Assembly (NCBI RefSeq): GCF_000300515.1
Contig: NZ_AMSI01000007.1
Span: forward strand, 1 to 64,000
Origin: Nitratireductor indicus C115
GTDB lineage: Bacteria > Pseudomonadota > Alphaproteobacteria > Rhizobiales > Rhizobiaceae
Length of the DNA: 64,000 bases
Direction of reading: 5' to 3'
Both the position numbers and the translations under genes were made by a program. Below are positions 1-64,000 of the stretch, one piece after another (within the stretch, counting starts at the first letter, position 1; each line of letters opens with the position of its first letter). The notes under the pieces are model-generated. The model made no database searches. It saw only the letters and a list, made by a program, of their open reading frames with translations, and was not told where the DNA came from.

Positions 1-32
1 TCCTCTTGTCCCGTCTCGTAAGCAAACGTCAT
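1..32 (-). CDS. possible 5' end of a gene running off the left edge
   Basis: An ATG on the minus strand at 32 is preceded by a GGAG motif eight bases upstream and stays open to the window edge (first residues MTFAYETGQE). It would follow the cupin gene in the same direction. Ten codons are too few to recognise a family. A second ATG about 22 bases further upstream, in another frame, is also open, so the start is uncertain. Confidence 0.3.
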   Translation of the reverse strand, partial: MTFAYETGQE

Positions 33-172
33 TTCCAGATCTCCGGATGGTCATTCTCCGCTCACGCGGACAGACGCTCCCGTGGCGGCGCGCGGCCACC
101 GCGAAAATGCCTGAAACTTGGAGCAAACCGGTGAGGTTCTGGCAGATGTCCCGCACCGGCGCTTCGATGCGA

Positions 173-538
173 TCAGTCGTCCGTGACCGGTGCCGACACC
201 ACAATGAAGGTCAGCTGCTCCAGCCCCGTATTCTCGATGCCATGCCAGGTGCCCGGAGCGATGAAGATCACGTCGTTCTTGCGCACGACGCGCTTTTCGC
301 CATCCAGTTCCATCAGCCCCTCGCCATCGAGAATGTGATAGACCTGCTCCTGCACCTTGTGCACGTGCCGCTCCACATAGGCCATCGGCGCGTAGGTGGA
401 GATGCGATAGTCGAGCTGCTGCGATCCCGTTGTGGAGGGATGGGCAAGCGCCTTGGAAAGTGCGCCGCCGAAATGCGCGGGAAACTGCTGCCACGGCTCT
501 TCGGCAATGTTGCGGATGACGGATTTGCGTTCAGTCAT
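173..538 (-). CDS. single-domain cupin protein
   Basis: A 121-residue one-domain cupin. The two conserved motifs are visible: a first motif around H58/H60 (ERHVHKVQEQVYHIL) followed by a glycine-rich turn (DGEG), and a second motif near residues 84-98 containing APGTWHGIEN. Such small cupins bind a metal ion in a beta-barrel and act as isomerases, dioxygenases or sugar-acid-binding enzymes; nothing here fixes the reaction. There is no signal peptide, so it is cytoplasmic. It starts 30 bp after the stop of the TPP enzyme, with AAGGAC as ribosome site, and is probably the third gene of the flavoprotein-TPP enzyme-cupin operon. Confidence 0.85.
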   Translation of the reverse strand: MTERKSVIRNIAEEPWQQFPAHFGGALSKALAHPSTTGSQQLDYRISTYAPMAYVERHVHKVQEQVYHILDGEGLMELDGEKRVVRKNDVIFIAPGTWHGIENTGLEQLTFIVVSAPVTDD

Positions 539-568
539 GATCTTGTCCTTGAAAGCTGTTTGCAGGCG

Positions 569-2350
569 TCATTCGGGCTGCCAGGCAGCGCCGAAAGCCG
601 GTTCCTTGGGCTGCAGCGGTGGCAGGGTCCATGAGCCGGTTGCAGGCGGGCGGATATTCGCATCGACATGCACATCGATCAGTGCCGGCCGACCGAGCTT
701 GACGGCTTCTTCCAGCGTGGCAGCGAAATCCTCCGACCGGGTAACGGTGAAGCCGGCGACGCCGGAGGCCCGCGCCCAGGCCGCAAAGTCCGGGTTATAG
801 GGTTCCGCGTTCGGCCCCTGATAAAAGGCCGTGCCGTATTCCCGGCCCTCGAAATAGCCATATTGAAGGTCGCGGATCGCGCCCCAGGCGAAGTTGTTCC
901 ACACCACCCAGACAACAGGAATGTTGTATTCAACCGCCGTGCACAGCACATGCGGCACCATGGTGAAGCCGCCATCGCCGCAGATCGACACGCACACACG
1001 ATCAGGCGCTGCAAGCTTGGCGCCGAGGATCGCGCTCGGGCCGAAGCCCATGCCCGAATAGCCCCATGAGTTCAGCATGTTTTGCGGGCCGCGCGCTTTC
1101 CAGAACTGCATGAACCAGTTGTGATGGATACCGGCATCGAAGGACAGGATCGCGTCGTGCGGCAGCACTTTCTGGCAATCGGCAACGATGCGCTCCGGTC
1201 TGATCGGCGTCTGGTGAGCCGTGAAGCCGGGGGCCACGAAGGCCTCCCATTCCTGGCGCCAGCCCGCAATCTGCTCCAGCCAGTCCTGAAGGCGCGGAGT
1301 CTTCTGAATGCCGCGCGCATCGAGTTCCGCCAGAACCTGGCGAAGGAAGGTCCGGGCGTCGGCCAGCACGGCAAGATCAGGCGTATAGTTTCGGGTGAGT
1401 TCGGCGTGATCGAGATCCACGTGCACCAGACGCGTCTTCGGGAAATTCCACGAATAACCCGGTCGCCAGCTCGATGCTGAACGGTCGTCGAAACGCGCCC
1501 CGACGGCAAGAACGAAATCGGAATGACGCCCCGCCTGGTTCGCCTGGTAGGCACCGTTGCGTCCGATGAAGCCGAGAGACAACGGGTCTTCCATGTCGAT
1601 CGTGCCCATGCCGTTCGGCGACGAGATCACCGGCACGCTGAGGCGCTGCGCAAGTTCCGTAAGTTCAGGACCGCCCTCCGAAAGGGCCATGCCGTGGCCG
1701 ACGAAGAGTACGGGACGTTCGGCCGCGATGAGCCAGTCCACCGTCTGGCTGATGTCTTCGGGGCTGGCGCCCGGGCGCCTCGTGCCAAAGGCGCTTCCGG
1801 CAACTTCGGGCTCTAGTTCTGCCTCTTCCTGGAAGAGGTTGTAGGGTATGTCGAGATTTACGGGGCCGGGACGTCCCGTAGTCATCGTCGCGCAAGCCTG
1901 GCGGATCATCAGGGGAAGCATTTCGACGCGCGAAGGCTGGAAGCTGCGCTTCACGACCGGACGGATGACGGAATTGAAATCCGCCTGGTGATGCATTGTC
2001 AGTTCCTGGAACGGCGCCCGGTTGAACTGTTGCGTCGGCACGTTGGCGGTAATCGACAGAATGGCCGAGCTATCGGTCTGAGCCACGGCGAGACCCATGA
2101 TCTGGTTGCAGGACCCCGGCCCCGTCGAGGTGAGCGTCGCCGCCACCTTGTGCGAAACGCGGAAATAGGCGTCCGCCATATGCACGGCTGTCTGCTCGTG
2201 CCGGGGTGAAATCATCTCCACCTCGTCGCGGACATCGTAGAGGCAATCGATGAGCCCGACGGTTCCGTGTCCGCAGACACCGAAGACGTAGGGTATCTTC
2301 TCGCGCACAAGCGCTTCGGCGATGTAGGTGCCGCCCTTCTGTTTCACCAT
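569..2350 (-). CDS. TPP-dependent acetolactate-synthase-like enzyme
   Basis: A 593-residue member of the thiamine diphosphate family of acetolactate synthase, glyoxylate carboligase and benzoylformate decarboxylase. The N-terminal PYR domain carries the catalytic glutamate (E52 in SPRHEQTAVHMADAY), and the C-terminal PP domain has the cofactor motif from GDG near 458 to NN near 486. The central domain looks complete. I chose the ATG at 2350 because AGAGGAAA precedes it and the conserved part begins there; 25 more codons are open upstream. It lies 13 bp after the flavoprotein gene. No ilvN-like small subunit is near, so a catabolic 2-oxo-acid carboligase or decarboxylase is likelier than valine synthesis. 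Substrate unknown. Confidence 0.85.
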   Translation of the reverse strand: MVKQKGGTYIAEALVREKIPYVFGVCGHGTVGLIDCLYDVRDEVEMISPRHEQTAVHMADAYFRVSHKVAATLTSTGPGSCNQIMGLAVAQTDSSAILSITANVPTQQFNRAPFQELTMHHQADFNSVIRPVVKRSFQPSRVEMLPLMIRQACATMTTGRPGPVNLDIPYNLFQEEAELEPEVAGSAFGTRRPGASPEDISQTVDWLIAAERPVLFVGHGMALSEGGPELTELAQRLSVPVISSPNGMGTIDMEDPLSLGFIGRNGAYQANQAGRHSDFVLAVGARFDDRSASSWRPGYSWNFPKTRLVHVDLDHAELTRNYTPDLAVLADARTFLRQVLAELDARGIQKTPRLQDWLEQIAGWRQEWEAFVAPGFTAHQTPIRPERIVADCQKVLPHDAILSFDAGIHHNWFMQFWKARGPQNMLNSWGYSGMGFGPSAILGAKLAAPDRVCVSICGDGGFTMVPHVLCTAVEYNIPVVWVVWNNFAWGAIRDLQYGYFEGREYGTAFYQGPNAEPYNPDFAAWARASGVAGFTVTRSEDFAATLEEAVKLGRPALIDVHVDANIRPPATGSWTLPPLQPKEPAFGAAWQPE

Positions 2351-2363
2351 CGTTTCCTCTCGT

Positions 2364-4100
2364 TCATTCTTGTGTTCCGACCTGCGCCTGACCAAAAGCC
2401 GCATGTTTTGCGACGCGCCAGCCAAAGGTCATGCCCTGCCCGATCTGGGCACCGGCTCCCGGATATTCGCCGGCAAAGCAGGACTGCATGTCGTTTCCAG
2501 CCACATAAAGGCCGGCAATCGCTTGTCCGTCCCCATCCAGAACCTCACCGTCGGCACTGGCTGCCAGTCCACGGCTGGTGCCGAGCGGCGTTGGCCAGAG
2601 CGCGACAGCGTAGAGGTCGCCTGTACCCACCGGGCCGAGACAGGGATTTGCAAAACCGCGCGAGGCGTCGCCATTGGAGCGCTGATACGCCGTTTCACCG
2701 CGCCCGAATTCAGTGTCCCTGCCAGCTCTCGCCATCTCGTTGAAATGCCGGACCGTCTCAGCCAGTGCGGGCGCGGGAACGTTGATTTCACCGGCAAGCG
2801 CAGCCAGATTCGCGCCATGCTTCAAATAGCCCGACTTGATATAGGCCTTGAGGCTCGGAGTACGGGGACGAATGACACCAAAGCCATAACGGCGAATGAA
2901 GTCGCGATCCGCGATCAGCCAGCAGGGTACCGCTGAGGCACCGTGAGCGTAAACGCCCCGGCAGAAATCATGATAGCTCATCGCTTCATTCGTGAAGCGC
3001 TTGCCCGCCTGATCGACGGCAATTGAACCCGGCTTTCCCCGGTCGAGCGCGATATGAGGGTAAACGGCAAGGCCGCCATCAGGCCGCGACCACAGTGAAG
3101 ACGGGAACCACATCGCATTGTCGATGCCCGAAGCTCCAAGAACACCGCCGGCAGCGATACCGAGATCGATTGTCGTTCCCCGTGCGAAGGGGCTTGCCGG
3201 CGTGTACTGCGGTGTCGGCCTGGGTAATTCGGCACGGCGCTTTTCCGGGTCGGAGGGAAACCCGCCGCCGGCAAGCACAACTCCGCGCCTCGCCTTCAGA
3301 GCGAATGTGCGCCCGGCAAGTGTGCCGGAAACGCCGGTAACTTGCCCATCCTTCCCGGCGAGCGTGTCCACATGCGCGCTTTCATAAATCAGCCCGCCGC
3401 GCGAAACGATTCCATGGACGAGGCGCGCAATGAGCGCATTGCCCATGACAAGCCGTGTGCCGCGATGATGACGCAGGCGGTCCCGTGCATGGCGCAAGAC
3501 CAGCCCTGCCCCTTCCAGAAGAGCGGAAGGCGAACGATCCGCACGGATTAGCCGTTGCGCTTCGGCACGGGTGACCATCATGCCGCCAAAAACAGTGAGC
3601 TCCCGAATGGGATCGGCAATCAGCGGGAACCAGTTTCCCAACTGCCGGCCATCGAAGGCCGCCGGCTCCAGCGGCCGCCCGCCGAGGGCCGCTCCGGGCA
3701 GATCGCTGCGATAGTCGGGAGCGCTCAGATAGGGCCGGAAAGCGACCCCTGCCCGCGCTTCGAGATCGGCCTGCATGGCGGGAGCTGCATCGAGAAAAGC
3801 TTCCCAGGGCGCACGCGGACCGATGTTACCGACGAGTGCTTCGAGATATTGTTCCGCCGCTTCCCGGTCCGGGCCGAAGCCGGCTGCATGCATCAGCGCA
3901 TTGTCGGGCACCCAGACGGTTCCCGAAGACCGCGCCGACGTTCCGCCGAGAACCGGGGCAACTTCGAGCACCACCACTTTCAGGCCGTCGAGAATGGCCG
4001 TCAAAGCCGCTGTAAGACCAGCAGCACCTGAACCGAGCACGACGAGATCGGCTTCGCCCACACTGTCCAATGCGGGGCGTGTCCCGGGGTCAGCGAGCAT
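2364..4100 (-). CDS. FAD-dependent dehydrogenase, KstD / fumarate-reductase flavoprotein family
   Basis: A 578-residue flavoprotein. The N-terminus has the FAD-binding Rossmann motif (VVLGSGAAGLTAALTA, about residues 20-36), then a GGTSARSSG segment, and the C-terminus has the second FAD contact (YVAGNDMQS) and an EYPGAGAQIGQG motif typical of 3-ketosteroid delta-1-dehydrogenase-like proteins. These enzymes introduce or reduce a C-C double bond next to a carbonyl. The start at 4100 has GGGGAGAGG in front. It is the first gene of a three-gene minus-strand operon (with the TPP enzyme and the cupin), divergent from the GntR regulator. A steroid substrate is not implied; the neighbours point to a small organic acid. 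No signal peptide. Confidence 0.8.
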   Translation of the reverse strand: MLADPGTRPALDSVGEADLVVLGSGAAGLTAALTAILDGLKVVVLEVAPVLGGTSARSSGTVWVPDNALMHAAGFGPDREAAEQYLEALVGNIGPRAPWEAFLDAAPAMQADLEARAGVAFRPYLSAPDYRSDLPGAALGGRPLEPAAFDGRQLGNWFPLIADPIRELTVFGGMMVTRAEAQRLIRADRSPSALLEGAGLVLRHARDRLRHHRGTRLVMGNALIARLVHGIVSRGGLIYESAHVDTLAGKDGQVTGVSGTLAGRTFALKARRGVVLAGGGFPSDPEKRRAELPRPTPQYTPASPFARGTTIDLGIAAGGVLGASGIDNAMWFPSSLWSRPDGGLAVYPHIALDRGKPGSIAVDQAGKRFTNEAMSYHDFCRGVYAHGASAVPCWLIADRDFIRRYGFGVIRPRTPSLKAYIKSGYLKHGANLAALAGEINVPAPALAETVRHFNEMARAGRDTEFGRGETAYQRSNGDASRGFANPCLGPVGTGDLYAVALWPTPLGTSRGLAASADGEVLDGDGQAIAGLYVAGNDMQSCFAGEYPGAGAQIGQGMTFGWRVAKHAAFGQAQVGTQE

Positions 4101-4325
4101 ACGCGCCTCTCCCCGGGCACAGAGCGCGCCTTGATGCCAGGCGCAGCGTTATCTCCTCGAATTTCCGCATAATTCCTTCGCTCCGGTCGCAATGACCGGG
4201 CATCTCCTCGTCTTGTCGGGCCTGTTTAATCGCAAAACCGACCGGCTGCCCAATACCGCTTTCTTTGGACGCCATAGGATCGAACTATACCCCTTCTACA
4301 TCGCTTGACCGGGAAATGCATCCTA

Positions 4326-4345
4326 ATGTATGCAAATGGATACAT
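4326..4345. promoter_or_regulatory. candidate GntR operator (ATGTAT-N8-ATACAT)
   Basis: A perfect 6-bp inverted repeat, ATGTAT and ATACAT separated by 8 bases, lies 17 bp before the start of the GntR regulator in the divergent intergenic region. FCD-type GntR regulators often bind short AT-rich repeats close to their own start, so autoregulation and control of both divergent operons is a reasonable inference. No footprint evidence. Confidence 0.45.
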
Positions 4346-4362
4346 AAAACCGAGAGCGCGCG

Positions 4363-5022
4363 ATGACAACTTCCGAACGGGATACTCCTCAGGGTGAACA
4401 GGCCTATCAGAGCCTGATCGACGCCATCGCGAAGGGAGAGCTTCCTCCCGGCACGCGTCTACGGGAAGTCGAGCTTTCCGAACGTCTCGGCCTGTCGCGC
4501 ACCCCCGTTCGCGAAGCATTGCGCGCGCTGGAAGCTGACGGCATCGTCCACCACCAGCCTCGCCAGGGCGCGGTGGTGCGCCAGCTCGACCACGCCGAAG
4601 TGATGGAGCTCTACGAGATGCGGGCGGTGCTCGAAGGCACTGCCGCGCGCCTGGCCGCACGCATGGCCTCCGAAGTGGAATTGCGGGCCCTGACCGCGCT
4701 CAACGACGATTTTGCCTCTGCCAAGGACCCTGCCATTGCTGCGGGTATAAACCGGCGTTTCCACCGCGCTCTTTTCGGCGCCGCACGCAACCGTTTCCTG
4801 ACCCGCGCCGTCGAAGGCCTTGAAAAGACCCTCCTCATCCTCGGCCCCACAACCATGCTGCTGGAGACCAGGGTCAAGGAAGCGGCCGCCGAACACACAG
4901 CCATCATCGAGGCGCTGCAAGCCCGAAACGGCCCTGAGGCCGAATTGCTGATGCGCAACCATATCGAGGCCGCGCAGCTGAGCCGTCTGCGACTGCGCGA
5001 TACCGCCAGTCCCACGGCCTGA
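4363..5022 (+). CDS. GntR-family regulator, FadR/FCD subfamily
   Basis: A 219-residue regulator with an N-terminal winged helix (residues about 12-75; LREVELSERLGLSRTPVREA is the typical recognition-helix region) and a C-terminal all-helical FCD ligand domain (about 85-210) with the INRRFHRALF segment that usually supplies metal-binding residues. FCD members sense small carboxylates and usually repress adjacent genes. It sits between two divergent operons and is followed 51 bp later by tcuA, so it probably controls tcuA-tcuB, perhaps also the flavoprotein operon. In Salmonella the tcu genes are controlled by a LysR protein (TcuR), so the regulator type differs here. Confidence 0.9.
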   Translation: MTTSERDTPQGEQAYQSLIDAIAKGELPPGTRLREVELSERLGLSRTPVREALRALEADGIVHHQPRQGAVVRQLDHAEVMELYEMRAVLEGTAARLAARMASEVELRALTALNDDFASAKDPAIAAGINRRFHRALFGAARNRFLTRAVEGLEKTLLILGPTTMLLETRVKEAAAEHTAIIEALQARNGPEAELLMRNHIEAAQLSRLRLRDTASPTA

Positions 5023-5073
5023 CGGCTCGTTCACACAATGACAATGCCACGCAGCAGGAAGGAGAAGGTCCTT

Positions 5074-6480
5074 ATGCGCAGCCCGACGCCCCCGCGGGGC
5101 AAACCCTGGGATGTCCTTGTGGTGGGAGGCGGCAATGCCGCGCTCTGCGCCGCCATCACCGCCGCCGAAGCCGGCTGTTCCGTCCTGATACTGGAAGGCG
5201 CGCCCAAGCCTTATCGCGGCGGAAACAGCCGCCACACGCGTAACTTCCGCTGCATGCATCGCGGCCCCATGTCCGTTTTGACCGACGCATATGAGGAAGA
5301 AGAATATTTCAACGACCTTCTTCTTGTGACCAAGGGAAAGACTGACGAGAAGCTCGCCCGCCTCGTCATCGGCACATCGGAGGAATGTCTGCCGTGGATG
5401 ATCGCCCACGGTGTCCATTTCCAGCCTTCCCTCTCGGGCACTCTTTCTCTGTCGCGCACCAACGCCTTCTTCCTGGGTGGCGGGAAATCGCTGGTGAACG
5501 CCTATTACAACACTGCACAGGACCTTGGCGTCGCGGTCGTCTATGAGGCACAGGTGAAGCACATCCATCTCGATGGAGATCGTTTCACCCATGCGGATGT
5601 ATCCATTGAGGGCGGCCCGGTCGAGCAGATCGCAGCCAACAGCGTCGTGCTGGCCTCGGGCGGCTTCCAGTCTGATATTGAATGGCTGACACGCGCCTGG
5701 GGGCCGGCGGCGGCCAATTTTCTCATTCGCGGCACGCCCTACAATCGCGGCGTCGTCCTGAAGGACATGATCGATCAGGGCTGCGAAAGCGTCGGTGATC
5801 CGACCCAGTGCCATTGCGTGGCCATCGATGGACGTGCACCGAAATATGACGGGGGCATCTGCACCCGCCTCGATTGCGTACCCTTTTCGGTGGTGGTCAA
5901 CAAGAATGGCGACCGCTTCTACGACGAAGGCGAGGACACCTGGCCGAAGCGCTATGCCATCTGGGGCAGGCTTGTTGCCGCGCAGCCGGAGCAAGTCGGA
6001 TTCTCGATCATCGATTCCAAGTCGATAGACCTTTTCATGCCATCCGTGTTTCCGCCCACGCAGGCTGATACGATGGAGGAACTGGCCGAAAAACTTGGCC
6101 TCGATCCCGCAAAGGTCGCCCGCACAGTCGCCGAATTCAACAACGCGTGCAGACCTGGAAATTTCCATCCGACCGAGCGCGACGGCATGGCCACCGAGGG
6201 CCTGGAGCCTCCGAAAACCAACTGGGCGCGCCCCATCGATAGACCACCCTTCTACGGTTATCAGCTCCGCCCTGGAGTGACCTTTACCTATCTCGGGCTA
6301 AAGGTCGACGAAACAGCCCGCGTGGAAGGGCCCGACGGACGGCTCGCCAATGTCTGGGCTGCCGGCGAAATCATGGCCGGCTCGATCCTCGGGCAAGGCT
6401 ATCTCGCCGGCTTCGGCATGACCATCGGAACAGTATTCGGACGTATCGCAGGTAGGGAGGCCGCAGCACATGTCGCTTGA
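5074..6480 (+). CDS. tcuA: FAD-dependent tricarballylate dehydrogenase TcuA
   Basis: A 468-residue flavoprotein that in the known system oxidises tricarballylate to cis-aconitate. The FAD-binding motif is at the N-terminus (VLVVGGGNAALCAAITA), followed by the TcuA-like stretch RGGNSRHTRNFRC and a C-terminal IMAGSILGQGYLAGFGMT segment. I chose the ATG at 5074 because AAGGAGAAGG lies just upstream; an ATG at 5038 is also open but has no ribosome site. It overlaps tcuB by 11 bp, the arrangement expected for a dehydrogenase and its electron-transfer partner. The distant KstD-like flavoprotein on the other side of the regulator belongs to the same superfamily but is a different subgroup. Confidence 0.88.
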   Translation: MRSPTPPRGKPWDVLVVGGGNAALCAAITAAEAGCSVLILEGAPKPYRGGNSRHTRNFRCMHRGPMSVLTDAYEEEEYFNDLLLVTKGKTDEKLARLVIGTSEECLPWMIAHGVHFQPSLSGTLSLSRTNAFFLGGGKSLVNAYYNTAQDLGVAVVYEAQVKHIHLDGDRFTHADVSIEGGPVEQIAANSVVLASGGFQSDIEWLTRAWGPAAANFLIRGTPYNRGVVLKDMIDQGCESVGDPTQCHCVAIDGRAPKYDGGICTRLDCVPFSVVVNKNGDRFYDEGEDTWPKRYAIWGRLVAAQPEQVGFSIIDSKSIDLFMPSVFPPTQADTMEELAEKLGLDPAKVARTVAEFNNACRPGNFHPTERDGMATEGLEPPKTNWARPIDRPPFYGYQLRPGVTFTYLGLKVDETARVEGPDGRLANVWAAGEIMAGSILGQGYLAGFGMTIGTVFGRIAGREAAAHVA

Positions 6481-7564
6481 TCAGCTTGATGCCAAGCCGC
6501 TTGGGCCGGCCATGGCCGAGGCCCATCGACAACTCGAGATATGCAATGCCTGCCGCTATTGCGAAGGCTTCTGCTCGGTTTTTCCCGCCATGATGCGGCA
6601 AAAGACCTTTGCCGAAGGCGATCTCAACCATATGGCAAATCTGTGCCACAACTGCCGGGGTTGTTATTACTCCTGCCAGTATACGCCGCCGCATGAGTTC
6701 GAACTGAATCTGCCCGCGATCCTCGCGGAAGTGCGCCAGGAAAGCTGGGAGAGCTATATCCGCCCACACGCCCTGTCGAAGGCCTTTCATGAGCATGGCT
6801 TTGCAATGGCCCTCGCAGCGGCAATCTTCATCGGCATCCTGTTCTGGGTCGCCTCGACCGCCGGCGCCGACCCTTCGGCCGGTTTCTACGCGCATCTAGC
6901 GCACAACCTCATGGTTGCGATCTTCGCACCGGCCTTTCTTGCGCCGCTTGCCATCATCGCTCTGGGTCTGCGCGACTACTGGCGCGACACAGGAGGTCGC
7001 TGGCCCTCCATCGCTGACCTGAAAAGCGCCTTCGGCTCGGTCGCCAAGATGAAAAACCTTTCCGGCGGCCATGGCGAAGGCTGCAACTTCGAGCGTGAGG
7101 ACCGGTACACGAATGCACGGCGCTACGCTCATCAGGCCGTTCTGTGGGGCTTTCTGCTCTGCTTCCTGTCCACATCCAGCGCCACGCTCATGCATTATTT
7201 CATGAACTGGCCCGCACCCTACGGCCTGCTGACGCCACCGAAACTGTTTGGCCTTTCCGGCGGCGTGCTCCTCACGCTGGGCGCAATCGAGATGATCCGC
7301 CTCAAGCTCAAGGCAGATCCTGAATTGAGCGCAAAGCGTGTGTGGCGGGGCGAATTCGCATTCACCGCCCTGCTTGGCCTCACCGCTCTTTCAGGACTTC
7401 TGCTCTATATCGCGACGGGCACAGCCGCTGTGCGCCCTCTCCTCGCCTTCCATCTGGGTTGCGTGCTGACACTCTTCCTCATGATGCCCTATACAAAGAT
7501 GGTACATGGCTTCTTCCGGCTGTCTGCGCTCATCATCGAAGCCCAGAAATCAGGCGGGAAATAA
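6470..7564 (+). CDS. tcuB: tricarballylate utilisation protein TcuB (iron-sulphur membrane protein)
   Basis: A 364-residue protein with two cysteine clusters near the N-terminus (CNACRYCEGFC at about 23-33 and CHNCRGCYYSC at about 61-71), which fit two 4Fe-4S clusters, followed by about six hydrophobic segments. TcuB passes electrons from reduced TcuA flavin to the quinone pool. Conserved histidines in the membrane part (for example HALSKAFHEHG) could hold haem, but I cannot show this. It is translationally coupled to tcuA. The length matches the family. Confidence 0.88.
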   Translation: MSLDQLDAKPLGPAMAEAHRQLEICNACRYCEGFCSVFPAMMRQKTFAEGDLNHMANLCHNCRGCYYSCQYTPPHEFELNLPAILAEVRQESWESYIRPHALSKAFHEHGFAMALAAAIFIGILFWVASTAGADPSAGFYAHLAHNLMVAIFAPAFLAPLAIIALGLRDYWRDTGGRWPSIADLKSAFGSVAKMKNLSGGHGEGCNFEREDRYTNARRYAHQAVLWGFLLCFLSTSSATLMHYFMNWPAPYGLLTPPKLFGLSGGVLLTLGAIEMIRLKLKADPELSAKRVWRGEFAFTALLGLTALSGLLLYIATGTAAVRPLLAFHLGCVLTLFLMMPYTKMVHGFFRLSALIIEAQKSGGK

Positions 7565-7583
7565 AGGCAACAACGGGCATCCC

Positions 7584-7667
7584 ATGAATGAGCGCGCGGC
7601 ACGGATAGCCATTGGCCGCATGACGGCCATGCCGGTTGCAGGCATGGCCGGGCAGGCCGCCCAATGA
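7584..7667 (+). CDS. possible 27-codon leader peptide before the MFS gene
   Basis: A short frame (MNERAARIAIGRM...) fills the 99-bp gap between tcuB and the MFS gene, and its TGA overlaps the MFS ATG (ATGA at 7664-7667). This is the geometry of translational coupling. There is no clear ribosome site before its ATG and no recognisable similarity, so it may be chance. Confidence 0.2.
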   Translation: MNERAARIAIGRMTAMPVAGMAGQAAQ

Positions 7668-8866
7668 GTTCCGTGGATGGAAGCGCTGCAGAGCTCGAAA
7701 AAGGCAATGTTGCCGCCGTCATCTACGGGTGGAGCGCCATCTTCATCGGTGTCGGCCTCGGGCGTTTTGCCTTTACCCCGCTCATTCCAGTACTGATCGA
7801 AGCTGGCTGGTACGACCCGGCCCAGGCGAAGATGCTGGGCGCCTACGGCCTGGTCGGTTATCTCTGCGGTGGGGTCGTAACGCCCTTTCTTGCCCGGCAG
7901 ATACCGGTGCGCAGCCTGGGCATAGCCTCCGCCCTGATTGTGCTGGCGAGCTTCATCTTCTGCATCTTTCCCATCGCCTATCCCTGGGCGGCGCTGTGGC
8001 GTTTCCTGGCCGGTGCTGCGGGGGCGATCCTGATGATCGCCTGCACCTCGGCGGCCAATGCACGCCTCGTCAGAGGTGGCCGCGCCATCTGGTCGGGCCT
8101 CCCCTTCGTGGGAGTTGGAAGCGGCGCCGTCATCGCAGCCATCCTGATGCCGCTCTTCGCAGACACGCCCGTCGAATGGCAGGGTCTCGCGATCACCGTC
8201 TTCTGCGTGCTTGCGGTCGCCATTCATCTGTGGACGGCGGCCCGGCTCGGAACCATGGAAACGCGCTCCCGCAAGCAGAGAGTGCCGCGCGCCGCACCCG
8301 GCCGCCACCGCGCGCTTCTTTGGGCATTGCTTGCCTATGGCTGCGATGGTTTCGGCATGACGCCGCATTCGGTCTATCTGGTAGATTACGCCACACGCGA
8401 AGTGGGACTTTCCAATGCCTCTGGCGCCCTCATCTGGGCAGGGTTCGGTGTCGGCGCGCTGCTTGGCCCCTTTCTGGCCATACGCATCGGGTCGCAACGC
8501 ATTGGCTGGGCCTTTGCGTTCAAGGCCCTGGCCATCGCCCTTGTGGTGACGATCCACGATCCATGGCTCTTCACCCTGTCGAGTTTTTGCGTGGGGCTGG
8601 CCACACCCGGCATCGCCGTCATGCTGTCGGGCTTCATTCAGGCGGCAGGGGGGGCGGAGCGCCACATTCGGTATTGGGCGAATGCCACGACCACCTTCGC
8701 TTTCGCTCAAGCCATCGGCGGCCTTGCGGTTTCCCGTGTGAGCCAATTTGCCGACAGCTATCAGCCGGCATTCGCACTGGGCGCCGCTATCATGGCCTTC
8801 GGCTTTGTGGCAATCCTTTACGCTGGCAGGATTCTACGCGACAGCACTTCACAGGGAAGCGCCTAG
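7664..8866 (+). CDS. YbfB/YjiJ-type MFS transporter
   Basis: A 400-residue membrane protein with about twelve hydrophobic segments. The start (YGWSAIFIGVGLGRFAFTPLIP) carries the G-x-G-R-F-A-F/Y-T-P-L-x-P signature of the YbfB/YjiJ branch of the major facilitator superfamily. Substrates of this branch are poorly known. Downstream of tcuB in the same direction, it is the obvious candidate for tricarballylate or citrate-like acid uptake, replacing the TcuC carrier of enterobacteria; this is inference from position. Its last 18 bp overlap the end of the convergent HMG-CoA lyase gene. Confidence 0.82.
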   Translation: MSSVDGSAAELEKGNVAAVIYGWSAIFIGVGLGRFAFTPLIPVLIEAGWYDPAQAKMLGAYGLVGYLCGGVVTPFLARQIPVRSLGIASALIVLASFIFCIFPIAYPWAALWRFLAGAAGAILMIACTSAANARLVRGGRAIWSGLPFVGVGSGAVIAAILMPLFADTPVEWQGLAITVFCVLAVAIHLWTAARLGTMETRSRKQRVPRAAPGRHRALLWALLAYGCDGFGMTPHSVYLVDYATREVGLSNASGALIWAGFGVGALLGPFLAIRIGSQRIGWAFAFKALAIALVVTIHDPWLFTLSSFCVGLATPGIAVMLSGFIQAAGGAERHIRYWANATTTFAFAQAIGGLAVSRVSQFADSYQPAFALGAAIMAFGFVAILYAGRILRDSTSQGSA

Positions 8867-9745
8867 CGCCTTGAACACCCGGCTCGACGGAGCGATCCCC
8901 AGACCGTCCCGGCAAAACCGTACTGCTTCGAGAAGCCCTGCCATCGCGATACCCGTGTCGAACCCCTGCTCCTCCAGCAGATAGACCACATCCTCCGTGG
9001 CGACATTGCCGGCAGCACCCGGCGCGAACGGACACCCCCCGAGCCCCCCGGCCGCCGCATCGAGGGTGCGCACGCCAAGCCGCACCGCTTCCCAGACATT
9101 GGCCACGCCCATCCCGTAGGTATCGTGGAAATGGGCGGCTATGCCCTCCATCGGAACATGGCGCGCAACCGCTTCCACCACTGCGGCAATGCGCACGGGA
9201 GTGGCCTTGCCGAGCGTCTCTCCAAGAGCGATCTCGCAGCATCCCATCCCGCGTAAAGCCTTTGCCACCGATGCGACCCGGTCGGGCTCGATCCGCCCGG
9301 CATAGGGGCAATCGGTAATTGTCGAGATATAGCCGCGCACGAACAGACCCTCGTCACGGGCCTGTGCCACGATAGGCGCGAAACGCTCGAGCGAGGCTGA
9401 GACGGTCGAGCCGATATTGCGTTCGGCAAAGGCATCGCTCGCTGCCGTAAAGACGGCGATTGCCCGCGCTCGGGCCTCCAGTGCCTGCTCCAACCCCCGC
9501 ATATTGGCCACGAGAACCATGTCGCCGGGGCGGTCCCGCGAACCGGTGGCCTCCATCACCTGTGCCGTATCCGCCATGCGCGGCACACGCTGAGGTGAAA
9601 CGAAGGCGCCGACCTCCATCCTTTGAATGCCGGCGCGCCGCAACATTCCGATCAGTTCGACGCGCGCCGCCGTTTCCACCGGCTCCCTGCGCGCCTGCAA
9701 CCCGTCGCGCGGACCGACCTCGACGATCGAGACCCTTCCGCTCAC
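8849..9745 (-). CDS. mvaB: hydroxymethylglutaryl-CoA lyase
   Basis: A 298-residue TIM-barrel enzyme that splits HMG-CoA into acetoacetate and acetyl-CoA. Conserved elements are all present: the metal/catalytic segment EVGPRDGLQ at the N-terminus, HFHDTYGMG about two thirds along, and the catalytic-cysteine loop GGLGGCPFAPGAAGN. Its ATG overlaps the stop of the HMG-CoA reductase gene (ATGA at 9742-9745), so the two are translationally coupled. This pairing is the signature of mevalonate catabolism as known from Pseudomonas mevalonii rather than of leucine degradation, where the lyase sits with liu genes. Confidence 0.93.
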   Translation of the reverse strand: MSGRVSIVEVGPRDGLQARREPVETAARVELIGMLRRAGIQRMEVGAFVSPQRVPRMADTAQVMEATGSRDRPGDMVLVANMRGLEQALEARARAIAVFTAASDAFAERNIGSTVSASLERFAPIVAQARDEGLFVRGYISTITDCPYAGRIEPDRVASVAKALRGMGCCEIALGETLGKATPVRIAAVVEAVARHVPMEGIAAHFHDTYGMGVANVWEAVRLGVRTLDAAAGGLGGCPFAPGAAGNVATEDVVYLLEEQGFDTGIAMAGLLEAVRFCRDGLGIAPSSRVFKALGASL

Positions 9746-11022
9746 TGTCCGCCCCGGATGCGCTTCAGAATATCCTCCGCAAGATCCTGACGCACCTTTC
9801 CGAGAACCTTCAATTCGCTCGCCACGAGATCGATCTCGTCCCCCACCGCACCGACCATCAGGGCGACATTCTGCGCATGCAGGGCCATGTGCCCCTTCTG
9901 AATACCGGTCGTGGCAAGCGCCCGCATGGCTGCGAAATTCTGCGCCAGACCAATGGCGACGATGACACGGGCAAGCGCATCGGCCGTCTGAACGCCAAGC
10001 AGCTTGAGATTGGCCTGTGCGGTAGGATGCACCTTCGTCGCCCCGCCGATCAGCCCCACCGCCATGGGCATCTCCAGGATGCCGACGAGATTGCCCTCGG
10101 CATCCTTTTCCCAGCGCGACATGGAGCGGTAACGACCGGTCCGCGCCGCAAAGGCGTGCGCCCCGGCCTCGATGGCGCGCGTATCGTTGCCGGTCGCCAG
10201 AACCACCGCGCTCACACCGTTCATGATGCCTTTGTTGTGTGTGGCTGCCCGATAGGGGTCAGCATCGGCAAAGCGATAGGCCGAAAGCATATCGTCGCGC
10301 ACCTGCACGCCACCGATTTCACCAAGCGGCCACACCGCCCGGGCGCGCACGACACGCCGATCGGCAAGGTTGGTCAGGATGCGCAGCAGCGTTCGCGCGC
10401 CGGTCCATTCGGCAAGCTTCGGCGCCAGGGCTTCCGCCATGCTGTTGACTGCGTTCGCGCCCATCGCATCGCGCGTGTCGACGATGATGTGGACGATGGT
10501 CATCGACCCTTCATCCGTCTCGATCACGCGGACCTCCAGATCGCGGAACCCGCCGCCGAACTTTACCAGAAGCGGGTCGGTCTCATCGCAGATCGTTCGG
10601 ATTTCCTCGAACCGCTCATAGACCTTGAGACGCACATTCTCCGGATCGCTGACGCCCAGCAGCTGAATCTGCGCCGCCATGACCGGCCCGCTGCCGGAGG
10701 TGAAGAAGCCGCCGGTTCCGCGGCAGCGCTTGGCCGCGTTGCAGACTGCCGCGACCACCGAGGATTCCTCCGTTGCCATCGGCACCAGCACCTCGCGTCC
10801 GTCGACGATCATGTTGGTGGCAACGCCCACGGGAATGGCCATAGCGGAGATCGCGTTCTCCACAAGCCGGTCCGCAAGTTCGATCTGGCCTTCGGCGGCC
10901 GCCGAAAGACTGTCGATCGCCTCGTTACCGAGACCAGCCTGGCGCGCCACGGCTTGCAGCCGTGCTGCCGGCGTCATCTTGTGGAGACCTTCTATACGGG
11001 ACGATTGGACGTCGCTCATCAT
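9742..11022 (-). CDS. mvaA: degradative (class II) HMG-CoA reductase
   Basis: A 426-residue class II HMG-CoA reductase, close to the 428 residues of the Pseudomonas mevalonii enzyme. Catalytic residues can be placed: glutamate in MATEESS (E85/E86), K264 in HNKGIMNG, D280 in ATGNDTRA and H378 in GHMALH; the last three keep the P. mevalonii spacing (K267, D283, H381). In degradative direction it oxidises mevalonate plus CoA to HMG-CoA with NAD. No membrane anchor. It lies 13 bp after the TRAP large permease gene and overlaps mvaB, so uptake, oxidation and cleavage of mevalonate are encoded in one transcript. Confidence 0.95.
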   Translation of the reverse strand: MMSDVQSSRIEGLHKMTPAARLQAVARQAGLGNEAIDSLSAAAEGQIELADRLVENAISAMAIPVGVATNMIVDGREVLVPMATEESSVVAAVCNAAKRCRGTGGFFTSGSGPVMAAQIQLLGVSDPENVRLKVYERFEEIRTICDETDPLLVKFGGGFRDLEVRVIETDEGSMTIVHIIVDTRDAMGANAVNSMAEALAPKLAEWTGARTLLRILTNLADRRVVRARAVWPLGEIGGVQVRDDMLSAYRFADADPYRAATHNKGIMNGVSAVVLATGNDTRAIEAGAHAFAARTGRYRSMSRWEKDAEGNLVGILEMPMAVGLIGGATKVHPTAQANLKLLGVQTADALARVIVAIGLAQNFAAMRALATTGIQKGHMALHAQNVALMVGAVGDEIDLVASELKVLGKVRQDLAEDILKRIRGGQ

Positions 11023-11034
11023 GTGACCTGTTTT

Positions 11035-12348
11035 CTACTGGATCATGGATTTGGGAAGCCAGAGCACAAGCTCCGGGAACAGCGCACAGATCAGGATGCC
11101 GAGCGCCTGAAGAAGCATGAAGGGAATGATGGCCCGATAGACCGTACCCATGCCTATGCCGGCTGGCAGAACGCCCTTCATGTAGAACAGCGTGTAGCCG
11201 AAGGGCGGCGAGATATAGGCCATCTGCGCCGAGACGAGGAACAGAATGCCGAACCACAGCCGGTCGAAGCCGAGAAAATCGATCACCGGCAGAAACACCG
11301 GCACACACAGAAGAATGATGCCGATCTCATCGAGAAACATGCCGAGGAAGAAAAGGATCATCAGCATCACCGCAAGCACGACCCAGCGATTGGCTTCCAG
11401 GTCCTGGATGAAACCGAGGAGGAAATCCGCCCCGCCCGTTCCTGTGAAGATCGCCACGAAGGCGCGCGCACCGATGGTGATCCACAGGATCATGGTCGTG
11501 ACCTTCACCACATCCGTGCCAACCCCGCGCAGGAGCTCCCAGCCGAGACGCTTTTCGATCAGTGCCGAGATGAAGGCGAGAGCAACACCGACGGCCGCCG
11601 CTTCGGTCGGTGTGGCAATGCCCATATAAATGGTCCCAAGCACGCCAACGATGATGAGCATCGGCAGGATCAGGGATTTGAGCGCGCTAAGGCGCATCGC
11701 CCAGGTGATGTCGCCTTCATCGGCCGGGCGCGGCGCAATCGACGGGTTGAGCGCGGCCCGCAACACGATGTACCCGATATAGAGCGAGGCAAGCAGCAGG
11801 CCCGGTACCACGCCGGCAATGAACATCTGCCCGATGGAGGCCTGTGCGGTAACCGCATAGACGATGGTGATGACCGATGGCGGAATGAGAATGCCGAGCG
11901 TGCCGCCCGCGCAGATCGTACCGATCGCGAGTTCGGGCTGGTAATTACGCTTGAGCATGGATGGCAAGGCCAGCATGCCCATGGCAGCCACGGCGGCCCC
12001 CACAATGCCGGTCATGGCGGCAATGATGGTGCAGATGGCGATGGTGCCGACCGCCAGCCCTCCCGGCAAGCGTCGCGACCAGAGTTCCATCGCCCGGTAA
12101 AGGCTCTCGATAACGCCTGAGCGCTGCAAGACGCTCGCCATCATCACATAGAGCGGAATGGCGAGAAGGGATTCTGAACGCATCGTGTCGAAGAGGTTCA
12201 GCACGGTGACGGCAAGTGCGGCCGGCCCCCACAGCGTCACTGTGAAGAGCAACGCCAGCGAGCCGAGCGTGAAGGCCAGCGGCACACCTGTCAGAAGCAG
12301 GCCGACAAGGCTTGCAAACATGATGACGAGGACGAATTCGGATGTCAT
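11035..12348 (-). CDS. TRAP transporter large permease (DctM-type)
   Basis: A 437-residue integral membrane protein with about twelve to thirteen hydrophobic segments and the DctM signatures: an N-terminal GVPLAFTLGS, GGTLGILIPPS in the middle (shared by TRAP and other ion-transporter families) and PPFGYTLFYMKG near the end. It forms the sodium-driven channel of a tripartite TRAP importer. Its ATG overlaps the stop of the small permease gene (ATGA), and it is followed by mvaA, so the likely substrate is mevalonate or a close relative. Confidence 0.93.
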   Translation of the reverse strand: MTSEFVLVIMFASLVGLLLTGVPLAFTLGSLALLFTVTLWGPAALAVTVLNLFDTMRSESLLAIPLYVMMASVLQRSGVIESLYRAMELWSRRLPGGLAVGTIAICTIIAAMTGIVGAAVAAMGMLALPSMLKRNYQPELAIGTICAGGTLGILIPPSVITIVYAVTAQASIGQMFIAGVVPGLLLASLYIGYIVLRAALNPSIAPRPADEGDITWAMRLSALKSLILPMLIIVGVLGTIYMGIATPTEAAAVGVALAFISALIEKRLGWELLRGVGTDVVKVTTMILWITIGARAFVAIFTGTGGADFLLGFIQDLEANRWVVLAVMLMILFFLGMFLDEIGIILLCVPVFLPVIDFLGFDRLWFGILFLVSAQMAYISPPFGYTLFYMKGVLPAGIGMGTVYRAIIPFMLLQALGILICALFPELVLWLPKSMIQ

Positions 12349-12851
12349 GACCGAGCCCCCTCCTCGCCCGACGGAGCAAGAATTGTCATGGCCGCCTCAG
12401 CCAAAGCCTGCAGAAACAGCATGGCGAAGGAAAAGGGCACTATGAACTTCAGCCACCAGATCGGCGGGTTCCAGGCCGAAAAGCTCGTTTCGCCGAGCGC
12501 ATAGGCATTCACCGCCAGTGGCCAGCTCACCACGGCGAAGACACCCGCAAAGACAGCGATCACGAGACAGGCGAAAACATCGAGCGCGCGACGGGTCGGC
12601 CCCTGCGCCTTCTCGCTGAAGATATCCACGGCCACATGGCCGCGCAGATGCAGAAGATAGGGACCGGCAAGCAGGAAATGCGGCCCGAAGACAAGCGTGC
12701 TTGCTTCCATCGCCCACACGGTTGGCGCATCGAAGGCATAGCGGGCGACCACTTCATAAAGAAGCATCGGCACGACCGCGAAGATGATCGCGGCAGCAAG
12801 AATGAACAGAAGCCGGTTGATCCCGGTGATTGTGGCGCAGACTGCTTGCAT
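12345..12851 (-). CDS. TRAP transporter small permease (DctQ-type)
   Basis: About 168 residues with four hydrophobic segments, the usual size and topology of a DctQ subunit, including the WAMEASTLVFGPHFLLAGPY region. I place the start at the ATG at 12851 because the hydrophobic first helix follows directly; a GTG at 12872 would add seven residues. It pairs with DctM (4-bp overlap) and with the binding protein encoded upstream. Confidence 0.85.
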   Translation of the reverse strand: MQAVCATITGINRLLFILAAAIIFAVVPMLLYEVVARYAFDAPTVWAMEASTLVFGPHFLLAGPYLLHLRGHVAVDIFSEKAQGPTRRALDVFACLVIAVFAGVFAVVSWPLAVNAYALGETSFSAWNPPIWWLKFIVPFSFAMLFLQALAEAAMTILAPSGEEGARS

Positions 12852-12892
12852 GAAACTGCCATCTGGCCGCACGGCGCGGCCTGGAGAAAGGA

Positions 12893-12914
12893 CGGGCGGC
12901 GCAGACGCCGCCCG
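12893..12914 (-). other. intercistronic hairpin between TRAP binding-protein and permease genes
   Basis: Perfect 9-bp inverted repeat (CGGGCGGCG and CGCCGCCCG) with a four-base loop in the 75-bp gap after the binding-protein stop. No long T-run follows on the minus strand, so it looks more like a 3'-end mRNA stabiliser or partial attenuator, allowing more binding protein than permease, than like a full terminator. Confidence 0.55.
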
Positions 12915-12926
12915 ATGAATATTCAG

Positions 12927-13958
12927 CTAGATGAGGCCAAGCGACTGCATGAACGCGACCTGGCTGTCGACGATCTTGGTTGCCAGCGGGTCGCCCTTGG
13001 TCGCCTTCTTCCAGGATTCGACCGCCTTGCCACGAGCCGCCGAGATGTCGGCTGGATCGAGCTGGAGCACCTCGACACCCTTCTCGCGATACTTGTCCAG
13101 AATCTCGGTATTCTGCACGATGATGCGCTGGCGCAACGAACCGGAAATCTCCCGCGCCGCCACTGCGAGCGCCGCCTTGAAACTGTCCGGCAGCGCGCCA
13201 AAGGCAGCGGTGTTGGCCACATAGCTCGTGGCCGTCGTCGGCTGATGCACGCCTGGCAGAATGATGAACTTTGCCACTTCTGCAAGACCCGCCTCGTAGT
13301 TGGCGGTCAGGTCGCCACGGTCAGCAAAGTCGATCAGGCCTTTTTCGAGGCCGGAATAAACCTCCGCCGTCGCCATTGGCGTGACGGCCACGCCGAGATC
13401 GCCCATCACCGCCGAAGCAAGCCCCACGAAACGGCCCTTCTTGCCAGCCATGTCGGCGATGCTCTCGATCTTGACGGTCGAATGCATCGGCTCTTCGCCA
13501 TAAACCGTCGGCGCGATATAGGTCAGGCCTGCCTTGGCATAGGCTTCTCGCGCCATATCGAGCCCGCCGAGTTCGTAGAACCACGCCTCATACTGATCGG
13601 GGTCCGGAAAGCCGAAGGGAATGGTCGATGTGAAGGCGAAAGATGGAATCTTGCCTGCCTCATACCCGTCGAAGGTCTTCATCATCTGGAATGCGCCGCT
13701 GCGGACTGCATCGAAGGCCTGCGCCGCCGGCACGAGCTGTCCCGCCGAGAAGAGCTTGATATCGAATTTGCCATCGGTCAGTTCGGCAACGCGGGCCACG
13801 AAGTTCTTTTCAAACTCGTATGGGGTGGTGCCCCCGTCCCAGAGCGCCTGCATGCGCCAGGACACTGTTTCCTGCGCGCGGGCCACGGCAGGCATCGCCA
13901 ATGCTACGCCTCCCAACGCCGAAGCAGTCAGAATCCGGCGTCGTCTCAAATCAGTCAT
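12927..13958 (-). CDS. TRAP transporter solute-binding protein (DctP-type)
   Basis: A 343-residue periplasmic binding protein. The N-terminus has a twin-arginine-like signal (LRRRRILTASALGG...) with a probable AxA-type cleavage after AVARA, near residue 25. The mature part reads as a DctP protein, with the conserved region ending in ATAEVYSGLEKGLIDFAD. I chose the ATG at 13958 because GGGAGGAAG lies directly upstream; 13 more codons are open but lack a ribosome site. It is the first gene of the TRAP-mvaA-mvaB operon. The operon context suggests mevalonate as ligand. Confidence 0.9.
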   Translation of the reverse strand: MTDLRRRRILTASALGGVALAMPAVARAQETVSWRMQALWDGGTTPYEFEKNFVARVAELTDGKFDIKLFSAGQLVPAAQAFDAVRSGAFQMMKTFDGYEAGKIPSFAFTSTIPFGFPDPDQYEAWFYELGGLDMAREAYAKAGLTYIAPTVYGEEPMHSTVKIESIADMAGKKGRFVGLASAVMGDLGVAVTPMATAEVYSGLEKGLIDFADRGDLTANYEAGLAEVAKFIILPGVHQPTTATSYVANTAAFGALPDSFKAALAVAAREISGSLRQRIIVQNTEILDKYREKGVEVLQLDPADISAARGKAVESWKKATKGDPLATKIVDSQVAFMQSLGLI

Positions 13959-13999
13959 TGCTTCCTCCCAAGACAGCAAAGTTATCGATCGTCGCAAAG

Positions 14000-14079
14000 T
14001 GTCCTAAAATGAATTGGGACAATCAAGGGACAGTTAGACAGGAAATGAGAATGACTGTCCCAATGATTTCTGTGGGACA
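14000..14079. promoter_or_regulatory. cluster of TGTCCC/GGGACA half-sites before the TRAP-mva operon
   Basis: The 134-bp gap between the LacI-type gene and the TRAP binding-protein gene contains two inverted repeats: TGTCC...GGACA at 14000-14021 and TGTCCC...GGGACA at 14056-14079, plus a lone GGGACA at 14027-14032. ATTGGGACA at 14013-14021 is the exact reverse complement of TGTCCCAAT at 14056-14064. This density suggests cooperative binding by a dimeric regulator. It does not look like the CG-centred LacI operator type, so the regulator may not be the adjacent LacI protein. Confidence 0.5.
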
Positions 14080-14092
14080 CCTGCCCTCTCGA

Positions 14093-15133
14093 TCAGCCGA
14101 TGGAGCCGCCTTCGACAATGCTGACGGGCATCAGGAGATGATGCGCCTCGCCCCCTTCCCCACCGATCAGGCCGATCAGTATCTTGCTGATTTCCTGACC
14201 GATTTCATAAGCGGGCGAGGCAATGCTGCACAGGGTTGGTTTGGAGAACTTCTGAAACAGGAACGCATTGTACCCGGTTACCATCAGGTCGCCAGGAACG
14301 GAGAGCCCGCACCGCTCCGCGGCTTGCATCGCCGCGAGGCCGAGCTGATCGTTGCCGCCCATCACCGCATCGGTGTTCGGGTGGCTCCGCAACCACGATT
14401 CGATCTGGCCGATGGAAGCTTCGAAATCGTCTTCGCTGCAGGACAGATAGTCGATAAGCGCGCGCTTTCCTGCTGCCGCCGCCGCAGCGGTTGCACGTCG
14501 CTCCATGGCCGGCCAGACCTGGCGGGAAGCCGCGAACAGAATACGCTTGGCTCCCTTGTCGAGCAGGCGCCCGACAAGCATCCCCGCTCCGGCACCATCG
14601 TCCTGGCAGACGGAAGAGACTTCAGGCAAATCGGGTGGAGGCTCGTCCTGGATGATGACCATCGGAAGGTTCAGCTGCGCGAGCTTTCTGTAGACCTGCA
14701 CCCTCTGTTCGCGCTCACCCGAAACCATAACTGCAAATCCGTCATAGCCGAAGCTGCGCTCCATGAGCGTGTCGAGAGCTTCCGGGCTGCGCAGCCCATT
14801 CACCATGAGGCTGTAGCCGATAGTGGCAAGATAGTTGCTCATCCCGGCGGCGACCTGGGTGATGTAGGGATCATCGAGAAAGCGCCGGTCGGGGTGCAGC
14901 ACCGTCAGGCCGAGCGCGAATTCCTTTTGCAGCCTCAAGCTGCGGCCGCTGCGCTGCGGCCGATAGTTGAGTTCGCGAATTGCCTCGCGCACCCGCGCGG
15001 CCACCTCGTCGCCAACACGCGCCATGCGCCCGTTGATGACATTGGACACCGTCATCACAGAGACATTGGCAAGCTTTGCCACGTCCTTGAGGCTCGGCTT
15101 TGGCGACCGCCCCACGGCGGACTTCTTGGCCAT
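14093..15133 (-). CDS. LacI-family transcriptional regulator
   Basis: A 346-residue LacI/GalR protein: helix-turn-helix and hinge at the N-terminus (SLKDVAKLANVSVMTVSNVI, about residues 14-33, then ELNYRPQRSGRSLR) followed by a periplasmic-binding-like ligand domain. It is encoded between the mevalonate operon (downstream, same strand) and the sugar-acid/ABC operon (upstream, same strand), so it could control either. LacI proteins usually sense sugars, which favours the sugar-acid block; a LacI-like site is present in the RraA/SDR divergent promoter (24828-24839). Confidence 0.9.
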   Translation of the reverse strand: MAKKSAVGRSPKPSLKDVAKLANVSVMTVSNVINGRMARVGDEVAARVREAIRELNYRPQRSGRSLRLQKEFALGLTVLHPDRRFLDDPYITQVAAGMSNYLATIGYSLMVNGLRSPEALDTLMERSFGYDGFAVMVSGEREQRVQVYRKLAQLNLPMVIIQDEPPPDLPEVSSVCQDDGAGAGMLVGRLLDKGAKRILFAASRQVWPAMERRATAAAAAAGKRALIDYLSCSEDDFEASIGQIESWLRSHPNTDAVMGGNDQLGLAAMQAAERCGLSVPGDLMVTGYNAFLFQKFSKPTLCSIASPAYEIGQEISKILIGLIGGEGGEAHHLLMPVSIVEGGSIG

Positions 15134-15305
15134 ATCGCGTTCGACCCAACTGCCGCCCCGTCACAGGGGCCCTTCAACCTGCTTACATTGATATACGCCG
15201 AATTGCGGTTGGGCGGGCCTGGAGACTGTGGACAACCGGAGGCTTGTGCACCCGGAAATGCGGTTATCCGCTCTCCCGGATGCATCCTTCAGCACTTCAG
15301 CGTTT

Positions 15306-16730
15306 TCAAGCGGTGTGAAGTGACTTCACCAGCTCGATGGCGGACTGCCGAAAAACGGCTTCGGCATCCTTCGAAACATAGCAGGCGAGCTCCACCTCAT
15401 AGCCGCCCTCGGCATAGCACTCGGCCGGCGGCAGATAGCCCTCGGTTCCGTTTGTGTAGCCTCCGACAAAGGTCATCGCGAAGGGTGAGGCCTCGCGGAT
15501 GGCGAGCCCCGTTGCCGAAAATATCTCCATCGGCGCCGACACCAGCACCGCATCGCCGACGCGCAGGGCGCGTATCGGGATAGGCACCGTCGAAACGCCC
15601 TGCACGCGCCGGGCCATGACGAGCATGATATCGGCGCGCCGTGCCCGGAAATGGACATCGGCAAGCGTTTCATGATCCGCGCCATCGTTCTTCAACGCGT
15701 GGAGTTCCGCCCTGGTCGCAGCCGCGCGTTCTTCCAGAACGTCGATGGCCTCGAACGGTTTGACGGGCAATTCGGCAACCGCTTCCGCCACGCGAACCGT
15801 TGCAGGAGTGTCGGCAAGCACAGTCTTCTTCTGAACGCCGAGCGGAGCTCCCGATTCCACCACATGGCTGTAGTCCATGCGGTAGTTCATGGGAGACATC
15901 GCGGTAAGCGTGGCGGCTGCATCCGCCGCGATCCGGTTGCCGATCCGCTCGGCGAGCCGCACATCGCCGCTCAGGGCCTCGAACGGGATTTGATCACCCG
16001 CACTGCCCTGCAGGAACAGACAGATACCGCCGACGAGCTTCTCGACACCCTCTTTCAGAGCTCCCGGAAACTCCGCGCTGATCGCCGTATTCTGGTGAGC
16101 GAGCACGATTGGATGCGTGCCGTAGCCCACCACGCTTGCGATCGTATTGCCGTCGAGATCGTCGAAACGCAGGAGCGCTATCGTGGTGTCGCGCAACCCG
16201 CCCTGATGCGGGCTGACCACCATCCGTCCCTCCGGCGTGGAGAAACGCCGGTTCAGCGTGACCTCGCTTGCGCCATAACCGGAGGCGATGCGCGCCGGCT
16301 GCAGGCTTTCCACCGCCATGCGGCAAGCCGAAAGAACGGCCTGCCGGCATTTTTCGCGCCATGCCGGCATCAGGTTCATGCCAGGCATGTCCGGCGACAG
16401 ACCGTTTGTCGTCTCCGCATTCCAGACCGGCGCGCTGTGCGTGTGCGTGGCCCCTATCGAAACATGGTCCGCCGGAACGCCCGTTTCCCGCTCGATTTCA
16501 GCGCGCATCTCATCGCAGACATTCGTCGGCAATCCCGTCAGATCGAGATCGCAGACCAGAAGTCTGGTTCCATCATTTTCAAGGCAAAGCGCTGTCGCAC
16601 GCAGCGGCAGGTGAATGCTTTCGGCAAGATCGACGGTGCGCGCACCCCAAAGGATATGGGGAATACCCACCGGCGGCGTCATGTCTGCGCGCCCCGCTCC
16701 GCATTTCAACAAGGTCGTCTCCTTCATCAT
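15306..16730 (-). CDS. neutral-ceramidase-like protein lacking the catalytic serine
   Basis: A 474-residue protein of the neutral/alkaline non-lysosomal ceramidase N-terminal family. Likely zinc ligands are present: GATHTHSAP (H96/H98), YGTHPIVL (H206), a glutamate in APMEIF, and a tyrosine in the NGTEGYLPP region. In true ceramidases the catalytic serine sits in a GD-V-S-P motif; here the equivalent reads GSAGDQIP, without that serine. No signal peptide, so it is cytoplasmic, unlike secreted ceramidases. The ATG at 16730 overlaps the dehydratase stop (ATGA). Position inside a sugar-acid operon suggests hydrolysis of an imported amide, ester or lactone; that is a guess. Confidence 0.8.
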   Translation of the reverse strand: MMKETTLLKCGAGRADMTPPVGIPHILWGARTVDLAESIHLPLRATALCLENDGTRLLVCDLDLTGLPTNVCDEMRAEIERETGVPADHVSIGATHTHSAPVWNAETTNGLSPDMPGMNLMPAWREKCRQAVLSACRMAVESLQPARIASGYGASEVTLNRRFSTPEGRMVVSPHQGGLRDTTIALLRFDDLDGNTIASVVGYGTHPIVLAHQNTAISAEFPGALKEGVEKLVGGICLFLQGSAGDQIPFEALSGDVRLAERIGNRIAADAAATLTAMSPMNYRMDYSHVVESGAPLGVQKKTVLADTPATVRVAEAVAELPVKPFEAIDVLEERAAATRAELHALKNDGADHETLADVHFRARRADIMLVMARRVQGVSTVPIPIRALRVGDAVLVSAPMEIFSATGLAIREASPFAMTFVGGYTNGTEGYLPPAECYAEGGYEVELACYVSKDAEAVFRQSAIELVKSLHTA

Positions 16731-18454
16731 ACGTAATCCCTTGCCACGGCGGCCCCGCGCCGGCCCTTGAGAAGCTCGAAATCGCACCCTTCATCGGCCT
16801 GCAAAATCTGATCGGAAAACATCCGCTCGAACCCGCTGGCCGGCGGCACGGGCGGCATCCAGTTCGCCTTGCGGCGCGCGAGTTCCTCGTCGGGCACCTC
16901 AAGCACGATGGAATTCGCGGATGCATCGACGGAAATCATGTCACCGTTTTCCACCAGCGCGAGCGGCCCGCCGATTGCCGCCTCCGGTGAAACATGCAGG
17001 ATGACCGTGCCATAGGCCGTGCCGCTCATTCGCGCGTCGGAAATGCGCACCATGTCGGTCACACCCTTCTGGAGCAGCTTGCGCGGCAGCCCCATATTGC
17101 CCACCTCCGGCATGCCCGGATAACCACGCGGTCCGCAATTCTTCAGAACCAGAACACTGGCTTCGTCGACCTCCAGGTCGGGATCGTCGATCCTCGCGTG
17201 ATAATCGTCGATATCCTCGAAAACGACAGCAGCGCCGCGGTGCGTCATCAGCGACGCCGTTGCAGCAGAAGGCTTCATGATCGCCCCGTTCGGCGCCAGA
17301 TTGCCGCGCAGCACCACGATTCCCCCATCCTCGGTAAGCGGATTGGACATGGGCCGGATGACCTCGTCGTTGAGAACCCGGATCGCGCCATTGTTCTCGG
17401 CAATGGTCCGGCCGTTCACCGTGAGGCAATCCCCGTGAAGACGCCCGGCATCGAGAAGCCTCCTGAGCACCGCCTGCATCCCCCCGGCATTGAAGAAGTC
17501 TTCCATGAGGAAACGCCCCGAAGGCATGAGGTCGACGATGGTCGGGATGTTGCGGCCGATGCGGTTCCAGTCATCGAGCAAGAACGGCACCTCGACCCGG
17601 CCCGCCAACGCCTGCAGGTGAATGACCGCATTGGTCGAGCCACCGATCGCCGCATTGGCGCAGATCGCATTCTGGAACGCCTCACGCGTCAGGATGCGCG
17701 ACATGCACAGATCCTGATGGACCATCTCGACGATGCGCCTGCCGCTCATGAACGCCAGCACGCGCCGCCGCGCATCCACGGAAGGAATGGCCGCATTGCC
17801 AGGAAGCGTGATCCCCATTGCTTCCGAGAGACAGGCCATGGTGGAGGCCGTGCCCATCGTGTTGCAGGTTCCCGGCGACCGGCTCATGGCGGCTTCCGCC
17901 GCCGAAAACTGTTCCGGTGAGATCGTTCCGGCCCGCATTTCCTCACTGAGCCGCCAGACATCCGTGCCAGAACCCAGAACCTCCCCGTTGAAGCTGCCGC
18001 TCAGCATCGGTCCGGCCGAAACGAGGAGCGCCGGCAGATTGCAGCTCGCCGCCCCCATGAGCAGGGCCGGCGTGGTCTTGTCGCAGCCTGCCAGAAGCAC
18101 CACCCCGTCGATGGGGTTGGCGCGAATGCTCTCCTCCACCTCGATGGCCGCAAGATTGCGGAACATCATGGCGGTCGGACGCATGTTCGATTCACCCAGC
18201 GACATCACAGGAAACTCGACGGGAAAACCGCCCGCCTCGAAGATGCCGCGCCGCACATGTTCGGCCAGGTCGCGAAGCTGGCCGTTGCAGGGCGTCAGTT
18301 CCGACCATGAATTGCAGATGCCGATGACGGGCCGGCCGTCGAACAGATGCGGAGGGAACCCCTGGTTCTTCATCCAGCTCCGGTGAATGAAGGCTCCCTT
18401 TTCATGCCCTCCGAACCATTCGGTGGAACGCAACGGGTCTTTTTTCCTGGTCAT
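16727..18454 (-). CDS. IlvD/Edd-family sugar-acid dehydratase
   Basis: A 575-residue dehydratase of the dihydroxy-acid/phosphogluconate dehydratase family. Three cysteines fit the iron-sulphur ligands with the spacing known from L-arabinonate and D-xylonate dehydratases: C56 (TPCNGQL), C124 (AGCDKTTP) and C197 (PGTCNTMGTAS). These enzymes turn an aldonate into its 2-keto-3-deoxy derivative. The length matches sugar-acid dehydratases better than IlvD of amino-acid synthesis, and there are no ilv neighbours. It probably feeds the SDR and FAH-type hydrolase encoded at 24.9-26.5 kb. The exact substrate (fuconate-, rhamnonate- or arabinonate-like) cannot be read from sequence. Confidence 0.88.
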   Translation of the reverse strand: MTRKKDPLRSTEWFGGHEKGAFIHRSWMKNQGFPPHLFDGRPVIGICNSWSELTPCNGQLRDLAEHVRRGIFEAGGFPVEFPVMSLGESNMRPTAMMFRNLAAIEVEESIRANPIDGVVLLAGCDKTTPALLMGAASCNLPALLVSAGPMLSGSFNGEVLGSGTDVWRLSEEMRAGTISPEQFSAAEAAMSRSPGTCNTMGTASTMACLSEAMGITLPGNAAIPSVDARRRVLAFMSGRRIVEMVHQDLCMSRILTREAFQNAICANAAIGGSTNAVIHLQALAGRVEVPFLLDDWNRIGRNIPTIVDLMPSGRFLMEDFFNAGGMQAVLRRLLDAGRLHGDCLTVNGRTIAENNGAIRVLNDEVIRPMSNPLTEDGGIVVLRGNLAPNGAIMKPSAATASLMTHRGAAVVFEDIDDYHARIDDPDLEVDEASVLVLKNCGPRGYPGMPEVGNMGLPRKLLQKGVTDMVRISDARMSGTAYGTVILHVSPEAAIGGPLALVENGDMISVDASANSIVLEVPDEELARRKANWMPPVPPASGFERMFSDQILQADEGCDFELLKGRRGAAVARDYV

Positions 18455-18520
18455 TTCGTTTCTCGCAAGACTGGCGCAATGGCCCTGATGTTCTTCCGTT
18501 CCTGAAACCCGGGGCTGCTG

Positions 18521-19513
18521 TCAGGCCGCCACGGCCTGCAGCTCCTCGGCAAAATGGCAAGCCACCTGATGGCGCTCGCCCAACCCCCTGAGTGCCGGCG
18601 GCTCTTTTCGGCAGACATCGCGCGCGAAGGGGCAGCGTTGGCTGAAGCGACATCCCGGAGGCGGGTTGAGGGCGCTGGACACCTCCCCGCCCAGGCGCGC
18701 ACGCTTGCCCCGAAGGCGCGGATGGGCAACCGGAATCGCCGCCAGCAGCGCCTGCGTATAGGGATGACGCGGAGACGCGTAGAGGGCATCTTTTCCGGCG
18801 ATCTCCACCACCTCGCCCAGATACATCACCGCAACGCGGTCCGAGATATGCCGCACCACAGAAAGGTCATGTGCGATGAACAGGTAGGAGAGGTTGAATT
18901 CCTCCTGCAGGTCCTGCAACAGATTGATGACCTGAGCCTGGACCGAAACATCCAGCGCCGAGACCGCCTCGTCACAGACAATGAAGCGCGGATCGGCTGC
19001 CAGGGCGCGCGCGATACCGATGCGCTGACGCTGCCCGCCCGAAAATTCATGCGGATAGCGCGTGATATGCGCAGCGTTGAGCCCCACCCGGTCGAGCAGC
19101 ATGCGTGCCCGGTCGCGCATGTCCCGACGTGTCATCCCACCCTGCACATAGAGCGGTTCGGTCACGATATCCTCAACCGTCATCCGTGGATTGAGGGAAC
19201 TGAACGGGTCCTGGAAGACGATCTGGATCGACTTGCGGACGGCCTTGAGTTCACGGGCGTCGAGCTTCAAAAGGTCACGCCCCTGGAAAAGGACCTCCCC
19301 CCTGTCCGGCTCGATGAGGCGCAGAAGCAGCCGCCCTGTCGTGGATTTGCCGCAACCGGATTCTCCGACCAGACCGAGCGTCTCGCCCTCGCCGATATCG
19401 AAACTCACCCGGTTGACCGCCTGCACCGTGCCGACGGTCGTACCCCTGAAGGGGCTCCGGATGGTGAAATGCTTGGAAAGGTCCCGAACGGATAAAAGCG
19501 GTGTTTTGCTCAT
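18521..19513 (-). CDS. ABC transporter ATPase, dipeptide/oligopeptide type (DppF/OppF-like)
   Basis: A 330-residue ATPase with Walker A ([11 protein letters not shown]), signature ([15 protein letters not shown]) and Walker B ([12 protein letters not shown]), plus the C-terminal oligopeptide-transporter domain containing the cysteine pattern [14 protein letters not shown] that often binds an iron-sulphur cluster. It overlaps the next ATPase gene by 4 bp. The complete five-gene importer is encoded at 18.5-24.0 kb. Dipeptide-type importers in this group often carry sugars or glycosides rather than peptides. Confidence 0.93.
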
Positions 19514-20523
19514 ACCTCGGCTCCCTCTGGTTGCGCCGCCGAGGCGACGAGTTCATCCGCCCGGATACAGGCCGAGGCGTGATTTTGTCCCACACCAATC
19601 ATCGGGGGCCTGCCCGCCTCGCAGGCCGGCTGCGCAAGACCGCAGCGCGGCGCAAAGCGACATCCGGGCGGCAGCGCGCTCAGGCTCGGCAGCGCACCCG
19701 GTATGGTGGTGAGCCTGCGGGGATTGCCGGTCAGTTCCGGCGTGCACTGCATGAGGCCCTTCGTGTAGGGGTGCCCCGGGCGGTCGAATATGTCCGTCAC
19801 CGGCCCCTGCTCCGCGATGCGGCCGGAATACATGACGACCACCTTGTCGGCGCATTCGGCGATCACCCCCATGCTGTGGGTGATCAGCACGATCGCCATC
19901 TTGGTTTCGGCCTGGATTTCCAGAAGCAGGTCGAGAAGCTGGGCCTGAATGGTAACATCCAGCGCCGTGGTGGGCTCATCGGCAAGAAGCAGCTTGGGAG
20001 AGCACGACAGGGCAATGGCGATCATGACGCGCTGCCGCATGCCGCCCGAAAGCTGGTGCGGATAATCGTTCATGCGTTGCACAGGCGACGGGATGCCGAC
20101 CTTGGTCAGAAGTTCCACCCCCCGGTCGAAGGCCGCGCGATAGCTGATGCGCTCGTGAATACGGATCGGCTCGATGAGTTGATCGCCGATCTTCAGAACC
20201 GGGTTCAGCGAACTCATCGGCTCCTGAAAGATCATGCCGATGGAGCCGCCACGCAACCGCCGCATCTCCCGGTCGGAAGCCCGTGCAAGGTTGCGGCCAT
20301 CGAACATGATGCGCTCGGCCGTAACCTGCGACGTGCTCTTCGGCAGAAGCCCCATGATGGCAAGGGCCGTGACGCTCTTCCCGGAGCCACTCTCGCCGAT
20401 AAGGCCGACAATCTCGCCCTCGTTCACGTCGAAGCTGACGTCATCGACCGCCACCACCGTGCCTTCGTCGCCCGTAAAGGTCGTGCGCAGCCCCTCGACG
20501 CGCAGAATTGGCTCTTTTTGCAT
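19510..20523 (-). CDS. ABC transporter ATPase, dipeptide/oligopeptide type (DppD/OppD-like)
   Basis: A 337-residue ATPase with Walker A ([11 protein letters not shown]), signature ([15 protein letters not shown]) and Walker B ([12 protein letters not shown]), and the C-terminal cysteine-containing extension ([14 protein letters not shown]). It forms a heterodimer with the ATPase encoded immediately downstream, whose ATG overlaps its stop. It begins 2 bp after the permease gene upstream in the operon. Confidence 0.93.
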
Positions 20524-20525
20524 CG

Positions 20526-21419
20526 TCAGTGTTCCATCTTCACGCGAGGGTCGAGAACATCCCGCAAACCGTCGCCCAGAAGGTTCAGGCCAAGCACCGT
20601 GATCGCGATGGCCATGCCGGGAATGACCGTCATCCAGGGAGCCTCGCGGATATAGCTGCGGCCTTCGGAGATCATGATGCCCCAGCTGGGATCGGTGGGG
20701 GCTGCCCCAAGCCCCAGAAAGCTGAGCACTGCTTCCGAGAGGATCGCATAGGCGAAGACGAAGCTGAGCTGCACCACAAGGGGCGCCATGCAGTTGGGCA
20801 GGATATGGCGTCGTAATATATGGAAGTCGCCGGCGCCCGCAGCCCGCGCCGCATTGACGAATTCGAGTTCGTTCACCTGCAGGACGGAAGCGCGCAGGAT
20901 GCGCGCCGTGCGCGGAATATAGACGACTGCCAGCGAGATCACCGCCGTCATTGCGGAGGCGCCCATCGCCGCGGCAATGCCGATGGCAAGCAGCACCGAG
21001 GGAAAGGCCATGAGGGCATCCGAAAGACGCATGAGAATGCCGTCGAGACGCCGGAAATAGCCCGCAAGCGCCCCAAGGAGCACGCCGAACACCGCATTAA
21101 GCAGAACGACGCCCAGACCGATGGCAAGGCTCAGGCGCGCGCCCCACGCCACGCGGCTGAAAAGGTCGCGGCCGAGATTGTCAGTGCCCAGCAGGAATTC
21201 GAACGATGGCGGCTGGAACCGGGAACGAATGGCCATCTTGTTCGGATCGACGGGTGAAATGACCGGTGCGAGGACAGCGATGACCGTCACGAACAGGCAT
21301 AGCCACAGGCCGATCATGAAGGAGCGGTGGCGGATGAGGCGGCGCACGCGCCGTCCCTCGAAGAACCGGCTCAAAAAAGACGGCTCGCTCCGGCTGTCGT
21401 TCATTTCGAGACTGCTCAT
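20526..21419 (-). CDS. ABC transporter permease, DppC-like
   Basis: A 297-residue permease with an N-terminal OppC-type tail, about six hydrophobic segments and the permease-ATPase contact (EAA-like) loop around AARAAGAGDFHILRRHILPN. The conserved LLGTDNLGRDLFSR stretch after the first membrane span is typical of DppC. The ATG at 21419 overlaps the stop of the DppB-like gene (ATGA) and is the true start, although the frame stays open far upstream. Confidence 0.93.
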   Translation of the reverse strand: MSSLEMNDSRSEPSFLSRFFEGRRVRRLIRHRSFMIGLWLCLFVTVIAVLAPVISPVDPNKMAIRSRFQPPSFEFLLGTDNLGRDLFSRVAWGARLSLAIGLGVVLLNAVFGVLLGALAGYFRRLDGILMRLSDALMAFPSVLLAIGIAAAMGASAMTAVISLAVVYIPRTARILRASVLQVNELEFVNAARAAGAGDFHILRRHILPNCMAPLVVQLSFVFAYAILSEAVLSFLGLGAAPTDPSWGIMISEGRSYIREAPWMTVIPGMAIAITVLGLNLLGDGLRDVLDPRVKMEH

Positions 21420-22360
21420 TGGACGCGCACCCTCGGATCGAGCCAGGCATAGAGCACATCGACAACGATGTTCAGCATGAGAAGAACTGCTGCCACGAAG
21501 ATAAGCCCCCCCTGAATCATGGGATAGTCGCGGCCGAGGATCGCATTGCCCAGAAGCGCGCCGATCCCCGGCACCGCGAAGATGGTTTCCACGATGACCG
21601 ACCCCGAAAGAAGGACCGATAGGATCATGCCGAGCACGGTCACGACGGGGATCAGCACATTGCTCATCGCATGCTTGATGATCACCCGTGGCTCGCTCGC
21701 CCCCTTGGCGCGGGCTGTGCGGATATAATCCTGGCCAAGCACTTCCAGCATGGTGGAGCGCGTCAGGCGGGCAAGCAGGCCGATCTGCATCATGGCGAGC
21801 GAGAGAGCCGGCATGGTTGCCGCCAGGAACCAGCCCACCGGGTCTTCGAAGAAGGGCACATAACCCCCGGTCGGCAGCCAGCCGAGATGCACCGAAAACA
21901 GGACGATCATTACGAGTCCCAGCCAGAAATTGGGGACGGAAACCCCGATCAGCGCAAAGGTCATCGCCACCTGATCGATCCAGCGATTGTGTTTCATCGC
22001 CGCGATGACGCCGATGGAAAGCCCGAGGATGACCGTCAGGACGAGCGAATAAAGCGCCAGCGATATGCTGATGGGCGAACGCTCCAGGACCACCTTCAGA
22101 ACCGGCTCTCCCAGGATGATCGAGTAGCCGAGGTCGCCTTGAAACAGGTTTCCGTAAAAGATCATGATCTGCGACAGAAGGGATTTGTCGAGCCCCAGCG
22201 TCTGCCGCAGTTTGATGAGCTCGTCGGGCGTGGCGTTGGGGCCCGCCAGAACGGCGGCGGGATCCCCGGGCACCAGCTGCATGATCCCGAAGGAGATCAG
22301 GCTGACGAGCAGAAGAATCGGCACGGCCTGGGCTATGCGCCTCAGCGTGTAAGCAAGCAT
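21416..22360 (-). CDS. ABC transporter permease, DppB-like
   Basis: A 314-residue permease. The N-terminus LRRIAQAVPILLLVSLISF and the LVPGDPAAVLAGPNAT segment are DppB hallmarks, and the EAA-like loop reads ARAKGASEPRVIIKHAMSN. Together with the DppC-like subunit it forms the channel of the importer. It starts 61 bp after the binding-protein gene. Confidence 0.93.
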   Translation of the reverse strand: MLAYTLRRIAQAVPILLLVSLISFGIMQLVPGDPAAVLAGPNATPDELIKLRQTLGLDKSLLSQIMIFYGNLFQGDLGYSIILGEPVLKVVLERSPISISLALYSLVLTVILGLSIGVIAAMKHNRWIDQVAMTFALIGVSVPNFWLGLVMIVLFSVHLGWLPTGGYVPFFEDPVGWFLAATMPALSLAMMQIGLLARLTRSTMLEVLGQDYIRTARAKGASEPRVIIKHAMSNVLIPVVTVLGMILSVLLSGSVIVETIFAVPGIGALLGNAILGRDYPMIQGGLIFVAAVLLMLNIVVDVLYAWLDPRVRVQ

Positions 22361-22421
22361 GTGACCTCCAAACGATTCCGTGCCGGTTCATGCATGACGG
22401 AACATGGGTCGGAAAGGCTGG

Positions 22422-23999
22422 CTATTCGGCCAGCCAGACATTCGAGACCCGCGTGTTGAAGAATGGCACATAGCCCTTCACATTGGCACGCGTCGCCTGG
22501 TTCTTCGGCGTCACGCCGAAGGGAATTGCCATCACCTGCTCGAACACCCGCTCCTGCGCCTTGGCGAAAGCGGTCTTGCGTTCTTCCAGATCCGGGCTCG
22601 TGCTCAAAATCTGGAATTCCTTCATGAACTCGGCGTCGGACTTGTTGTCCTTCGGCTTGTGCACATTGGACGGATCGGCAAGGTTACGCAGCGACTGCGC
22701 GCCGCCCTGTGCGGTAACCGTGATCCAGCCGGTATAGAAGAAGTTCCAGCCTTTCGTCTCGTTCACGCTCATGCCAAGCGCGGTCGGCCAGTCCAGAACC
22801 ACCAGCTCGGCATTGATGCCCACGGCTTTCAACTGTTCCGACATGACGACGGCGGCCGTGTAGAGGCGGGGAATATCCCGTGTCGTCAGAAGCTTGACCG
22901 GCTCGCCATTGTAACCGGCCTCCTCGAGCAGGGCCTTGGCCTTTTCCGGGTCGTTCTGATTGTAATACTGGCTGCCGGCCTCCGAATAATAGGTTTGGCC
23001 GGGAAACTGGAACGACGGGTTGAGGCTATAGGAGCCATCGCTCATGGCATCCATGATTTCATCGAGGTTCATGGCCGCCTGTATCGCCTGGCGCACCTTC
23101 AGATTATCCGTCGGTGGCTCCGAAAGGTTCGGATAGGTGAGCCACAGGGCGGCATGCTTGAGCTGCGTCTGGACGATGTCCTTGTTGCCGGCAAGGCGCT
23201 CCTTGGAGAGCGTCGGCACATCCTCGACGATATCCACCTCGCCCGTTTCGAGCGCCGCGAGGCGAGCTCCGGGTTCTGCAAGCGTGCGGAACGTGACGGT
23301 ATCGACGCAGGCCTGCTTGCGGCCGGCAAAGCCCGACATGCCTTCAAGCGTCTCATTGGGCTTGTAGCCTTCATAGCGCTTCAGCTTCACATGACTGTCG
23401 GCCACGAATTCTTCGAGCTGAAACGGTCCGGTGCCAATGGGTTCGAGCCGGGTGGCCTCCGCGCTCGCCTGTTCCGAAGGAACGATGACGATGGGAACGG
23501 TCGACGCCGAAATGCTCTCCAGGAAGCTCGCCTGCGGCTCCTTGAGAATGATGGTGAAAGTGGCTTCGTCCGGCGTCTCCCAATGATCGACACTGCCAAG
23601 CGCGGAACGATCCACGCCGATACGGCTGTAGCGGTCGAAGGAGGCAGCCACATCCGCCGAGGTCAGCGGCTTGCCATTGTGGAACTTCACGCCGGGGCGA
23701 AGCTTGAAGGTGTAGGTCAGCTTGTCGTCGCTGACGTCGAGAGAGGCCGCGAGATCGAGGATGGGCGCCATGTTCTCGTCGCGCGTCATCAGCGTCTCGA
23801 AGATATTCATGGCGACATTGCGCGTCGCGTTCGCCGCATTCACATGCTGGTCAAGCGTGCCGAGCTTGGCCTCCATACCCAGCACCAGATCGCCACCCAC
23901 ATGACCGCAGAGTTCAGCATAAGCCGGGCCCGCAGCGACCGCCATTGCGCCGGCGACCAGCAGGCCGCGCAACCGGTTTTTCGAGTTTCTGTGCGTCAT
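22422..23999 (-). CDS. ABC transporter solute-binding protein, family 5 (DppA-like)
   Basis: A 525-residue periplasmic binding protein. A signal peptide covers about residues 1-29 (RLRGLLVAGAMAVAAGPAYA, probable cut after AYA). The mature part has the family-5 features, such as KLRPGVKFHNGKPLTSADV near the N-terminal third. I chose the ATG at 23999, preceded by GAGGGG, over one eleven codons upstream. Family-5 proteins bind peptides but also oligosaccharides and opines; the sugar-acid neighbours argue for a carbohydrate-derived ligand. Confidence 0.9.
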   Translation of the reverse strand: MTHRNSKNRLRGLLVAGAMAVAAGPAYAELCGHVGGDLVLGMEAKLGTLDQHVNAANATRNVAMNIFETLMTRDENMAPILDLAASLDVSDDKLTYTFKLRPGVKFHNGKPLTSADVAASFDRYSRIGVDRSALGSVDHWETPDEATFTIILKEPQASFLESISASTVPIVIVPSEQASAEATRLEPIGTGPFQLEEFVADSHVKLKRYEGYKPNETLEGMSGFAGRKQACVDTVTFRTLAEPGARLAALETGEVDIVEDVPTLSKERLAGNKDIVQTQLKHAALWLTYPNLSEPPTDNLKVRQAIQAAMNLDEIMDAMSDGSYSLNPSFQFPGQTYYSEAGSQYYNQNDPEKAKALLEEAGYNGEPVKLLTTRDIPRLYTAAVVMSEQLKAVGINAELVVLDWPTALGMSVNETKGWNFFYTGWITVTAQGGAQSLRNLADPSNVHKPKDNKSDAEFMKEFQILSTSPDLEERKTAFAKAQERVFEQVMAIPFGVTPKNQATRANVKGYVPFFNTRVSNVWLAE

Positions 24000-24039
24000 T
24001 TCACTGTACCCCTCTATTTTTCTTGGCGTCATTCCCCGA

Positions 24040-24062
24040 GGGCGCGATTTCGAGCCGCGCCC
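24040..24062 (-). other. intercistronic hairpin between the RraA-type gene and the ABC binding-protein gene
   Basis: GGGCGCG at 24040-24046 pairs with CGCGCCC at 24056-24062 around a nine-base loop, flanked by repeated CCTCGGG. No T-run follows. It may separate expression of the aldolase gene from the transporter genes. Confidence 0.4.
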
Positions 24063-24100
24063 GAGGGTTTCGCTTTATGGCAAGTGCGAGTCAGGACGAC

Positions 24101-24781
24101 TTACAGGATGCCATATTTCGCGAACACGGTTGCGAGGCGTTCCCCCGCCTCGAGATCAGCCAGCGTGTTGCGCTCGCCGCGCAGGCGTTCCTGCGCGACC
24201 TCGAGAACTCTGGCCTCTATTTCCTGCGGAACGACGATGACGCCGTCAGCGTCGCCGAAGACGAGATCGCCGCTATTGACCTTCACGCCGGAACATTCGA
24301 TGCCGACGTCAAGCGCCGCGACCTTGCCGCGCCCCTTGCAATCCAGCGGCGCAATGCCCCCGTGGAAAACGGGAAAGCCCGCGGCGAGGATTTCACGCGT
24401 ATCACGCACCAGGCCGTCCATGACTGCCCCTGCCGAACCACGGAACTTTGCCGCCGTGCTCAAAAGCCCACCCCATGGGGCCATGCGCCCCGAGGTTCCG
24501 CATGCAAAAACCGGAATCTCATCTGCCTTCAGATCGTCCACGAGCTTGATCTCGAGCTCATAGGGGTTTTCACCCGGCGCAGGACGTTCATAGACATCCA
24601 TGCAAAGCGCCGTACGCGCCCTTCCGACCATCACCAGGGAACTGTCGAGCGGCCGGATCGTGTGGTGCATGGCCTGGTTCATGTAACCGAGATCATCCAG
24701 GACATCTGAGAGAAGAGCAGTGAAGAAGCGCTCCCTGAGTTCGATCAGGGTCGGTTGCGGTTCGGTTTCCAGGGTGGCCAT
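24101..24781 (-). CDS. RraA-type 4-hydroxy-4-methyl-2-oxoglutarate aldolase-like protein
   Basis: A 226-residue protein of the RraA / HMG-aldolase family, the fold formerly annotated as a demethylmenaquinone methyltransferase. The divalent-metal and substrate site is clear: the GTSGRMAPWGGLLSTAA loop, then VMDGLVRDTREI (the arginine and aspartate of the D-G-x-x-R-D motif), and GDADGVIVVPQ near the C-terminus. True aldolases of the family release pyruvate from 4-hydroxy-2-oxo acids. In this operon it could cleave or decarboxylate a keto-acid intermediate. It is the first gene of the minus-strand block and is divergent from the SDR gene. Confidence 0.85.
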   Translation of the reverse strand: MATLETEPQPTLIELRERFFTALLSDVLDDLGYMNQAMHHTIRPLDSSLVMVGRARTALCMDVYERPAPGENPYELEIKLVDDLKADEIPVFACGTSGRMAPWGGLLSTAAKFRGSAGAVMDGLVRDTREILAAGFPVFHGGIAPLDCKGRGKVAALDVGIECSGVKVNSGDLVFGDADGVIVVPQEIEARVLEVAQERLRGERNTLADLEAGERLATVFAKYGIL

Positions 24782-24827
24782 CGGTGCGGTCGCCTTCGTG
24801 GTGATTGTATGCTTGAATTGCGCTAGG

Positions 24828-24839
24828 TTTATCGTTAAA
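24828..24839. promoter_or_regulatory. candidate LacI-type operator (TTTATCGTTAAA)
   Basis: In the divergent gap between the RraA-type gene and the SDR gene, a near-palindrome with a central CG (TTTA-TCGT-TAAA) resembles operators of LacI/GalR proteins. It would let the LacI protein encoded at 14.1-15.1 kb control both arms of the sugar-acid block. Only the symmetry and position support it. Confidence 0.35.
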
Positions 24840-24911
24840 TCATATGCGAAGGCTGCGCCGAGTCAATAGCCAATTTCGACGGCCGCCCCTCAAGACGATG
24901 AAGGATGGAAA

Positions 24912-25646
24912 ATGGGTTCACTCACTGGAATGACCGCCCTCGTCACCGCAGCGGGACAGGGAATAGGCTTTGCAAGCGCCCACGCCCTGGCCGAAGCCGG
25001 TGCAACGGTTCACGCCACGGACATCAATGAAGAAAGCCTCTCGGCGTTGGCCCGGCAGACAGGCTCCATAGAACCGCACCTGCTCGATGTCCGCGACATG
25101 AATGCCATCGCCGCGCTGGTTTCGGAGATCGGCAGGATCGACATTCTCTTCAATTGCGCCGGCATCGTTCACAACGGAACCGTGATCGAGGCGAGCGACG
25201 AAGATATCGACCTTGCCATGGACCTCAACGTCAAGGCGATGATCCGCACCATCAAGGCCGTGCTCCCCGGCATGCTGGACCGGGGTAATGGCAGCATCAT
25301 CAACATGGCTTCAGTCGTATCGAGCGTGAAGGGTGCACCCAATCGATGCGTCTACGGCCTCACCAAGGCCGCGGTGATCGGGCTCACCAAATCCGTCGCC
25401 GCAGACTATGTGGGCAGCGGAATTCGCTGCAATGCGATTTGCCCAGGCACCGTGGACAGCCCGTCGCTGCGCCAGCGGCTTGAAGCGACCGGCGACTACG
25501 AAGCCGCCCGCAAGGCCTTCGTGGGCCGCCAACAGATGGGGCGGCTGGGGACTGCCGAGGAAATCGCCGATCTCGTCGTGCATCTGGCCGGGGCCACCTA
25601 CACCACCGGCCAGGCCTATGTCATCGACGGCGGCTGGACGATCTGA
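24912..25646 (+). CDS. SDR dehydrogenase, 2-keto-3-deoxy-L-fuconate dehydrogenase-like
   Basis: A 244-residue short-chain dehydrogenase. The NAD-binding motif (TAAGQGIGFASA), the NCAG motif, the catalytic serine in MASVVSSVKG and the YGLTKAA Y-x-x-x-K pair are all present, and PGTVDSPSL follows. D38 after strand 2 (TDIN) favours NAD over NADP. The overall sequence, notably GAPNRCVYGLTKAAVIGLTKS, resembles the 2-keto-3-deoxy-L-fuconate dehydrogenase / DHRS6 group. Start has GAAGGATGG upstream. It is followed 17 bp later by the FAH-family hydrolase, the next enzyme of that pathway. Confidence 0.85.
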   Translation: MGSLTGMTALVTAAGQGIGFASAHALAEAGATVHATDINEESLSALARQTGSIEPHLLDVRDMNAIAALVSEIGRIDILFNCAGIVHNGTVIEASDEDIDLAMDLNVKAMIRTIKAVLPGMLDRGNGSIINMASVVSSVKGAPNRCVYGLTKAAVIGLTKSVAADYVGSGIRCNAICPGTVDSPSLRQRLEATGDYEAARKAFVGRQQMGRLGTAEEIADLVVHLAGATYTTGQAYVIDGGWTI

Positions 25647-25663
25647 AACCATAGGAAAACACG

Positions 25664-26509
25664 ATGAAACTAGTACGCTTTGGCGCAGCCGGTGCCGAAA
25701 AGCCCGGCCTTATCGACGGCGATGGCGATCTGCGCGATCTCTCCAACCATATCGCGGACATTGCCGGTGAAACGCTCTCGCCCGAAGGGCTCGCGGCTCT
25801 GGCAGCACTCAATGCATCCTCCCTGCCCCGCATCGCGGAAAAACAGCGGCTCGGCCCCTGTGTCGCAGGCACGGGAAAATTCATCTGCATCGGGCTGAAT
25901 TACAGCGATCACGCGCGCGAAGCCGGCTTGCCCGTACCCACGGAGCCGATCGTTTTCATGAAGGCCACCAGCGCGATCTGCGGTCCCGATGACGATCTCG
26001 TCATCCCGCGGGGCTCCACCAAGACCGATTGGGAAGTGGAACTCGGCATCGTCATAGGCAAGACCGCAAAGCATGTGAGCAAGGAAGACGCACTCGAGCA
26101 TGTGGCCGGCTACTGCGTCCTTCACGATGTTTCCGAACGCGCTTTCCAGAATGAGCGCCAAGGACAATGGACCAAGGGGAAATCCTGCGACACCTTCGGC
26201 CCGACCGGCCCCTGGCTCGTGACCCGCGAAGAGGTTGCCGACCCTCAGAACCTTTCCATGTGGCTGAAGGTGAATGGCGAGACGATGCAGTCCGGCTCCA
26301 CCCGGACGATGGTGTTCGGGGTTGCGGAGCTTGTCAGCTACCTCTCCGATTTCATGTCCCTGCATCCGGGCGATATCATCTCGACCGGCACGCCGCCGGG
26401 CGTCGGCATGGGCCTCTCCCCCCAGCGCTATCTCAAGGCCGGCGATGTGGTGGAACTCGGCATTGAAGGCCTTGGCCAGCAAAGACAGCTTTGCATATCG
26501 TCCAGCTGA
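25664..26509 (+). CDS. FAH-family hydrolase, 2,4-diketo-3-deoxy-L-fuconate hydrolase-like
   Basis: A 281-residue fumarylacetoacetate-hydrolase-family protein. The metal-binding acidic residues lie in TDWEVELGIVIG and HDVSERAFQ, and STGTPPGVGMG is the conserved C-terminal loop. The sequence strongly resembles 2,4-diketo-3-deoxy-L-fuconate hydrolases, which release pyruvate and lactate from the product of the preceding SDR. With the IlvD/Edd dehydratase encoded in the opposite arm it completes a non-phosphorylative sugar-acid route. AGGAAAACACG precedes the start, and a strong terminator follows at 26607. Confidence 0.85.
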   Translation: MKLVRFGAAGAEKPGLIDGDGDLRDLSNHIADIAGETLSPEGLAALAALNASSLPRIAEKQRLGPCVAGTGKFICIGLNYSDHAREAGLPVPTEPIVFMKATSAICGPDDDLVIPRGSTKTDWEVELGIVIGKTAKHVSKEDALEHVAGYCVLHDVSERAFQNERQGQWTKGKSCDTFGPTGPWLVTREEVADPQNLSMWLKVNGETMQSGSTRTMVFGVAELVSYLSDFMSLHPGDIISTGTPPGVGMGLSPQRYLKAGDVVELGIEGLGQQRQLCISSS

Positions 26510-26854
26510 CGGTCTGCGCCGAACACCCGATGCCCCAATGATATCCAGGCGCATCGACTTCGCCCTGCAGAACCACAGGGGCTGACGCTCCTTCCGTGTA
26601 TCCAAGGCCCGCTCTTCGAAAGAAGAGCGGGCTTTTCCGTTTGCGCTTCCGGCATGCTGCAAATGACCTCATCCGGCGCATTCGCACGCCTCACTCACCG
26701 GCCAGAAATGTCGGTTGTTTGTCTTGTTTTACGGGTGCGGCCACGTTGCGGCACCTGCATCTTTTGCCGTTAAATTCAAATAATTCCAAAAGCAAATGAA
26801 AGAGAAACCGAGATCAAATCGGTCGGTGATGCTGTCGAACAAGGACTGCGAATA
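26510..26854. other. 345-bp intergenic region with terminator and tehA leader
   Basis: After the hydrolase stop this gap holds one clear intrinsic terminator (26607-26636). The last 100 bp become AT-rich and should contain the tehA promoter, but I could not pick a convincing -35/-10 pair. Short minus-strand frames here have no recognisable content. Confidence 0.6.
26607..26636 (+). terminator. intrinsic terminator after the SDR-hydrolase operon
   Basis: A perfect 11-bp GC-rich stem (GCCCGCTCTTC at 26607-26617 and its complement at 26622-26632) with a GAAA tetraloop, followed by TTTT. It lies 97 bp after the hydrolase stop. Confidence 0.9.
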
Positions 26855-27847
26855 GTGTTCAAGAAACTTCCAATTATCCCTGCTTCCTTCTTCGCGATGA
26901 CACTAGGATTTGCAGAGACCGGAAATGCCTGGCGAAACGCGACCGCCGCGTTGAATGCTCCGGGCATTGTCGGAGAAATCTTCCAGGTTCTGGCTGTCTT
27001 ATCGTTTTTTGTCTGGGGAGGTCTTTTCCTCAACAAATGGATTTCCCAGACCGCTGCTGCTCGCGAAGAGTTTCGCGATCCGATCCAGGCTTCGTTCATC
27101 GCGCTCATCCCTGAATCGATTATCCTGATTTCACTGGCCTTGCACCCCTATAATCACCCCGTCGCCCTTGCGGCATTCTGGCTCGGCTCCGCGACCAATC
27201 TGCTCTACGGCGCCTATCGCCTGTCCAGAATGTGGGTCGAAAACCGCACGCCTGAGCAGACCACGCCCAACCTGTTCCTGATCTACGCGGCCAGCGTCCT
27301 GGTGAATGCCATTGCAGCGGGCGTGTTTGGCTACATCCTCTACGGATGGGTGCTCTTCGGCATCGGGGCGATTTCCTGGCTGGTTCTCGACTCCGTGATC
27401 AAACAGCAGCTCGTGACGGGCATGCTGCCTGCCAAGACGCGCAATTTCATGGGCATCTACATGGCACCCCCCGTCGTCGCGCTCGTCGCGTATCAGGTCC
27501 TCTCGGGCAACCAGGCTTCGATCCCCGTCATCTACATACTTCTCGGATACTCGCTGTTCATCACAGTGACGGTGATCATGTCCTTCCGTTGGTTGCGGGA
27601 ACAGCCTTTTGCACCGGGATACTGGGCCTACACCTTCGGTATCTCGACACTGGCGCAAGGTCTCCTGATCCTGGCTGAGACGGAAAAACACCCCACCATC
27701 CAGTTCCTGGCAGTGGGAACCCTTGCCCTGGCAACCGCTCTTCTCGGTTTCGTATTGCTCGCCACCCTGCAGGCACTTGCAAGCAACACCTATTTCCCTC
27801 CGCGCCCGGCTTCGGCTCCGGCAGCAGAACCAGGCCCCGCGGGATAA
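26855..27847 (+). CDS. tehA: TehA-like transporter (SLAC1/TDT family)
   Basis: A 330-residue membrane protein with about ten hydrophobic segments. The N-terminus (IPASFFAMTLGFAETGNAWR) matches the TehA start, and the whole layout fits the tellurite-resistance/dicarboxylate transporter (SLAC1-like anion channel) family. It starts with GTG and a weak ribosome site. Alone in its direction, it is convergent with the GlxA-type regulator gene. TehA homologues are anion channels; tellurite resistance is usually an overexpression effect, so the natural substrate here is unknown. The C-terminal tail is rich in proline and alanine. Confidence 0.85.
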   Translation: MFKKLPIIPASFFAMTLGFAETGNAWRNATAALNAPGIVGEIFQVLAVLSFFVWGGLFLNKWISQTAAAREEFRDPIQASFIALIPESIILISLALHPYNHPVALAAFWLGSATNLLYGAYRLSRMWVENRTPEQTTPNLFLIYAASVLVNAIAAGVFGYILYGWVLFGIGAISWLVLDSVIKQQLVTGMLPAKTRNFMGIYMAPPVVALVAYQVLSGNQASIPVIYILLGYSLFITVTVIMSFRWLREQPFAPGYWAYTFGISTLAQGLLILAETEKHPTIQFLAVGTLALATALLGFVLLATLQALASNTYFPPRPASAPAAEPGPAG

Positions 27848-27991
27848 GACAAACATTCAAGGGCTCTTGGGAAACATCAAAGCAACGAGCAATACGCCGA
27901 ACCTGTTGGAGAGGCCCGCATCCTCGTCATCGAAAAGGAAGGCTCAATCTGATTGCTCTCCCGACGGCGAATATCACGCCGCCTCCCGAGC

Positions 27992-28025
27992 CCGGGCAAG
28001 GCCTCTGAAAAGGGGTCTTGCCCGG
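27992..28025. terminator. bidirectional hairpin between tehA and the GlxA-type gene
   Basis: CCGGGCAAG at 27992-28000 pairs perfectly with CTTGCCCGG at 28017-28025; the loop contains an A-run that reads TTTT on the minus strand. It sits between two convergent genes, where a shared terminator is expected. No T-run follows the stem on either side, so termination strength is uncertain. Confidence 0.5.
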
Positions 28026-28042
28026 AATTCAGGAAGAGCCCG

Positions 28043-29032
28043 TCAGGAACCGAAACTGCTCCTGTATTGGATCGGCGTCACACCAAATCGGGTCTTGAAG
28101 GCTCGGGAGAGTTTCTCCACCGTACCGAACCCGCTTTCATGGGCAACGACCTTCAAGGGAAGTTTCGTATTGGCAAGAACCTCCCTCGCGGTATCGAGCC
28201 GCGCTCTGCGGATATATTCGATGGGCGTGATGCCCATTTCATCCTGCACGAGACGGCTCAAATGCCGAAAGCTGATCCCCAGCGCACGTGCCAGGGCCGC
28301 GTTCGACAATTCGTCGCGAATATTCCGTTCCACATGGGTCTTGAACCGCTCGATCTTCTCATTGCCGCTCTTGGAGACCACCAGGCTCGGACTGTATTGC
28401 AGTTGACCGCCCAGACGATGCGCAACGACGATGAGTTTGCGCGCCACCGCGAGCGAAATGCCCGAACCGAAATCCTGCTGGACAAGGGCAAGCGCCAGAT
28501 CGATGCCCGCCGTCACGCCGGCGGAGGTGATGAGCGGTTCGTCATAAATGAACAGGGGATCAGGATCGATCGACACACTGGGGAATTTTTTTGCAAGAAG
28601 AGGTGCGGCTTGCCAATGCGTGGTCGCCTTTTTTCCGTTGAGAAGACCGGCTGCACCCAGATAGAAAGCGCCCGTGCAAATCGAGCCGTAACGCCGCACA
28701 TGCAAAGCCTGCTCACATAAATACGAAACAAGACGCTTGTCGGGTTGCGAGGTCGGAACATCCGGCCCACCGACCACGAGTATCGTTTCATACTGGTCCC
28801 CAGCCGCACCGACACAAATATCGGGAACAAGCTGCATGCCATTGGACGCCTGAAGAATGTCAGGGGTCGGACCGATAACCACAATCTCATAGCGATCGTC
28901 GGCGGGAACGAGCCCGTTCGCTTCGGCAAAAACATCAAGGGGACCGGCCAGATCGAGCGCCTGAAAATTCGGAAAAACGAGAAACGCGATACGTCTCACC
29001 GGCTTCCTCCAGGCATGGGTTTCAACTGCCAT
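28043..29032 (-). CDS. GlxA-family transcriptional regulator (DJ-1/PfpI + AraC)
   Basis: About 329 residues: an N-terminal DJ-1/PfpI amidotransferase-like domain (about 10-185; IAFLVFPNFQALDLAGPLDVF and the cysteine loop YGSICTGAFYLG) and a C-terminal AraC/XylS DNA-binding domain with two helix-turn-helices (RALGISFRHLSRLVQDEMG and AHESGFGTVEKLSRAFKTRFG). Such regulators (GlxA, CdhR, ArgR-type) often control use of amines or quaternary ammonium compounds. I chose the ATG at 29032; a TTG at 29059 would add nine residues. No obvious target gene is adjacent except tehA. Confidence 0.88.
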   Translation of the reverse strand: MAVETHAWRKPVRRIAFLVFPNFQALDLAGPLDVFAEANGLVPADDRYEIVVIGPTPDILQASNGMQLVPDICVGAAGDQYETILVVGGPDVPTSQPDKRLVSYLCEQALHVRRYGSICTGAFYLGAAGLLNGKKATTHWQAAPLLAKKFPSVSIDPDPLFIYDEPLITSAGVTAGIDLALALVQQDFGSGISLAVARKLIVVAHRLGGQLQYSPSLVVSKSGNEKIERFKTHVERNIRDELSNAALARALGISFRHLSRLVQDEMGITPIEYIRRARLDTAREVLANTKLPLKVVAHESGFGTVEKLSRAFKTRFGVTPIQYRSSFGS

Positions 29033-29608
29033 ATGTCTCTTCGGAGGAGAATTTCCCAATAATTCGAGCAGCCGAAACTGGAGAAGACATGCTTCATTTT
29101 AAATAATCGATTTAAATAAAATAAAGATAGACGAATAATATTACTCGATTTCAACTTTGAAAATTCCGCCACAAAAACATCAATTTATAATTATCAGCGC
29201 TGAAATAACTATACAATGCTCGCGGACACAAAATTTCGGCAAGCGCCCGCGACAATCCAGCCGTCTCCATCCCCGCGCACCTGACGGTTCCACGCTTATC
29301 GGCAATCGGCTTTTCTGCATATTCAGCATGGCTTTCCAGTTCAACGTTTTCTCCGCTTAGGCCTTGGTCACGGCTCACAACCGGCACGCAGATTTCCCAC
29401 GCCGCACTCTGCTTCCCCTGTTATTCTCTGCTCAAAGGACGTGCCTATCGCGTGAAAGATGGGTGAAGACAAGCTGACCTGCCTTCCCGGCAGGCGCATG
29501 CTCGCTTCCCATGTCGACATGGCTTACCTCGAAATTCCTTCACAACGCCGTATTGAAATCGATTTCATTGTATGGTTCCATTTCAGAACCAACTTGGGAG
29601 GAAGCCTC
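29033..29608. other. 576-bp intergenic region, AT-rich, between divergent GlxA-type regulator and sugar ABC operon
   Basis: The left part (about 29095-29220) is clearly richer in A and T than the surroundings and contains the inverted repeat TTTAAAT-N5-ATTTAAA (29098-29116), a possible site for the GlxA-type regulator. The right part holds a LacI-type palindrome (29554-29567) and a second inverted repeat (29573-29591). A 78-codon minus-strand frame across 29151-29387 has no recognisable features and I do not call it a gene. Confidence 0.6.
29554..29567. promoter_or_regulatory. candidate LacI-type operator (TGAAATCGATTTCA)
   Basis: A perfect 14-bp palindrome with a central CG, 41 bp before the GTG start of the sugar-binding protein gene. 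CG-centred palindromes of this length are typical LacI/GalR operators, and a LacI gene lies in the same operon (34121-35155). The second repeat TGGTTC-N7-GAACCA at 29573-29591 follows six bases later. Confidence 0.6.
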
Positions 29609-30634
29609 GTGAAGAAACTTGCAGCACTTGCCATGTCCACGGTTGCGGCAATCGCCGTGACCGCCTTTTCCGCCAATGCGGAAGATTTCAAGATCGGCCT
29701 GTCCAACGGCTGGGTCGGCTCCGAATGGCGCACCCAGATGATCGAGGAGGCCCAGGCGGCCGCAGCGGCCTGGAAAGACAAGGGCGTAAATGTCGAGGTT
29801 GTGGTGCAGAGCGCCAATGTCGACGTGCCGGGCCAGATCGCTCATGTTCGCAATTTCATCAATGAAGGCGTCGATGCCATCATCATCAATCCCAACAGCC
29901 CGACCGCCTTCGACCCTGTCTTCGCGCAAGCCAAGGAAGCCGGCATTCTGGTGATCTCCACCGATGCCGAGGTTTCTTCGCCCGATGCCGTCTATGTGGG
30001 CATCGACCAGAAGGCATGGGGTGCCGCAGGTGCCGAATGGCTCGCCAAGGCGCTCGACGGCAAAGGCAATGTGGTCGCCATCAACGGTGTTGCCGGTCAT
30101 CCGGCCAACGAGATGCGCGTCGCCGGCTATCGCGAGGTCTTCGCAAACTATCCCGACATCAAGGTCGTCAACGAAGTCAACGCCAACTGGGACCAGGCGC
30201 AAGGCCAGCAGGCCATGCAGAACCTGCTCGCCACCTATCCCGACATCAAGGGCGTCTGGGTTCAGGACGGCATGGCGGCTGGCGCGTGGAAATCCATCAT
30301 CGATGCGGGCAAGACTGGCGATATCGCTGCAACCGGCGAAATCCGCAAGGACTTCATCGACCTTTGGGTGAAGGACAAGCTGAATTCCGGCGCGTCGGTG
30401 AACCCTCCCGGCGTCATGGCCTCCGCGCTCAATGTCGCCGTACTGATGCTTCAGGGCAAGGAACTGAAGGAGCCCGCCACGGCCGGCCAGTACAAGAACG
30501 CCATGTACCTGCCGATCCCCTTCATCGATTCTTCCAATCTGGATGAGGCTGTGAAGCAGGTCGAAGGCAAGCCCGGCTATTATTCCTACACCAGCCAGCT
30601 TTCCATCGAAGACGCAGAAGCACTCTTCAAATAA
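29609..30634 (+). CDS. ribose-type ABC transporter sugar-binding protein
   Basis: A 341-residue periplasmic binding protein of the ribose/galactose type (peripla_BP_4 fold). The start is a GTG at 29609 with GGGAGGAAG in front; it gives a normal signal peptide (KKLAALAMSTVAAIAVTAFSANA, cut near residue 25), whereas upstream in-frame codons give an unlikely N-terminus. The mature part begins EDFKIGLSNGWVGSEWR and shows INEGVDAIIINPNSP and GVAGHPANEMR, where ribose-binding proteins contact ligand. It leads the operon of ATPase, two permeases, LacI regulator, dehydrogenase and kinase. Confidence 0.9.
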   Translation: MKKLAALAMSTVAAIAVTAFSANAEDFKIGLSNGWVGSEWRTQMIEEAQAAAAAWKDKGVNVEVVVQSANVDVPGQIAHVRNFINEGVDAIIINPNSPTAFDPVFAQAKEAGILVISTDAEVSSPDAVYVGIDQKAWGAAGAEWLAKALDGKGNVVAINGVAGHPANEMRVAGYREVFANYPDIKVVNEVNANWDQAQGQQAMQNLLATYPDIKGVWVQDGMAAGAWKSIIDAGKTGDIAATGEIRKDFIDLWVKDKLNSGASVNPPGVMASALNVAVLMLQGKELKEPATAGQYKNAMYLPIPFIDSSNLDEAVKQVEGKPGYYSYTSQLSIEDAEALFK

Positions 30635-30655
30635 GATTTCCCGAAGCAGAATTTC

Positions 30656-30690
30656 CCGGCGGCGGCAAAGCATCGCGCTGACGCCGCCGG
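30656..30690 (+). other. intercistronic hairpin after the binding-protein gene
   Basis: CCGGCGGCG (30656-30664) pairs perfectly with CGCCGCCGG (30682-30690), followed by TTTCCTC. It lies in the 78-bp gap between binding protein and ATPase genes. Such hairpins usually stabilise the upstream message or cause partial termination, giving more binding protein than membrane parts. Confidence 0.6.
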
Positions 30691-30712
30691 TTTCCTCGGG
30701 AAGGAGCATTCC

Positions 30713-32224
30713 ATGTCGAAGCTGGTTCTTCGCGACGTAAGCAAGACTTACGGCGCAACGGTGGCTCTCAGCCATGGCGACCTCACGCTCGAGGCGGGCG
30801 AGGTGCATGTGCTGATCGGCTCCAACGGTTCAGGCAAAAGCACGCTCTGCAAGATTGTGGCAGGCAGCGTCCGCCCGGATTCCGGCCGTGTTGAAATTGA
30901 CGGCAAACCCGTCGCCATATCCGGCCCGCAGGCCGCCAGAACGCTTGGCATCGGCATATTCTATCAGGAACTCAGCCTCGCCGCCCGCCGCACGGTTGAG
31001 GAGAATATCTGCCTGTCCGACCTTCCGATGAAGGCCGGATTGTTTATCGACCGGGCGACCCTTTCAGATCGCGCCGCGCGCTACATTGCCCTGTTCGATG
31101 GGGTGACGGGCGAAGGCTTTGCCGCCGATGCGCCGGTCGATACGCTGCGCGCCGATCAGCGCCAGCTTGTCGAAATCATGAAAACCCTTGCAAGCGAAGC
31201 CCCGATCCTGATCTTCGACGAGCCCACTTCCGCGCTCGATCGGGCACAGGTGGACCGGTTCTTCGAAATATTGCGCGGACTGAAAAACGACAGCAGAACC
31301 ATCGTCTTCATTTCCCACCGCATGGACGAGATATTCGCCATCGGCGACCGTGTGACAATCATTCGCGACGGCAGAACCATCTCATCCATGGCCATTGCCG
31401 ACACCCAGCCACCTGCCCTCATCCGCCTGATGGTTGGCGAGAAGGAGGAACTGGCTTCCGCCAGCGCCCCTGCTCCCGCACCCGATGCCGGCAAAACCGC
31501 ACTGGCGGTGTCCGGGCTGTCAGGCCCTGGCTTCGCAAATGTGGGTTTCGACCTGAAACATGGTGAAATCCTGGGTTTCGGAGGCCTTCACGGCCAGGGT
31601 CAATCGGCGGCTCTGCGCGCGCTTTTCGGTGCAAATCCATATGTTTCCGGGACTGTCTCACTGGCCGGGCATCCGGTGCGAATTGCAACCCCCGCCGAGG
31701 CAATCCGTCAAGGCTTCGCCTATGTGTCGGGCGACCGCAGACGCGATGGTGTCATCACGGGCCGCTCCATTCTGGAAAACGTCACGCCGATCCATTTCCT
31801 GCGCCGACGCCTTGCACTGGTGCGACCGGGCGCGCTGCGCAAGGCGGCCGAACCTGCCATTTCAGCCATGAAAACCCGCTTCGCCGGCTTTTCCCATCCC
31901 ATCGATTCCCTGTCGGGCGGCAACCAGCAGAAAGTGGTCATCGCCCGCTGGCTGATCGACAGGCCGGACATCCTGCTTCTCGACGATCCCACCAAGGGTA
32001 TAGACCTCTCCGCCAAGGCCGATCTCTTTGCTCTGATCCGAGAGCTTGCCGCGCACGGCATGGCGATCATCCTCTATTCCTCGGAGGATGCGGAGCTTCT
32101 GGCCAATGCCGACCGCATTCTCGTCTTCAACGGCGGCAGGCCTGTCCGCGAGCTCACCGGCGAGGACCGCACCCGCTACAATCTCTACCAGGCCGCCTAC
32201 GAAGCTGCCTTTGGGGCCGCATGA
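30713..32224 (+). CDS. ribose-type ABC transporter ATPase (two fused ATPase domains)
   Basis: A 503-residue double ATPase like RbsA/XylG/MglA. The first domain has Walker A (GSNGSGKSTLC, about 36-46), a divergent signature (LRADQRQLVEIMKTL) and Walker B (ILIFDEPTSALD). The second has a degenerate Walker A (GLHGQGQSAALRALFG) but a standard signature (LSGGNQQKVVIARWL) and Walker B (LLLDDPTKGID); this asymmetry is normal for the family. An alanine/proline-rich linker (about 245-258) joins them. GGGAAGGAG precedes the start. Its stop overlaps the permease ATG. Confidence 0.95.
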   Translation: MSKLVLRDVSKTYGATVALSHGDLTLEAGEVHVLIGSNGSGKSTLCKIVAGSVRPDSGRVEIDGKPVAISGPQAARTLGIGIFYQELSLAARRTVEENICLSDLPMKAGLFIDRATLSDRAARYIALFDGVTGEGFAADAPVDTLRADQRQLVEIMKTLASEAPILIFDEPTSALDRAQVDRFFEILRGLKNDSRTIVFISHRMDEIFAIGDRVTIIRDGRTISSMAIADTQPPALIRLMVGEKEELASASAPAPAPDAGKTALAVSGLSGPGFANVGFDLKHGEILGFGGLHGQGQSAALRALFGANPYVSGTVSLAGHPVRIATPAEAIRQGFAYVSGDRRRDGVITGRSILENVTPIHFLRRRLALVRPGALRKAAEPAISAMKTRFAGFSHPIDSLSGGNQQKVVIARWLIDRPDILLLDDPTKGIDLSAKADLFALIRELAAHGMAIILYSSEDAELLANADRILVFNGGRPVRELTGEDRTRYNLYQAAYEAAFGAA

Positions 32225-33171
32225 TGGCACGCATTCTTGCCCGTTATCCGTTTCTGCCGGCACTTGTCATCGCGCTCGTGCTGCTCGCTTTGAACGGCCT
32301 CTACCAGCCGCGCAGCGTCAGCCTGATCGGCCTGACCGGTCTAACCAAGACCTATCTGGCGCTGATGCTGCTTGCCATCGCGCAGACCTATGTCGTCTAT
32401 GCGGGCGACATCGACCTTTCCGTGGGCGCCATCGTTTCGCTGGTGAATGTGGTTCTCGTCGTGCTGATGGAGCGATGGGGCGGAGGTGGAGTGTCCATTT
32501 TCGCGGCCATGGCCGCCGGGCTTTTGGTCGGCCTTGCCTGCGGGCTCATCAACGGTCTCGTCGTCGCCGCTCTGCGTCTTCAGGCGATCGTCGCCACTTT
32601 CGCCACATCGATCTTCTTCACCGGCGTCGCTCTCTGGGTCCTGCCGGTGGCCGGCCTACCCGCGCCAACCGCCTTCTGGCGCACCTATGGCGGTCGCTTC
32701 TTCGAGGTGCCCTTCGTCTTCTATGCGGTTCTCTTGCTTGCCCTTGTTCTCTACCTCATGGCGCGGCTACGGCTCACCACCCAGCTTCTGGCCGTCGGTG
32801 ACGACGCGCAATCGGCCTTCCAGAGCGGCCTTCCCGTCACCGCGATCCGCATCAAGGGTTATGCGCTATGCGGTTTGTTCGCGGCGCTCGCCGCCTTCTG
32901 CATCACCGGCGACACAGCAAGCGGCGATCCGCTGGTGGGCGGCAAGATGACCCTGTTTTCGGTCGCGGCCGTGGTTCTTGGCGGTGCGGCGCTGTCCGGC
33001 GGCTTCGGCACAGTGGTCGGCTCTGTCTTCGGCGCACTCATTATCGGCCTCATCAATTCATTGGTCTATTTCGTGGGCACCCCGTCCGAGTGGCAAAACC
33101 TCGTTCAGGGTCTGGCGATCCTGATTGCCCTCATGGCCGGCATTCTCGTGGGACGGAGGACAAGGCGATGA
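32221..33171 (+). CDS. ribose-type ABC transporter permease (RbsC-like), first
   Basis: A 316-residue permease with about nine hydrophobic segments and the family motif YAGDIDLSVGAIVSLVN in the first third and AAVVLGGAALSGGFGTVVGS near the end. It overlaps the ATPase gene (ATGA) and the second permease gene (ATGA at 33168-33171). Two different permease genes imply a heterodimeric channel. Confidence 0.93.
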   Translation: MMARILARYPFLPALVIALVLLALNGLYQPRSVSLIGLTGLTKTYLALMLLAIAQTYVVYAGDIDLSVGAIVSLVNVVLVVLMERWGGGGVSIFAAMAAGLLVGLACGLINGLVVAALRLQAIVATFATSIFFTGVALWVLPVAGLPAPTAFWRTYGGRFFEVPFVFYAVLLLALVLYLMARLRLTTQLLAVGDDAQSAFQSGLPVTAIRIKGYALCGLFAALAAFCITGDTASGDPLVGGKMTLFSVAAVVLGGAALSGGFGTVVGSVFGALIIGLINSLVYFVGTPSEWQNLVQGLAILIALMAGILVGRRTRR

Positions 33172-34124
33172 ACGGCATTCCGCCCCTTTTCCGGCAGCCG
33201 CTTGCCATCGCGCTTCTTTTGATCGCAGTCCTTCTTGTCCTCGGCGAACAGCTGAGCCCGGGCTTCGCCTCGATGCAGCAGATTCTGCGGCTCCTCATCG
33301 TGGCTGCCCTGCTCGGCATCGTCGCCGCCGGCCAGAACCTCGTCATTCTGGGTGGACGTGAGGGTATCGACCTGTCGGTCGGCGGCATCATTTCCCTGTC
33401 GGCCATCATTGCCGGAAACCTGATGAACGGCGCTGATGCCGGCATTCCGCTCGCCATTGCCGGCTGCATCGTGGCCGGAGCGTTTTTCGGCCTGCTCAAC
33501 GGACTGGGCGTCACGCTTCTACGCATCCCGCCTCTGGTCATGACGCTCGGCATGCTCGGCGTTCTGCAAGGACTGCTCGTGGTGATCCGCAACGGCATCC
33601 CCTCCGGGCGCGCTGCTCCTGTCCTGTCGCAATTCGTCACCCAACCCGTCCTCTTCGGCCTGCCTGGCATCATATGGCTCTGGATCGCCGTAGGCCTTCT
33701 GATGGCGTTCCTCTTGCGGCGTACGGTGTTCGGCCAGCGCATCTACGCGATAGGCTCCAATGAACACGCCGCGATCATGGCCGGCGTTCCGGCAGCGAGG
33801 ATCCGCATCCTGCTGTTTGTCCTCTCCGGCGTCTTTGCTGCCATCGCAGGCATCTGCCTGCTCGGCTATTCGGGTTCCTCCTTCGCCAATGTCGGTGAGC
33901 AATACATGCTGCCCTCCATCATCGCCGTGGTGTTCGGCGGCACCTCGCTTGCCGGCGGCAAGGGCGGCTACACCGGCACCATGGCCGGGGCGGTCATGCT
34001 GGTGGTGCTCCAAAGCATCCTGACCACCATCAACATCGAGGAATCGGGACGCCAGATGATCTTCGGCGCCACCCTTCTCGTGCTGATGTTGTTTTATGGC
34101 CGAGGAAGGGCCATGCGCACATGA
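33168..34124 (+). CDS. ribose-type ABC transporter permease (RbsC-like), second
   Basis: A 318-residue permease. The correct start is the ATG at 33168, which overlaps the stop of the first permease; a longer frame continues upstream only as a shadow. Motifs are GGREGIDLSVGGIISLSA and VVFGGTSLAGGKGGYTGT. The C-terminus overlaps the ATG of the LacI gene by 4 bp, so transporter and regulator are translated in one chain. Confidence 0.93.
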   Translation: MNGIPPLFRQPLAIALLLIAVLLVLGEQLSPGFASMQQILRLLIVAALLGIVAAGQNLVILGGREGIDLSVGGIISLSAIIAGNLMNGADAGIPLAIAGCIVAGAFFGLLNGLGVTLLRIPPLVMTLGMLGVLQGLLVVIRNGIPSGRAAPVLSQFVTQPVLFGLPGIIWLWIAVGLLMAFLLRRTVFGQRIYAIGSNEHAAIMAGVPAARIRILLFVLSGVFAAIAGICLLGYSGSSFANVGEQYMLPSIIAVVFGGTSLAGGKGGYTGTMAGAVMLVVLQSILTTINIEESGRQMIFGATLLVLMLFYGRGRAMRT

Positions 34125-35155
34125 ACTCCCGTCAGCCCAAGATGAAGGACATCGCCCAAAGGCTGGGCGTCTCGCCCGCCACGGTTTCGCGCGCTCTGTC
34201 GGGCACCGGCCTTGTGGCCGAGCCGACGCTCTCGCGCATATTGGAAGCAGCCGACGCCCTGGATTACAGGCCGAATGTCAGCGCCCGCAATCTGCGCCGG
34301 CAATGTTCCATGACCGTGCTGATGGTGGTGCGCGACATCGGCAACCCCTTCTATCTGGAAGTTCTGAAGGGCGCAGAAGCGGCAGCCCGTGAAGCTGGCT
34401 ACTCGGTTCTCATGGGCAACACGGAAAACGACCCTGAACGCGAGGCCGACTACTTCAACATGCTGCGCGATGGCAATGCCGACGGCATGGTGCTCATGAC
34501 GGGCAAACTGCCCTCGAGCCGTTTCAAACTCGACAAGCTGCCTGTCGTGGTCGCACTGGAGCGCATAGAAGGCTCCGCCTTTCCCCATGTCGAGATCGAC
34601 AATGCGGCGGCGGCCAGCGAAGCCGTGCATCACCTCCTGTCGCTTGGCCATCGCCGCATCGCGCACATTGCCGGCCCCAGGGGCGAGCCTATGGCCGAGG
34701 CGCGCCACAAGGGCTATGAGCAGGCCATGCGCAAAGCCGGGCTGGAAATTCCCCCAGGCTATGAGCAGCAGGGCGATTATCTTCTCCAGGGCGGGCGCGA
34801 CGGTTGCCGCGCGCTCCTCTCCCTTGTGGACAGGCCGAGCGCCATCTTCTGCGCCAACGATGAAATGGCCTTCGGTGCGATCCACGAATTGCGCCGCAGC
34901 GGCCTCGATGTGCCCCGCGATGTCTCCGTCGTCGGCTTCGACGATATTTATCTGAGCCAGGCGATGTTCCCCCCGCTCACCACGGTAAGCCAGCCGCGCG
35001 CGGATATCGGGCGCAAGGCCATGACCGTCCTTCTCGACATCATCGCCGGCGGCAAGCCCGCCGACATGCGTGTGATGATGCCAACAACGCTGATGCTGCG
35101 CGAAAGCACGGCGCCCCAACAAGAAATCGAAACGCCACGAGGAAATGAGATATGA
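34121..35155 (+). CDS. LacI-family transcriptional regulator
   Basis: A 344-residue LacI protein: N-terminal helix-turn-helix (KMKDIAQRLGVSPATVSRAL), hinge region (DYRPNVSARNLRRQ) and a ligand-binding domain that runs to the end (VVGFDDIYLSQAMFPPLTTVSQP is the classical C-terminal motif). It is encoded inside the sugar operon, overlapping genes on both sides by 4 bp, so it probably represses its own operon through the palindrome at 29554-29567 and is released by the imported sugar or a product. Confidence 0.93.
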   Translation: MNSRQPKMKDIAQRLGVSPATVSRALSGTGLVAEPTLSRILEAADALDYRPNVSARNLRRQCSMTVLMVVRDIGNPFYLEVLKGAEAAAREAGYSVLMGNTENDPEREADYFNMLRDGNADGMVLMTGKLPSSRFKLDKLPVVVALERIEGSAFPHVEIDNAAAASEAVHHLLSLGHRRIAHIAGPRGEPMAEARHKGYEQAMRKAGLEIPPGYEQQGDYLLQGGRDGCRALLSLVDRPSAIFCANDEMAFGAIHELRRSGLDVPRDVSVVGFDDIYLSQAMFPPLTTVSQPRADIGRKAMTVLLDIIAGGKPADMRVMMPTTLMLRESTAPQQEIETPRGNEI

Positions 35156-36396
35156 CCAAACAGACGAGGCAGAGGCTGCGCATCGGGTTTGTCGGCACCG
35201 GCTTCATCGCGCATTTTCACCTGAAGTCGATGGTCGGCGTGCGCAATGTGGATGTGACCGGCGTCTACAGCCGCAGCGCCGACAATCGCCAGCGCTTCGT
35301 GGATGCCGTCACTGAACTCGGCATGGGCGACTGCCGCAGCTATGAAACGCTGGAAGCCATGCTGCAGGCCGACGATATCGACGCGATCTGGGTTCTGTCG
35401 CCCAATCACACACGCCTCGACATCATGCGCACCATCCATGCGGAGGTGAAGGCCGGGCGCTCCAAGGTGTTTGCGATTGCCTGCGAAAAGCCCCTTGCCC
35501 GGACAGTTTCTGAAGCACGCGAAATGCTGCATCTGGCAGAGGATGCCGGCCTTAACCACGGCTATCTTGAAAACCAGGTCTTCGCCACGCCCGTCTTGCG
35601 CGGCAAGGAAATCGTGTGGCGCCGGGCCGCCTCCACCACCGGCCGCCCCTATCTGGCCCGTGCCGCCGAGGAGCATTCCGGTCCGCATGAACCCTGGTTC
35701 TGGCAGGGCGACAAGCAGGGTGGTGGCGTTCTCTCCGACATGATGTGCCATTCGGTCGAGGTCGCCCGCCACCTTCTGACGGCGCCCGGCGCGGCGCGCA
35801 ACTCGCTCAAGGTCAAATCAGTCAACGGCACCGTAGCCAATCTGAAATGGACGCGGCCTGCTTATGCCGATCAACTGCGCGAGCGCTTCGGCAAGGAAGT
35901 CGACTATCGCAATCGCCCGTCCGAGGATTTCGCCCGCGGCGTGGTGGCACTGGAAGATGAGGACGGCAACGAGCTGATGATCGAGGCCACCACCTCCTGG
36001 GCCTATGTGGGTGCGGGATTGCGCATACAGCTTGAGCTACTCGGCCCAGAATATGCGATGGAGTTCAATTCGCTCGCCACTGGCCTGAAGATTTTCATGT
36101 CGCGCGCCGTCACGGGCGACGAGGGCGAGGACCTTGTGGAGAAGCAGAATGCCGAACAGGGCCTGATGCCGGTTCTCGAAGACGAGGCCGGGGTCTATGG
36201 CTATACGGACGAGAACCGCCACATGGTCGAGTGCTTCCGCAAGGGCGAGACGCCGCTCGAGACCTTCCATGACGGGCTTGCCGTCGTCGAGATCCTGATG
36301 GGCCTCTACCGGTCTGCGGAGACGGGAGAGACCGTCCGCTTCCCCGCTCCCGAACTGGAAGACTACGTGCCTGTGGTCGCTCGCAAATCAGCCTGA
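35152..36396 (+). CDS. Gfo/Idh/MocA-family oxidoreductase
   Basis: A 414-residue NAD(P)-dependent sugar or polyol dehydrogenase. The Rossmann motif (RIGFVGTGFIAHFHLKSM) and the ACEKPLARTVSEA segment with the catalytic lysine of the E-K-P motif are present; a histidine in DMMCHSVEVARHLL fits the second catalytic position. At 414 residues it is longer than the usual 330-390. It overlaps the LacI gene by 4 bp and precedes the PfkB kinase, so it likely oxidises or reduces the imported sugar before or after phosphorylation. Confidence 0.9.
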   Translation: MTKQTRQRLRIGFVGTGFIAHFHLKSMVGVRNVDVTGVYSRSADNRQRFVDAVTELGMGDCRSYETLEAMLQADDIDAIWVLSPNHTRLDIMRTIHAEVKAGRSKVFAIACEKPLARTVSEAREMLHLAEDAGLNHGYLENQVFATPVLRGKEIVWRRAASTTGRPYLARAAEEHSGPHEPWFWQGDKQGGGVLSDMMCHSVEVARHLLTAPGAARNSLKVKSVNGTVANLKWTRPAYADQLRERFGKEVDYRNRPSEDFARGVVALEDEDGNELMIEATTSWAYVGAGLRIQLELLGPEYAMEFNSLATGLKIFMSRAVTGDEGEDLVEKQNAEQGLMPVLEDEAGVYGYTDENRHMVECFRKGETPLETFHDGLAVVEILMGLYRSAETGETVRFPAPELEDYVPVVARKSA

Positions 36397-36410
36397 CCCG
36401 ATACCGGACG

Positions 36411-36437
36411 GGCCTGACCTTCGTGAAGGTGCAGGCC
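36411..36437 (+). other. intercistronic hairpin before the PfkB gene
   Basis: GGCCTG pairs with CAGGCC, and inside it ACCTT pairs with AAGGT around a CGTG loop, with one bulged base. It lies 14 bp after the dehydrogenase stop and 20 bp before the kinase ATG. No T-run follows. Confidence 0.4.
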
Positions 36438-36457
36438 GTCCCTTGAATGGGCATTCC

Positions 36458-37366
36458 ATGCACCCATCGCCTGCAATCCTCGTCCTGGGCAACGCCAATG
36501 TCGATCTCGTCCTGGGCGAGATCGATGGCTGGCCGGTGGTCGGCACGGAAATCATGGTGGAACGCAGCGAGATGCGCCCCGGCGGCTCTGCCGGTAACAG
36601 CGCCCTTGCGCTGACAGGCCTGGACGTCGACCATCTGTTCATCGCCTCCACCGGAAACGACCCGAATGGAGCCTGGCTGCGTGATGCCTTCAGCAAAAAT
36701 CACAGCCTCTGGATCGTCGACGACTGCCCTACAACGCTCACCGTCGGCATCGTTCACAAGGGCGGCGACCGGGCTTTCTTCACCACGCCCGGCCATCTCG
36801 ACATGGCGCGCGTCGAAGACCTTGTTGCACGCCTGCCCGATGCCCCCTCCGGCCCCGCCTTTGCACTTGTGTCCGGCGGGTTCCTGATGCCGGGCTTGCG
36901 CGCGGGTACCAGTAAACTCCTCGACGCCCTTCACGCAAAAGGCTGGCAAACCGCAATCGATCCGGGCTGGCCACCCGAAGGTTGGCAACAGCCCACCATG
37001 CGCCTCGTCAAGGAATGGCTCGATCAAGCCGACATCGCGCTCCTGAACGAGGTCGAGGCTGCCGCCATCACCGGCGAGGGCGACCCCGACGCAGCCGCAG
37101 CCGCGCTTACCCAGGGCAAGGCTTCATCGCATATGATTGTCATCAAGCAGGGCGCAGCCGGTGCCTCTGCCTATGCGAATGGCCAGCGATTTCATGCATC
37201 CGCCCCTTCCGTTCGGGTCATCGACACGGTGGGGGCCGGAGATACGTTCAACGCCGGTTTTCTGGCAGCCCTTGCACGGGGTGAGGACCTTTCGCAAGCG
37301 CTTACGCGCGGCGTCACGGCTGCCTCTCGTGCGGTCTCCACATCGCCCAGGCGCTATAGGGATTAG
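36458..37366 (+). CDS. PfkB-family carbohydrate kinase
   Basis: A 302-residue ribokinase-like enzyme. The two PfkB signatures are visible: the N-terminal RPGGSAGNSALALTGL (about 36-51) and the C-terminal anion hole and catalytic base, DTVGAGDTFNAGF (about 254-266, with D as base). It phosphorylates a sugar or deoxy-sugar acid taken up by the ribose-type importer; the exact substrate is not readable. I prefer the ATG at 36458 over a TTG at 36443, as the conserved ILVLGNANVD strand follows directly. Confidence 0.9.
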   Translation: MHPSPAILVLGNANVDLVLGEIDGWPVVGTEIMVERSEMRPGGSAGNSALALTGLDVDHLFIASTGNDPNGAWLRDAFSKNHSLWIVDDCPTTLTVGIVHKGGDRAFFTTPGHLDMARVEDLVARLPDAPSGPAFALVSGGFLMPGLRAGTSKLLDALHAKGWQTAIDPGWPPEGWQQPTMRLVKEWLDQADIALLNEVEAAAITGEGDPDAAAAALTQGKASSHMIVIKQGAAGASAYANGQRFHASAPSVRVIDTVGAGDTFNAGFLAALARGEDLSQALTRGVTAASRAVSTSPRRYRD

Positions 37367-37409
37367 CGATTGCCGGGACACGCCGCAGGCAAACCAGCGG
37401 CGTATAGAG

Positions 37410-37434
37410 GAATGGCCCCTTGAAGGGGCCATTC
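37410..37434. terminator. hairpin between the convergent PfkB and permease genes
   Basis: An 11-bp perfect stem (GAATGGCCCCT and AGGGGCCATTC) with a three-base loop lies 44 bp after the kinase stop and 15 bp after the permease stop on the other strand. Neither side has a strong T-run. A weaker GC stem (37381-37402) precedes it. Most likely a shared bidirectional terminator. Confidence 0.6.
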
Positions 37435-37448
37435 TGAAGTTCCGATCG

Positions 37449-38753
37449 TCAATGGATGACAGGTTTGCCCTGCGCTTCTCTCCCGCGCCCGATACTCAGC
37501 ACCTGATAGACGATGAGTGCGGCGAAAGTGGCCGTTCCGATACCGCCGAGTGCGAAACTGCCAATATTGAGCGTGAAATTCCCTGAACCGAAGACCAGCG
37601 TGATACCGACGGTGAACAGATTGCGCGGCTCCGAGAAATCGACACGATTATCGACCCAGAGCCTGATCATCGCCGCAGCGATAAGGCCGAAGACGGCCAC
37701 GGCCAGACCACCCAGAACCGGCGCTGGAATGGTACGCAGCAACGCACCGAACTTCGGCGAAAATCCAAGCCCGATCGCCACAAGCGCAGCGATAACGAAG
37801 ACGAGGGTGGAGAAGACCCGCGTCACCGCCATCACGCCCATGTTTTCCACATAGGTGGTCACGCCCGTTCCGCCGCCCGACCCCGAAACCATCGTGGCGA
37901 TGCCGTCGCCAAGAAAGCCCCTGCCGATAAAGCGGTCCATGTTCTGGCCGGTCATTGCGCCGATAGCCTTGATGTGGCCGAGGTTCTCCGCGACCAGGAT
38001 CAGCGCCACCGGCGCGATCAGCACCATCGCTTCGGGAACGAATTCGGGGCTGCGGAATGCGGGCATGCCGAACCACGACGCCTGAGAAAGCTCCGAAAAA
38101 TCCACCGGAGGCAGGAGCCCCATACCGTTACCCATCACGAGAACCGCCACATAGCCGATAGCGATGCCGACCAGGATCGATACACGCCTCAGCGCCAGCG
38201 GACCGAAGGTGGAAATCACCGCGACAGAGAACAGCGTCAGCAACGCCACGATCACATGAGGTCCGGTGCCCTGCGTTCCCTGCACGGCCACGGGCGCAAG
38301 ATTGAGCCCGATGGCCGCCCCGATGGCACCCGTGACGGCCGGCGGCATCAGCCGCTCGATCCAGCCGGTTCCGGTAACCATCACCACGACGCCGATCAGG
38401 GCATAGAGCGCACCGGCGGCGATGATACCGCCAAGGGCCGGCCCGATATCCGGGTTGGGACCAGTCCCTGCATAGCCTGTCACGGCAATCACCACGGCAA
38501 TGAAGGAGAAGGACGATCCAAGGTAACTCGGCACCCGTCCTGCCGTGCAGATGAAGAAGATCAGCGTGCCAATGCCCGAAAACAGGATCGCCAGATTGGG
38601 ATCGAACCCCATCAGCAACGGCCCGAGGATCGTCGAACCCGACATGGCCACAAGATGCTGTATGCCCATCGGAACGGTCGCCGCCCATGGCAGTCGCTGC
38701 TCGGGCAGGACCGTCTCGCTGCGGGCCACCGGCCAGCGTGGAAAATAACTCAT
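37449..38753 (-). CDS. NCS2-family permease (uracil/xanthine type, RutG-like)
   Basis: A 434-residue membrane protein with about twelve to fourteen hydrophobic segments. The nucleobase-cation symporter-2 features are clear: QHLVAMSGSTILGPLLMG near the start, the acidic substrate-site helix around LVAENLGHIKA, and the TNRL-like SGSGGGTGVTTYVENMG loop. RutG/UraA homologues carry uracil and related ring compounds. Its ATG overlaps the nicF stop (ATGA), so here it probably imports a pyridine such as a hydroxynicotinate or dihydroxypyridine. That substrate assignment is inference from the operon. Confidence 0.88.
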   Translation of the reverse strand: MSYFPRWPVARSETVLPEQRLPWAATVPMGIQHLVAMSGSTILGPLLMGFDPNLAILFSGIGTLIFFICTAGRVPSYLGSSFSFIAVVIAVTGYAGTGPNPDIGPALGGIIAAGALYALIGVVVMVTGTGWIERLMPPAVTGAIGAAIGLNLAPVAVQGTQGTGPHVIVALLTLFSVAVISTFGPLALRRVSILVGIAIGYVAVLVMGNGMGLLPPVDFSELSQASWFGMPAFRSPEFVPEAMVLIAPVALILVAENLGHIKAIGAMTGQNMDRFIGRGFLGDGIATMVSGSGGGTGVTTYVENMGVMAVTRVFSTLVFVIAALVAIGLGFSPKFGALLRTIPAPVLGGLAVAVFGLIAAAMIRLWVDNRVDFSEPRNLFTVGITLVFGSGNFTLNIGSFALGGIGTATFAALIVYQVLSIGRGREAQGKPVIH

Positions 38754-39403
38754 GATCTACCCCCCTGGGCCTCGGTCTTGCCGGCAAGCCCGCCTAACCA
38801 TTGCAACACATCCGCGGCATCGGTTACGTCCGCATATTTTTGATCCATGTCGTAGAGATTTGCCTCGTGCGGCGCTGCCGCGCGGTCGGCACAACAATCA
38901 CGCGGAACGAGCACGTTGAAGCCCGATTGCACCGCATCGACGACACTTGCCCGCACACAGCCCGAAGTTGTCGCGCCGGTGACGATGAGTGTGTCCACCC
39001 CTGCCCCCGTCAGCAGTGCTGCAAGTCCGGTTCCGAAAAAGGCGGAAGCCCCTTTCTTGACGATCACCGCATCCGAGGGATCGGAACCGGTCGCCGCATC
39101 GATCTCCACCAGCCGCGATCCCTCGATGAGTGCTGCCATTCCAGCAGCCTTCCGGAGCCAGGGCAGTTTGTCGACCTCACCGGAGTGATAGGCAATCGTG
39201 GTGTAGACGACCGGAAACCCGGCAGCGCGTGCTGCATCGGTGATGCGCCGCGTCTGGGCGATCTCTGCCGTCATGTCCACTGCGGTGGGATAGGCCGTAT
39301 CCGTGAAGCCATAGGTGAAGTCCACCACCAGAACAGCCGGTCTTCGTCCACGCGGAACGGCCTGGCCGAAGCCCGCCGCCGCATAGACCTTGTCTTGCGT
39401 CAT
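38750..39403 (-). CDS. nicF: maleamate amidohydrolase NicF-like (isochorismatase superfamily)
   Basis: A 217-residue cysteine hydrolase. The triad is placed at D28 (VLVVDFTYGF), K117 (VIVKKGASAFFGT) and C149 (TTSGCVRAS). The isochorismatase superfamily also includes N-carbamoylsarcosine amidase, but the position among nicX, nicD and nicE identifies it as the enzyme that hydrolyses maleamate to maleate and ammonia. AGGGGGAAC precedes the ATG at 39403; a terminator-like hairpin lies immediately upstream of that. Confidence 0.87.
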   Translation of the reverse strand: MTQDKVYAAAGFGQAVPRGRRPAVLVVDFTYGFTDTAYPTAVDMTAEIAQTRRITDAARAAGFPVVYTTIAYHSGEVDKLPWLRKAAGMAALIEGSRLVEIDAATGSDPSDAVIVKKGASAFFGTGLAALLTGAGVDTLIVTGATTSGCVRASVVDAVQSGFNVLVPRDCCADRAAAPHEANLYDMDQKYADVTDAADVLQWLGGLAGKTEAQGGRS

Positions 39404-39416
39404 TCTTGTTCCCCCT

Positions 39417-39444
39417 GAAAAAAGGCGGCCCCGAAAGAGCCGCC
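39417..39444 (-). terminator. terminator-like hairpin between nicX and nicF
   Basis: On the minus strand GGCGGC and GCCGCC form a six-bp stem around nine bases and are followed at once by a run of six Ts that ends just before the nicF ribosome site. This is the shape of a weak intrinsic terminator inside an operon, which would lower nicF and permease expression relative to nicX, nicD and nicE, or act as an attenuator. Confidence 0.6.
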
Positions 39445-39455
39445 GTCCTGAAAAG

Positions 39456-40487
39456 TCAGTTGCGCTTCATCTGGATTTCCTTGACGACGATATCGCCGTC
39501 AACCACCACCGGTTCGTCATCCAGAAAAAGCGAGCAGCCCCGCATTGGGATGTCGAGGTGGCAGGCCGTATCGTTCGGGCCTCCCAGCTCATTGTTGGGA
39601 CCGGTTGAGAACATCACATTCCCATAGAAGCTGCGCGGTTCCATGCCCATTCCTCCGGGAAATTCTCCCGGAACCATGCGATGCCACTTGGCCTGCGGGT
39701 TCATGCCCCAGCCGACATGGCTCATGCCCTTGCCGCGCTCATCCTTGAAGTCTGCCATATACGACTTCACCAGTTCCGCATCGAGCCCACCCCGGATGTC
39801 GGTGATCCAGCCCTTTTCGATGGTGTAGATGATCGGCTCGCGCACATAGATATTCTGCGGCAGCAGGATGTCCCCCGGCGCAACGACGATCTGCCCGTCG
39901 ACGCCATCATCGTCCCCACCGGTAAAGACAAAGCCGGACGGCCAGTGATCCCAGCGCCCGGGCGTGTCGTTACAGGCATATTCCGCCATGGTGGGATAGG
40001 TGTTGAGCTTGTAGGTGACATCCGTGCCATGCGGCGAGGTGATCCGCATCACATTGGCCTTTTCCAGCATGGCGGCAGCGATCTCCACCTTTTCGCGCAG
40101 CTCGGGATAAGGCAGCATCCGGGCAAGAAGCTCGGGCGGCTCCACCGCCGTCAGAATACGCGTTCCGGCGGCCTGGATCGCAAACTGTTCCGGCGAGAAC
40201 AGAAGGAACACGCAGTCGATCAGCATGTCGCAATTCTTCAAGGCCTCGACGGCATCCGGCAGCGCTGCAAGGCCGGTTACCCCGACATTCCAGCCTCCGG
40301 TTGGCAGAGGGGCCGGCAGGCGCATGTGATACATTCTCGCACCGAGCCTTTGTCCCGCCGCCATGAAGGCGTCGGCATAGTCGAGGCGGTCGCTGCCCTG
40401 TGTCAGCACGACGAGCTTCTCGCCCTCGTGAACACCGGACATCTTGAGCTGATGCAGGCAGATTTCGGTGAAACTCGCATGATCCAT
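39456..40487 (-). CDS. nicX: 2,5-dihydroxypyridine 5,6-dioxygenase
   Basis: A 343-residue extradiol-type dioxygenase on the leucyl-aminopeptidase-like (M29) fold. The iron ligands can be placed as H257 (GMSHVGWGMN), H310 and D312 (TACHLDIPMRG); all three are shifted by exactly eight residues from those of Pseudomonas putida NicX (H265, H318, D320, as I recall them), which supports the call strongly. It opens the ring of 2,5-dihydroxypyridine to N-formylmaleamate. It lies 27 bp after nicD in the operon. Confidence 0.93.
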   Translation of the reverse strand: MDHASFTEICLHQLKMSGVHEGEKLVVLTQGSDRLDYADAFMAAGQRLGARMYHMRLPAPLPTGGWNVGVTGLAALPDAVEALKNCDMLIDCVFLLFSPEQFAIQAAGTRILTAVEPPELLARMLPYPELREKVEIAAAMLEKANVMRITSPHGTDVTYKLNTYPTMAEYACNDTPGRWDHWPSGFVFTGGDDDGVDGQIVVAPGDILLPQNIYVREPIIYTIEKGWITDIRGGLDAELVKSYMADFKDERGKGMSHVGWGMNPQAKWHRMVPGEFPGGMGMEPRSFYGNVMFSTGPNNELGGPNDTACHLDIPMRGCSLFLDDEPVVVDGDIVVKEIQMKRN

Positions 40488-40514
40488 CGGATCGCTCCCA
40501 TTTTGGTCTGTCGT

Positions 40515-41294
40515 TCAGTCGGCTCGGAAATCCATGACGGCTGCAAGAAAACCCTCCAGGTCATCCCAGGGGATCATGTGGCCTGCGCCGTCCACGCGGC
40601 GCGTTTCGAGATGAGGCATCAGCTCACGGACCTCCGCCTCATCCTCGGGCAGCACCACCGTGGCGCCGCCGGCAATCACCAGCCGCGTCGGCAACGTGAT
40701 TTTGGGCATGTCGGCGTGAATGTCATCCGTTGCAAAACCATCGAAGGCGATGCGGATGGCACCCCATTGGCAGGTGTGCAGCCATTCGGCGCGCAGCGCC
40801 ACCTGCTCGTCTGTCCAGGTCGGGCAAAAGGCCCGCATCTCCTCAATGCCGCACCCCTTCTGGGCAAGCCGGATCGAATCTCCATACCAGGCCCAGTTGG
40901 CGGGGTAAGGCCGCCTGTTCGGTCCCGACATGGGCGGATCGACGAGAACGAGGCCACCGATCGGGCCGGAATTGCGAGCGGCGGCACGGATCGCAATCCG
41001 AGCCCCCATGGAATGACCGAGAAGAATGGGGTTCTCCATACCTTCGGCCAGGGCAATCGCATCGTCCGCCATCGCATCGAGCGTATAATCGAGATCGCCA
41101 GCCTCGCTCAGGCCGCGCCCGCGCACGTCGAGCACATGCACGTCGAAACGCTCCGAAAGCCGCTCGGCCACAAACCCCCAGGTGATTGCGGGCGAGGTGA
41201 TACCGGGAATGAGCAGCATGGCTGGCCCCTTCCCCGGATAATGAAGCAGATGCTGGCGGATGCCATTGGCATGAACGTTGTAACCGCGTGTCAT
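40515..41294 (-). CDS. nicD: N-formylmaleamate deformylase
   Basis: A 259-residue alpha/beta hydrolase. The nucleophile S95 is in LLGHSMGAR, the histidine is H239 in GAGHMIPWDD, and the acid is most likely D119 in VLVDPPMSG, directly after strand 6, an unusual position described for NicD. It removes formate from N-formylmaleamate, giving maleamate. The start is the ATG at 41294 with GAGGGG upstream; the frame is open further but does not code there. Spacing to nicE is only 10 bp. Confidence 0.92.
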   Translation of the reverse strand: MTRGYNVHANGIRQHLLHYPGKGPAMLLIPGITSPAITWGFVAERLSERFDVHVLDVRGRGLSEAGDLDYTLDAMADDAIALAEGMENPILLGHSMGARIAIRAAARNSGPIGGLVLVDPPMSGPNRRPYPANWAWYGDSIRLAQKGCGIEEMRAFCPTWTDEQVALRAEWLHTCQWGAIRIAFDGFATDDIHADMPKITLPTRLVIAGGATVVLPEDEAEVRELMPHLETRRVDGAGHMIPWDDLEGFLAAVMDFRAD

Positions 41295-41304
41295 CTGAGC
41301 CCCC

Positions 41305-42054
41305 TCAATAAGCGCCGGAAAGCAGCGTGCCGCCGCCCGGGACCCTGGTCTCCACCCCCAGCGCACGCAGCATCTGCCATGTGGTGGCGATGGCGGCGGT
41401 GACGACGGGCTTTCCCGTTCGTGCTTCAACCATCGGCACGGCCGGAAGAGAAGGCATCTGCACACAGGCAGACAGCACAACCGCATCCACATCGTCGGTC
41501 TTCATTCCGGAAACAATCTCCGGCAGCTTCATCGGATCATGCGCCGCAACGGCGAGATTGTCGGAAATCTCCAGGGCCCGCCAATCGCTGACCTCGATGC
41601 CCTCGTTGCGGATATACTCCACCACCATTTCGGTGAGCGGCTTCATATAGGGAGCGACCACCGCCACGCGCTGTGCGCCCATGGCCCGCAACCCCTCGAT
41701 AAGGGCACCGGCAGATGTCACCACAGGCGCAGGCGCGCCGTTGTCGACCGACACCTGATGCAGACGCGGTCCCGAGACACAGTGATATCCATGCCCCATC
41801 GACATGATGGCGACGAGGCAGGCATAGCCCATCACATCCACACGCGCATCGCTCAGCTCCAGGGCGCAGCGGTCGCTGTCGGCATCCATCGCCGCCAGCT
41901 CCTCCTTGGTCACATGCTTCATTCGCATGCGGGAGGAATGAAAGGTGAAGCGCTCGTCGCCCACGCTTTCGCGCGCCCGTAAAAGCGTTGGGATTTCGGT
42001 TTCCATCGTCACGTTCGAACTTGGAACGATCTGACCTACGCGGAAATGCCTCAT
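41305..42054 (-). CDS. nicE: maleate cis-trans isomerase
   Basis: A 249-residue enzyme of the Asp/Glu racemase-like fold that converts maleate into fumarate. Its two catalytic cysteines are C79 (VMGYACLVAIMSMGHG) and C197 (VVLSACVQMPSLP), 118 residues apart, the same distance as in characterised maleate isomerases. It is the first gene of the nic operon; the ATG at 42054 has a GAGG about twelve bases upstream. The order nicE-nicD-nicX-nicF-permease is thus the reverse of the reaction order. Confidence 0.92.
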   Translation of the reverse strand: MRHFRVGQIVPSSNVTMETEIPTLLRARESVGDERFTFHSSRMRMKHVTKEELAAMDADSDRCALELSDARVDVMGYACLVAIMSMGHGYHCVSGPRLHQVSVDNGAPAPVVTSAGALIEGLRAMGAQRVAVVAPYMKPLTEMVVEYIRNEGIEVSDWRALEISDNLAVAAHDPMKLPEIVSGMKTDDVDAVVLSACVQMPSLPAVPMVEARTGKPVVTAAIATTWQMLRALGVETRVPGGGTLLSGAY

Positions 42055-42095
42055 GAAATTGGACCTCGGGTTGGAAAGCTGGCCCGAGGATAAAT

Positions 42096-42115
42096 TACAA
42101 TTCTGTATAATTACA
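42096..42115. promoter_or_regulatory. candidate TetR operator upstream of nicE (TACA-N4-TGTA-N4-TACA)
   Basis: Three half-sites of alternating orientation with four-base spacers form two overlapping palindromes, TACAATTCTGTA and TGTATAATTACA, 42 bp before nicE. The minus strand also reads TTGTAATTATACA here, so the site probably overlaps the nicE promoter. Two overlapping palindromes fit a TetR repressor bound as a pair of dimers. Confidence 0.5.
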
Positions 42116-42160
42116 AGCCTGAATAATTTTCTTCTTCCGCACAAAAGCCGGAACCACCTC

Positions 42161-42832
42161 TCAGGAGACCGGAGCGGCAAGCCCCGCAGCGAGAAAGGCG
42201 ACAAGCGCGCGCAGCATGGACTCCCGATCGATTTCGCCGATTTGCCCATCTGTGAGATCGTTGAGGCGGCCCAGATCGTTGAGCATAAAAAGATAGGTGC
42301 CCACGAGAAATGCCATACGCAGGCTGAGGATCGGACGGGGAACATCCGGCAACGCCTCCGACAGCGCCTGGATATAGCGCTTGACCGAGGCGTCATAGAC
42401 CTCTCTGCGCAAACGCAGGGCATGCTCCTCCGGCTCCGCATGCAACCTCGCCTGCAGTTTCACGAATGCCGCACCGTTCGGACCGCTATGCTTCATATCC
42501 CACTGCGGACGCAGATAAGCCATAATGATTTCAGTGGCTTGAAGAGGTTTCCCACGGGCAAGAAGCTGATCGAGCTGCACATGCCGCGCGCCCGAGATCA
42601 ACCCACCACGCCGACGAAAAACCTCGTCGAAGAGGTCTTCCTTGGTGCCGAAATAATAGCGGATGAGGGCCTGATTGACTCCCGCCGCTCCGGCGATGTC
42701 GCGCAGCTTCGTCCCCGCGAAACCGGCCTCCGCAAAGGCGATTTCCGCCTGATCGAGGATTGCATCGCGCATGTCCTCGCCATCCTTGGGACGGCCGGGC
42801 TTACGGCGGGTCTCGCTCGTGGGTATGCTCAT
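42161..42832 (-). CDS. TetR-family regulator of the nic operon
   Basis: A 223-residue TetR protein with an N-terminal helix-turn-helix (TKLRDIAGAAGVNQALIRYYF, about 42-62; typical R-YYFG-K-E turn) and an all-helical ligand domain. The ATG at 42832 has AAGAGG upstream; a TTG at 42850 would add six residues. It lies directly upstream of nicE in the same direction, with the overlapping palindromes between them, so it most likely represses the nic operon. In Pseudomonas putida the nic genes are controlled by a MarR-type protein (NicR), so the regulator type is different. Confidence 0.9.
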   Translation of the reverse strand: MSIPTSETRRKPGRPKDGEDMRDAILDQAEIAFAEAGFAGTKLRDIAGAAGVNQALIRYYFGTKEDLFDEVFRRRGGLISGARHVQLDQLLARGKPLQATEIIMAYLRPQWDMKHSGPNGAAFVKLQARLHAEPEEHALRLRREVYDASVKRYIQALSEALPDVPRPILSLRMAFLVGTYLFMLNDLGRLNDLTDGQIGEIDRESMLRALVAFLAAGLAAPVS

Positions 42833-42932
42833 GGGAGGCCTCTTCTGCAATCCTGGTCCCGGTTCTGGCAGCAGCCGGAAGAACCCGCAAGAGGCAAATA
42901 TTATCTCTATGAATAATTAAATGGCGTCATTC

Positions 42933-44045
42933 TCACCGTCGCACCACTTCACCGTCCTCATGCACGATGCGCAGGCGATCGCTGAAATCGAGAATATAGG
43001 AGAACTCGGCCGTCCCGCTTGTCTCCTTCCCGCGCTCGGGGCTTGAGACATAATAATCGTAGGTCCCGATCACGGCGCAAATGGCCTTCTGACACTTTGC
43101 ATGCAGGGACTCCTCGTGGACATTGAATTCGCGTCTGCTCCACCGCGAAAAATACGCTCTCTTGTCCTCAAGAATCTCGTCCTTCGAGACCTTCCGCTTA
43201 AAATACTCCACCTGGTCCGCGTAGAATTCGCGGGTGAACTCCATAGCCTTGTCTGCGGAGGCGCTACCTGCCTGAATGATCAGCACAGCAGCATTCACGG
43301 CCCGCTGCTCATCCGTCACCCGCTGCGGCTGCGCGGCAGCCGGCTGTTGCGGCGCGGGCGGAGCCGCCCGTACCTGACGCTCCGGAGGATTGGTCGGGGA
43401 AGGCGCGGGAGCGGGGGCCGGCACCGGTTCGGCACGCGCAACATAAGCCTGCCCTGTCCGGTTGATCCCGTATTTGGTAATCTCGTGCGGAGAAAAGAAA
43501 TACATATCGTCCGGTGGGGTTCGGAACATGATGCCCAGAACATCGGCAGCAACCCCATATTTGGGAAGGGTCGCAACGATATCGGAAACGCCGAACTGCG
43601 CCTGCGAGCCGTTCATCTCGGGCGCGGAAATCTGATGCACGCCCAGACGCCCTTCGGCGATGCGGTTCTTGCCCGCAAAAAACACGAAGGAGCAAGCGGA
43701 CGCACAGAAACTGTCCTTTGGAATATAGGTGTCGAGCCCTCGCTCATAGATTTCCTCGGCGATCACCAGGCCGATATGGACCAGACCTCCGGGATTGTCC
43801 TTGAGAATAAGGGTCGTAATGGTTGGGTGTTCCCGAAGCGCTTTCTTGAGATTGAGCAGGTCATTGGCGCCGACCTGCCCGCTATAGATCAGCATCTGCG
43901 GTTGTTCGTAAATGAAGAAGAATGGCCCGTACTTGTCGAAGCCGTTGGTATTGGCCCGCCCGTCAAGCGGTGCCGCAAGCAGCGCGAGAAGCAGGAGTCC
44001 CGACGAAAACAGCCGTTTCTTCGCGAACTTAAAAAAACCTGACAA
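42933..44045 (-). CDS. exported ClpP/crotonase-like serine-protease-fold protein (COG3904-like)
   Basis: About 370 residues. After a basic start (KFAKKRLFSSG) comes a signal-peptide-like core (LLLLALLAAPLDGRA). The next 150 residues resemble the periplasmic ClpP-like family: a G-x-V-G/A-x-D stretch (YSGQVGANDLLNL), ILKDNPGGLVHIGLVIAEEI, and CASACSFVFFAG, where the second serine-bearing motif lies. A proline/alanine-rich linker (about 200-245) leads to an unrelated C-terminal domain rich in charged residues. The start is uncertain: no ATG is suitable, and I propose the TTG at 44045 preceded by GGTGG (GTG at 44048 or 44054 are alternatives). Last gene of the envelope cluster. Confidence 0.7.
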   Translation of the reverse strand: MSGFFKFAKKRLFSSGLLLLALLAAPLDGRANTNGFDKYGPFFFIYEQPQMLIYSGQVGANDLLNLKKALREHPTITTLILKDNPGGLVHIGLVIAEEIYERGLDTYIPKDSFCASACSFVFFAGKNRIAEGRLGVHQISAPEMNGSQAQFGVSDIVATLPKYGVAADVLGIMFRTPPDDMYFFSPHEITKYGINRTGQAYVARAEPVPAPAPAPSPTNPPERQVRAAPPAPQQPAAAQPQRVTDEQRAVNAAVLIIQAGSASADKAMEFTREFYADQVEYFKRKVSKDEILEDKRAYFSRWSRREFNVHEESLHAKCQKAICAVIGTYDYYVSSPERGKETSGTAEFSYILDFSDRLRIVHEDGEVVRR

Positions 44046-44224
44046 CACTACCACCCTGGGATTTTCAAAACGATCCTGCTGCGGAATGATCTGCTCCGGC
44101 AGCGTATCCTGAATTCGGCGGCGGCAGAGTATAATCCCGGCATCGCCGCAGCCGGGACGCGGAGCAGACTTCCAGCTTGAGGCAAACATGTTCGGTCGGC
44201 ACCGATCAATTGCGACGGATCGAC

Positions 44225-44251
44225 TAGTACACCAGCACTAGGAATAGTGCT
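44225..44251. promoter_or_regulatory. candidate response-regulator site (44.2 kb) with overlapping 7-bp palindrome
   Basis: On the minus strand 44225-44240 reads TAGTGC-TGGT-GTACTA, a 5-of-6 inverted repeat of the same type found before the response regulator gene. It overlaps a perfect palindrome AGCACTA-GGAA-TAGTGCT (44234-44251). The following minus-strand bases keep the TGT and GA-C positions of the two promoters at 49.7 and 51.2 kb. It would drive the ClpP-like gene. Confidence 0.5.
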
Positions 44252-44301
44252 TTTCCGGGTGCCCTTCAGGGAGCCCCGTATTGCCCCCTCCCCGCGACGC
44301 C

Positions 44302-44982
44302 TTATTCTTCGGGAGAACAGAAATCGGTGACATCCGTGGAAAGCGCCGGCCAATCCTGGACTTCGATACGCTGCTCCTTGCGGCCTGCTTTACGCACGCT
44401 GCGCAATTCGTCGCTTCCCTCAACCGGCACATCGTAGCTCAGCTCCCATTTTCCGGACAAAAGGTTCCAGTCGCACGAACTGCCAGCACCCGATATCCGG
44501 TCCCAGCTATTTCTGGTAAAGCCCGCGACAAGAATGGCCCCGTTGCGCGCCGCCACCGTCAGCGTTTCCTCCCAGGGAGAGCGGCCGATTGCCGTCTGCA
44601 TGGACTGGATCAACAAGCTGCCGTTGGATGCCCGTTCGAGATAGGGAGTTTGCCCTGACATCGGCCCGGAAAAGGCAATGCCGCGTACCGTAAACAGGAT
44701 TTTGCCCGCTCGCTTGTCGGGCACACCCGCCATGATCGCCAGATCCGCCGATGGTTCATCCGGATTCGCCCCCGTCATCAGCACAGCGCGTTCCGCACCA
44801 TTATATTCATCGAGCAGTTCTATCGAGACCGCCGAAAGAATGCGCGGCAGAACGGCTTTTTCTGCAGCTTCCGGCTCCGCCGTCAAACCCGGCTGGACCG
44901 GCCACAACATGGCTGCCAGAAACACGGCATTCATCACAGTGATCCCTTGCACATGGTGCAGTCGCGCAATTGGGTTTGACAT
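44302..44982 (-). CDS. putative exported protein of unknown function
   Basis: A 226-residue protein with a hydrophobic N-terminal segment (ITVMNAVFLAAMLWPVQPGLTA) that looks like a signal peptide cut near residue 35. I recognise no family. Two cysteines (GSSCDWN and TDFCSPEE at the very end) could form a disulfide in the periplasm. The ATG at 44982 has AAGGAG upstream; a GTG at 44994 would overlap that site. It is encoded 250 bp before the ClpP-like gene and 46 bp after the 323-residue protein, in the same direction. Confidence 0.7.
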   Translation of the reverse strand: MSNPIARLHHVQGITVMNAVFLAAMLWPVQPGLTAEPEAAEKAVLPRILSAVSIELLDEYNGAERAVLMTGANPDEPSADLAIMAGVPDKRAGKILFTVRGIAFSGPMSGQTPYLERASNGSLLIQSMQTAIGRSPWEETLTVAARNGAILVAGFTRNSWDRISGAGSSCDWNLLSGKWELSYDVPVEGSDELRSVRKAGRKEQRIEVQDWPALSTDVTDFCSPEE

Positions 44983-45028
44983 ATCGGTTCTCACTCCTTG
45001 AATTGAGAAAGCGCAGGGATCATGCCGT

Positions 45029-46000
45029 TCACGAGAAGATCGCCGTGCCCGCAGAAAGCCTCATGAATTTCTCTTCCACTTCACGCGGCAGGGAAATGTC
45101 CAGATCGCGCCATTGCGCTGCGCTCAGCGGCAGAAAGGCGACGGTGTCGCTATGCCCGCTTTCCCGGCACATGCGGATTTCATACCCGGGCGCCAGGACG
45201 GCATTGAGCGTTACGAGCGTCGTGTCGCGATCCGCATCCGCCCCCTTGTAGGGAACGCGCGTCCGCACACCGCAATGTACAATGAAGAGATCGGCCGAGG
45301 CTTCGTTCGGAACGAAATCGGCGCTGAGGTCGCCAGTGCGGATGAGCCGTTCGCACATATGCACGATGTCATCATCGGATTCCCGCCAATCCACCCACAT
45401 CACAACATCGTCGTGATGGTCACCCAGAACATCGAAGAGAAATCCCTGATCCCCCTCACGCAAATAATGGCGGATCAACTCCATCTTGTCGGAGCGGTCG
45501 ATCTCCAGCGCCGGTTTAGGCGGTATCGGCTCAAGGGAGTCCGGAAGACCGAGATGCTCATACCACAACAGAAACATGCGCTCGATCTGTGCAATCTGTT
45601 CCGGATGGCGCGTAACGGGACAAAGCCGGTATGCGGCTTCACCTTGCGTACCGAACCGATATTCCAACGCCCCGTCGACAAGTCCGAGAAACGCGAAAAC
45701 CGGATGGGCCGACCACTGGAGATGAGCAGGCACATCGACGATTTCATCGCGCCGATAAGCACCGTGCGCCCTGTTGAAGTCGATCTGTCGAGGTCGCGGC
45801 GAAAAGGTTATTCTTTCTGCCGGGCCAGGCGCCCCGCCCAATCTCGAAGCGCCCCGCCCGACGGTGTTGAAAAGGATCGCATAGTCGAAGACCTGCTGCA
45901 GCGTCTGCGGCGTCAGCCGCACATTGAAGCCGTCCTGCAGCGCCGCATCACCGGCACGGCGCCCCAGGAAAGCAAACAGCCGTTCAACGGGCGTCGGCAT
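45029..46000 (-). CDS. protein of unknown function in the envelope cluster
   Basis: A 323-residue protein without signal peptide or clear membrane segment, so probably cytoplasmic. It is rich in acidic and aromatic residues (for example GDHHDDVVMWVDWRESDDD). No family recognised. Its start overlaps the end of the Sel1-repeat gene by 17 bp, which argues for co-translation and for a functional link to that protein. Confidence 0.75.
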   Translation of the reverse strand: MPTPVERLFAFLGRRAGDAALQDGFNVRLTPQTLQQVFDYAILFNTVGRGASRLGGAPGPAERITFSPRPRQIDFNRAHGAYRRDEIVDVPAHLQWSAHPVFAFLGLVDGALEYRFGTQGEAAYRLCPVTRHPEQIAQIERMFLLWYEHLGLPDSLEPIPPKPALEIDRSDKMELIRHYLREGDQGFLFDVLGDHHDDVVMWVDWRESDDDIVHMCERLIRTGDLSADFVPNEASADLFIVHCGVRTRVPYKGADADRDTTLVTLNAVLAPGYEIRMCRESGHSDTVAFLPLSAAQWRDLDISLPREVEEKFMRLSAGTAIFS

Positions 46001-47786
46001 TCTTTTGCTTCATCTCCGCGAGCTCGCGCAGCATCTTGTCCGCCGAAGTGTGACCAAGCGCATGCGCTTTGCGCAGCCATTCTTCCGCTTTGCCTAGATC
46101 CTCTTCGACGCCGATACCGTTGGCATAAAGAATGCCGAGATTGAGCGCCCCCTGCTTATCGTCCTGCGCAGCCGCCTTGCTCTGCCACTCGAACGCCTGT
46201 TTCTCGTCCTTCGGCACCCCATCGCCATGCTGATACATCACTCCGATGTGAACCTGCGCCGCGGACAGCCCTCGCTCCGCCGCCATAAGTATCCATTTGG
46301 CGGCCCGGACCGGATCTTTCTGCCCCGCACTGCCATATGCGAACAACTCACCGATCTTGTATTGCGCGTTGGCTTGCCCCTGCTCCGCAGCCTTGTGGAA
46401 CCACTCAATCGCCTTGACCTGATCCTGAACCCCGGCCGTCTTGCCATAAAGTATGGTGCCGAGGGCGAACTGGGCGTCGGCGTCGCCTGCCATTGCCGGC
46501 TCGAGAAGCAATGCGGCAATGCCCGCATCGCCATTCTTCCCGGCAATGATCAACAATTCGCGGGCGCGCTTCTCATCGCGTTTCACACCACGGCCTTCTC
46601 GATACATCATGGCAAGCTTGAAAGCCGCATACGGGTCCCAGCTCTCTGCTGCCTTGGCATACCATTCGGCGGCCAAAGCATCGTTCGAGGCAACGCCCAA
46701 CCCCTGCTCATAAACTGCACCGAGATTATAGGCGGCTCGCACGCTTCCCGCCTCAGCAGCCATCGTGTACCACTTGACGGCCTGCTCCGCGTCGCGGGCA
46801 ACCCCGCGCCCCTCCTGATACATCGAGCCGAGAGCCGCCCCTGCCCCACGGAGAAGCATCAGTGAGTCCGGATCATTTGTATCCTTCGGCGTATTTTCAA
46901 CCAGCGCCATGTACCAGAGCGCTGCCTGTTCGAAATCCTGCTTCACGATCTCGCCGCGATAAAAATAATCGCCGAGATAGGCCTGCGCTGTAGGATTGCC
47001 CTCTTCAGCTTCCTTGAGAATCGGATCGCCTTCGAACGGTCGAGAGGCGTTCTCTGAAGTTCCAGGCTCGACAAAACGTCGACGATAGGCAGAAGCAAGC
47101 ACCGGCAGAACGTCCCGCTGTTTCAGGATCGCTTCCGGCACCTTCTTCATCGCAGACAGGCTGTTCTTTGTGCCGCAGGGCATCGGGCCCCACTTCTCAA
47201 GAAGTTTCTGCGCCCGCGCATCGATTTCCGACCGAACTTCCGCTTCGAGAAAGTCAGGAAGCTGCATCGTGTCTTCATCGATCCGCAGCGTTCCGCCATG
47301 GCATGCATCGGCATAATCCTTGTGGCTCGCAAAGCGCGCCAGCAGCAAACCATAATCCTCGATCAACCTTTCACGGACTTTCGCTTCATCGTTCTGATGA
47401 GCGAAAAGCCGCATATTGTGCTGCAAGACGAGGTCGGGACCATTGTATTCGGGTTCCTCAGGCATCGGGTAGCCGACTACCTGGCGCACATGATCGCGCG
47501 TCACGAGTTCAACAGACCACGCGATCTGAAAAACCGATACGGCCAGTGCGATGCCCGCCAACAGCAAGCGGACCAGGAGCCCACCTTCTCGCAGAGCACG
47601 AAACGCGATCACCGCGCCCGCAATTCCCAGTACAAGACCGGCAATATTGAAATTGGACTGGCGGACAAGCTCACCATCCACGGTCAAGCTGTTACCGGTT
47701 CCGAAAAATATCCAGAATGGCGCCACACCCAAAACGAGGGCAAGCAACGGCGCCCGCAATGCAGGCCAGTAATCGGCAGGCTTCAT
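45984..47786 (-). CDS. membrane protein with about eight Sel1-like repeats
   Basis: A 600-residue protein. Three hydrophobic segments lie in the first 95 residues (for example LLALVLGVAPFWIFFG and LVRLLLAGIALAVSVFQIAW). Residues from about 265 to 590 form about eight Sel1-like repeats of 35-37 residues with the typical A-x-x-x-L-G-x-x-Y-x-x-G-x-G-V pattern (ALGSMYQEGRGVARD, NLGAVYEQGLGVASND, HIGVMYQHGDGVPKD, NLGILYANGIGVEED). Sel1 solenoids bind other proteins and often act in envelope stress, secretion or signalling. It lies 35 bp after the 402-residue exported protein gene. Confidence 0.88.
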   Translation of the reverse strand: MKPADYWPALRAPLLALVLGVAPFWIFFGTGNSLTVDGELVRQSNFNIAGLVLGIAGAVIAFRALREGGLLVRLLLAGIALAVSVFQIAWSVELVTRDHVRQVVGYPMPEEPEYNGPDLVLQHNMRLFAHQNDEAKVRERLIEDYGLLLARFASHKDYADACHGGTLRIDEDTMQLPDFLEAEVRSEIDARAQKLLEKWGPMPCGTKNSLSAMKKVPEAILKQRDVLPVLASAYRRRFVEPGTSENASRPFEGDPILKEAEEGNPTAQAYLGDYFYRGEIVKQDFEQAALWYMALVENTPKDTNDPDSLMLLRGAGAALGSMYQEGRGVARDAEQAVKWYTMAAEAGSVRAAYNLGAVYEQGLGVASNDALAAEWYAKAAESWDPYAAFKLAMMYREGRGVKRDEKRARELLIIAGKNGDAGIAALLLEPAMAGDADAQFALGTILYGKTAGVQDQVKAIEWFHKAAEQGQANAQYKIGELFAYGSAGQKDPVRAAKWILMAAERGLSAAQVHIGVMYQHGDGVPKDEKQAFEWQSKAAAQDDKQGALNLGILYANGIGVEEDLGKAEEWLRKAHALGHTSADKMLRELAEMKQKNADAR

Positions 47787-47821
47787 GGGAACTCCAGGTT
47801 CTTTTCAGGTCGCGTTGCAGC

Positions 47822-49030
47822 TTAGAACTGTATCGCCCGGACATTGGCCGGCGGTTCGCTCAGCCACCATTCCGGCGCGGAAGATTGGCGGATCGGGCAG
47901 CGCAGCAGCGAACTGTCCTGCAGCGAAATCTCGCGGGCGCTGGACACATTCAGCACGACGATATCGGCCTTGCCGGCAGCCCCGCCGCGCAGCGCTGCAT
48001 CTTCGTCCGGCGAACTGCCGCACCGGATCTGCAACGTGGTTTGAAACCCCTCAGGGTTGGGTGCATCTCCCGCAGCATCGATGACAGCGCAATAACGTTC
48101 GCCCAGCTGGACGGCCGGACGCGCCTTTCTCGACAGGTGAATGGATACCTGTTCATGCGCTGCGCCATTCGCTGCATCACAGCCGATTTTCCCGTTGGCA
48201 TAGATACCGTCGGCAAAGCTGCCGGCCTGTTCGAGATAAGAGCCGACAGGCGCTGCCTGCTCTATCGCCTGGTTGACCGAAAGCACCTCGCGGATCAGCT
48301 TTTGTCCGTCATCGCCATCGACCGAGACCAACGCCTCCACGAGGCAGATCTTCCCTTCCCCGCAGGTGTGCGTAACCAGCCTCTGAGCATCGCTGTCTGC
48401 AGGAATAAAGCAGGCTCCATCTCCAGTTATCGCTGAACCGGCCATACCAGAACCCGTGTTCAGGACCCCGAAGCACCATTCATATTGCGGCTCTCCGCGC
48501 AGCGTCGCCAGCGCAGGCAAAACCCGGTATTGCACCTCATCCTGAATATCTTCGTTTCCGGGGCAAGTGGACCTGCGGGTGAGGAAAATGTCCCCATCGG
48601 CATACCAGAAGGAACGGACGGACGATTGCGCATTGCCCCCCGTTTTCGCGCCGCCCTCGCCGAAACCCGAGAAACATGCGACCGCATCGCTTCCATCCCT
48701 TGAAACGAGCAGCCCCCAGCTCACGTCGCCCCCGCTCGCCGCTTCGAACGCGCGCATATAGAGGTAATCTCCGACCGCAATCACCGGAATGGATATGGCA
48801 TTGCCGCTACCCGTATCGGCCAGAAGCCTCTGCCTCAGATCGGGGTCGATAAGAGCACCGGCAACAGCGGATTTGACAGCCGGGTTATCGAGAAACGACA
48901 CACCTTCGACCTGATCCCAGGGATATCTGCCCGCATAGGCCTGAAGGTCTACGGTGTTTTGGGCGCTGCCGGGGCCGGCACCAACCATGAGGACGACCAA
49001 TGCGGTCGCTAGGGTCAACTGTCGTTTCAT
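47822..49030 (-). CDS. exported protein of unknown function
   Basis: A 402-residue protein with a standard signal peptide (KRQLTLATALVVLMVGAGPGSAQ, cut after residue 23) and about ten cysteines in the mature part, consistent with a disulfide-rich periplasmic protein. No family recognised. It follows the 170-residue-class membrane protein gene by 63 bp and precedes the Sel1-repeat gene by 35 bp, so it is in the middle of the cluster. The name of a substrate or partner cannot be read from sequence. Confidence 0.78.
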   Translation of the reverse strand: MKRQLTLATALVVLMVGAGPGSAQNTVDLQAYAGRYPWDQVEGVSFLDNPAVKSAVAGALIDPDLRQRLLADTGSGNAISIPVIAVGDYLYMRAFEAASGGDVSWGLLVSRDGSDAVACFSGFGEGGAKTGGNAQSSVRSFWYADGDIFLTRRSTCPGNEDIQDEVQYRVLPALATLRGEPQYEWCFGVLNTGSGMAGSAITGDGACFIPADSDAQRLVTHTCGEGKICLVEALVSVDGDDGQKLIREVLSVNQAIEQAAPVGSYLEQAGSFADGIYANGKIGCDAANGAAHEQVSIHLSRKARPAVQLGERYCAVIDAAGDAPNPEGFQTTLQIRCGSSPDEDAALRGGAAGKADIVVLNVSSAREISLQDSSLLRCPIRQSSAPEWWLSEPPANVRAIQF

Positions 49031-49093
49031 CGAAGTTTTCCTAATCGAATTCGAGATCTGGGTGTTCCCGAAGCGGCCACCATCAGGCAGAGC

Positions 49094-49570
49094 TCACGGT
49101 TGGGCCTTGCGCCCGCTGCGCAGGAAGAGAATGCCGACGACATAGAGAATCAGGCCGCTCCCGACAAAGGGCATTGCCATGGCGATCACCCAGAACCAGA
49201 AAGCCGTCGCCGCATCATTTTTGGCGCGCGTATCCGCCTCCACAAGATCCTGCAGCGAAAGACCTGAGAAGAGGGCTGTGGAGAGCACGTTGAGCAGCAG
49301 TATCGTACCGAGAACGATGCATCCCCACCCAATCAAGCGCTTGATGTTTTCGATCCGTGCTAGAAATACGGCGATGACGATGGCCAGCAGGAGCTGCACG
49401 ATGACGGCCAGAACCAACATGCCCTGATACCCACCCGGCATGTCCGCAGTCCACTGGGGATCCTCACCCATAAGCGGCAGTACAAAGGGGCCGACAATTC
49501 CAAAGCCCAGACGTCCGGACAGGATGCCGAAGACAACGCTGATCGGCCATCTGATCCACACAGAATTCAT
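49094..49570 (-). CDS. small membrane protein of unknown function
   Basis: A 158-residue protein with about four hydrophobic segments (one around ISVVFGILSGRLGFGIVGPF, one LVLAVIVQLLLAIVIAVFLA, one GWGCIVLGTILLLNVLS and one FVGSGLILYVVGILFL). No family recognised. I prefer the ATG at 49570, preceded by AGGGACGG, over one at 49606 without ribosome site; this also puts the regulatory repeat at 49684-49699 at the same distance as in the homologous promoter at 51.2 kb. Confidence 0.72.
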   Translation of the reverse strand: MNSVWIRWPISVVFGILSGRLGFGIVGPFVLPLMGEDPQWTADMPGGYQGMLVLAVIVQLLLAIVIAVFLARIENIKRLIGWGCIVLGTILLLNVLSTALFSGLSLQDLVEADTRAKNDAATAFWFWVIAMAMPFVGSGLILYVVGILFLRSGRKAQP

Positions 49571-49683
49571 ACACACCGTCCCTGCCAGCCGAGTAAAACG
49601 TTCCATGAAACAGCGGACGGCCGAGGCTGCTGCTTCCGAACATAAGCGCTGCAGATAGTATTTGCGGGGACCCGCCGCTCCAA

Positions 49684-49699
49684 TACGACAGATGCACTA
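49684..49699 (-). promoter_or_regulatory. candidate response-regulator site (49.7 kb)
   Basis: On the minus strand this reads TAGTGC-ATCT-GTCGTA. The 15 bases at 49687-49701 match 51212-51226 at 13 positions, and similarity continues for about 40 bp on the minus-strand downstream side, ending in a TACTAT -10-like box near 49659. The site is about 115 bp before the start at 49570. Confidence 0.6.
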
Positions 49700-49771
49700 G
49701 GCGACACCCGTTATCCTCAAGAAAAAGGGACAAAAAGCCGTGGCAGGCGCACCCTGAGAAACGCCGAGAAC

Positions 49772-50734
49772 TTACTGAACGACGAGTTCAACCCGGCGAT
49801 TGCGCCCACGACCAGCCTCGTCCTCATTGCTTGAGACCGGGGCAAGAGACGCCACGCCCCGTGGCGACAAACGCGCCTGATCGATACCGTAGGCTGTGGC
49901 GAGCCGTTCCGCGACGGCTGCAGCCCTTGCTTCCGAAAGAGCCATATTGGCAGCCAGCGCTCCGACATTGTCGGTGTGCCCGACGACATAAACCTTCAAC
50001 GCCGGTTCGGCCTGGAGCAGTTGCGCCATCTGGCCGAGCGCGTCGTCGGACTCCGGACGAAGCTCAGCTTTTCCGGTATCGAAATAGACGCCTGAAACCG
50101 TCACATGCCCCTGCCGATCGAGGGATTGCTTGAGTTCGCCGGCCTTCAGCACCTTCACCTGATCCGTGGCAAGTGCCGCCGTCTCCACCACCTGCTGATA
50201 GAGCACAGTCCGTTTCGTTGACGTGTCTTCAACCGCATGGAGGAAAATGTGCACCGAGCCATTGGGATCCTCGCGTTGCGCCAGCAGCGCACGCTCAGCG
50301 GTCTCGCCGAAAAAAGCGTCGCCAAAGGCGGTCGGACGCACGCGGCCTGCATTGGCGATAAACGCCATCATGTCAATGCCGCACTCCTCATGACTTTCAC
50401 AGGCAAAAACGGTCTCGAAACCGGCTTGTGTAAGGGCCGCCTCATAATTGCGCATCACCTCCAGAACCGAATGATCCCCCGGAATGCGATAGCCGATGCG
50501 CGTCACCTTGCCCTCGAGCTCGAGGAGGTTTTCAGGCGCATCTCCATTGTCGATCCGGCCGGCAGGCAGAATTGCCTCATCGAAATCCTTCACCTGATAG
50601 GCTCTGATCGTCGCCGATGGAAAACGGCCGAAAAGCGGATGATCGGAAGAGCCCTCCACATCTTCCGCAAAAGCCGTGCCGCTCGCCAACATGCTGCACG
50701 CAAGTGCAATGCGAATAAGCTGTTTCCAATTCAT
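49772..50734 (-). CDS. exported OmpA-family protein with N-terminal DUF4892-like domain
   Basis: A 320-residue protein with a signal peptide (LIRIALACSMLASGTAFA, cut near residue 23). The N-terminal 200 residues (DHPLFGRFPSATIRAYQ..., then a cysteine pair in FACESHEEC) look like the DUF4892 domain often found before OmpA domains. The C-terminal OmpA domain (about 215-320) has GVYFDTGKAELRP, VVGHTDNVG with the peptidoglycan-binding aspartate, LSEARAAAVAE and GRNRRVELV with the binding arginine. It should anchor to peptidoglycan in the periplasm. Second gene of the cluster counted from the response-regulator side, 64 bp after the small membrane protein gene. Confidence 0.88.
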   Translation of the reverse strand: MNWKQLIRIALACSMLASGTAFAEDVEGSSDHPLFGRFPSATIRAYQVKDFDEAILPAGRIDNGDAPENLLELEGKVTRIGYRIPGDHSVLEVMRNYEAALTQAGFETVFACESHEECGIDMMAFIANAGRVRPTAFGDAFFGETAERALLAQREDPNGSVHIFLHAVEDTSTKRTVLYQQVVETAALATDQVKVLKAGELKQSLDRQGHVTVSGVYFDTGKAELRPESDDALGQMAQLLQAEPALKVYVVGHTDNVGALAANMALSEARAAAVAERLATAYGIDQARLSPRGVASLAPVSSNEDEAGRGRNRRVELVVQ

Positions 50735-50798
50735 GCTGCTTTCCTCGTCACGTCTCGCAGTTCCGCCCGGTCGGTGAAGACCAGGCCATTCCGGCTCT

Positions 50799-51092
50799 TC
50801 ACGCCTGCCGTCTCAGGGTTCTGCGCCGCAGACCGTGCCCGCCAAGCGCGCCGACCGCGAGCAGGCTGAACACAGGCAGGGCGAGGTACATCAGATAGAC
50901 GACCACGGTGAACATCGGGCCGTCCCGCGCATCCACATTTTCGAAATACATCCAGACAGCACCGAGAAGCAGAATGCCTGTCAGCACCGCAACGCATTTG
51001 ATGGCTCTGCGCGCAGGCATGAGCCTGCCGATCATGAGGCCCGCCACCACGGGAATGCCGATAAAAAGGACGCCGGTTACCCACCAGATCAT
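50799..51092 (-). CDS. small membrane protein of unknown function, first gene of the envelope cluster
   Basis: A 97-residue protein with three hydrophobic segments (VTGVLFIGIPVVAGLMIG, AVLTGILLLGAVWMYF and VVYLMYLALPVFSLLAVGAL) and a basic C-terminal tail (RRRTLRRQA). No family recognised. AAGGAAAATC precedes the ATG. It is divergent from the response regulator gene, with two copies of the regulatory repeat between them. Confidence 0.72.
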   Translation of the reverse strand: MIWWVTGVLFIGIPVVAGLMIGRLMPARRAIKCVAVLTGILLLGAVWMYFENVDARDGPMFTVVVYLMYLALPVFSLLAVGALGGHGLRRRTLRRQA

Positions 51093-51208
51093 CGCGATTT
51101 TCCTTATCCGGCATTCATCGGGCTTTCCCCTGAGCGATAAACATCGCGCAAGGTTACGGGCGTGTAGTTGTAGAAAAGGCTTATCGTTGAAGCGATACGG
51201 CGGTCCAG

Positions 51209-51224
51209 TCGGACAAATGCACTA
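51209..51224 (-). promoter_or_regulatory. candidate response-regulator site (51.2 kb, cluster side)
   Basis: On the minus strand this reads TAGTGC-ATTT-GTCCGA, about 117 bp before the start of the first cluster gene (51092). It is the close relative of the site at 49684-49699; both are followed on the minus strand by a TGGA-CG-CG-TC core that could contain the -35 region, with a -10-like box (GATAAG) 17 bp later. Confidence 0.6.
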
Positions 51225-51261
51225 AGGTTGAGCCCGATTTCTCGAAAAATACACTCTTCAC

Positions 51262-51277
51262 TAGTGCATTCGCACTA
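51262..51277. promoter_or_regulatory. candidate response-regulator site (51.3 kb, regulator side), perfect palindrome
   Basis: TAGTGC-ATTC-GCACTA is a perfect 6-4-6 inverted repeat 22-37 bp before the upstream ATG at 51299, or 73-88 bp before the likely TTG start at 51350. Position suggests autoregulation of the response regulator. Confidence 0.6.
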
Positions 51278-51349
51278 TATGGCTCCCTATAGCTTGCGAT
51301 GCTATGGAACGACCATCATCCTGATAGTACTCACAATAGGTGCCTCGAA

Positions 51350-51976
51350 TTGCGCCAGGACCGCATCATCATAGCAGACGATCACCCGGTATTTCGGGAC
51401 GGTCTGGCGCGTCTGATCCAGCGTCATGAGCCCGAGGCAGTCATTGAGCAGGCGGCGACGGTGGATGAAGCTCTTTCCCTTGCCGGGAACGGATCGACAC
51501 CGAGCACCTTCATTCTCGATCTGCTCTTTTCGGCGGGGAGCCTTGAGGCACACCTTCCCGAATTGCGCCGGCGCTTCAGCCGCGCGTCCATCATCGTCGT
51601 GTCGATGATCGACGACCCGGACGTCGCGCGCCGTATCATGGGCGCGGGAGCCGATGGCTTCATCTGCAAGAGCCTGCCGCCGCACGAAATCGTCGCGGCG
51701 GTCGCTGCCGTACGCAACGGCGATGCGGTTCTCCAGCTGGAAGCGTCCGGCCTGCCTGTAAGCGAAGCGGACGAATCGCTTGCCGGCCTCACGCTTCGTC
51801 AGGTCGATGTGCTGCGTCTGCTCTCTCGCGGACTGAGCAATAAGGAGATCGGGCTGGAACTCGATATCTCCCCGTTCACCGTGCGGGTCCATGTCTCGGC
51901 GGTGCTCAAGGCCCTCGGCGTTACCACCCGTGCCGGCGCGGCCGCCAAGGCGACAGCCTGCGGCCTGGGTCATTGA
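51350..51976 (+). CDS. LuxR/NarL-type response regulator
   Basis: A 208-residue response regulator. With the TTG at 51350 (AGGTGCC upstream) it starts LRQDRIIIADDHPVFRDGL and the phosphorylated aspartate falls at D57, the normal position; an ATG at 51299 would add 17 unlikely residues. The receiver domain runs to about 120 with the conserved lysine in FICKSLPP, and the C-terminal helix-turn-helix (about 140-200; LTLRQVDVLRLLSRGLSNKEIG) is of LuxR type. It is divergent from the envelope cluster and convergent with the hybrid kinase gene, its likely partner; the last 7 bp overlap. Confidence 0.9.
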   Translation: MRQDRIIIADDHPVFRDGLARLIQRHEPEAVIEQAATVDEALSLAGNGSTPSTFILDLLFSAGSLEAHLPELRRRFSRASIIVVSMIDDPDVARRIMGAGADGFICKSLPPHEIVAAVAAVRNGDAVLQLEASGLPVSEADESLAGLTLRQVDVLRLLSRGLSNKEIGLELDISPFTVRVHVSAVLKALGVTTRAGAAAKATACGLGH

Positions 51977-53646
51977 TGCGCCGCAACCGCCTTTGTGGTA
52001 AGGACGGAACGTAACTCCGCCGGCCTGACGGGCTTTGCCAATATCGGTACGGAATCGTCTCCCAGATCCCTTTGCACCCGCGTTTCGTCATGACCGGTCA
52101 CGATGATCGCCGGAATTTGACGTCCAACCAGTTCGCGAACCGCCATGATGCAATCGGCCCCCGTTTTTCGACCGCCCAAATCGTAGTCGGTGATCATCAC
52201 ATCCCACTCCGAGGCAATTTTGGGAATGCCTGTTTCGACCTGAACCTGGCACCCCCACTTGCGCAGCAACAGGGCTGTTGCAAGCAGGACGTCCTCATCA
52301 TCCTCCACCAGAAGCACATGAAGCCCAGCGATTGCCGAAGGCGCGCTGGTTGCCGCAGGCACGATAGGCCGAACCGCTTCCCGGCATGGTTCCAGACCGG
52401 AGATGACAACTGAGGTCCCGCTTCCCGGCACCGAACGAAGCTCAACGTCCAGTCCCATCAACCCGCCGACCCGCCGGACAATCGACAGGCCGAGACCGAC
52501 CCCTTCGATGTCACGGTCACCACGTTCGCGCACCTGGTAGAATTCATCGAACAACTGATCGAGATGCTCTTCCGCGATACCCGGCCCCCGGTCGTGTATC
52601 TCGATGGAAACCGTTCCCTTTCGCCTGCGACAACCGATCAGGATGGGCGCATCGGGCGCGTATTTGAGCGCATTGCTGACGATATTCTGCAGCATGGTCG
52701 AAAGCAGCGCCGGGTCCGTGCGTACAACGAGATTGCACGGAACCGCGCGCAGTTCGACATCAGCCCATTGCGCCATCTCGGAATATTGGTGCACCACATC
52801 ACCGATCACGTTTCCAACGCGCACCGGCGCAAGCTTCGGCTCCACTTTGCCGCTATCCAGTGTCGCGATGTCGAGAAGCGAGCGGAACAATCCAGCCACG
52901 CTTTGCAGCGAACGATCGATATTCTCGACCATCTGGCGTTCCTCCCGCCCGAGGCCCGCATCGCGCAGGCAGGCCGTGAACAGGCTGATCGCATGGATGG
53001 GTTGGCGCAGGTCGTGGCTCGCCTGCGCGAGGAAATTGGACTTGGCAAGGCTCGCCTCGCGCGCTTCGTCCAATGCCCCACGCAGGGCGCGCTGAAGGCT
53101 GTCGATATAGCCCGGAACGATCAGTGTGGTCAGCACCAGGGTAATAACCACATACGGTTCGGCCCGCCACTGCGCATTGAACATTGTGGAAATGGCAATC
53201 GCAGCAAGCGCCATACCGGTCGCCGCCAGCAGATAGCGTGACCCGAAACGCATTCCATTGCCGACCGTCACCCACAGCAGGGTGGCGTAGATCGGCAGCA
53301 TGCCCATGCCGCCCGCCGCCATGGCCAGTGTCATTGCACCGTAATCGCCGCACATCGCGAACATGCGGCGCCAGACGAAATGTCCGGGCCGGCGCACGAT
53401 GTGCCAGAACAACAGGAACGAAATGGGGATATATGCAAGAACTGCGGAAACGGCCAGCCAATCACCCAATGTGTTGAGCCCGTCGAACGCCAGCACGGAA
53501 ACGATGTAGACACCGAACAACGGCACGATGATCAGCCGGACAATCGCCTGACCCCGTTCGGCATCTACACGTCTGCCCGTGATCCCCAGCCGCTCTGCAA
53601 TCCAGGGGCGCTGCCCGGGCAAAACTGCGGCTTCGGCATTCGACAT
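51970..53646 (-). CDS. hybrid sensor histidine kinase
   Basis: A 558-residue membrane kinase. Residues about 35-180 contain six hydrophobic segments and no large periplasmic loop, so it may sense within or near the membrane. The H box is SHDLRQPIHAISLF with H211; the ATPase part has NIVSNALKYAP (N box), DRGPGIAEE and GVGLGLSIVRR. The C-terminal receiver (about 442-550) has E448/D449, D487 (MITDYDLGG) and K538 (ILAKPV). The H-box type is common among kinases that pair with LuxR-type regulators. AGGGGAGAAACGG precedes the ATG. It may phosphorylate the neighbouring regulator, with the receiver tuning the flow. Confidence 0.92.
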   Translation of the reverse strand: MSNAEAAVLPGQRPWIAERLGITGRRVDAERGQAIVRLIIVPLFGVYIVSVLAFDGLNTLGDWLAVSAVLAYIPISFLLFWHIVRRPGHFVWRRMFAMCGDYGAMTLAMAAGGMGMLPIYATLLWVTVGNGMRFGSRYLLAATGMALAAIAISTMFNAQWRAEPYVVITLVLTTLIVPGYIDSLQRALRGALDEAREASLAKSNFLAQASHDLRQPIHAISLFTACLRDAGLGREERQMVENIDRSLQSVAGLFRSLLDIATLDSGKVEPKLAPVRVGNVIGDVVHQYSEMAQWADVELRAVPCNLVVRTDPALLSTMLQNIVSNALKYAPDAPILIGCRRRKGTVSIEIHDRGPGIAEEHLDQLFDEFYQVRERGDRDIEGVGLGLSIVRRVGGLMGLDVELRSVPGSGTSVVISGLEPCREAVRPIVPAATSAPSAIAGLHVLLVEDDEDVLLATALLLRKWGCQVQVETGIPKIASEWDVMITDYDLGGRKTGADCIMAVRELVGRQIPAIIVTGHDETRVQRDLGDDSVPILAKPVRPAELRSVLTTKAVAAHQ

Positions 53647-53847
53647 CCGTTTCTCCCCTTCGTCGTTTGAGGAGAACCACTTAACGAGCCCGTCTACCCC
53701 TTGTCCATGTCAACTGCGTACCACTCCTGGTTTTACCGAGGATTTGTGCAATCCGCACTCAGACAGGCGTACTCATCCCAAAACGCCCGACAAAACGCGG
53801 TAGCCCCGCCGCACCCGGCAGGGCCACGATTCCTCCAAGCCCGAAAA

Positions 53848-55530
53848 CTAGCGCTTGGCCTCGCGCAACTTCGTGATGGTTGAGCGAACGGAAATCGCTT
53901 CGGGGTCGACCTTCAGCTCGATCAGCGCGGCGGTATCGGCAGCCAGCGCCCGCTCAAGCGCCGCATCGAAATCCTCGATCGTTTCCACCTGCTCGCCATG
54001 CAGGCCATAGGCACGGGCAAGAGCCGCGAAATCGGGATTGACGAGATCGGTTCCCGAAATCCGGTGCGGGAAGTCGCGTTCCTGATGCATGCGGATCGTT
54101 CCGTACATGCCGTTGTTGACAACGATAAACAGAACCTTGGCATTGTACTGCACCGCGGTTGCCAGTTCCTGCCCGTTCATCAGGAAGCAGCCATCGCCCG
54201 CAAAGGCGACCACCATGCGCTCGGGGAAGGTCAGTTTCGCAGCGACGGCTGCCGGAACCCCATAACCCATCGCGCCCGATGTCGGCGCAAGCTGACTGCG
54301 ATAGGTCTCGAAAGGCCAATAAACATGTACCCAACCCGTGTAATTGCCGGCACCATTGGTCACCACCGTATCGGCGGGCAGACGCGAACGCATCTTCACG
54401 ATGACGTCCGCCAGATCGAGCTTCAGCCCTCTCTCTACCGGCTGGAGTGAAGCTTCGTAATCGGCACGGCATTCGGCAAGCCAGGAGCTTTTCTTCTCCC
54501 TGCCAGGGGTAAGCTGGCTGAGCACCTTTGCCGTTTCCCCCGTCGCCGCATTGATCGGCAGATCAGCCTGATAGACCCGCCCCAGTTCTTCAGGATCCGG
54601 ATAGACATGGATCATTTTGACACTTGGTTGCGGTGGTTGGACAAGGGTGTAGCCGGCCGTTGTCATTTCCCCCAGGCGCGACCCCAGCACGATCAGAAGG
54701 TCCGCTTCCTTGAGGTGTTTGACGAGCTTCGGATCGGCTCCGATCGCAAGATGACCGATATAATGGGGATGGCTGTTGGAGACGTAATCCTGGCAGCGCA
54801 ACGATGCGACGATGCCGACGCCGAAACGCTCGGCGAATGTTTCCGTTGCCCGCCCGGCTTCCTGCGACCAGCCCCCGCCACCGATAATCATGAGCGGTCG
54901 CTCTGCGGCCTCCACCATCTCCTGCAATCTGGCGATCCGGTCGCCAAGAGGTGCAGCGGGTACGAGTTGAGCCGGCCGGCCTGGCGAAACATCGCCCGCA
55001 ACGACCCCGCTCAGGACATCTTCCGGCAGCGCCAGAACCACCGGCCCCGGCCGCCCCGCCATAGCGGTCTGGAAGGCACGGTGAACATATTCAGGAATCC
55101 GCGCCGGGTCAGATATTTCAGCAGCCCATTTGGCGAGCGGTGAAAACATCGCCCGGAAATCGACTTCCTGAAAACCTTCGCGATCCTTGATGTCGCTCCC
55201 CACCTGCCCGACGAAAAGCACCATCGGCGTGGAATCCTGAAATGCCGTATGCACACCGATGGATGCATTGGTGGCGCCCGGCCCGCGAGTGACGAAACAG
55301 ACACCCGGCCGGCCGGTCAGCTTGCCATAGGCATCCGCCATGTTCGCGGCGCCTCCCTCCTGCCTGCAAACCACGAGATCGATTTCCCCACGCGCGTCAT
55401 GCAATGCATCGAGTACCGGAAGATAGCTCTCGCCCGGCACACAGAACACCCGCTCCACCCCTTGCGCCCTGAGAGATGAAACGAGGAGATCTCCGCCCCG
55501 CGTACCACCATTTGCTGACTTAACCGTCAT
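53848..55530 (-). CDS. TPP-dependent acetolactate-synthase-like enzyme
   Basis: A 560-residue thiamine diphosphate enzyme. The catalytic glutamate is E58 (VCRQEGGAANMADAYG) and the cofactor motif runs from GDG at about 445 to NN at about 473. The start at 55530 has CGGAGG upstream; 24 codons further upstream are open but unlikely. It is divergent from the GntR regulator at 55742 and probably controlled by it. It is not closely similar to the TPP enzyme at 0.6-2.4 kb. No small regulatory subunit is nearby, which again argues for a catabolic carboligase or decarboxylase. Confidence 0.87.
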   Translation of the reverse strand: MTVKSANGGTRGGDLLVSSLRAQGVERVFCVPGESYLPVLDALHDARGEIDLVVCRQEGGAANMADAYGKLTGRPGVCFVTRGPGATNASIGVHTAFQDSTPMVLFVGQVGSDIKDREGFQEVDFRAMFSPLAKWAAEISDPARIPEYVHRAFQTAMAGRPGPVVLALPEDVLSGVVAGDVSPGRPAQLVPAAPLGDRIARLQEMVEAAERPLMIIGGGGWSQEAGRATETFAERFGVGIVASLRCQDYVSNSHPHYIGHLAIGADPKLVKHLKEADLLIVLGSRLGEMTTAGYTLVQPPQPSVKMIHVYPDPEELGRVYQADLPINAATGETAKVLSQLTPGREKKSSWLAECRADYEASLQPVERGLKLDLADVIVKMRSRLPADTVVTNGAGNYTGWVHVYWPFETYRSQLAPTSGAMGYGVPAAVAAKLTFPERMVVAFAGDGCFLMNGQELATAVQYNAKVLFIVVNNGMYGTIRMHQERDFPHRISGTDLVNPDFAALARAYGLHGEQVETIEDFDAALERALAADTAALIELKVDPEAISVRSTITKLREAKR

Positions 55531-55656
55531 GGAAACCTCCGATATCCCTGCAGATAGACTGCAGCCTTGTTGCTTGTTTTGTCGCCGAGTTGGCCGGCAC
55601 ACTCACCAAATCCGACCTTTTCCGACCATTTCGAGAGAATGGCAGCACGAGAAGGT

Positions 55657-55689
55657 GTGTTGATGTTTGTCGAACACTTGCACATAGTG
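55657..55689. promoter_or_regulatory. possible GntR operator region before the TPP enzyme and GntR genes
   Basis: In the 211-bp divergent gap, GTGTT-N11-AACAC (55657-55677) overlaps CACT-N7-AGTG (55675-55689). Inverted repeats of this kind suit a dimeric GntR regulator; support is symmetry and position only. Confidence 0.3.
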
Positions 55690-55741
55690 TAGGAGAGGGT
55701 TCGGCCAATACCGCCCTCATCCAGACCAAAAGTGGATTTTC

Positions 55742-56455
55742 ATGCTTCAGGAATCCGTCGTAACCGTTTCGCCCAACGCCGGCATTCGAGCGAAATCCGA
55801 ACAGGATGCGCAGACGATCTATCGCGACCTCAAGGCAGCGATCATGGACGGCACCTTTGCCGCCGGCAGCAGATTGCCGACGGAACGCTCGCTTTCCGCC
55901 CAGTTCGATGCCGCCCGCAACACGGTGCGCAAGACGCTGAACCAATTGGCCGATGAAGGCCTGATCATCCGGCATGTGGGGCGCGGAACCTTCGTTGCAG
56001 AGAATGCCGGTCGCGGGGAAGGCCCGACGCCTGAATACGCGCTTGCCGAGCTTCTCGAGGCACGTCTTCTGTTTGAACCCAACCTTCCCGACCTCGTCAT
56101 CGAGCGGGCGGGGCCAGAGCACATCGCGCAGATGGAGGATGCCCTGATCGCAATGCGGTCCGCCGAAAGCTGGAACGACTTCAAGGAAGCGAAATACGGC
56201 CTCCACATCGCTATCGCGCGCGGCTCGCGCAATCGATTCATCATATCCATCTTCGAGCAGATACTGGCATCGCGCAGGCGCGCAGGCTGGGGACGTCCCG
56301 GCGGACACCCCGCTCCCGTCTCGGCCGTGCGCGAAACCGCCTATCGCGACAATCTGGAAATCGTCGAGGCGCTCAAGCGCGGTGACACGGCCGCTGCGCG
56401 CGAGGCAATCCGCGCTTATCTGCTGCGCACCCTTTCCAACGCCAGCGGCGATTGA
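55742..56455 (+). CDS. GntR-family regulator, FCD subfamily
   Basis: A 237-residue regulator: N-terminal winged helix (about 22-90; GSRLPTERSLSAQFDAARNTVRKTL) and C-terminal FCD ligand domain (about 100-230) with the FKEAKYGLHIAIARGSRNRF segment carrying likely metal ligands. It is divergent from the TPP enzyme and convergent with the ABC operon that ends at 56503. The ligand is probably a carboxylate or sugar acid connected with the enolase-superfamily enzyme of that operon. Confidence 0.9.
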   Translation: MLQESVVTVSPNAGIRAKSEQDAQTIYRDLKAAIMDGTFAAGSRLPTERSLSAQFDAARNTVRKTLNQLADEGLIIRHVGRGTFVAENAGRGEGPTPEYALAELLEARLLFEPNLPDLVIERAGPEHIAQMEDALIAMRSAESWNDFKEAKYGLHIAIARGSRNRFIISIFEQILASRRRAGWGRPGGHPAPVSAVRETAYRDNLEIVEALKRGDTAAAREAIRAYLLRTLSNASGD

Positions 56456-56502
56456 GCCGGCGAACCCTTTCGTCAGCGCCTTTATCGCAAATGCCAGTGC
56501 CG

Positions 56503-57363
56503 TCATCGCTGATCGACGCGCTTTTGCAGGGCCCGACCGACCAGAATGAGCGACAGCGAAGCCAGAAGCACCGCCAGACCCGGAAAAACCGACATCCAGG
56601 GAGCGAAGAGGATGAAATCCTTGCCCTGCTCCAGGATCGCGCCCCAATCCGGTGCCGGCGGCTGCACACCCAGCCCCAGAAAACCGAGTGCCGACTGAAT
56701 CTGCAGGATCAGCGGAAACAGGATCATGTACTGGGTGAAGATGAGAGGCATGACGTTGCGCGTCACATGCTTGCGCAGGATCGTCGCTTCGGTGATGCCC
56801 ATGGAACGGGCCGCTTCCACATAAGTCTTGCCGGTCTCGCTCATTGCACCGGCGCGGGCGATCCGGAAGAAGACCGGCATATAGACCATTGACAAGGCCA
56901 GGATGAGATTGACGGTCTGCGGCCCCAGAATACCGGTGATGATCACACCAAGAATGATCGGCGGAAAGCTCAGAAGCACATCGATAAGCCGTCCGAGCAA
57001 CTGGTCGGCGAGGCCGCCGAAATATCCAGAAACAAGCCCCAGAGAACCACCGATCAGCGCGGAGAGAAAAAGAGATCCGGCACAGATCGACAGGGTGATG
57101 CGGGCACCATAGACGATGCGCGAATAGACATCGCGCCCCACATCATCCGTTCCGAACCAATGCTCCGCCGACGGCGGCTGCATGGCCGCGTTGACGTCGA
57201 TATTGAATGGCGAATGCGTGGCAAAAAGCGAGGGGAAGAGCGCAACGACCAGAATGATCGTCAGGATCAGGAGACCGAGCGCCAGTCCCGGTTCCCGGCT
57301 CGCAATGCGGCGCGCGCGCTGGACCAGGGACGGCGAAACAGTGGAATTGACAGACTGAGACAT
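56503..57363 (-). CDS. ABC transporter permease, DppC-like (second system)
   Basis: A 286-residue permease with about six hydrophobic segments, the HWFGTDDVGRDVYSR stretch after the first span and the EAA-like loop EAARSMGITEATILRKHV. I chose the ATG at 57363 over a TTG at 57375. It is the last gene of the minus-strand operon that begins beyond the right edge, and it ends 47 bp from the convergent GntR gene. Confidence 0.92.
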   Translation of the reverse strand: MSQSVNSTVSPSLVQRARRIASREPGLALGLLILTIILVVALFPSLFATHSPFNIDVNAAMQPPSAEHWFGTDDVGRDVYSRIVYGARITLSICAGSLFLSALIGGSLGLVSGYFGGLADQLLGRLIDVLLSFPPIILGVIITGILGPQTVNLILALSMVYMPVFFRIARAGAMSETGKTYVEAARSMGITEATILRKHVTRNVMPLIFTQYMILFPLILQIQSALGFLGLGVQPPAPDWGAILEQGKDFILFAPWMSVFPGLAVLLASLSLILVGRALQKRVDQR

Positions 57364-57376
57364 TGTTTTCCGCAAC

Positions 57377-58321
57377 CTAGGAAACGCGTACGCGAGGATC
57401 GATAAGGCGATAGGTGAGATCCACCAGCAAGTTGACCACCATGGCTGCGGCCACGACGATCAGCAGTGCGCCCTGAACGATCGGATAATCGCGGGTCTCG
57501 ATGGCCGTGAGCAGCAACCGCCCCAGCCCGGGCAGTGCGAACAGCGATTCAACGATCACCACGCCGCCGAGGATCTGGACCAGTATCAACCCCATGAAGG
57601 TGACAATCGGGATCAGCACGTTGCGCAGAATGTGCTTGAAGAAGATGAGCCTTACCGGAACGCCCTTGGCGATGGCGGTGCGGACATATTCCTGATGAAG
57701 AGCGGACAGGACATTCTGCCGGACGAACTGGCTGTAAGCGGCGGCTTGCAGCAGGCCGAGGCTCAATATGGGCAGGAGCAGAATTTCGAGATTGTCGGAC
57801 AGCGACCGTGTCGGCGGCATGTAACGCAGGGGCGGCGACCAGGAAACGGTCGCCGAAATGCCGACCAGAAGCATGAGCCCCACCCAGAAAACGGGTGCCG
57901 ACAGGCCCAGTATGTTGAAGCCCTGGATCAGATTGTCCAGCGGCTTGCCCTCGTAGATTGCAGCGACGATCCCAAGGGGTATGCCCACCAGCGTCGCAAT
58001 CAGAAGCGTGAGCAGCCCGATCTCCAATGTGACGAAGAACGCCTGGAAAAGCAGCTGTGTGACAGGAATGCCCCGCGTCCAGCTTGTGCCGAGATCGCCT
58101 TGCAGAACCCGCATCAGCCATTCGGCATATTGCACATAGATCGGCTGATCGAGCCCGAAGAACTGCCGCATTGCGGTTTCGGCGGTTTCTCCACCGGCCT
58201 GCCCCATCATCTGCGAGACAACGTCACCCGGCACGAGGCGTACGAGCAGAAAGACGAGAACCGATGCGAGAAGCGCTGTCAGGATCGAAGCCAGCAAGCG
58301 CTTGAGAAGATAGAAGCCCAT
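57377..58321 (-). CDS. ABC transporter permease, DppB-like (second system)
   Basis: A 314-residue permease starting LLKRLLASILTALLASVLVF with the LVPGDVVSQMMGQ segment and EAA-like loop TAIAKGVPVRLIFFKHILRN. It pairs with the DppC-like permease encoded 13 bp downstream. Confidence 0.93.
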   Translation of the reverse strand: MGFYLLKRLLASILTALLASVLVFLLVRLVPGDVVSQMMGQAGGETAETAMRQFFGLDQPIYVQYAEWLMRVLQGDLGTSWTRGIPVTQLLFQAFFVTLEIGLLTLLIATLVGIPLGIVAAIYEGKPLDNLIQGFNILGLSAPVFWVGLMLLVGISATVSWSPPLRYMPPTRSLSDNLEILLLPILSLGLLQAAAYSQFVRQNVLSALHQEYVRTAIAKGVPVRLIFFKHILRNVLIPIVTFMGLILVQILGGVVIVESLFALPGLGRLLLTAIETRDYPIVQGALLIVVAAAMVVNLLVDLTYRLIDPRVRVS

Positions 58322-58412
58322 AAGGATTGTCCGTTACGCCGAAAGACGCGGGAGCCTGCCTCCCGCATGAAAATTCGGGCGCTGCCGGGCCGTGACCCGG
58401 CAGCGCAGAAAA

Positions 58413-60017
58413 TCATTGCGCGAGATAGGTGCGGGCAAGCCCGTAATACCATCCTGTCGGATGCTGCACGTAGTTCATCACCTTCTGATTGCGCACGGTG
58501 ATGTGATCGGGCGAAAACAGCATGATCGTAGGAACAGTCTCCGCAAGGATCGTCTGGAAGTCGTTGTAGATCTTGCGGCGCGCGGCGGAATCCGACGTCG
58601 CCCGTCCCTCGTCCAGCAACGCGCTGGCTTCCGCATTTTGCCAGTTGCGGAAATCTGCGCCTTCCGGCTTCGAGTGGAAATGACGATAAAACAGCAGGTT
58701 CGGATCGGGCTGCGTCGCCCAGTCATTGAAGGTGAACCCCATCTTGCTGGACCTGAAATTGTTGATCCAGACGCCGAGATCCACACGCTCGATATTGAGG
58801 GTGATGCCAACGCGCGAAAGCTGTTCCTTCAACGTGACGGCAGCCGCATCCATCCAGTCATAGCCATTGATGGTGGTGAGCGAGAGGGTGAAACCATCCT
58901 CCATGCCGGCCTGCTTGAGAAGCGCCTTGGCTTCTTCGGGCTTCGGCCCTTTCATCGGCAGATCGGCAAGCGGCAATCCCCACTGCTCCTGAAGAGCTGC
59001 CGGCACGGTCCCGAGAACGGTACCGAGATCGCCGATAGACGCCTTCATGATCTCGTCCTTGTCGATGGCAAGCGAAATCGCCTGCCGAACCAGAACATTG
59101 TCGAGCGGCTTGGTTTCCGTACCGAGATCGATGGAAGCCTGGCCCAGCGACGGCCACCTTTCGATCTCAAGCCCCTCGACACCCTGCACCTGCTGAACAT
59201 CTTGCGGGCGGCTGAGCGCGACCAGATCCACACGCTGATTGCGCAAGGCGACAAGCATGGAGGCGCTGTTGGGCAGGATCGCGAAATCGACCCCGTCGAG
59301 ATAGGGCATGCCCTTCTCCCAATAGTCTGGATTCTTGTCGAGGACGATGTGCGAATTCGGCGCGAACTCGGCCAGCATGAATGGCCCGGTCCCCACGCTC
59401 TGCGCGTTCATGCGGTTCTTGGCGCTCTCATCGTCGAAATAGCCATCGGGGATGACGGCGCCATACTTGTTGCCCAAGGTCATGGGCAATGAAGCGTTCG
59501 GCTTGTTGAGCTTGAATTCAACGGTGAAATCGTCGACGGCGGAGATGTCGCTGATCGTCGCGAAGTCCCCCGCACCGGGCGAACCGTTCTCAGCATTGCG
59601 AATATAGTTGTAGCTATAAGCCACGTCCTTCGCCGTCATCGGGGCACCGGTGTGGAAGGTCACTCCCTGGCGAAGCTTGATCGTATAGGTCAATCCATCG
59701 TCGGAAACCGTATAGCTCTCCGCCAGAAGCGGGATCGCCTCGCCTTTGGGGCCTTCGTAGAACAGCCCCTGATACATGAGCACGGTCACACGGATACGGG
59801 CATCTGCCGCCTGATGAAACGGGTCGAGACCCGGCGGCTCGACGAGCAGGCCCATATTCAGCCTCCCGCCCGCTGTCGGGTTTTCGGCAACCGGACCGTA
59901 GAGCGGCTCCGTCTGGGCGCTGGCCGGGGAAATGCCGGCCGCCGTACCCAGCAGGATCGCTCCCACCAGTCCGGCCCGAAGCCCCTTCCCCGGGTTGAAC
60001 ATGTTCAGTAATGACAT
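58413..60017 (-). CDS. ABC transporter solute-binding protein, family 5 (second system)
   Basis: A 534-residue binding protein with signal peptide (GLRAGLVGAILLGTAAGISPASAQ, cut near residue 35) and family-5 features such as KLRQGVTFHTGAPMTAKDVAYSY. Two starts are possible: the ATG at 60017 with AAGGGGAATAACA upstream, and one at 60044 with GGGAG; both ribosome sites are good and the signal peptide works with either. It lies 97 bp after the RidA gene in the operon. Confidence 0.9.
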   Translation of the reverse strand: MSLLNMFNPGKGLRAGLVGAILLGTAAGISPASAQTEPLYGPVAENPTAGGRLNMGLLVEPPGLDPFHQAADARIRVTVLMYQGLFYEGPKGEAIPLLAESYTVSDDGLTYTIKLRQGVTFHTGAPMTAKDVAYSYNYIRNAENGSPGAGDFATISDISAVDDFTVEFKLNKPNASLPMTLGNKYGAVIPDGYFDDESAKNRMNAQSVGTGPFMLAEFAPNSHIVLDKNPDYWEKGMPYLDGVDFAILPNSASMLVALRNQRVDLVALSRPQDVQQVQGVEGLEIERWPSLGQASIDLGTETKPLDNVLVRQAISLAIDKDEIMKASIGDLGTVLGTVPAALQEQWGLPLADLPMKGPKPEEAKALLKQAGMEDGFTLSLTTINGYDWMDAAAVTLKEQLSRVGITLNIERVDLGVWINNFRSSKMGFTFNDWATQPDPNLLFYRHFHSKPEGADFRNWQNAEASALLDEGRATSDSAARRKIYNDFQTILAETVPTIMLFSPDHITVRNQKVMNYVQHPTGWYYGLARTYLAQ

Positions 60018-60114
60018 TGTTATTCCCCTTTTTCGTTGCGTCATTGAATTCTCCCGTTCCGGAGCAGCCCTCCCGCTCCGGCAAACGGACAAGCCCGTCG
60101 ATGCGAAGCGGCGG

Positions 60115-60573
60115 TCAGTCGCGGTAAGCGACCGTCATCTCGACCTCGACCACGGCATTTCGCGGCAGCTCCGCCACGCCGACGGCCGCACGGGCGTGCC
60201 GGCCGATCTCGCCGAAAATCTCCACAAGTAATTCCGAGGCAGCATCCAGCACACGCGGTTGCGCGTTGAATCCTGGCGCTGAAGCCACATAGCCGTTCAC
60301 CTTGAGGACACGCTCGACCCTGTCGAGCGAGCCGAGTGCGGCCTTGAGACAGGCCACCCCCTGCAAGGTGCAGATACGCGCCTGCTCCCTTGCCGTATCC
60401 AGATCCACCTCGGCACCGGCCTTGCCGAACACACGAACCTCGCCATCGATCTTCGGCATTTGGCCGCTGACATAGGCGACCCCGTTATGCAGTGTCACCG
60501 GCACGTAATTGAAGGATGGGGATGCTGCCTCGGGCAGCTTGATCCCAAGACTGTCGAGCTTTGCTTCGATCAT
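60115..60573 (-). CDS. RidA/YjgF-family protein
   Basis: A 152-residue RidA-family protein, with the conserved arginine region NAQPRVLDAASELLVEIFGE that in active members hydrolyses imines and enamines. This subgroup (start like LGIKLPEAASPSFNYVPV) often accompanies catabolic operons. Its presence suggests an amino- or imino-acid intermediate in the pathway. The ATG overlaps the stop of the epimerase gene by 4 bp. Confidence 0.9.
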   Translation of the reverse strand: MIEAKLDSLGIKLPEAASPSFNYVPVTLHNGVAYVSGQMPKIDGEVRVFGKAGAEVDLDTAREQARICTLQGVACLKAALGSLDRVERVLKVNGYVASAPGFNAQPRVLDAASELLVEIFGEIGRHARAAVGVAELPRNAVVEVEMTVAYRD

Positions 60574-61538
60574 GGCCGTGCTTCTCCTGTCAGTTCGCGG
60601 ATAACGGCATTGAGGTCATATTGCGGTGCGTAGCCCGTATCCCTGCGAAAAGCCGCATCCGAGATGAGCGGAAAGGTGAGAGGGCTTTCGATGATATCGT
60701 GCACGACGTCATAGCCAGGCACGGCAGCCTTCACGGCCGCCACGATCTCGCTCATCGAGGCGGTGAAACCGTTGACATTGTAGTGGGCGGCAAGCGGTCC
60801 TGGGCTTTCGAGCGCCAGCAATGTGCTGCGCGCGATATCCGCCACATGCATCAGATCGATGCGCTCATCATGGAACTGAACGCTGTGGGCATGGCCCGGT
60901 CGCGCTTGGCTGATGACACCGCTGATCGCACTGGCCGCGCCCCGGTACCAGAGGTCGCCGCCCAGAAGGAGAGCCATCCGCAATCCCACGACGTTCATGC
61001 CGTGGCGGTCCCTGTAATACTGGGCCAGGTCCTCGCCCAGAACCTTGGTCAGCCCATAGAATGTGGTGGGGCGCCGCTCATCGCTTTCATCGACACGCCT
61101 GGCGCCATAAAGAGCAGCCGGCCCGTAGACGACGGTCGAGTCCGACCAGATGACGTGTTCCACGCCTTCGAGATACGCCGCCTCGAGCGTCCTGCGGAAC
61201 CCCTCGACATTGACTTCCATAGCCCGGGCGGCATCCGCATCGCCACTGCGCATCAACCCCTGCGCACCGGAGGCATAGGCAGCATTGGTGACGACAGCGC
61301 CACATCCGCCCTTTGCGATGGCTGCGCGAAGCTCGTCCTGATCCAGCACCGACCCCACGCTTTCATCGAAGCGGCCGGCCAGGTCACCCAGAAGGTCGAC
61401 ATCCATCCTGGGACCGAAAACATGCACCTTCATACCCGCGCCCAGCAGACAGCGAACGATATGCGACCCCACGAAGCCGCGTCCGCCAATGACGAGAACA
61501 GGCTTGCTTCTATCGAATTGGCTAAAGCTGGAGGTCAT
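60570..61538 (-). CDS. NAD-dependent epimerase/dehydratase family protein
   Basis: A 322-residue extended-SDR enzyme. NAD-binding glycine motif VLVIGGRGFVGSHIV at the N-terminus, WSDSTVVYG with the catalytic serine or threonine, and the YGLTKVLGE Y-x-x-x-K pair. Members close to this form oxidise or epimerise uronates and sugars; uronate dehydrogenase is one possible role in an operon with an enolase-superfamily dehydratase, but this is inference. It overlaps the ATPase gene by 17 bp. Confidence 0.85.
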   Translation of the reverse strand: MTSSFSQFDRSKPVLVIGGRGFVGSHIVRCLLGAGMKVHVFGPRMDVDLLGDLAGRFDESVGSVLDQDELRAAIAKGGCGAVVTNAAYASGAQGLMRSGDADAARAMEVNVEGFRRTLEAAYLEGVEHVIWSDSTVVYGPAALYGARRVDESDERRPTTFYGLTKVLGEDLAQYYRDRHGMNVVGLRMALLLGGDLWYRGAASAISGVISQARPGHAHSVQFHDERIDLMHVADIARSTLLALESPGPLAAHYNVNGFTASMSEIVAAVKAAVPGYDVVHDIIESPLTFPLISDAAFRRDTGYAPQYDLNAVIRELTGEARP

Positions 61539-62532
61539 CGCGGATACAGGCCTTGAGATGATTGGGAGCGATCTCGCGCAGCGTGGGAACGGTTTGCGCG
61601 CAATCGTCTATGGCAAAGGGGCAGCGTGTTCTGAAAACACAGCCTGAGGGCGGATTGGCCGGGCTTGGGATTTCTCCCTTGAGAACATGCTTCCTGGCCG
61701 TGACAACACCGGGCGCGGCCTGCAGGAGAGCAGCCGTGTAAGGATGTGCCGGATGCGAATACAAACTCTCCGTCGGCGCCAGCTCCATGACGCGCCCCAG
61801 ATAGAGAACCATCACCCGGTCGGTTATCACCTCCACGACGGACAGGTCATGGCTGATGAACATCAGTGTCAGGCCGAGTTGTTCCTGAAGCCGCTGCAGA
61901 AGATTGATGACCTCCGCCTGAACGGAAACGTCCAGGGCCGAGACGGGTTCGTCCGCGACGATGAAACGGGGAGCCGAAGCCAATGCGCGTGCGATTGCAA
62001 TGCGCTGGCGCTGACCGCCCGAAAACATCCGCGGGTAGCGTTTGAGGTGATCCGCCGAAAGGCCGACCCGCTCCAGCAGGGCTGCGGCCTCCTCTTCGGC
62101 CTGCCGTCCCTTCAGTCCCCGGTGCAGGGCGATCGGTTCGATCAGCGCCTCCCCGATGGTCATTCGCGCGTTCAGGCTGGCAAACGGGTCCTGAAAGACC
62201 ATCTGCATATGCCGCCGGAAGCGGCGCATTTCCGAGGGAGCAAGCGTGCCCAGTTCCTTTCCGTCGAAGGAAACCGAACCCCGAGAGGCTTCGAGCAGCC
62301 GCAGCATGAGGCGTCCGAGCGTGGACTTTCCCGACCCGGACTCTCCGACAACCCCGAGCACCTCACCTGCCGCAATGTCGAGATCGACCCCCTCGACCGC
62401 CCTCAAGAGAGGCTTGGAACCTGAAAGGAAGCCACCGCCGAGATCGAAATATTTCGATACCGCGCGCGCTTGAACGAGAGGCTGTGCCGGCTTGGAGGAA
62501 TCCGACGGCTTCAGGAGTGCATGTGTGGTCAC
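61522..62532 (-). CDS. ABC transporter ATPase, DppF-like (second system)
   Basis: A 336-residue ATPase with Walker A ([11 protein letters not shown]), signature ([15 protein letters not shown]), Walker B (FIVADEPVSALD) and the C-terminal cysteine extension CVFRTRCPFAIDDC. It begins with a GTG at 62532 that overlaps the stop of the DppD-like gene in the pattern GTGA, so translation is coupled; there is no better ATG. Confidence 0.92.
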   Translation of the reverse strand: MTTHALLKPSDSSKPAQPLVQARAVSKYFDLGGGFLSGSKPLLRAVEGVDLDIAAGEVLGVVGESGSGKSTLGRLMLRLLEASRGSVSFDGKELGTLAPSEMRRFRRHMQMVFQDPFASLNARMTIGEALIEPIALHRGLKGRQAEEEAAALLERVGLSADHLKRYPRMFSGGQRQRIAIARALASAPRFIVADEPVSALDVSVQAEVINLLQRLQEQLGLTLMFISHDLSVVEVITDRVMVLYLGRVMELAPTESLYSHPAHPYTAALLQAAPGVVTARKHVLKGEIPSPANPPSGCVFRTRCPFAIDDCAQTVPTLREIAPNHLKACIRDDLQL

Positions 62533-63566
62533 AGCGCAATCTCCTTCCAGCGCAGGCATCTGGTGACATGTCCCGGCGCAGCGTCTTCCAGAACCGGTTC
62601 GACTTCGCGGCAGTCCTGCGCAGCAAACCCGCACCGCGGACTGAACCTGCAACCGGGAGGTGGCGCGAGCGGATTGGGAAGGGTTCCGGGAATGGGCTGC
62701 AGATGATGGCGCTTGCCGTCGGCCGACCGCCCGCTTGGAATGCACTCCAGCAACGCCTTTGTGTAGGGATGGCGTGGCCTCTCCAGAACCTCCGCAACCG
62801 GTCCCTCCTCGACGACCTGACTGGCATACATGACAGCAACGCGATCTGCGATTTCGCCAACCAGCTTCAGGTCGTGGGTGACAAAAATCATAGCCATCCG
62901 CCGCTCCTGCTGGAGCCGCCGCAGAAGGTCGATGATCTGGGCCTGGATCGTGACATCCAGCGCGGTTGTCGGTTCGTCCGCGATCAGGAGCCTCGGGTCG
63001 CAGGCAAGAGCGACGGCAATCATCACCCTCTGCCGCATGCCTCCGGACAGCTGATGCGGATAGGCATCGATGCGGCTTTCGGGATCTGAAATGCCGACCT
63101 TTCGGAGCAGGTCCAGGGCTTTGGCGCGCGCCTGCTTCTTGTCGAGTTTCTGATGGATGCGGATCGGCTCGGCAATCTGGTCGCAGACCGTGAACACCGG
63201 ATTGAGGCTGGACATCGGATCCTGAAAGATCATCGCGATATCCTTGCCCCGGATACGCTCCATGCCGGGATCGGAAAGGGCAAGCAGATCGATCAGTTCA
63301 CCGCCGCGATCGATGAATTCGATGGAGCCCCCGACGACCCGGGCGCTCGTGCGCGCCAGAAGCCGCATCACCGTTAGTCCCGTTACGGACTTTCCCGAAC
63401 CGGATTCCCCCACCACGGCCAGCGTTTCGCCTTCGCCAACGCTCAGGCTGACGCCGTTAACGGCCTTGATCACTCCGGCATCGGTATGGAAATGCGTTTT
63501 CAGGTCCTTTACCGACAGGACTGGCCGCTGCGTTTCCGATGGCACCCCTGCTTCAATCGACGGCAT
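62529..63566 (-). CDS. ABC transporter ATPase, DppD-like (second system)
   Basis: A 345-residue ATPase with Walker A ([11 protein letters not shown]), signature ([15 protein letters not shown]), Walker B ([12 protein letters not shown]) and the cysteine extension CRFSPRCGFAAQDC. I place the start at the ATG at 63566, which overlaps the end of the enolase-superfamily gene by 14 bp; GAGGAGG lies somewhat far (about 13 bases) upstream. Confidence 0.9.
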   Translation of the reverse strand: MPSIEAGVPSETQRPVLSVKDLKTHFHTDAGVIKAVNGVSLSVGEGETLAVVGESGSGKSVTGLTVMRLLARTSARVVGGSIEFIDRGGELIDLLALSDPGMERIRGKDIAMIFQDPMSSLNPVFTVCDQIAEPIRIHQKLDKKQARAKALDLLRKVGISDPESRIDAYPHQLSGGMRQRVMIAVALACDPRLLIADEPTTALDVTIQAQIIDLLRRLQQERRMAMIFVTHDLKLVGEIADRVAVMYASQVVEEGPVAEVLERPRHPYTKALLECIPSGRSADGKRHHLQPIPGTLPNPLAPPPGCRFSPRCGFAAQDCREVEPVLEDAAPGHVTRCLRWKEIAL

Positions 63567-64000
63567 AGCGGGCAACGGCCTCCTCGTCGATTTCGATGCC
63601 GAGGCCCGGCCCTTCCGGAACGGCGATGCAACCACCCTCGACGATGATCGGAGACTTCAGCAACTCGGTCCTGAGCGGATTGTCGCCCAGATCGTATTCG
63701 AGCAGAACAGGCTTGGGGATATTGTCGGCATGCGGAAAAACCGGCAGCGAAGCGATATAGTGCAACGCGGCCGCAAGGCCGACTGCCCCGCCCCAAACAT
63801 GAGGCGAAAGCCGCAGATGGCTGGCATGCGCCAGTTCGGCGATCTTGCGCCCCTGCCAGAACCCACCGCAGAGCGACAGGTCGGGTTGCAGAATATCGGC
63901 GCCACCGCATTCCACGAGACGTTTGAAATCATGAACCGTATAAAGCGCCTCGCCGGCAGCGATGGGCAGGCTCGCCCGCGCACGCAGGCGACCATATCCG
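63553..64000 (-). CDS. enolase-superfamily (mandelate racemase/muconate lactonising) enzyme, truncated by the window
   Basis: Only the C-terminal 148 or so residues are in the window. They include PIAAGEALYT (the barrel strand with the GE of the third metal ligand region), GGADILQPDLSLCGGF with the aspartate of strand 7, SPHVWGGAVG with the histidine of the last strand and a C-terminal IDEEAVARY. This pattern fits the mandelate racemase subgroup, which includes many sugar-acid dehydratases. As first visible gene of the ABC operon it suggests an acid sugar as imported compound. Confidence 0.85.
   Translation of the reverse strand, partial: GYGRLRARASLPIAAGEALYTVHDFKRLVECGGADILQPDLSLCGGFWQGRKIAELAHASHLRLSPHVWGGAVGLAAALHYIASLPVFPHADNIPKPVLLEYDLGDNPLRTELLKSPIIVEGGCIAVPEGPGLGIEIDEEAVARYAVD

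Follow-up and report, generated by a model that had tools for sequence, protein, structure and literature searches.

Organization of the locus

The DNA analysed here (the window, a stretch of 64,000 nucleotides from Nitratireductor indicus C115) contains a two-component gene pair and a divergently oriented series of genes, with four copies of a 16-base pair inverted repeat in the intergenic DNA. The features are as follows.

51970..53646, minus strand: hybrid histidine kinase homologous to PA1396; gene tail-to-tail with that of the regulator
51350..51976, plus strand: response regulator (receiver and GerE/LuxR helix-turn-helix), PA1397 homologue; frame open from 51299
51300..51305, plus strand: putative -10 TGCTAT, 22 bp past O1; TGCTAT likewise in L143 and L144
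51262..51277, plus strand: predicted operator O1, perfect palindrome TAGTGC-ATTC-GCACTA, before the regulator gene; autoregulation proposed
51209..51224, minus strand: predicted operator O2, TAGTGCATTTGTCCGA, before the genes for the 97-aa membrane protein and the DUF4892-OmpA protein
50799..51092, minus strand: predicted 97-aa membrane protein (by eye), first gene behind O2
49772..50734, minus strand: DUF4892 and OmpA-domain protein, probably exported
49684..49699, minus strand: predicted operator O3, TAGTGCATCTGTCGTA, before the 170-aa membrane protein gene
49655..49660, minus strand: putative -10 TACTAT, 17 bp from a TTGGAG hexamer that adjoins O3
49094..49606, minus strand: 170-aa protein, membrane by eye, first behind O3; no Pfam family
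47822..49030, minus strand: 402-aa protein without a family match and, by eye, with a signal-peptide-like start
45984..47786, minus strand: 600-aa Sel1-repeat protein
45029..46000, minus strand: 323-aa protein; no Pfam family
44302..44994, minus strand: 230-aa protein; no Pfam family
44225..44240, minus strand: candidate operator O4, TAGTGCTGGTGTACTA, before the 418-aa ORF
42933..44189, minus strand: 418-aa ORF; no Pfam match above cut-off

The regulator matches PF00072 and PF00196 above cut-off, and is therefore a NarL/FixJ (LuxR-type) response regulator; because the putative -10 overlaps the start of the longest open frame, translation probably begins at the TTG at 51350. Its neighbour is a hybrid kinase with a membrane input region, HisKA, HATPase and receiver domains; the N-terminus of this kinase matched no NCBIfam family, and three rows from PDB sequences, at E of about 0.9, were disregarded. 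The 97-aa membrane protein gave no Pfam match above cut-off, and a 127-aa ORF at 50731-51114 lies in a different frame from its gene. A literature search for DUF4892, OmpA and a response regulator in combination found no paper.

Definition and specificity of the repeat

An earlier note on this DNA had described four 16-mers sharing the consensus TAGTGC-N4-GYNNTA, and all four were found at the coordinates and on the strands that it reported. The consensus itself describes three of the four copies, but the copy at 51209-51224 ends in GTCCGA, with its second-last base off the pattern. Their intergenic placement is as claimed: the copies at 51209 and 51262 share the space that separates the divergent genes, and those at 49684 and 44225 occupy the largest gaps inside the gene series, which measure 165 bp and 112 bp, respectively, from the ORFs.

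A count of the exact pattern yielded four matches (from three sites, since the palindrome at 51262 scores on both strands) where 0.04 would be expected; none of 100 shuffles reached four. Across the entire genome (4,991,032 bases) the exact pattern gave five matches at four sites, corresponding to the three in the block and one at C2:313476-313491. Fifty sites genome-wide lie within two mismatches of the perfect palindrome, and the two with no more than one mismatch, 51262 and 44225, are both in the block. The repeats are real and specific, and their element can be written as a 7-2-7 inverted repeat of the approximate form TAGTRCA-NN-TGYACTA. A genome-wide model scan, a check of the kind proposed in the earlier note, gave four matches, each of them a predicted site: R1, a 47-nucleotide model, matched O1, O2, O3 and C2:313451 and nothing else at E<=10, all four matches having belonged to its training set. 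A 13.6-bit match to the motif lies within coding DNA at 45351.

Candidate operators and their promoters

The four sites differ in their promoter context and in their retention among three sister species. O1 is identical before the regulator gene of G008 (L143:3906) and is represented by TAGTACAATCGCACTA in G006 (L144:7652), and the spacer at O1 is 16 bp. O2, with a weak -10, is kept in G010 (L142:12647) and G008 (L143:3960), and is matched by the model at E 0.03. O3 is kept together with its promoter in G010 (L142:11512) and G008 (L143:5446), is matched at E 5.1e-4, and displays a layout, with TACTAT at a spacer of 17 also kept in both species, that fits a class II activator-dependent sigma-70 promoter.

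O4 is the weakest candidate of the four: it has a counterpart, TAGTCCTTCCGTACTA, at the equivalent place in G008 (L172:3146), and a third half-site, TAGTGC, absent from the earlier note, lies beside it on the plus strand at 44245-44250 (TAGTAC-ACCA-GCACTA-GGAA-TAGTGC), but it displays no -10 at the fixed distance, no recognisable promoter and no R1 match. Retention in relatives, which the earlier note had made a test of its proposal, holds for most sites in the three gene-bearing sister species, but not for all: a search for O1 in G010 found no counterpart (best score 1.8 bits), and no site precedes the relocated OmpA gene of G006 (best -3.1 bits).

Distribution in the genus and family

Among 11 genomes of the genus, all four that encode a regulator of at least 75% identity give R1 matches, and all four supplied training sites; six of the seven others have no R1 match at E<=0.3. 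The seventh, G007, which lacks a close regulator, carries a single good site (E 0.156). In G004, which bears a 48% homologue, R1 has no match. Across 247 genomes of the family, R1 matches were found in five, all within the 18 that bear the regulator; three of these five supplied training sites, and the two that did not, G231 and G272, carry an R1 match at most 2.5 kb from the regulator. At E<=0.05, R1 found no match in 13 of the 18 regulator-bearing genomes, and none in the other 229 genomes of the family, in which the regulator had no match. The OmpA site of A. vitis, itself part of the R1 training set, scores 12.8 bits only, and the DUF4892-OmpA loci L145, L146, L148, L153 and L154 contain no site that reaches 11 bits, the first three of them deriving from genomes that lack a close regulator.

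The site at C2:313476-313491, found by the pattern search and not listed in the earlier note, lies outside the block and precedes an autotransporter gene followed by one for IalB. The RR-HK-OmpA genes of sister species G006 are adjoined by genes for an autotransporter (82%) and IalB, with an identical 16-mer, and in Phyllobacterium T1293 the divergent neighbours of the regulator encode an autotransporter (53%) and IalB. The proposal that the repeats mark a private regulon of the LuxR/NarL-type regulator is supported by the comparative tests, with the exceptions given above. The predicted regulon extends past the block to which it had been assigned.

Association with orthologous regulators

A matrix trained on 12 sites, drawn from the genus of the window only, was applied to orthologous regulator loci outside that genus, with a site called at 11 bits or more upstream of the regulator or at 13 bits or more within 3 kb (the regional test). 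Sites were present at 48 of 73 orthologous loci (L046 and L185 being one locus counted twice, which leaves the odds unaffected), as compared with 2 of the 50 loci that encode other NarL-type regulators, and the latter figure rules out an association with NarL-type regulators at large. For the regional test Fisher's p is about 5e-13, a value to be read with the facts that this test was defined after the result for the divergent type had been seen and that closely related rows in the comparison are not independent. The remaining 25 loci, including both from Sphingopyxis (L016 and L027) and L023, are siteless at these thresholds. In related bacteria, a similar motif precedes lipoprotein, autotransporter and peptide-export genes.

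Of 48 gene-oriented contexts, 15 (about one third only) have the sequence TAnnnT at a fixed spacer, 17 nucleotides past the hexamer that follows the site, with the orientation of the contexts partly picked after looking. Counting both orientations gives a total of 142, of which 17 show the sequence at spacer 17 and 13 at spacer 18; the other tabulated spacers have two or fewer, and the background is 0.29%. This fixed distance would place the centre of the site near -43, which is the position of a class II activator.

A 6.6-Mb P. aeruginosa genome has a single copy of the Pseudomonas form of the motif; this site precedes a lipoprotein gene adjacent to PA1396, and R1 did not match it at E<=1. 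A pattern written after the Pseudomonas sites had been seen, TAGYACNNNNGTRCTA, matches that site. Of 13 genomes or records, 8 contain matches to this pattern, 10 in total, and the other five have none; three of the ten (G285:C6, G281:C20 and G281:C29) are away from the known loci. In the divergent Pseudomonas type, a lipobox-bearing ORF lies behind the site in all 18 loci that have one, and the region before the regulator gene contains no site in 27 of 27 loci, which indicates that autoregulation is not general.

Proposed mechanism and competing explanations

The best reading of these observations is a private surface and secretion regulon, autoregulated in the window genome: the 16-bp element is very probably the operator of the regulator at 51350-51976, which would act as a class II activator of surface and secretion genes in response to a DSF-like input. 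From the computed sites, their conservation, their co-occurrence with the regulator and the enriched promoter spacing, we infer that the phosphorylated regulator would bind the element, two inverted heptamers in the 7-2-7 arrangement, as a dimer, and that the bound site, with its centre at about -43, would abut the -35 position and favour activation over repression. Polymerase would be recruited to the regulator's own gene from O1, and the OmpA operon would be activated from O2, the gene for the 170-aa protein and those following it from O3, possibly the 418-aa gene from O4, and the unlinked autotransporter-IalB operon from C2:313476. The partner PA1396-type hybrid kinase, through its RpfC-like membrane input, probably senses a DSF-like fatty acid as ligand.

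An improbable variant is that the regulator binds these sites and chiefly represses, by covering the -35 region; the end of the site at about -36, abutting the -35 hexamer, would allow this, and autoregulated genes are often repressed. Set against it are the centre near -43 and the promoters of O3 and its sister copies, where a poor -35 (TTGGAG) is combined with a good -10 (TACTAT or TATTAT) at a conserved spacing, the usual appearance of activator dependence. Less probable still is ownership of the sites by another, unlinked transcription factor, with the neighbouring regulator as a co-target. The regulator is itself a predicted target here, through O1, as a co-target would be, and its binding to the operators is a prediction; the sites nevertheless accompany it in Alpha-, Beta- and Gammaproteobacteria and seldom occur beside other NarL regulators. 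R1 gave no match at E<=0.05 in the family genomes without it, and an informal look noticed no gene, the partner kinase aside, common to the loci. Palindromes arisen by chance, terminators, or a repeat family that has no regulatory role, to which the site in G007 and the coding-DNA match at 45351 might point and of which O4 may yet be an instance, are rejected as a general explanation by the shuffles and whole-genome scans (with four model matches in the genome), and by the motif's presence at orthologous loci in other genera with an enriched promoter spacing.

Beyond the activation of surface genes proposed for the window genome, we lean slightly towards a broader reading, in which TAGTRCA-NN-TGYACTA would be an operator shared throughout the PA1396/PA1397 family in Alpha-, Beta- and Gammaproteobacteria, tying a fatty-acid signal from neighbouring cells to a surface and competition kit. 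If true, that kit would comprise autotransporter and IalB, OmpA proteins and small lipoproteins, with the addition, in several alphaproteobacteria, of double-glycine peptides and a peptidase-domain exporter. The lipoprotein gene beside PA1396 would be the first direct target named for PA1397 (the motif may already be published), and the sharpness of the predicted operator, matched exactly once in a P. aeruginosa genome of 6.6 Mb, reduces that matter to a single experiment. A readable regulon of surface, autotransporter and peptide-export genes would thereby be offered for many uncharacterised homologous systems, with unlinked members, such as the autotransporter here, discoverable by sequence.

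Relationship to known systems

The closest resemblance is to PA1396/PA1397. The kinase is 48% identical to PA1396 over 522 aa, alignable across input region, kinase core and receiver (62 of 175 positions in the N-terminal part), and the adjacent NarL-type partner is 51% identical to PA1397 over 200 aa. According to PMC6536496, PA1396 senses DSF fatty-acid signals and has an input domain resembling that of RpfC; a point against the ligand proposed here is that sensing survives the loss of much of the N-terminal region of PA1396, where E8 lies. Of 18 PA1396 residues named there, the P. aeruginosa kinase as fetched has all 18 and the window kinase 10; at the eight positions reported there to lower sensitivity when changed, the window kinase is identical at three (T121, P142 and L148) and has similar hydrophobic residues at five. 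PMC13086498 refers to DAP-seq work on 55 regulators, in passages that do not name PA1397. The two P. aeruginosa genes are divergent (on the divergence of PA1397, see PMC12051241), whereas the window pair is tail-to-tail. The matching, predicted operator of P. aeruginosa precedes the lipoprotein gene beside the kinase; in the window, by comparison, the regulator has a predicted operator of its own, and the neighbours with predicted operators encode surface or exported proteins.

The likeness to RpfC/RpfG of Xanthomonas consists of the alignment of the window kinase with PA1396 over the RpfC-like input. The partner of RpfC, RpfG, is an HD-GYP response regulator, whereas the partner here is a NarL-type DNA-binding regulator (receiver and GerE), which places the pair outside that class, and the domain search reported no Hpt domain in the window kinase. 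The resemblance of the input to that of RpfC is the one described for PA1396 in PMC6536496.

The predicted operator architecture, two inverted heptamers separated by a 2-bp gap and paired with a regulator of the NarL/FixJ family, is shared with the 7-2-7 operators of NarL and NarP. NarL recognizes that layout with the heptamer TACYYMT, in contrast to the TAGTRCA of the window.

The predicted regulon and its operators

The earlier claim of a regulon for the LuxR-type response regulator was supported and extended, with four additions: an assignment to the type of PA1396/PA1397 (a kinase/regulator pair of Pseudomonas aeruginosa), a fifth member, a geometry for the promoters and, in P. aeruginosa, a predicted target open to test. 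All four 16-mers previously described were found at their coordinates, and the pattern ascribed to them, TAGTGCN4GYNNTA, held for three copies and was one base off in the copy at 51209, which ends in GTCCGA.

Predicted operators and surrounding genes in the window
51262-51277 (+): O1, before the regulator gene
51209-51224 (-): O2, before genes for a 97-aa protein and a DUF4892-OmpA protein
49684-49699 (-): O3, before the gene for a 170-aa protein
44225-44240 (-): O4, before a 418-aa ORF
51350-51976 (+): regulator, with receiver and GerE domains (domain search)
51970-53646 (-): hybrid kinase (HisKA, HATPase, receiver), tail-to-tail partner of the regulator
Farther along than the OmpA gene: the 170-aa protein, a 402-aa protein, a Sel1-repeat protein and three proteins without a Pfam family

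The DNA has a GC content of about 61% and probably belongs to an alphaproteobacterium of Rhizobiaceae type, with plasmid matches mostly in Rhizobium and Sinorhizobium. The pattern gave four matches in the window (three sites, the palindrome being counted twice), against a mean of 0.04 in shuffled windows, of which 0/100 gave at least four. The whole genome (4,991,032 bases, 73 contigs) held one additional pattern site, at C2:313476-313491; 50 sites lay within two mismatches of the perfect palindrome, and those below two were 51262 (none) and 44225 (one). Positions 44225-44250 form three successive half-sites in 10-bp steps (TAGTAC-ACCA-GCACTA-GGAA-TAGTGC), an arrangement unlike the other sites. 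An operator-like match of 13.6 bits was also observed at 45351-45366, within a 323-aa coding sequence; it and an internal counterpart in the gene of sister species G008 probably reflect coding constraint.

The longest regulator ORF starts at ATG 51299. Because a putative -10 element (TGCTAT, 51300-51305) overlaps that start, and because alignments to the regulators of sister species G006 and G010 begin at residues 15 and 17 (that to G008 begins at residue 2), TTG 51350 appears the likelier start. A second PA1396-type kinase, 56% identical, was observed at a contig end (G000:C5:152-1750, locus L221); that genome has one close regulator, and two sensors may therefore feed one regulator.

Conservation in sister species and a fifth site

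A survey of 61 genomes placed the regulator in three other genus members at 76 to 88% identity, with their OmpA gene at 68 to 77%. The sites, whose loss in related genomes would have counted against the earlier claim, were largely kept: G008 has O1 identical in every letter and variants of O2 and O3, G010 has O2 and O3 with no O1 found, and G006 has a variant of O1 and no site in front of its OmpA gene, which is relocated behind the kinase. The G008 counterpart of O4, TAGTCCTTCCGTACTA, lies at the same position, with 11/12 arm bases kept and 3/4 spacer bases changed.

The site at C2:313476, TAGAACAGATGCACTA, lies upstream of an autotransporter gene (PF03797) followed by an IalB gene, the latter located using the G010 protein (72%). 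An 82% identical autotransporter and an IalB gene adjoin the regulator, kinase and OmpA genes in G006, with the same 16-mer (L144:16308), and in Phyllobacterium T1293 the regulator has as its divergent neighbours an autotransporter gene (53%) and IalB; thus an unlinked gene chosen by motif alone is regulator-linked elsewhere. The G010 pair occupies another locus, with the site TAGCACAGATGCACTA, and a second, similar kinase of PA1396 type was observed behind it.

Specificity of the site model

Model R1 spans 47 nt and was built from 24 sites, using sequence only. A whole-genome scan, the kind of check proposed earlier, gave four R1 matches at E<=10 and no others: O3 (5.1e-4), C2:313451 and O2 (0.03) and O1 (0.12). 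What counts in that scan is the absence of further matches, the four found being training sites; O4 gave no match at this threshold. Across 11 genus genomes at E<=0.3, R1 matched in the four with a regulator of at least 75% identity, all of them training sources (the G006 match is the autotransporter site), and once in G007 (E 0.156), which has no close regulator. A perfect palindrome in G007, TAGTGC-ATCT-GCACTA at C11:156465, reflects either chance or another regulator of PA1397 type. G004, with a 48% regulator homologue preceded by a matrix site, gave no R1 match at E<=0.3.

A family scan of 247 genomes (R1 E<=0.05 with stricter filters; regulator match E<=1e-35) gave R1 matches in five, all of which belong to the 18 genomes that match the regulator; the other 13 of these 18 gave none at E<=0.05. 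Three of the five had supplied training sites. In the other two, the sole match lies 77 bp upstream of the regulator, scored on the strand pointing away (G272, where TATAGA follows the palindrome at spacer 17 on the gene-facing side), or about 1.8 kb behind it (G231).

Orthologous loci in other genera

A matrix of 12 sites from the window's genus was applied to 73 loci taken as orthologous by a tblastn score of 130 bits or more, and to 50 control loci of other NarL-type regulators, leaving out the genus loci, one duplicate, and L081 and L102, which have short upstream regions.

Loci with matrix sites, orthologous vs control
Score of 11 bits or more, no farther than 300 bp upstream of the regulator: 23/73 vs 1/50
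Score of 13 bits or more, no farther than 3 kb away: 45/73 vs 1/50
Either: 48/73 (one positive doubled, L046 and L185 being the same locus) vs 2/50

The remaining 25 of the 73 had neither. Fifteen of the 73 came from the family scan, with an upstream site in seven, and the positive loci include Phyllobacterium, Rhizobium, Paracoccus, Methylobacterium, Nitratireductor, Labrys, Achromobacter and Pseudomonas. In A. vitis, a DUF4892-OmpA gene is preceded by a 12.8-bit site that starts 87 bp before it, and the stretch examined there contains no regulator; at five other OmpA loci the matrix found no site of 11 bits.

In L149 and L150 the genes adjoining the regulator include some annotated as HlyD proteins and as ABC transporters with a peptidase domain, and L147 has a C39-peptidase ABC transporter. 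Short ORFs with double-glycine leaders, recognized by eye, lie near these exporters (L147:17605-17835 and 12500-12814; L149:5735-5941 and 12740-12955; L150:7656-7850); several carry a candidate operator in front, and they are possibly bacteriocin-like peptides controlled by the regulator. Separate fragments, from a second regulator and from the receiver domain of a kinase, were observed at L147:13000-13648, adjoining the exporter gene.

Promoter geometry

In 48 gene-oriented contexts, with orientation partly the analyst's choice, TAnnnT stood 17 nt past the hexamer following the site in 15, and in at most two at every other tabulated offset. Without orientation, it occurred in 17/142 cases at spacer 17 and 13/142 at spacer 18, with at most two at other tabulated spacers and a background of 0.29%; all 13 spacer-18 cases are divergent Pseudomonas-type loci and seven of the 17 spacer-17 cases come from six tail-to-tail Pseudomonas loci, so these rows are not independent. 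Taking the -10 element to start at -12, the site centre falls by arithmetic near -43.

A predicted lipoprotein target and kinship with PA1396/PA1397

Among loci of divergent type, 18/27 carry a site scoring 13 bits or more no farther than 3 kb away. Of 18 divergent-type loci with such a site that were inspected, all 18 have a lipobox-bearing ORF (lipobox by pattern) behind it, at 122 to 125 bp in 17 loci and at 365 bp in the P. aeruginosa record. The 6.6-Mb P. aeruginosa PA7 genome, source of L043, contains TAGYACNNNNGTRCTA at one place, in front of a gene whose lipoprotein product shares 97% identity with that of the record and which adjoins an orthologue of PA1396 (92% across the 302 aa contained in L043); the R1 scan of PA7 did not detect this site at E<=1. 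The source genome of L003 has three pattern sites, one on a separate contig (L217), starting 142 bp before the match start of a gene 44% like the Pseudomonas lipoprotein. Such a motif is absent from the PA1397 literature examined, the key published datasets lying beyond that scope.

The window kinase is 48% identical over 522 aa to that of the P. aeruginosa record, and the regulators are 51% identical over 200 aa; the record's neighbouring genes agree with PA1396-PA1400. According to a published study (PMC6536496), PA1396 senses DSF through a five-helix RpfC-like input domain, keeps this ability despite loss of much of its N-terminal region, and was examined at 17 residues in or near helices IV-V and at E8. 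All 18 residues named there agree in the record's kinase, which supports its identity as PA1396, and 10/18 agree in the window kinase, for which we infer a fatty-acid (DSF-like) ligand.
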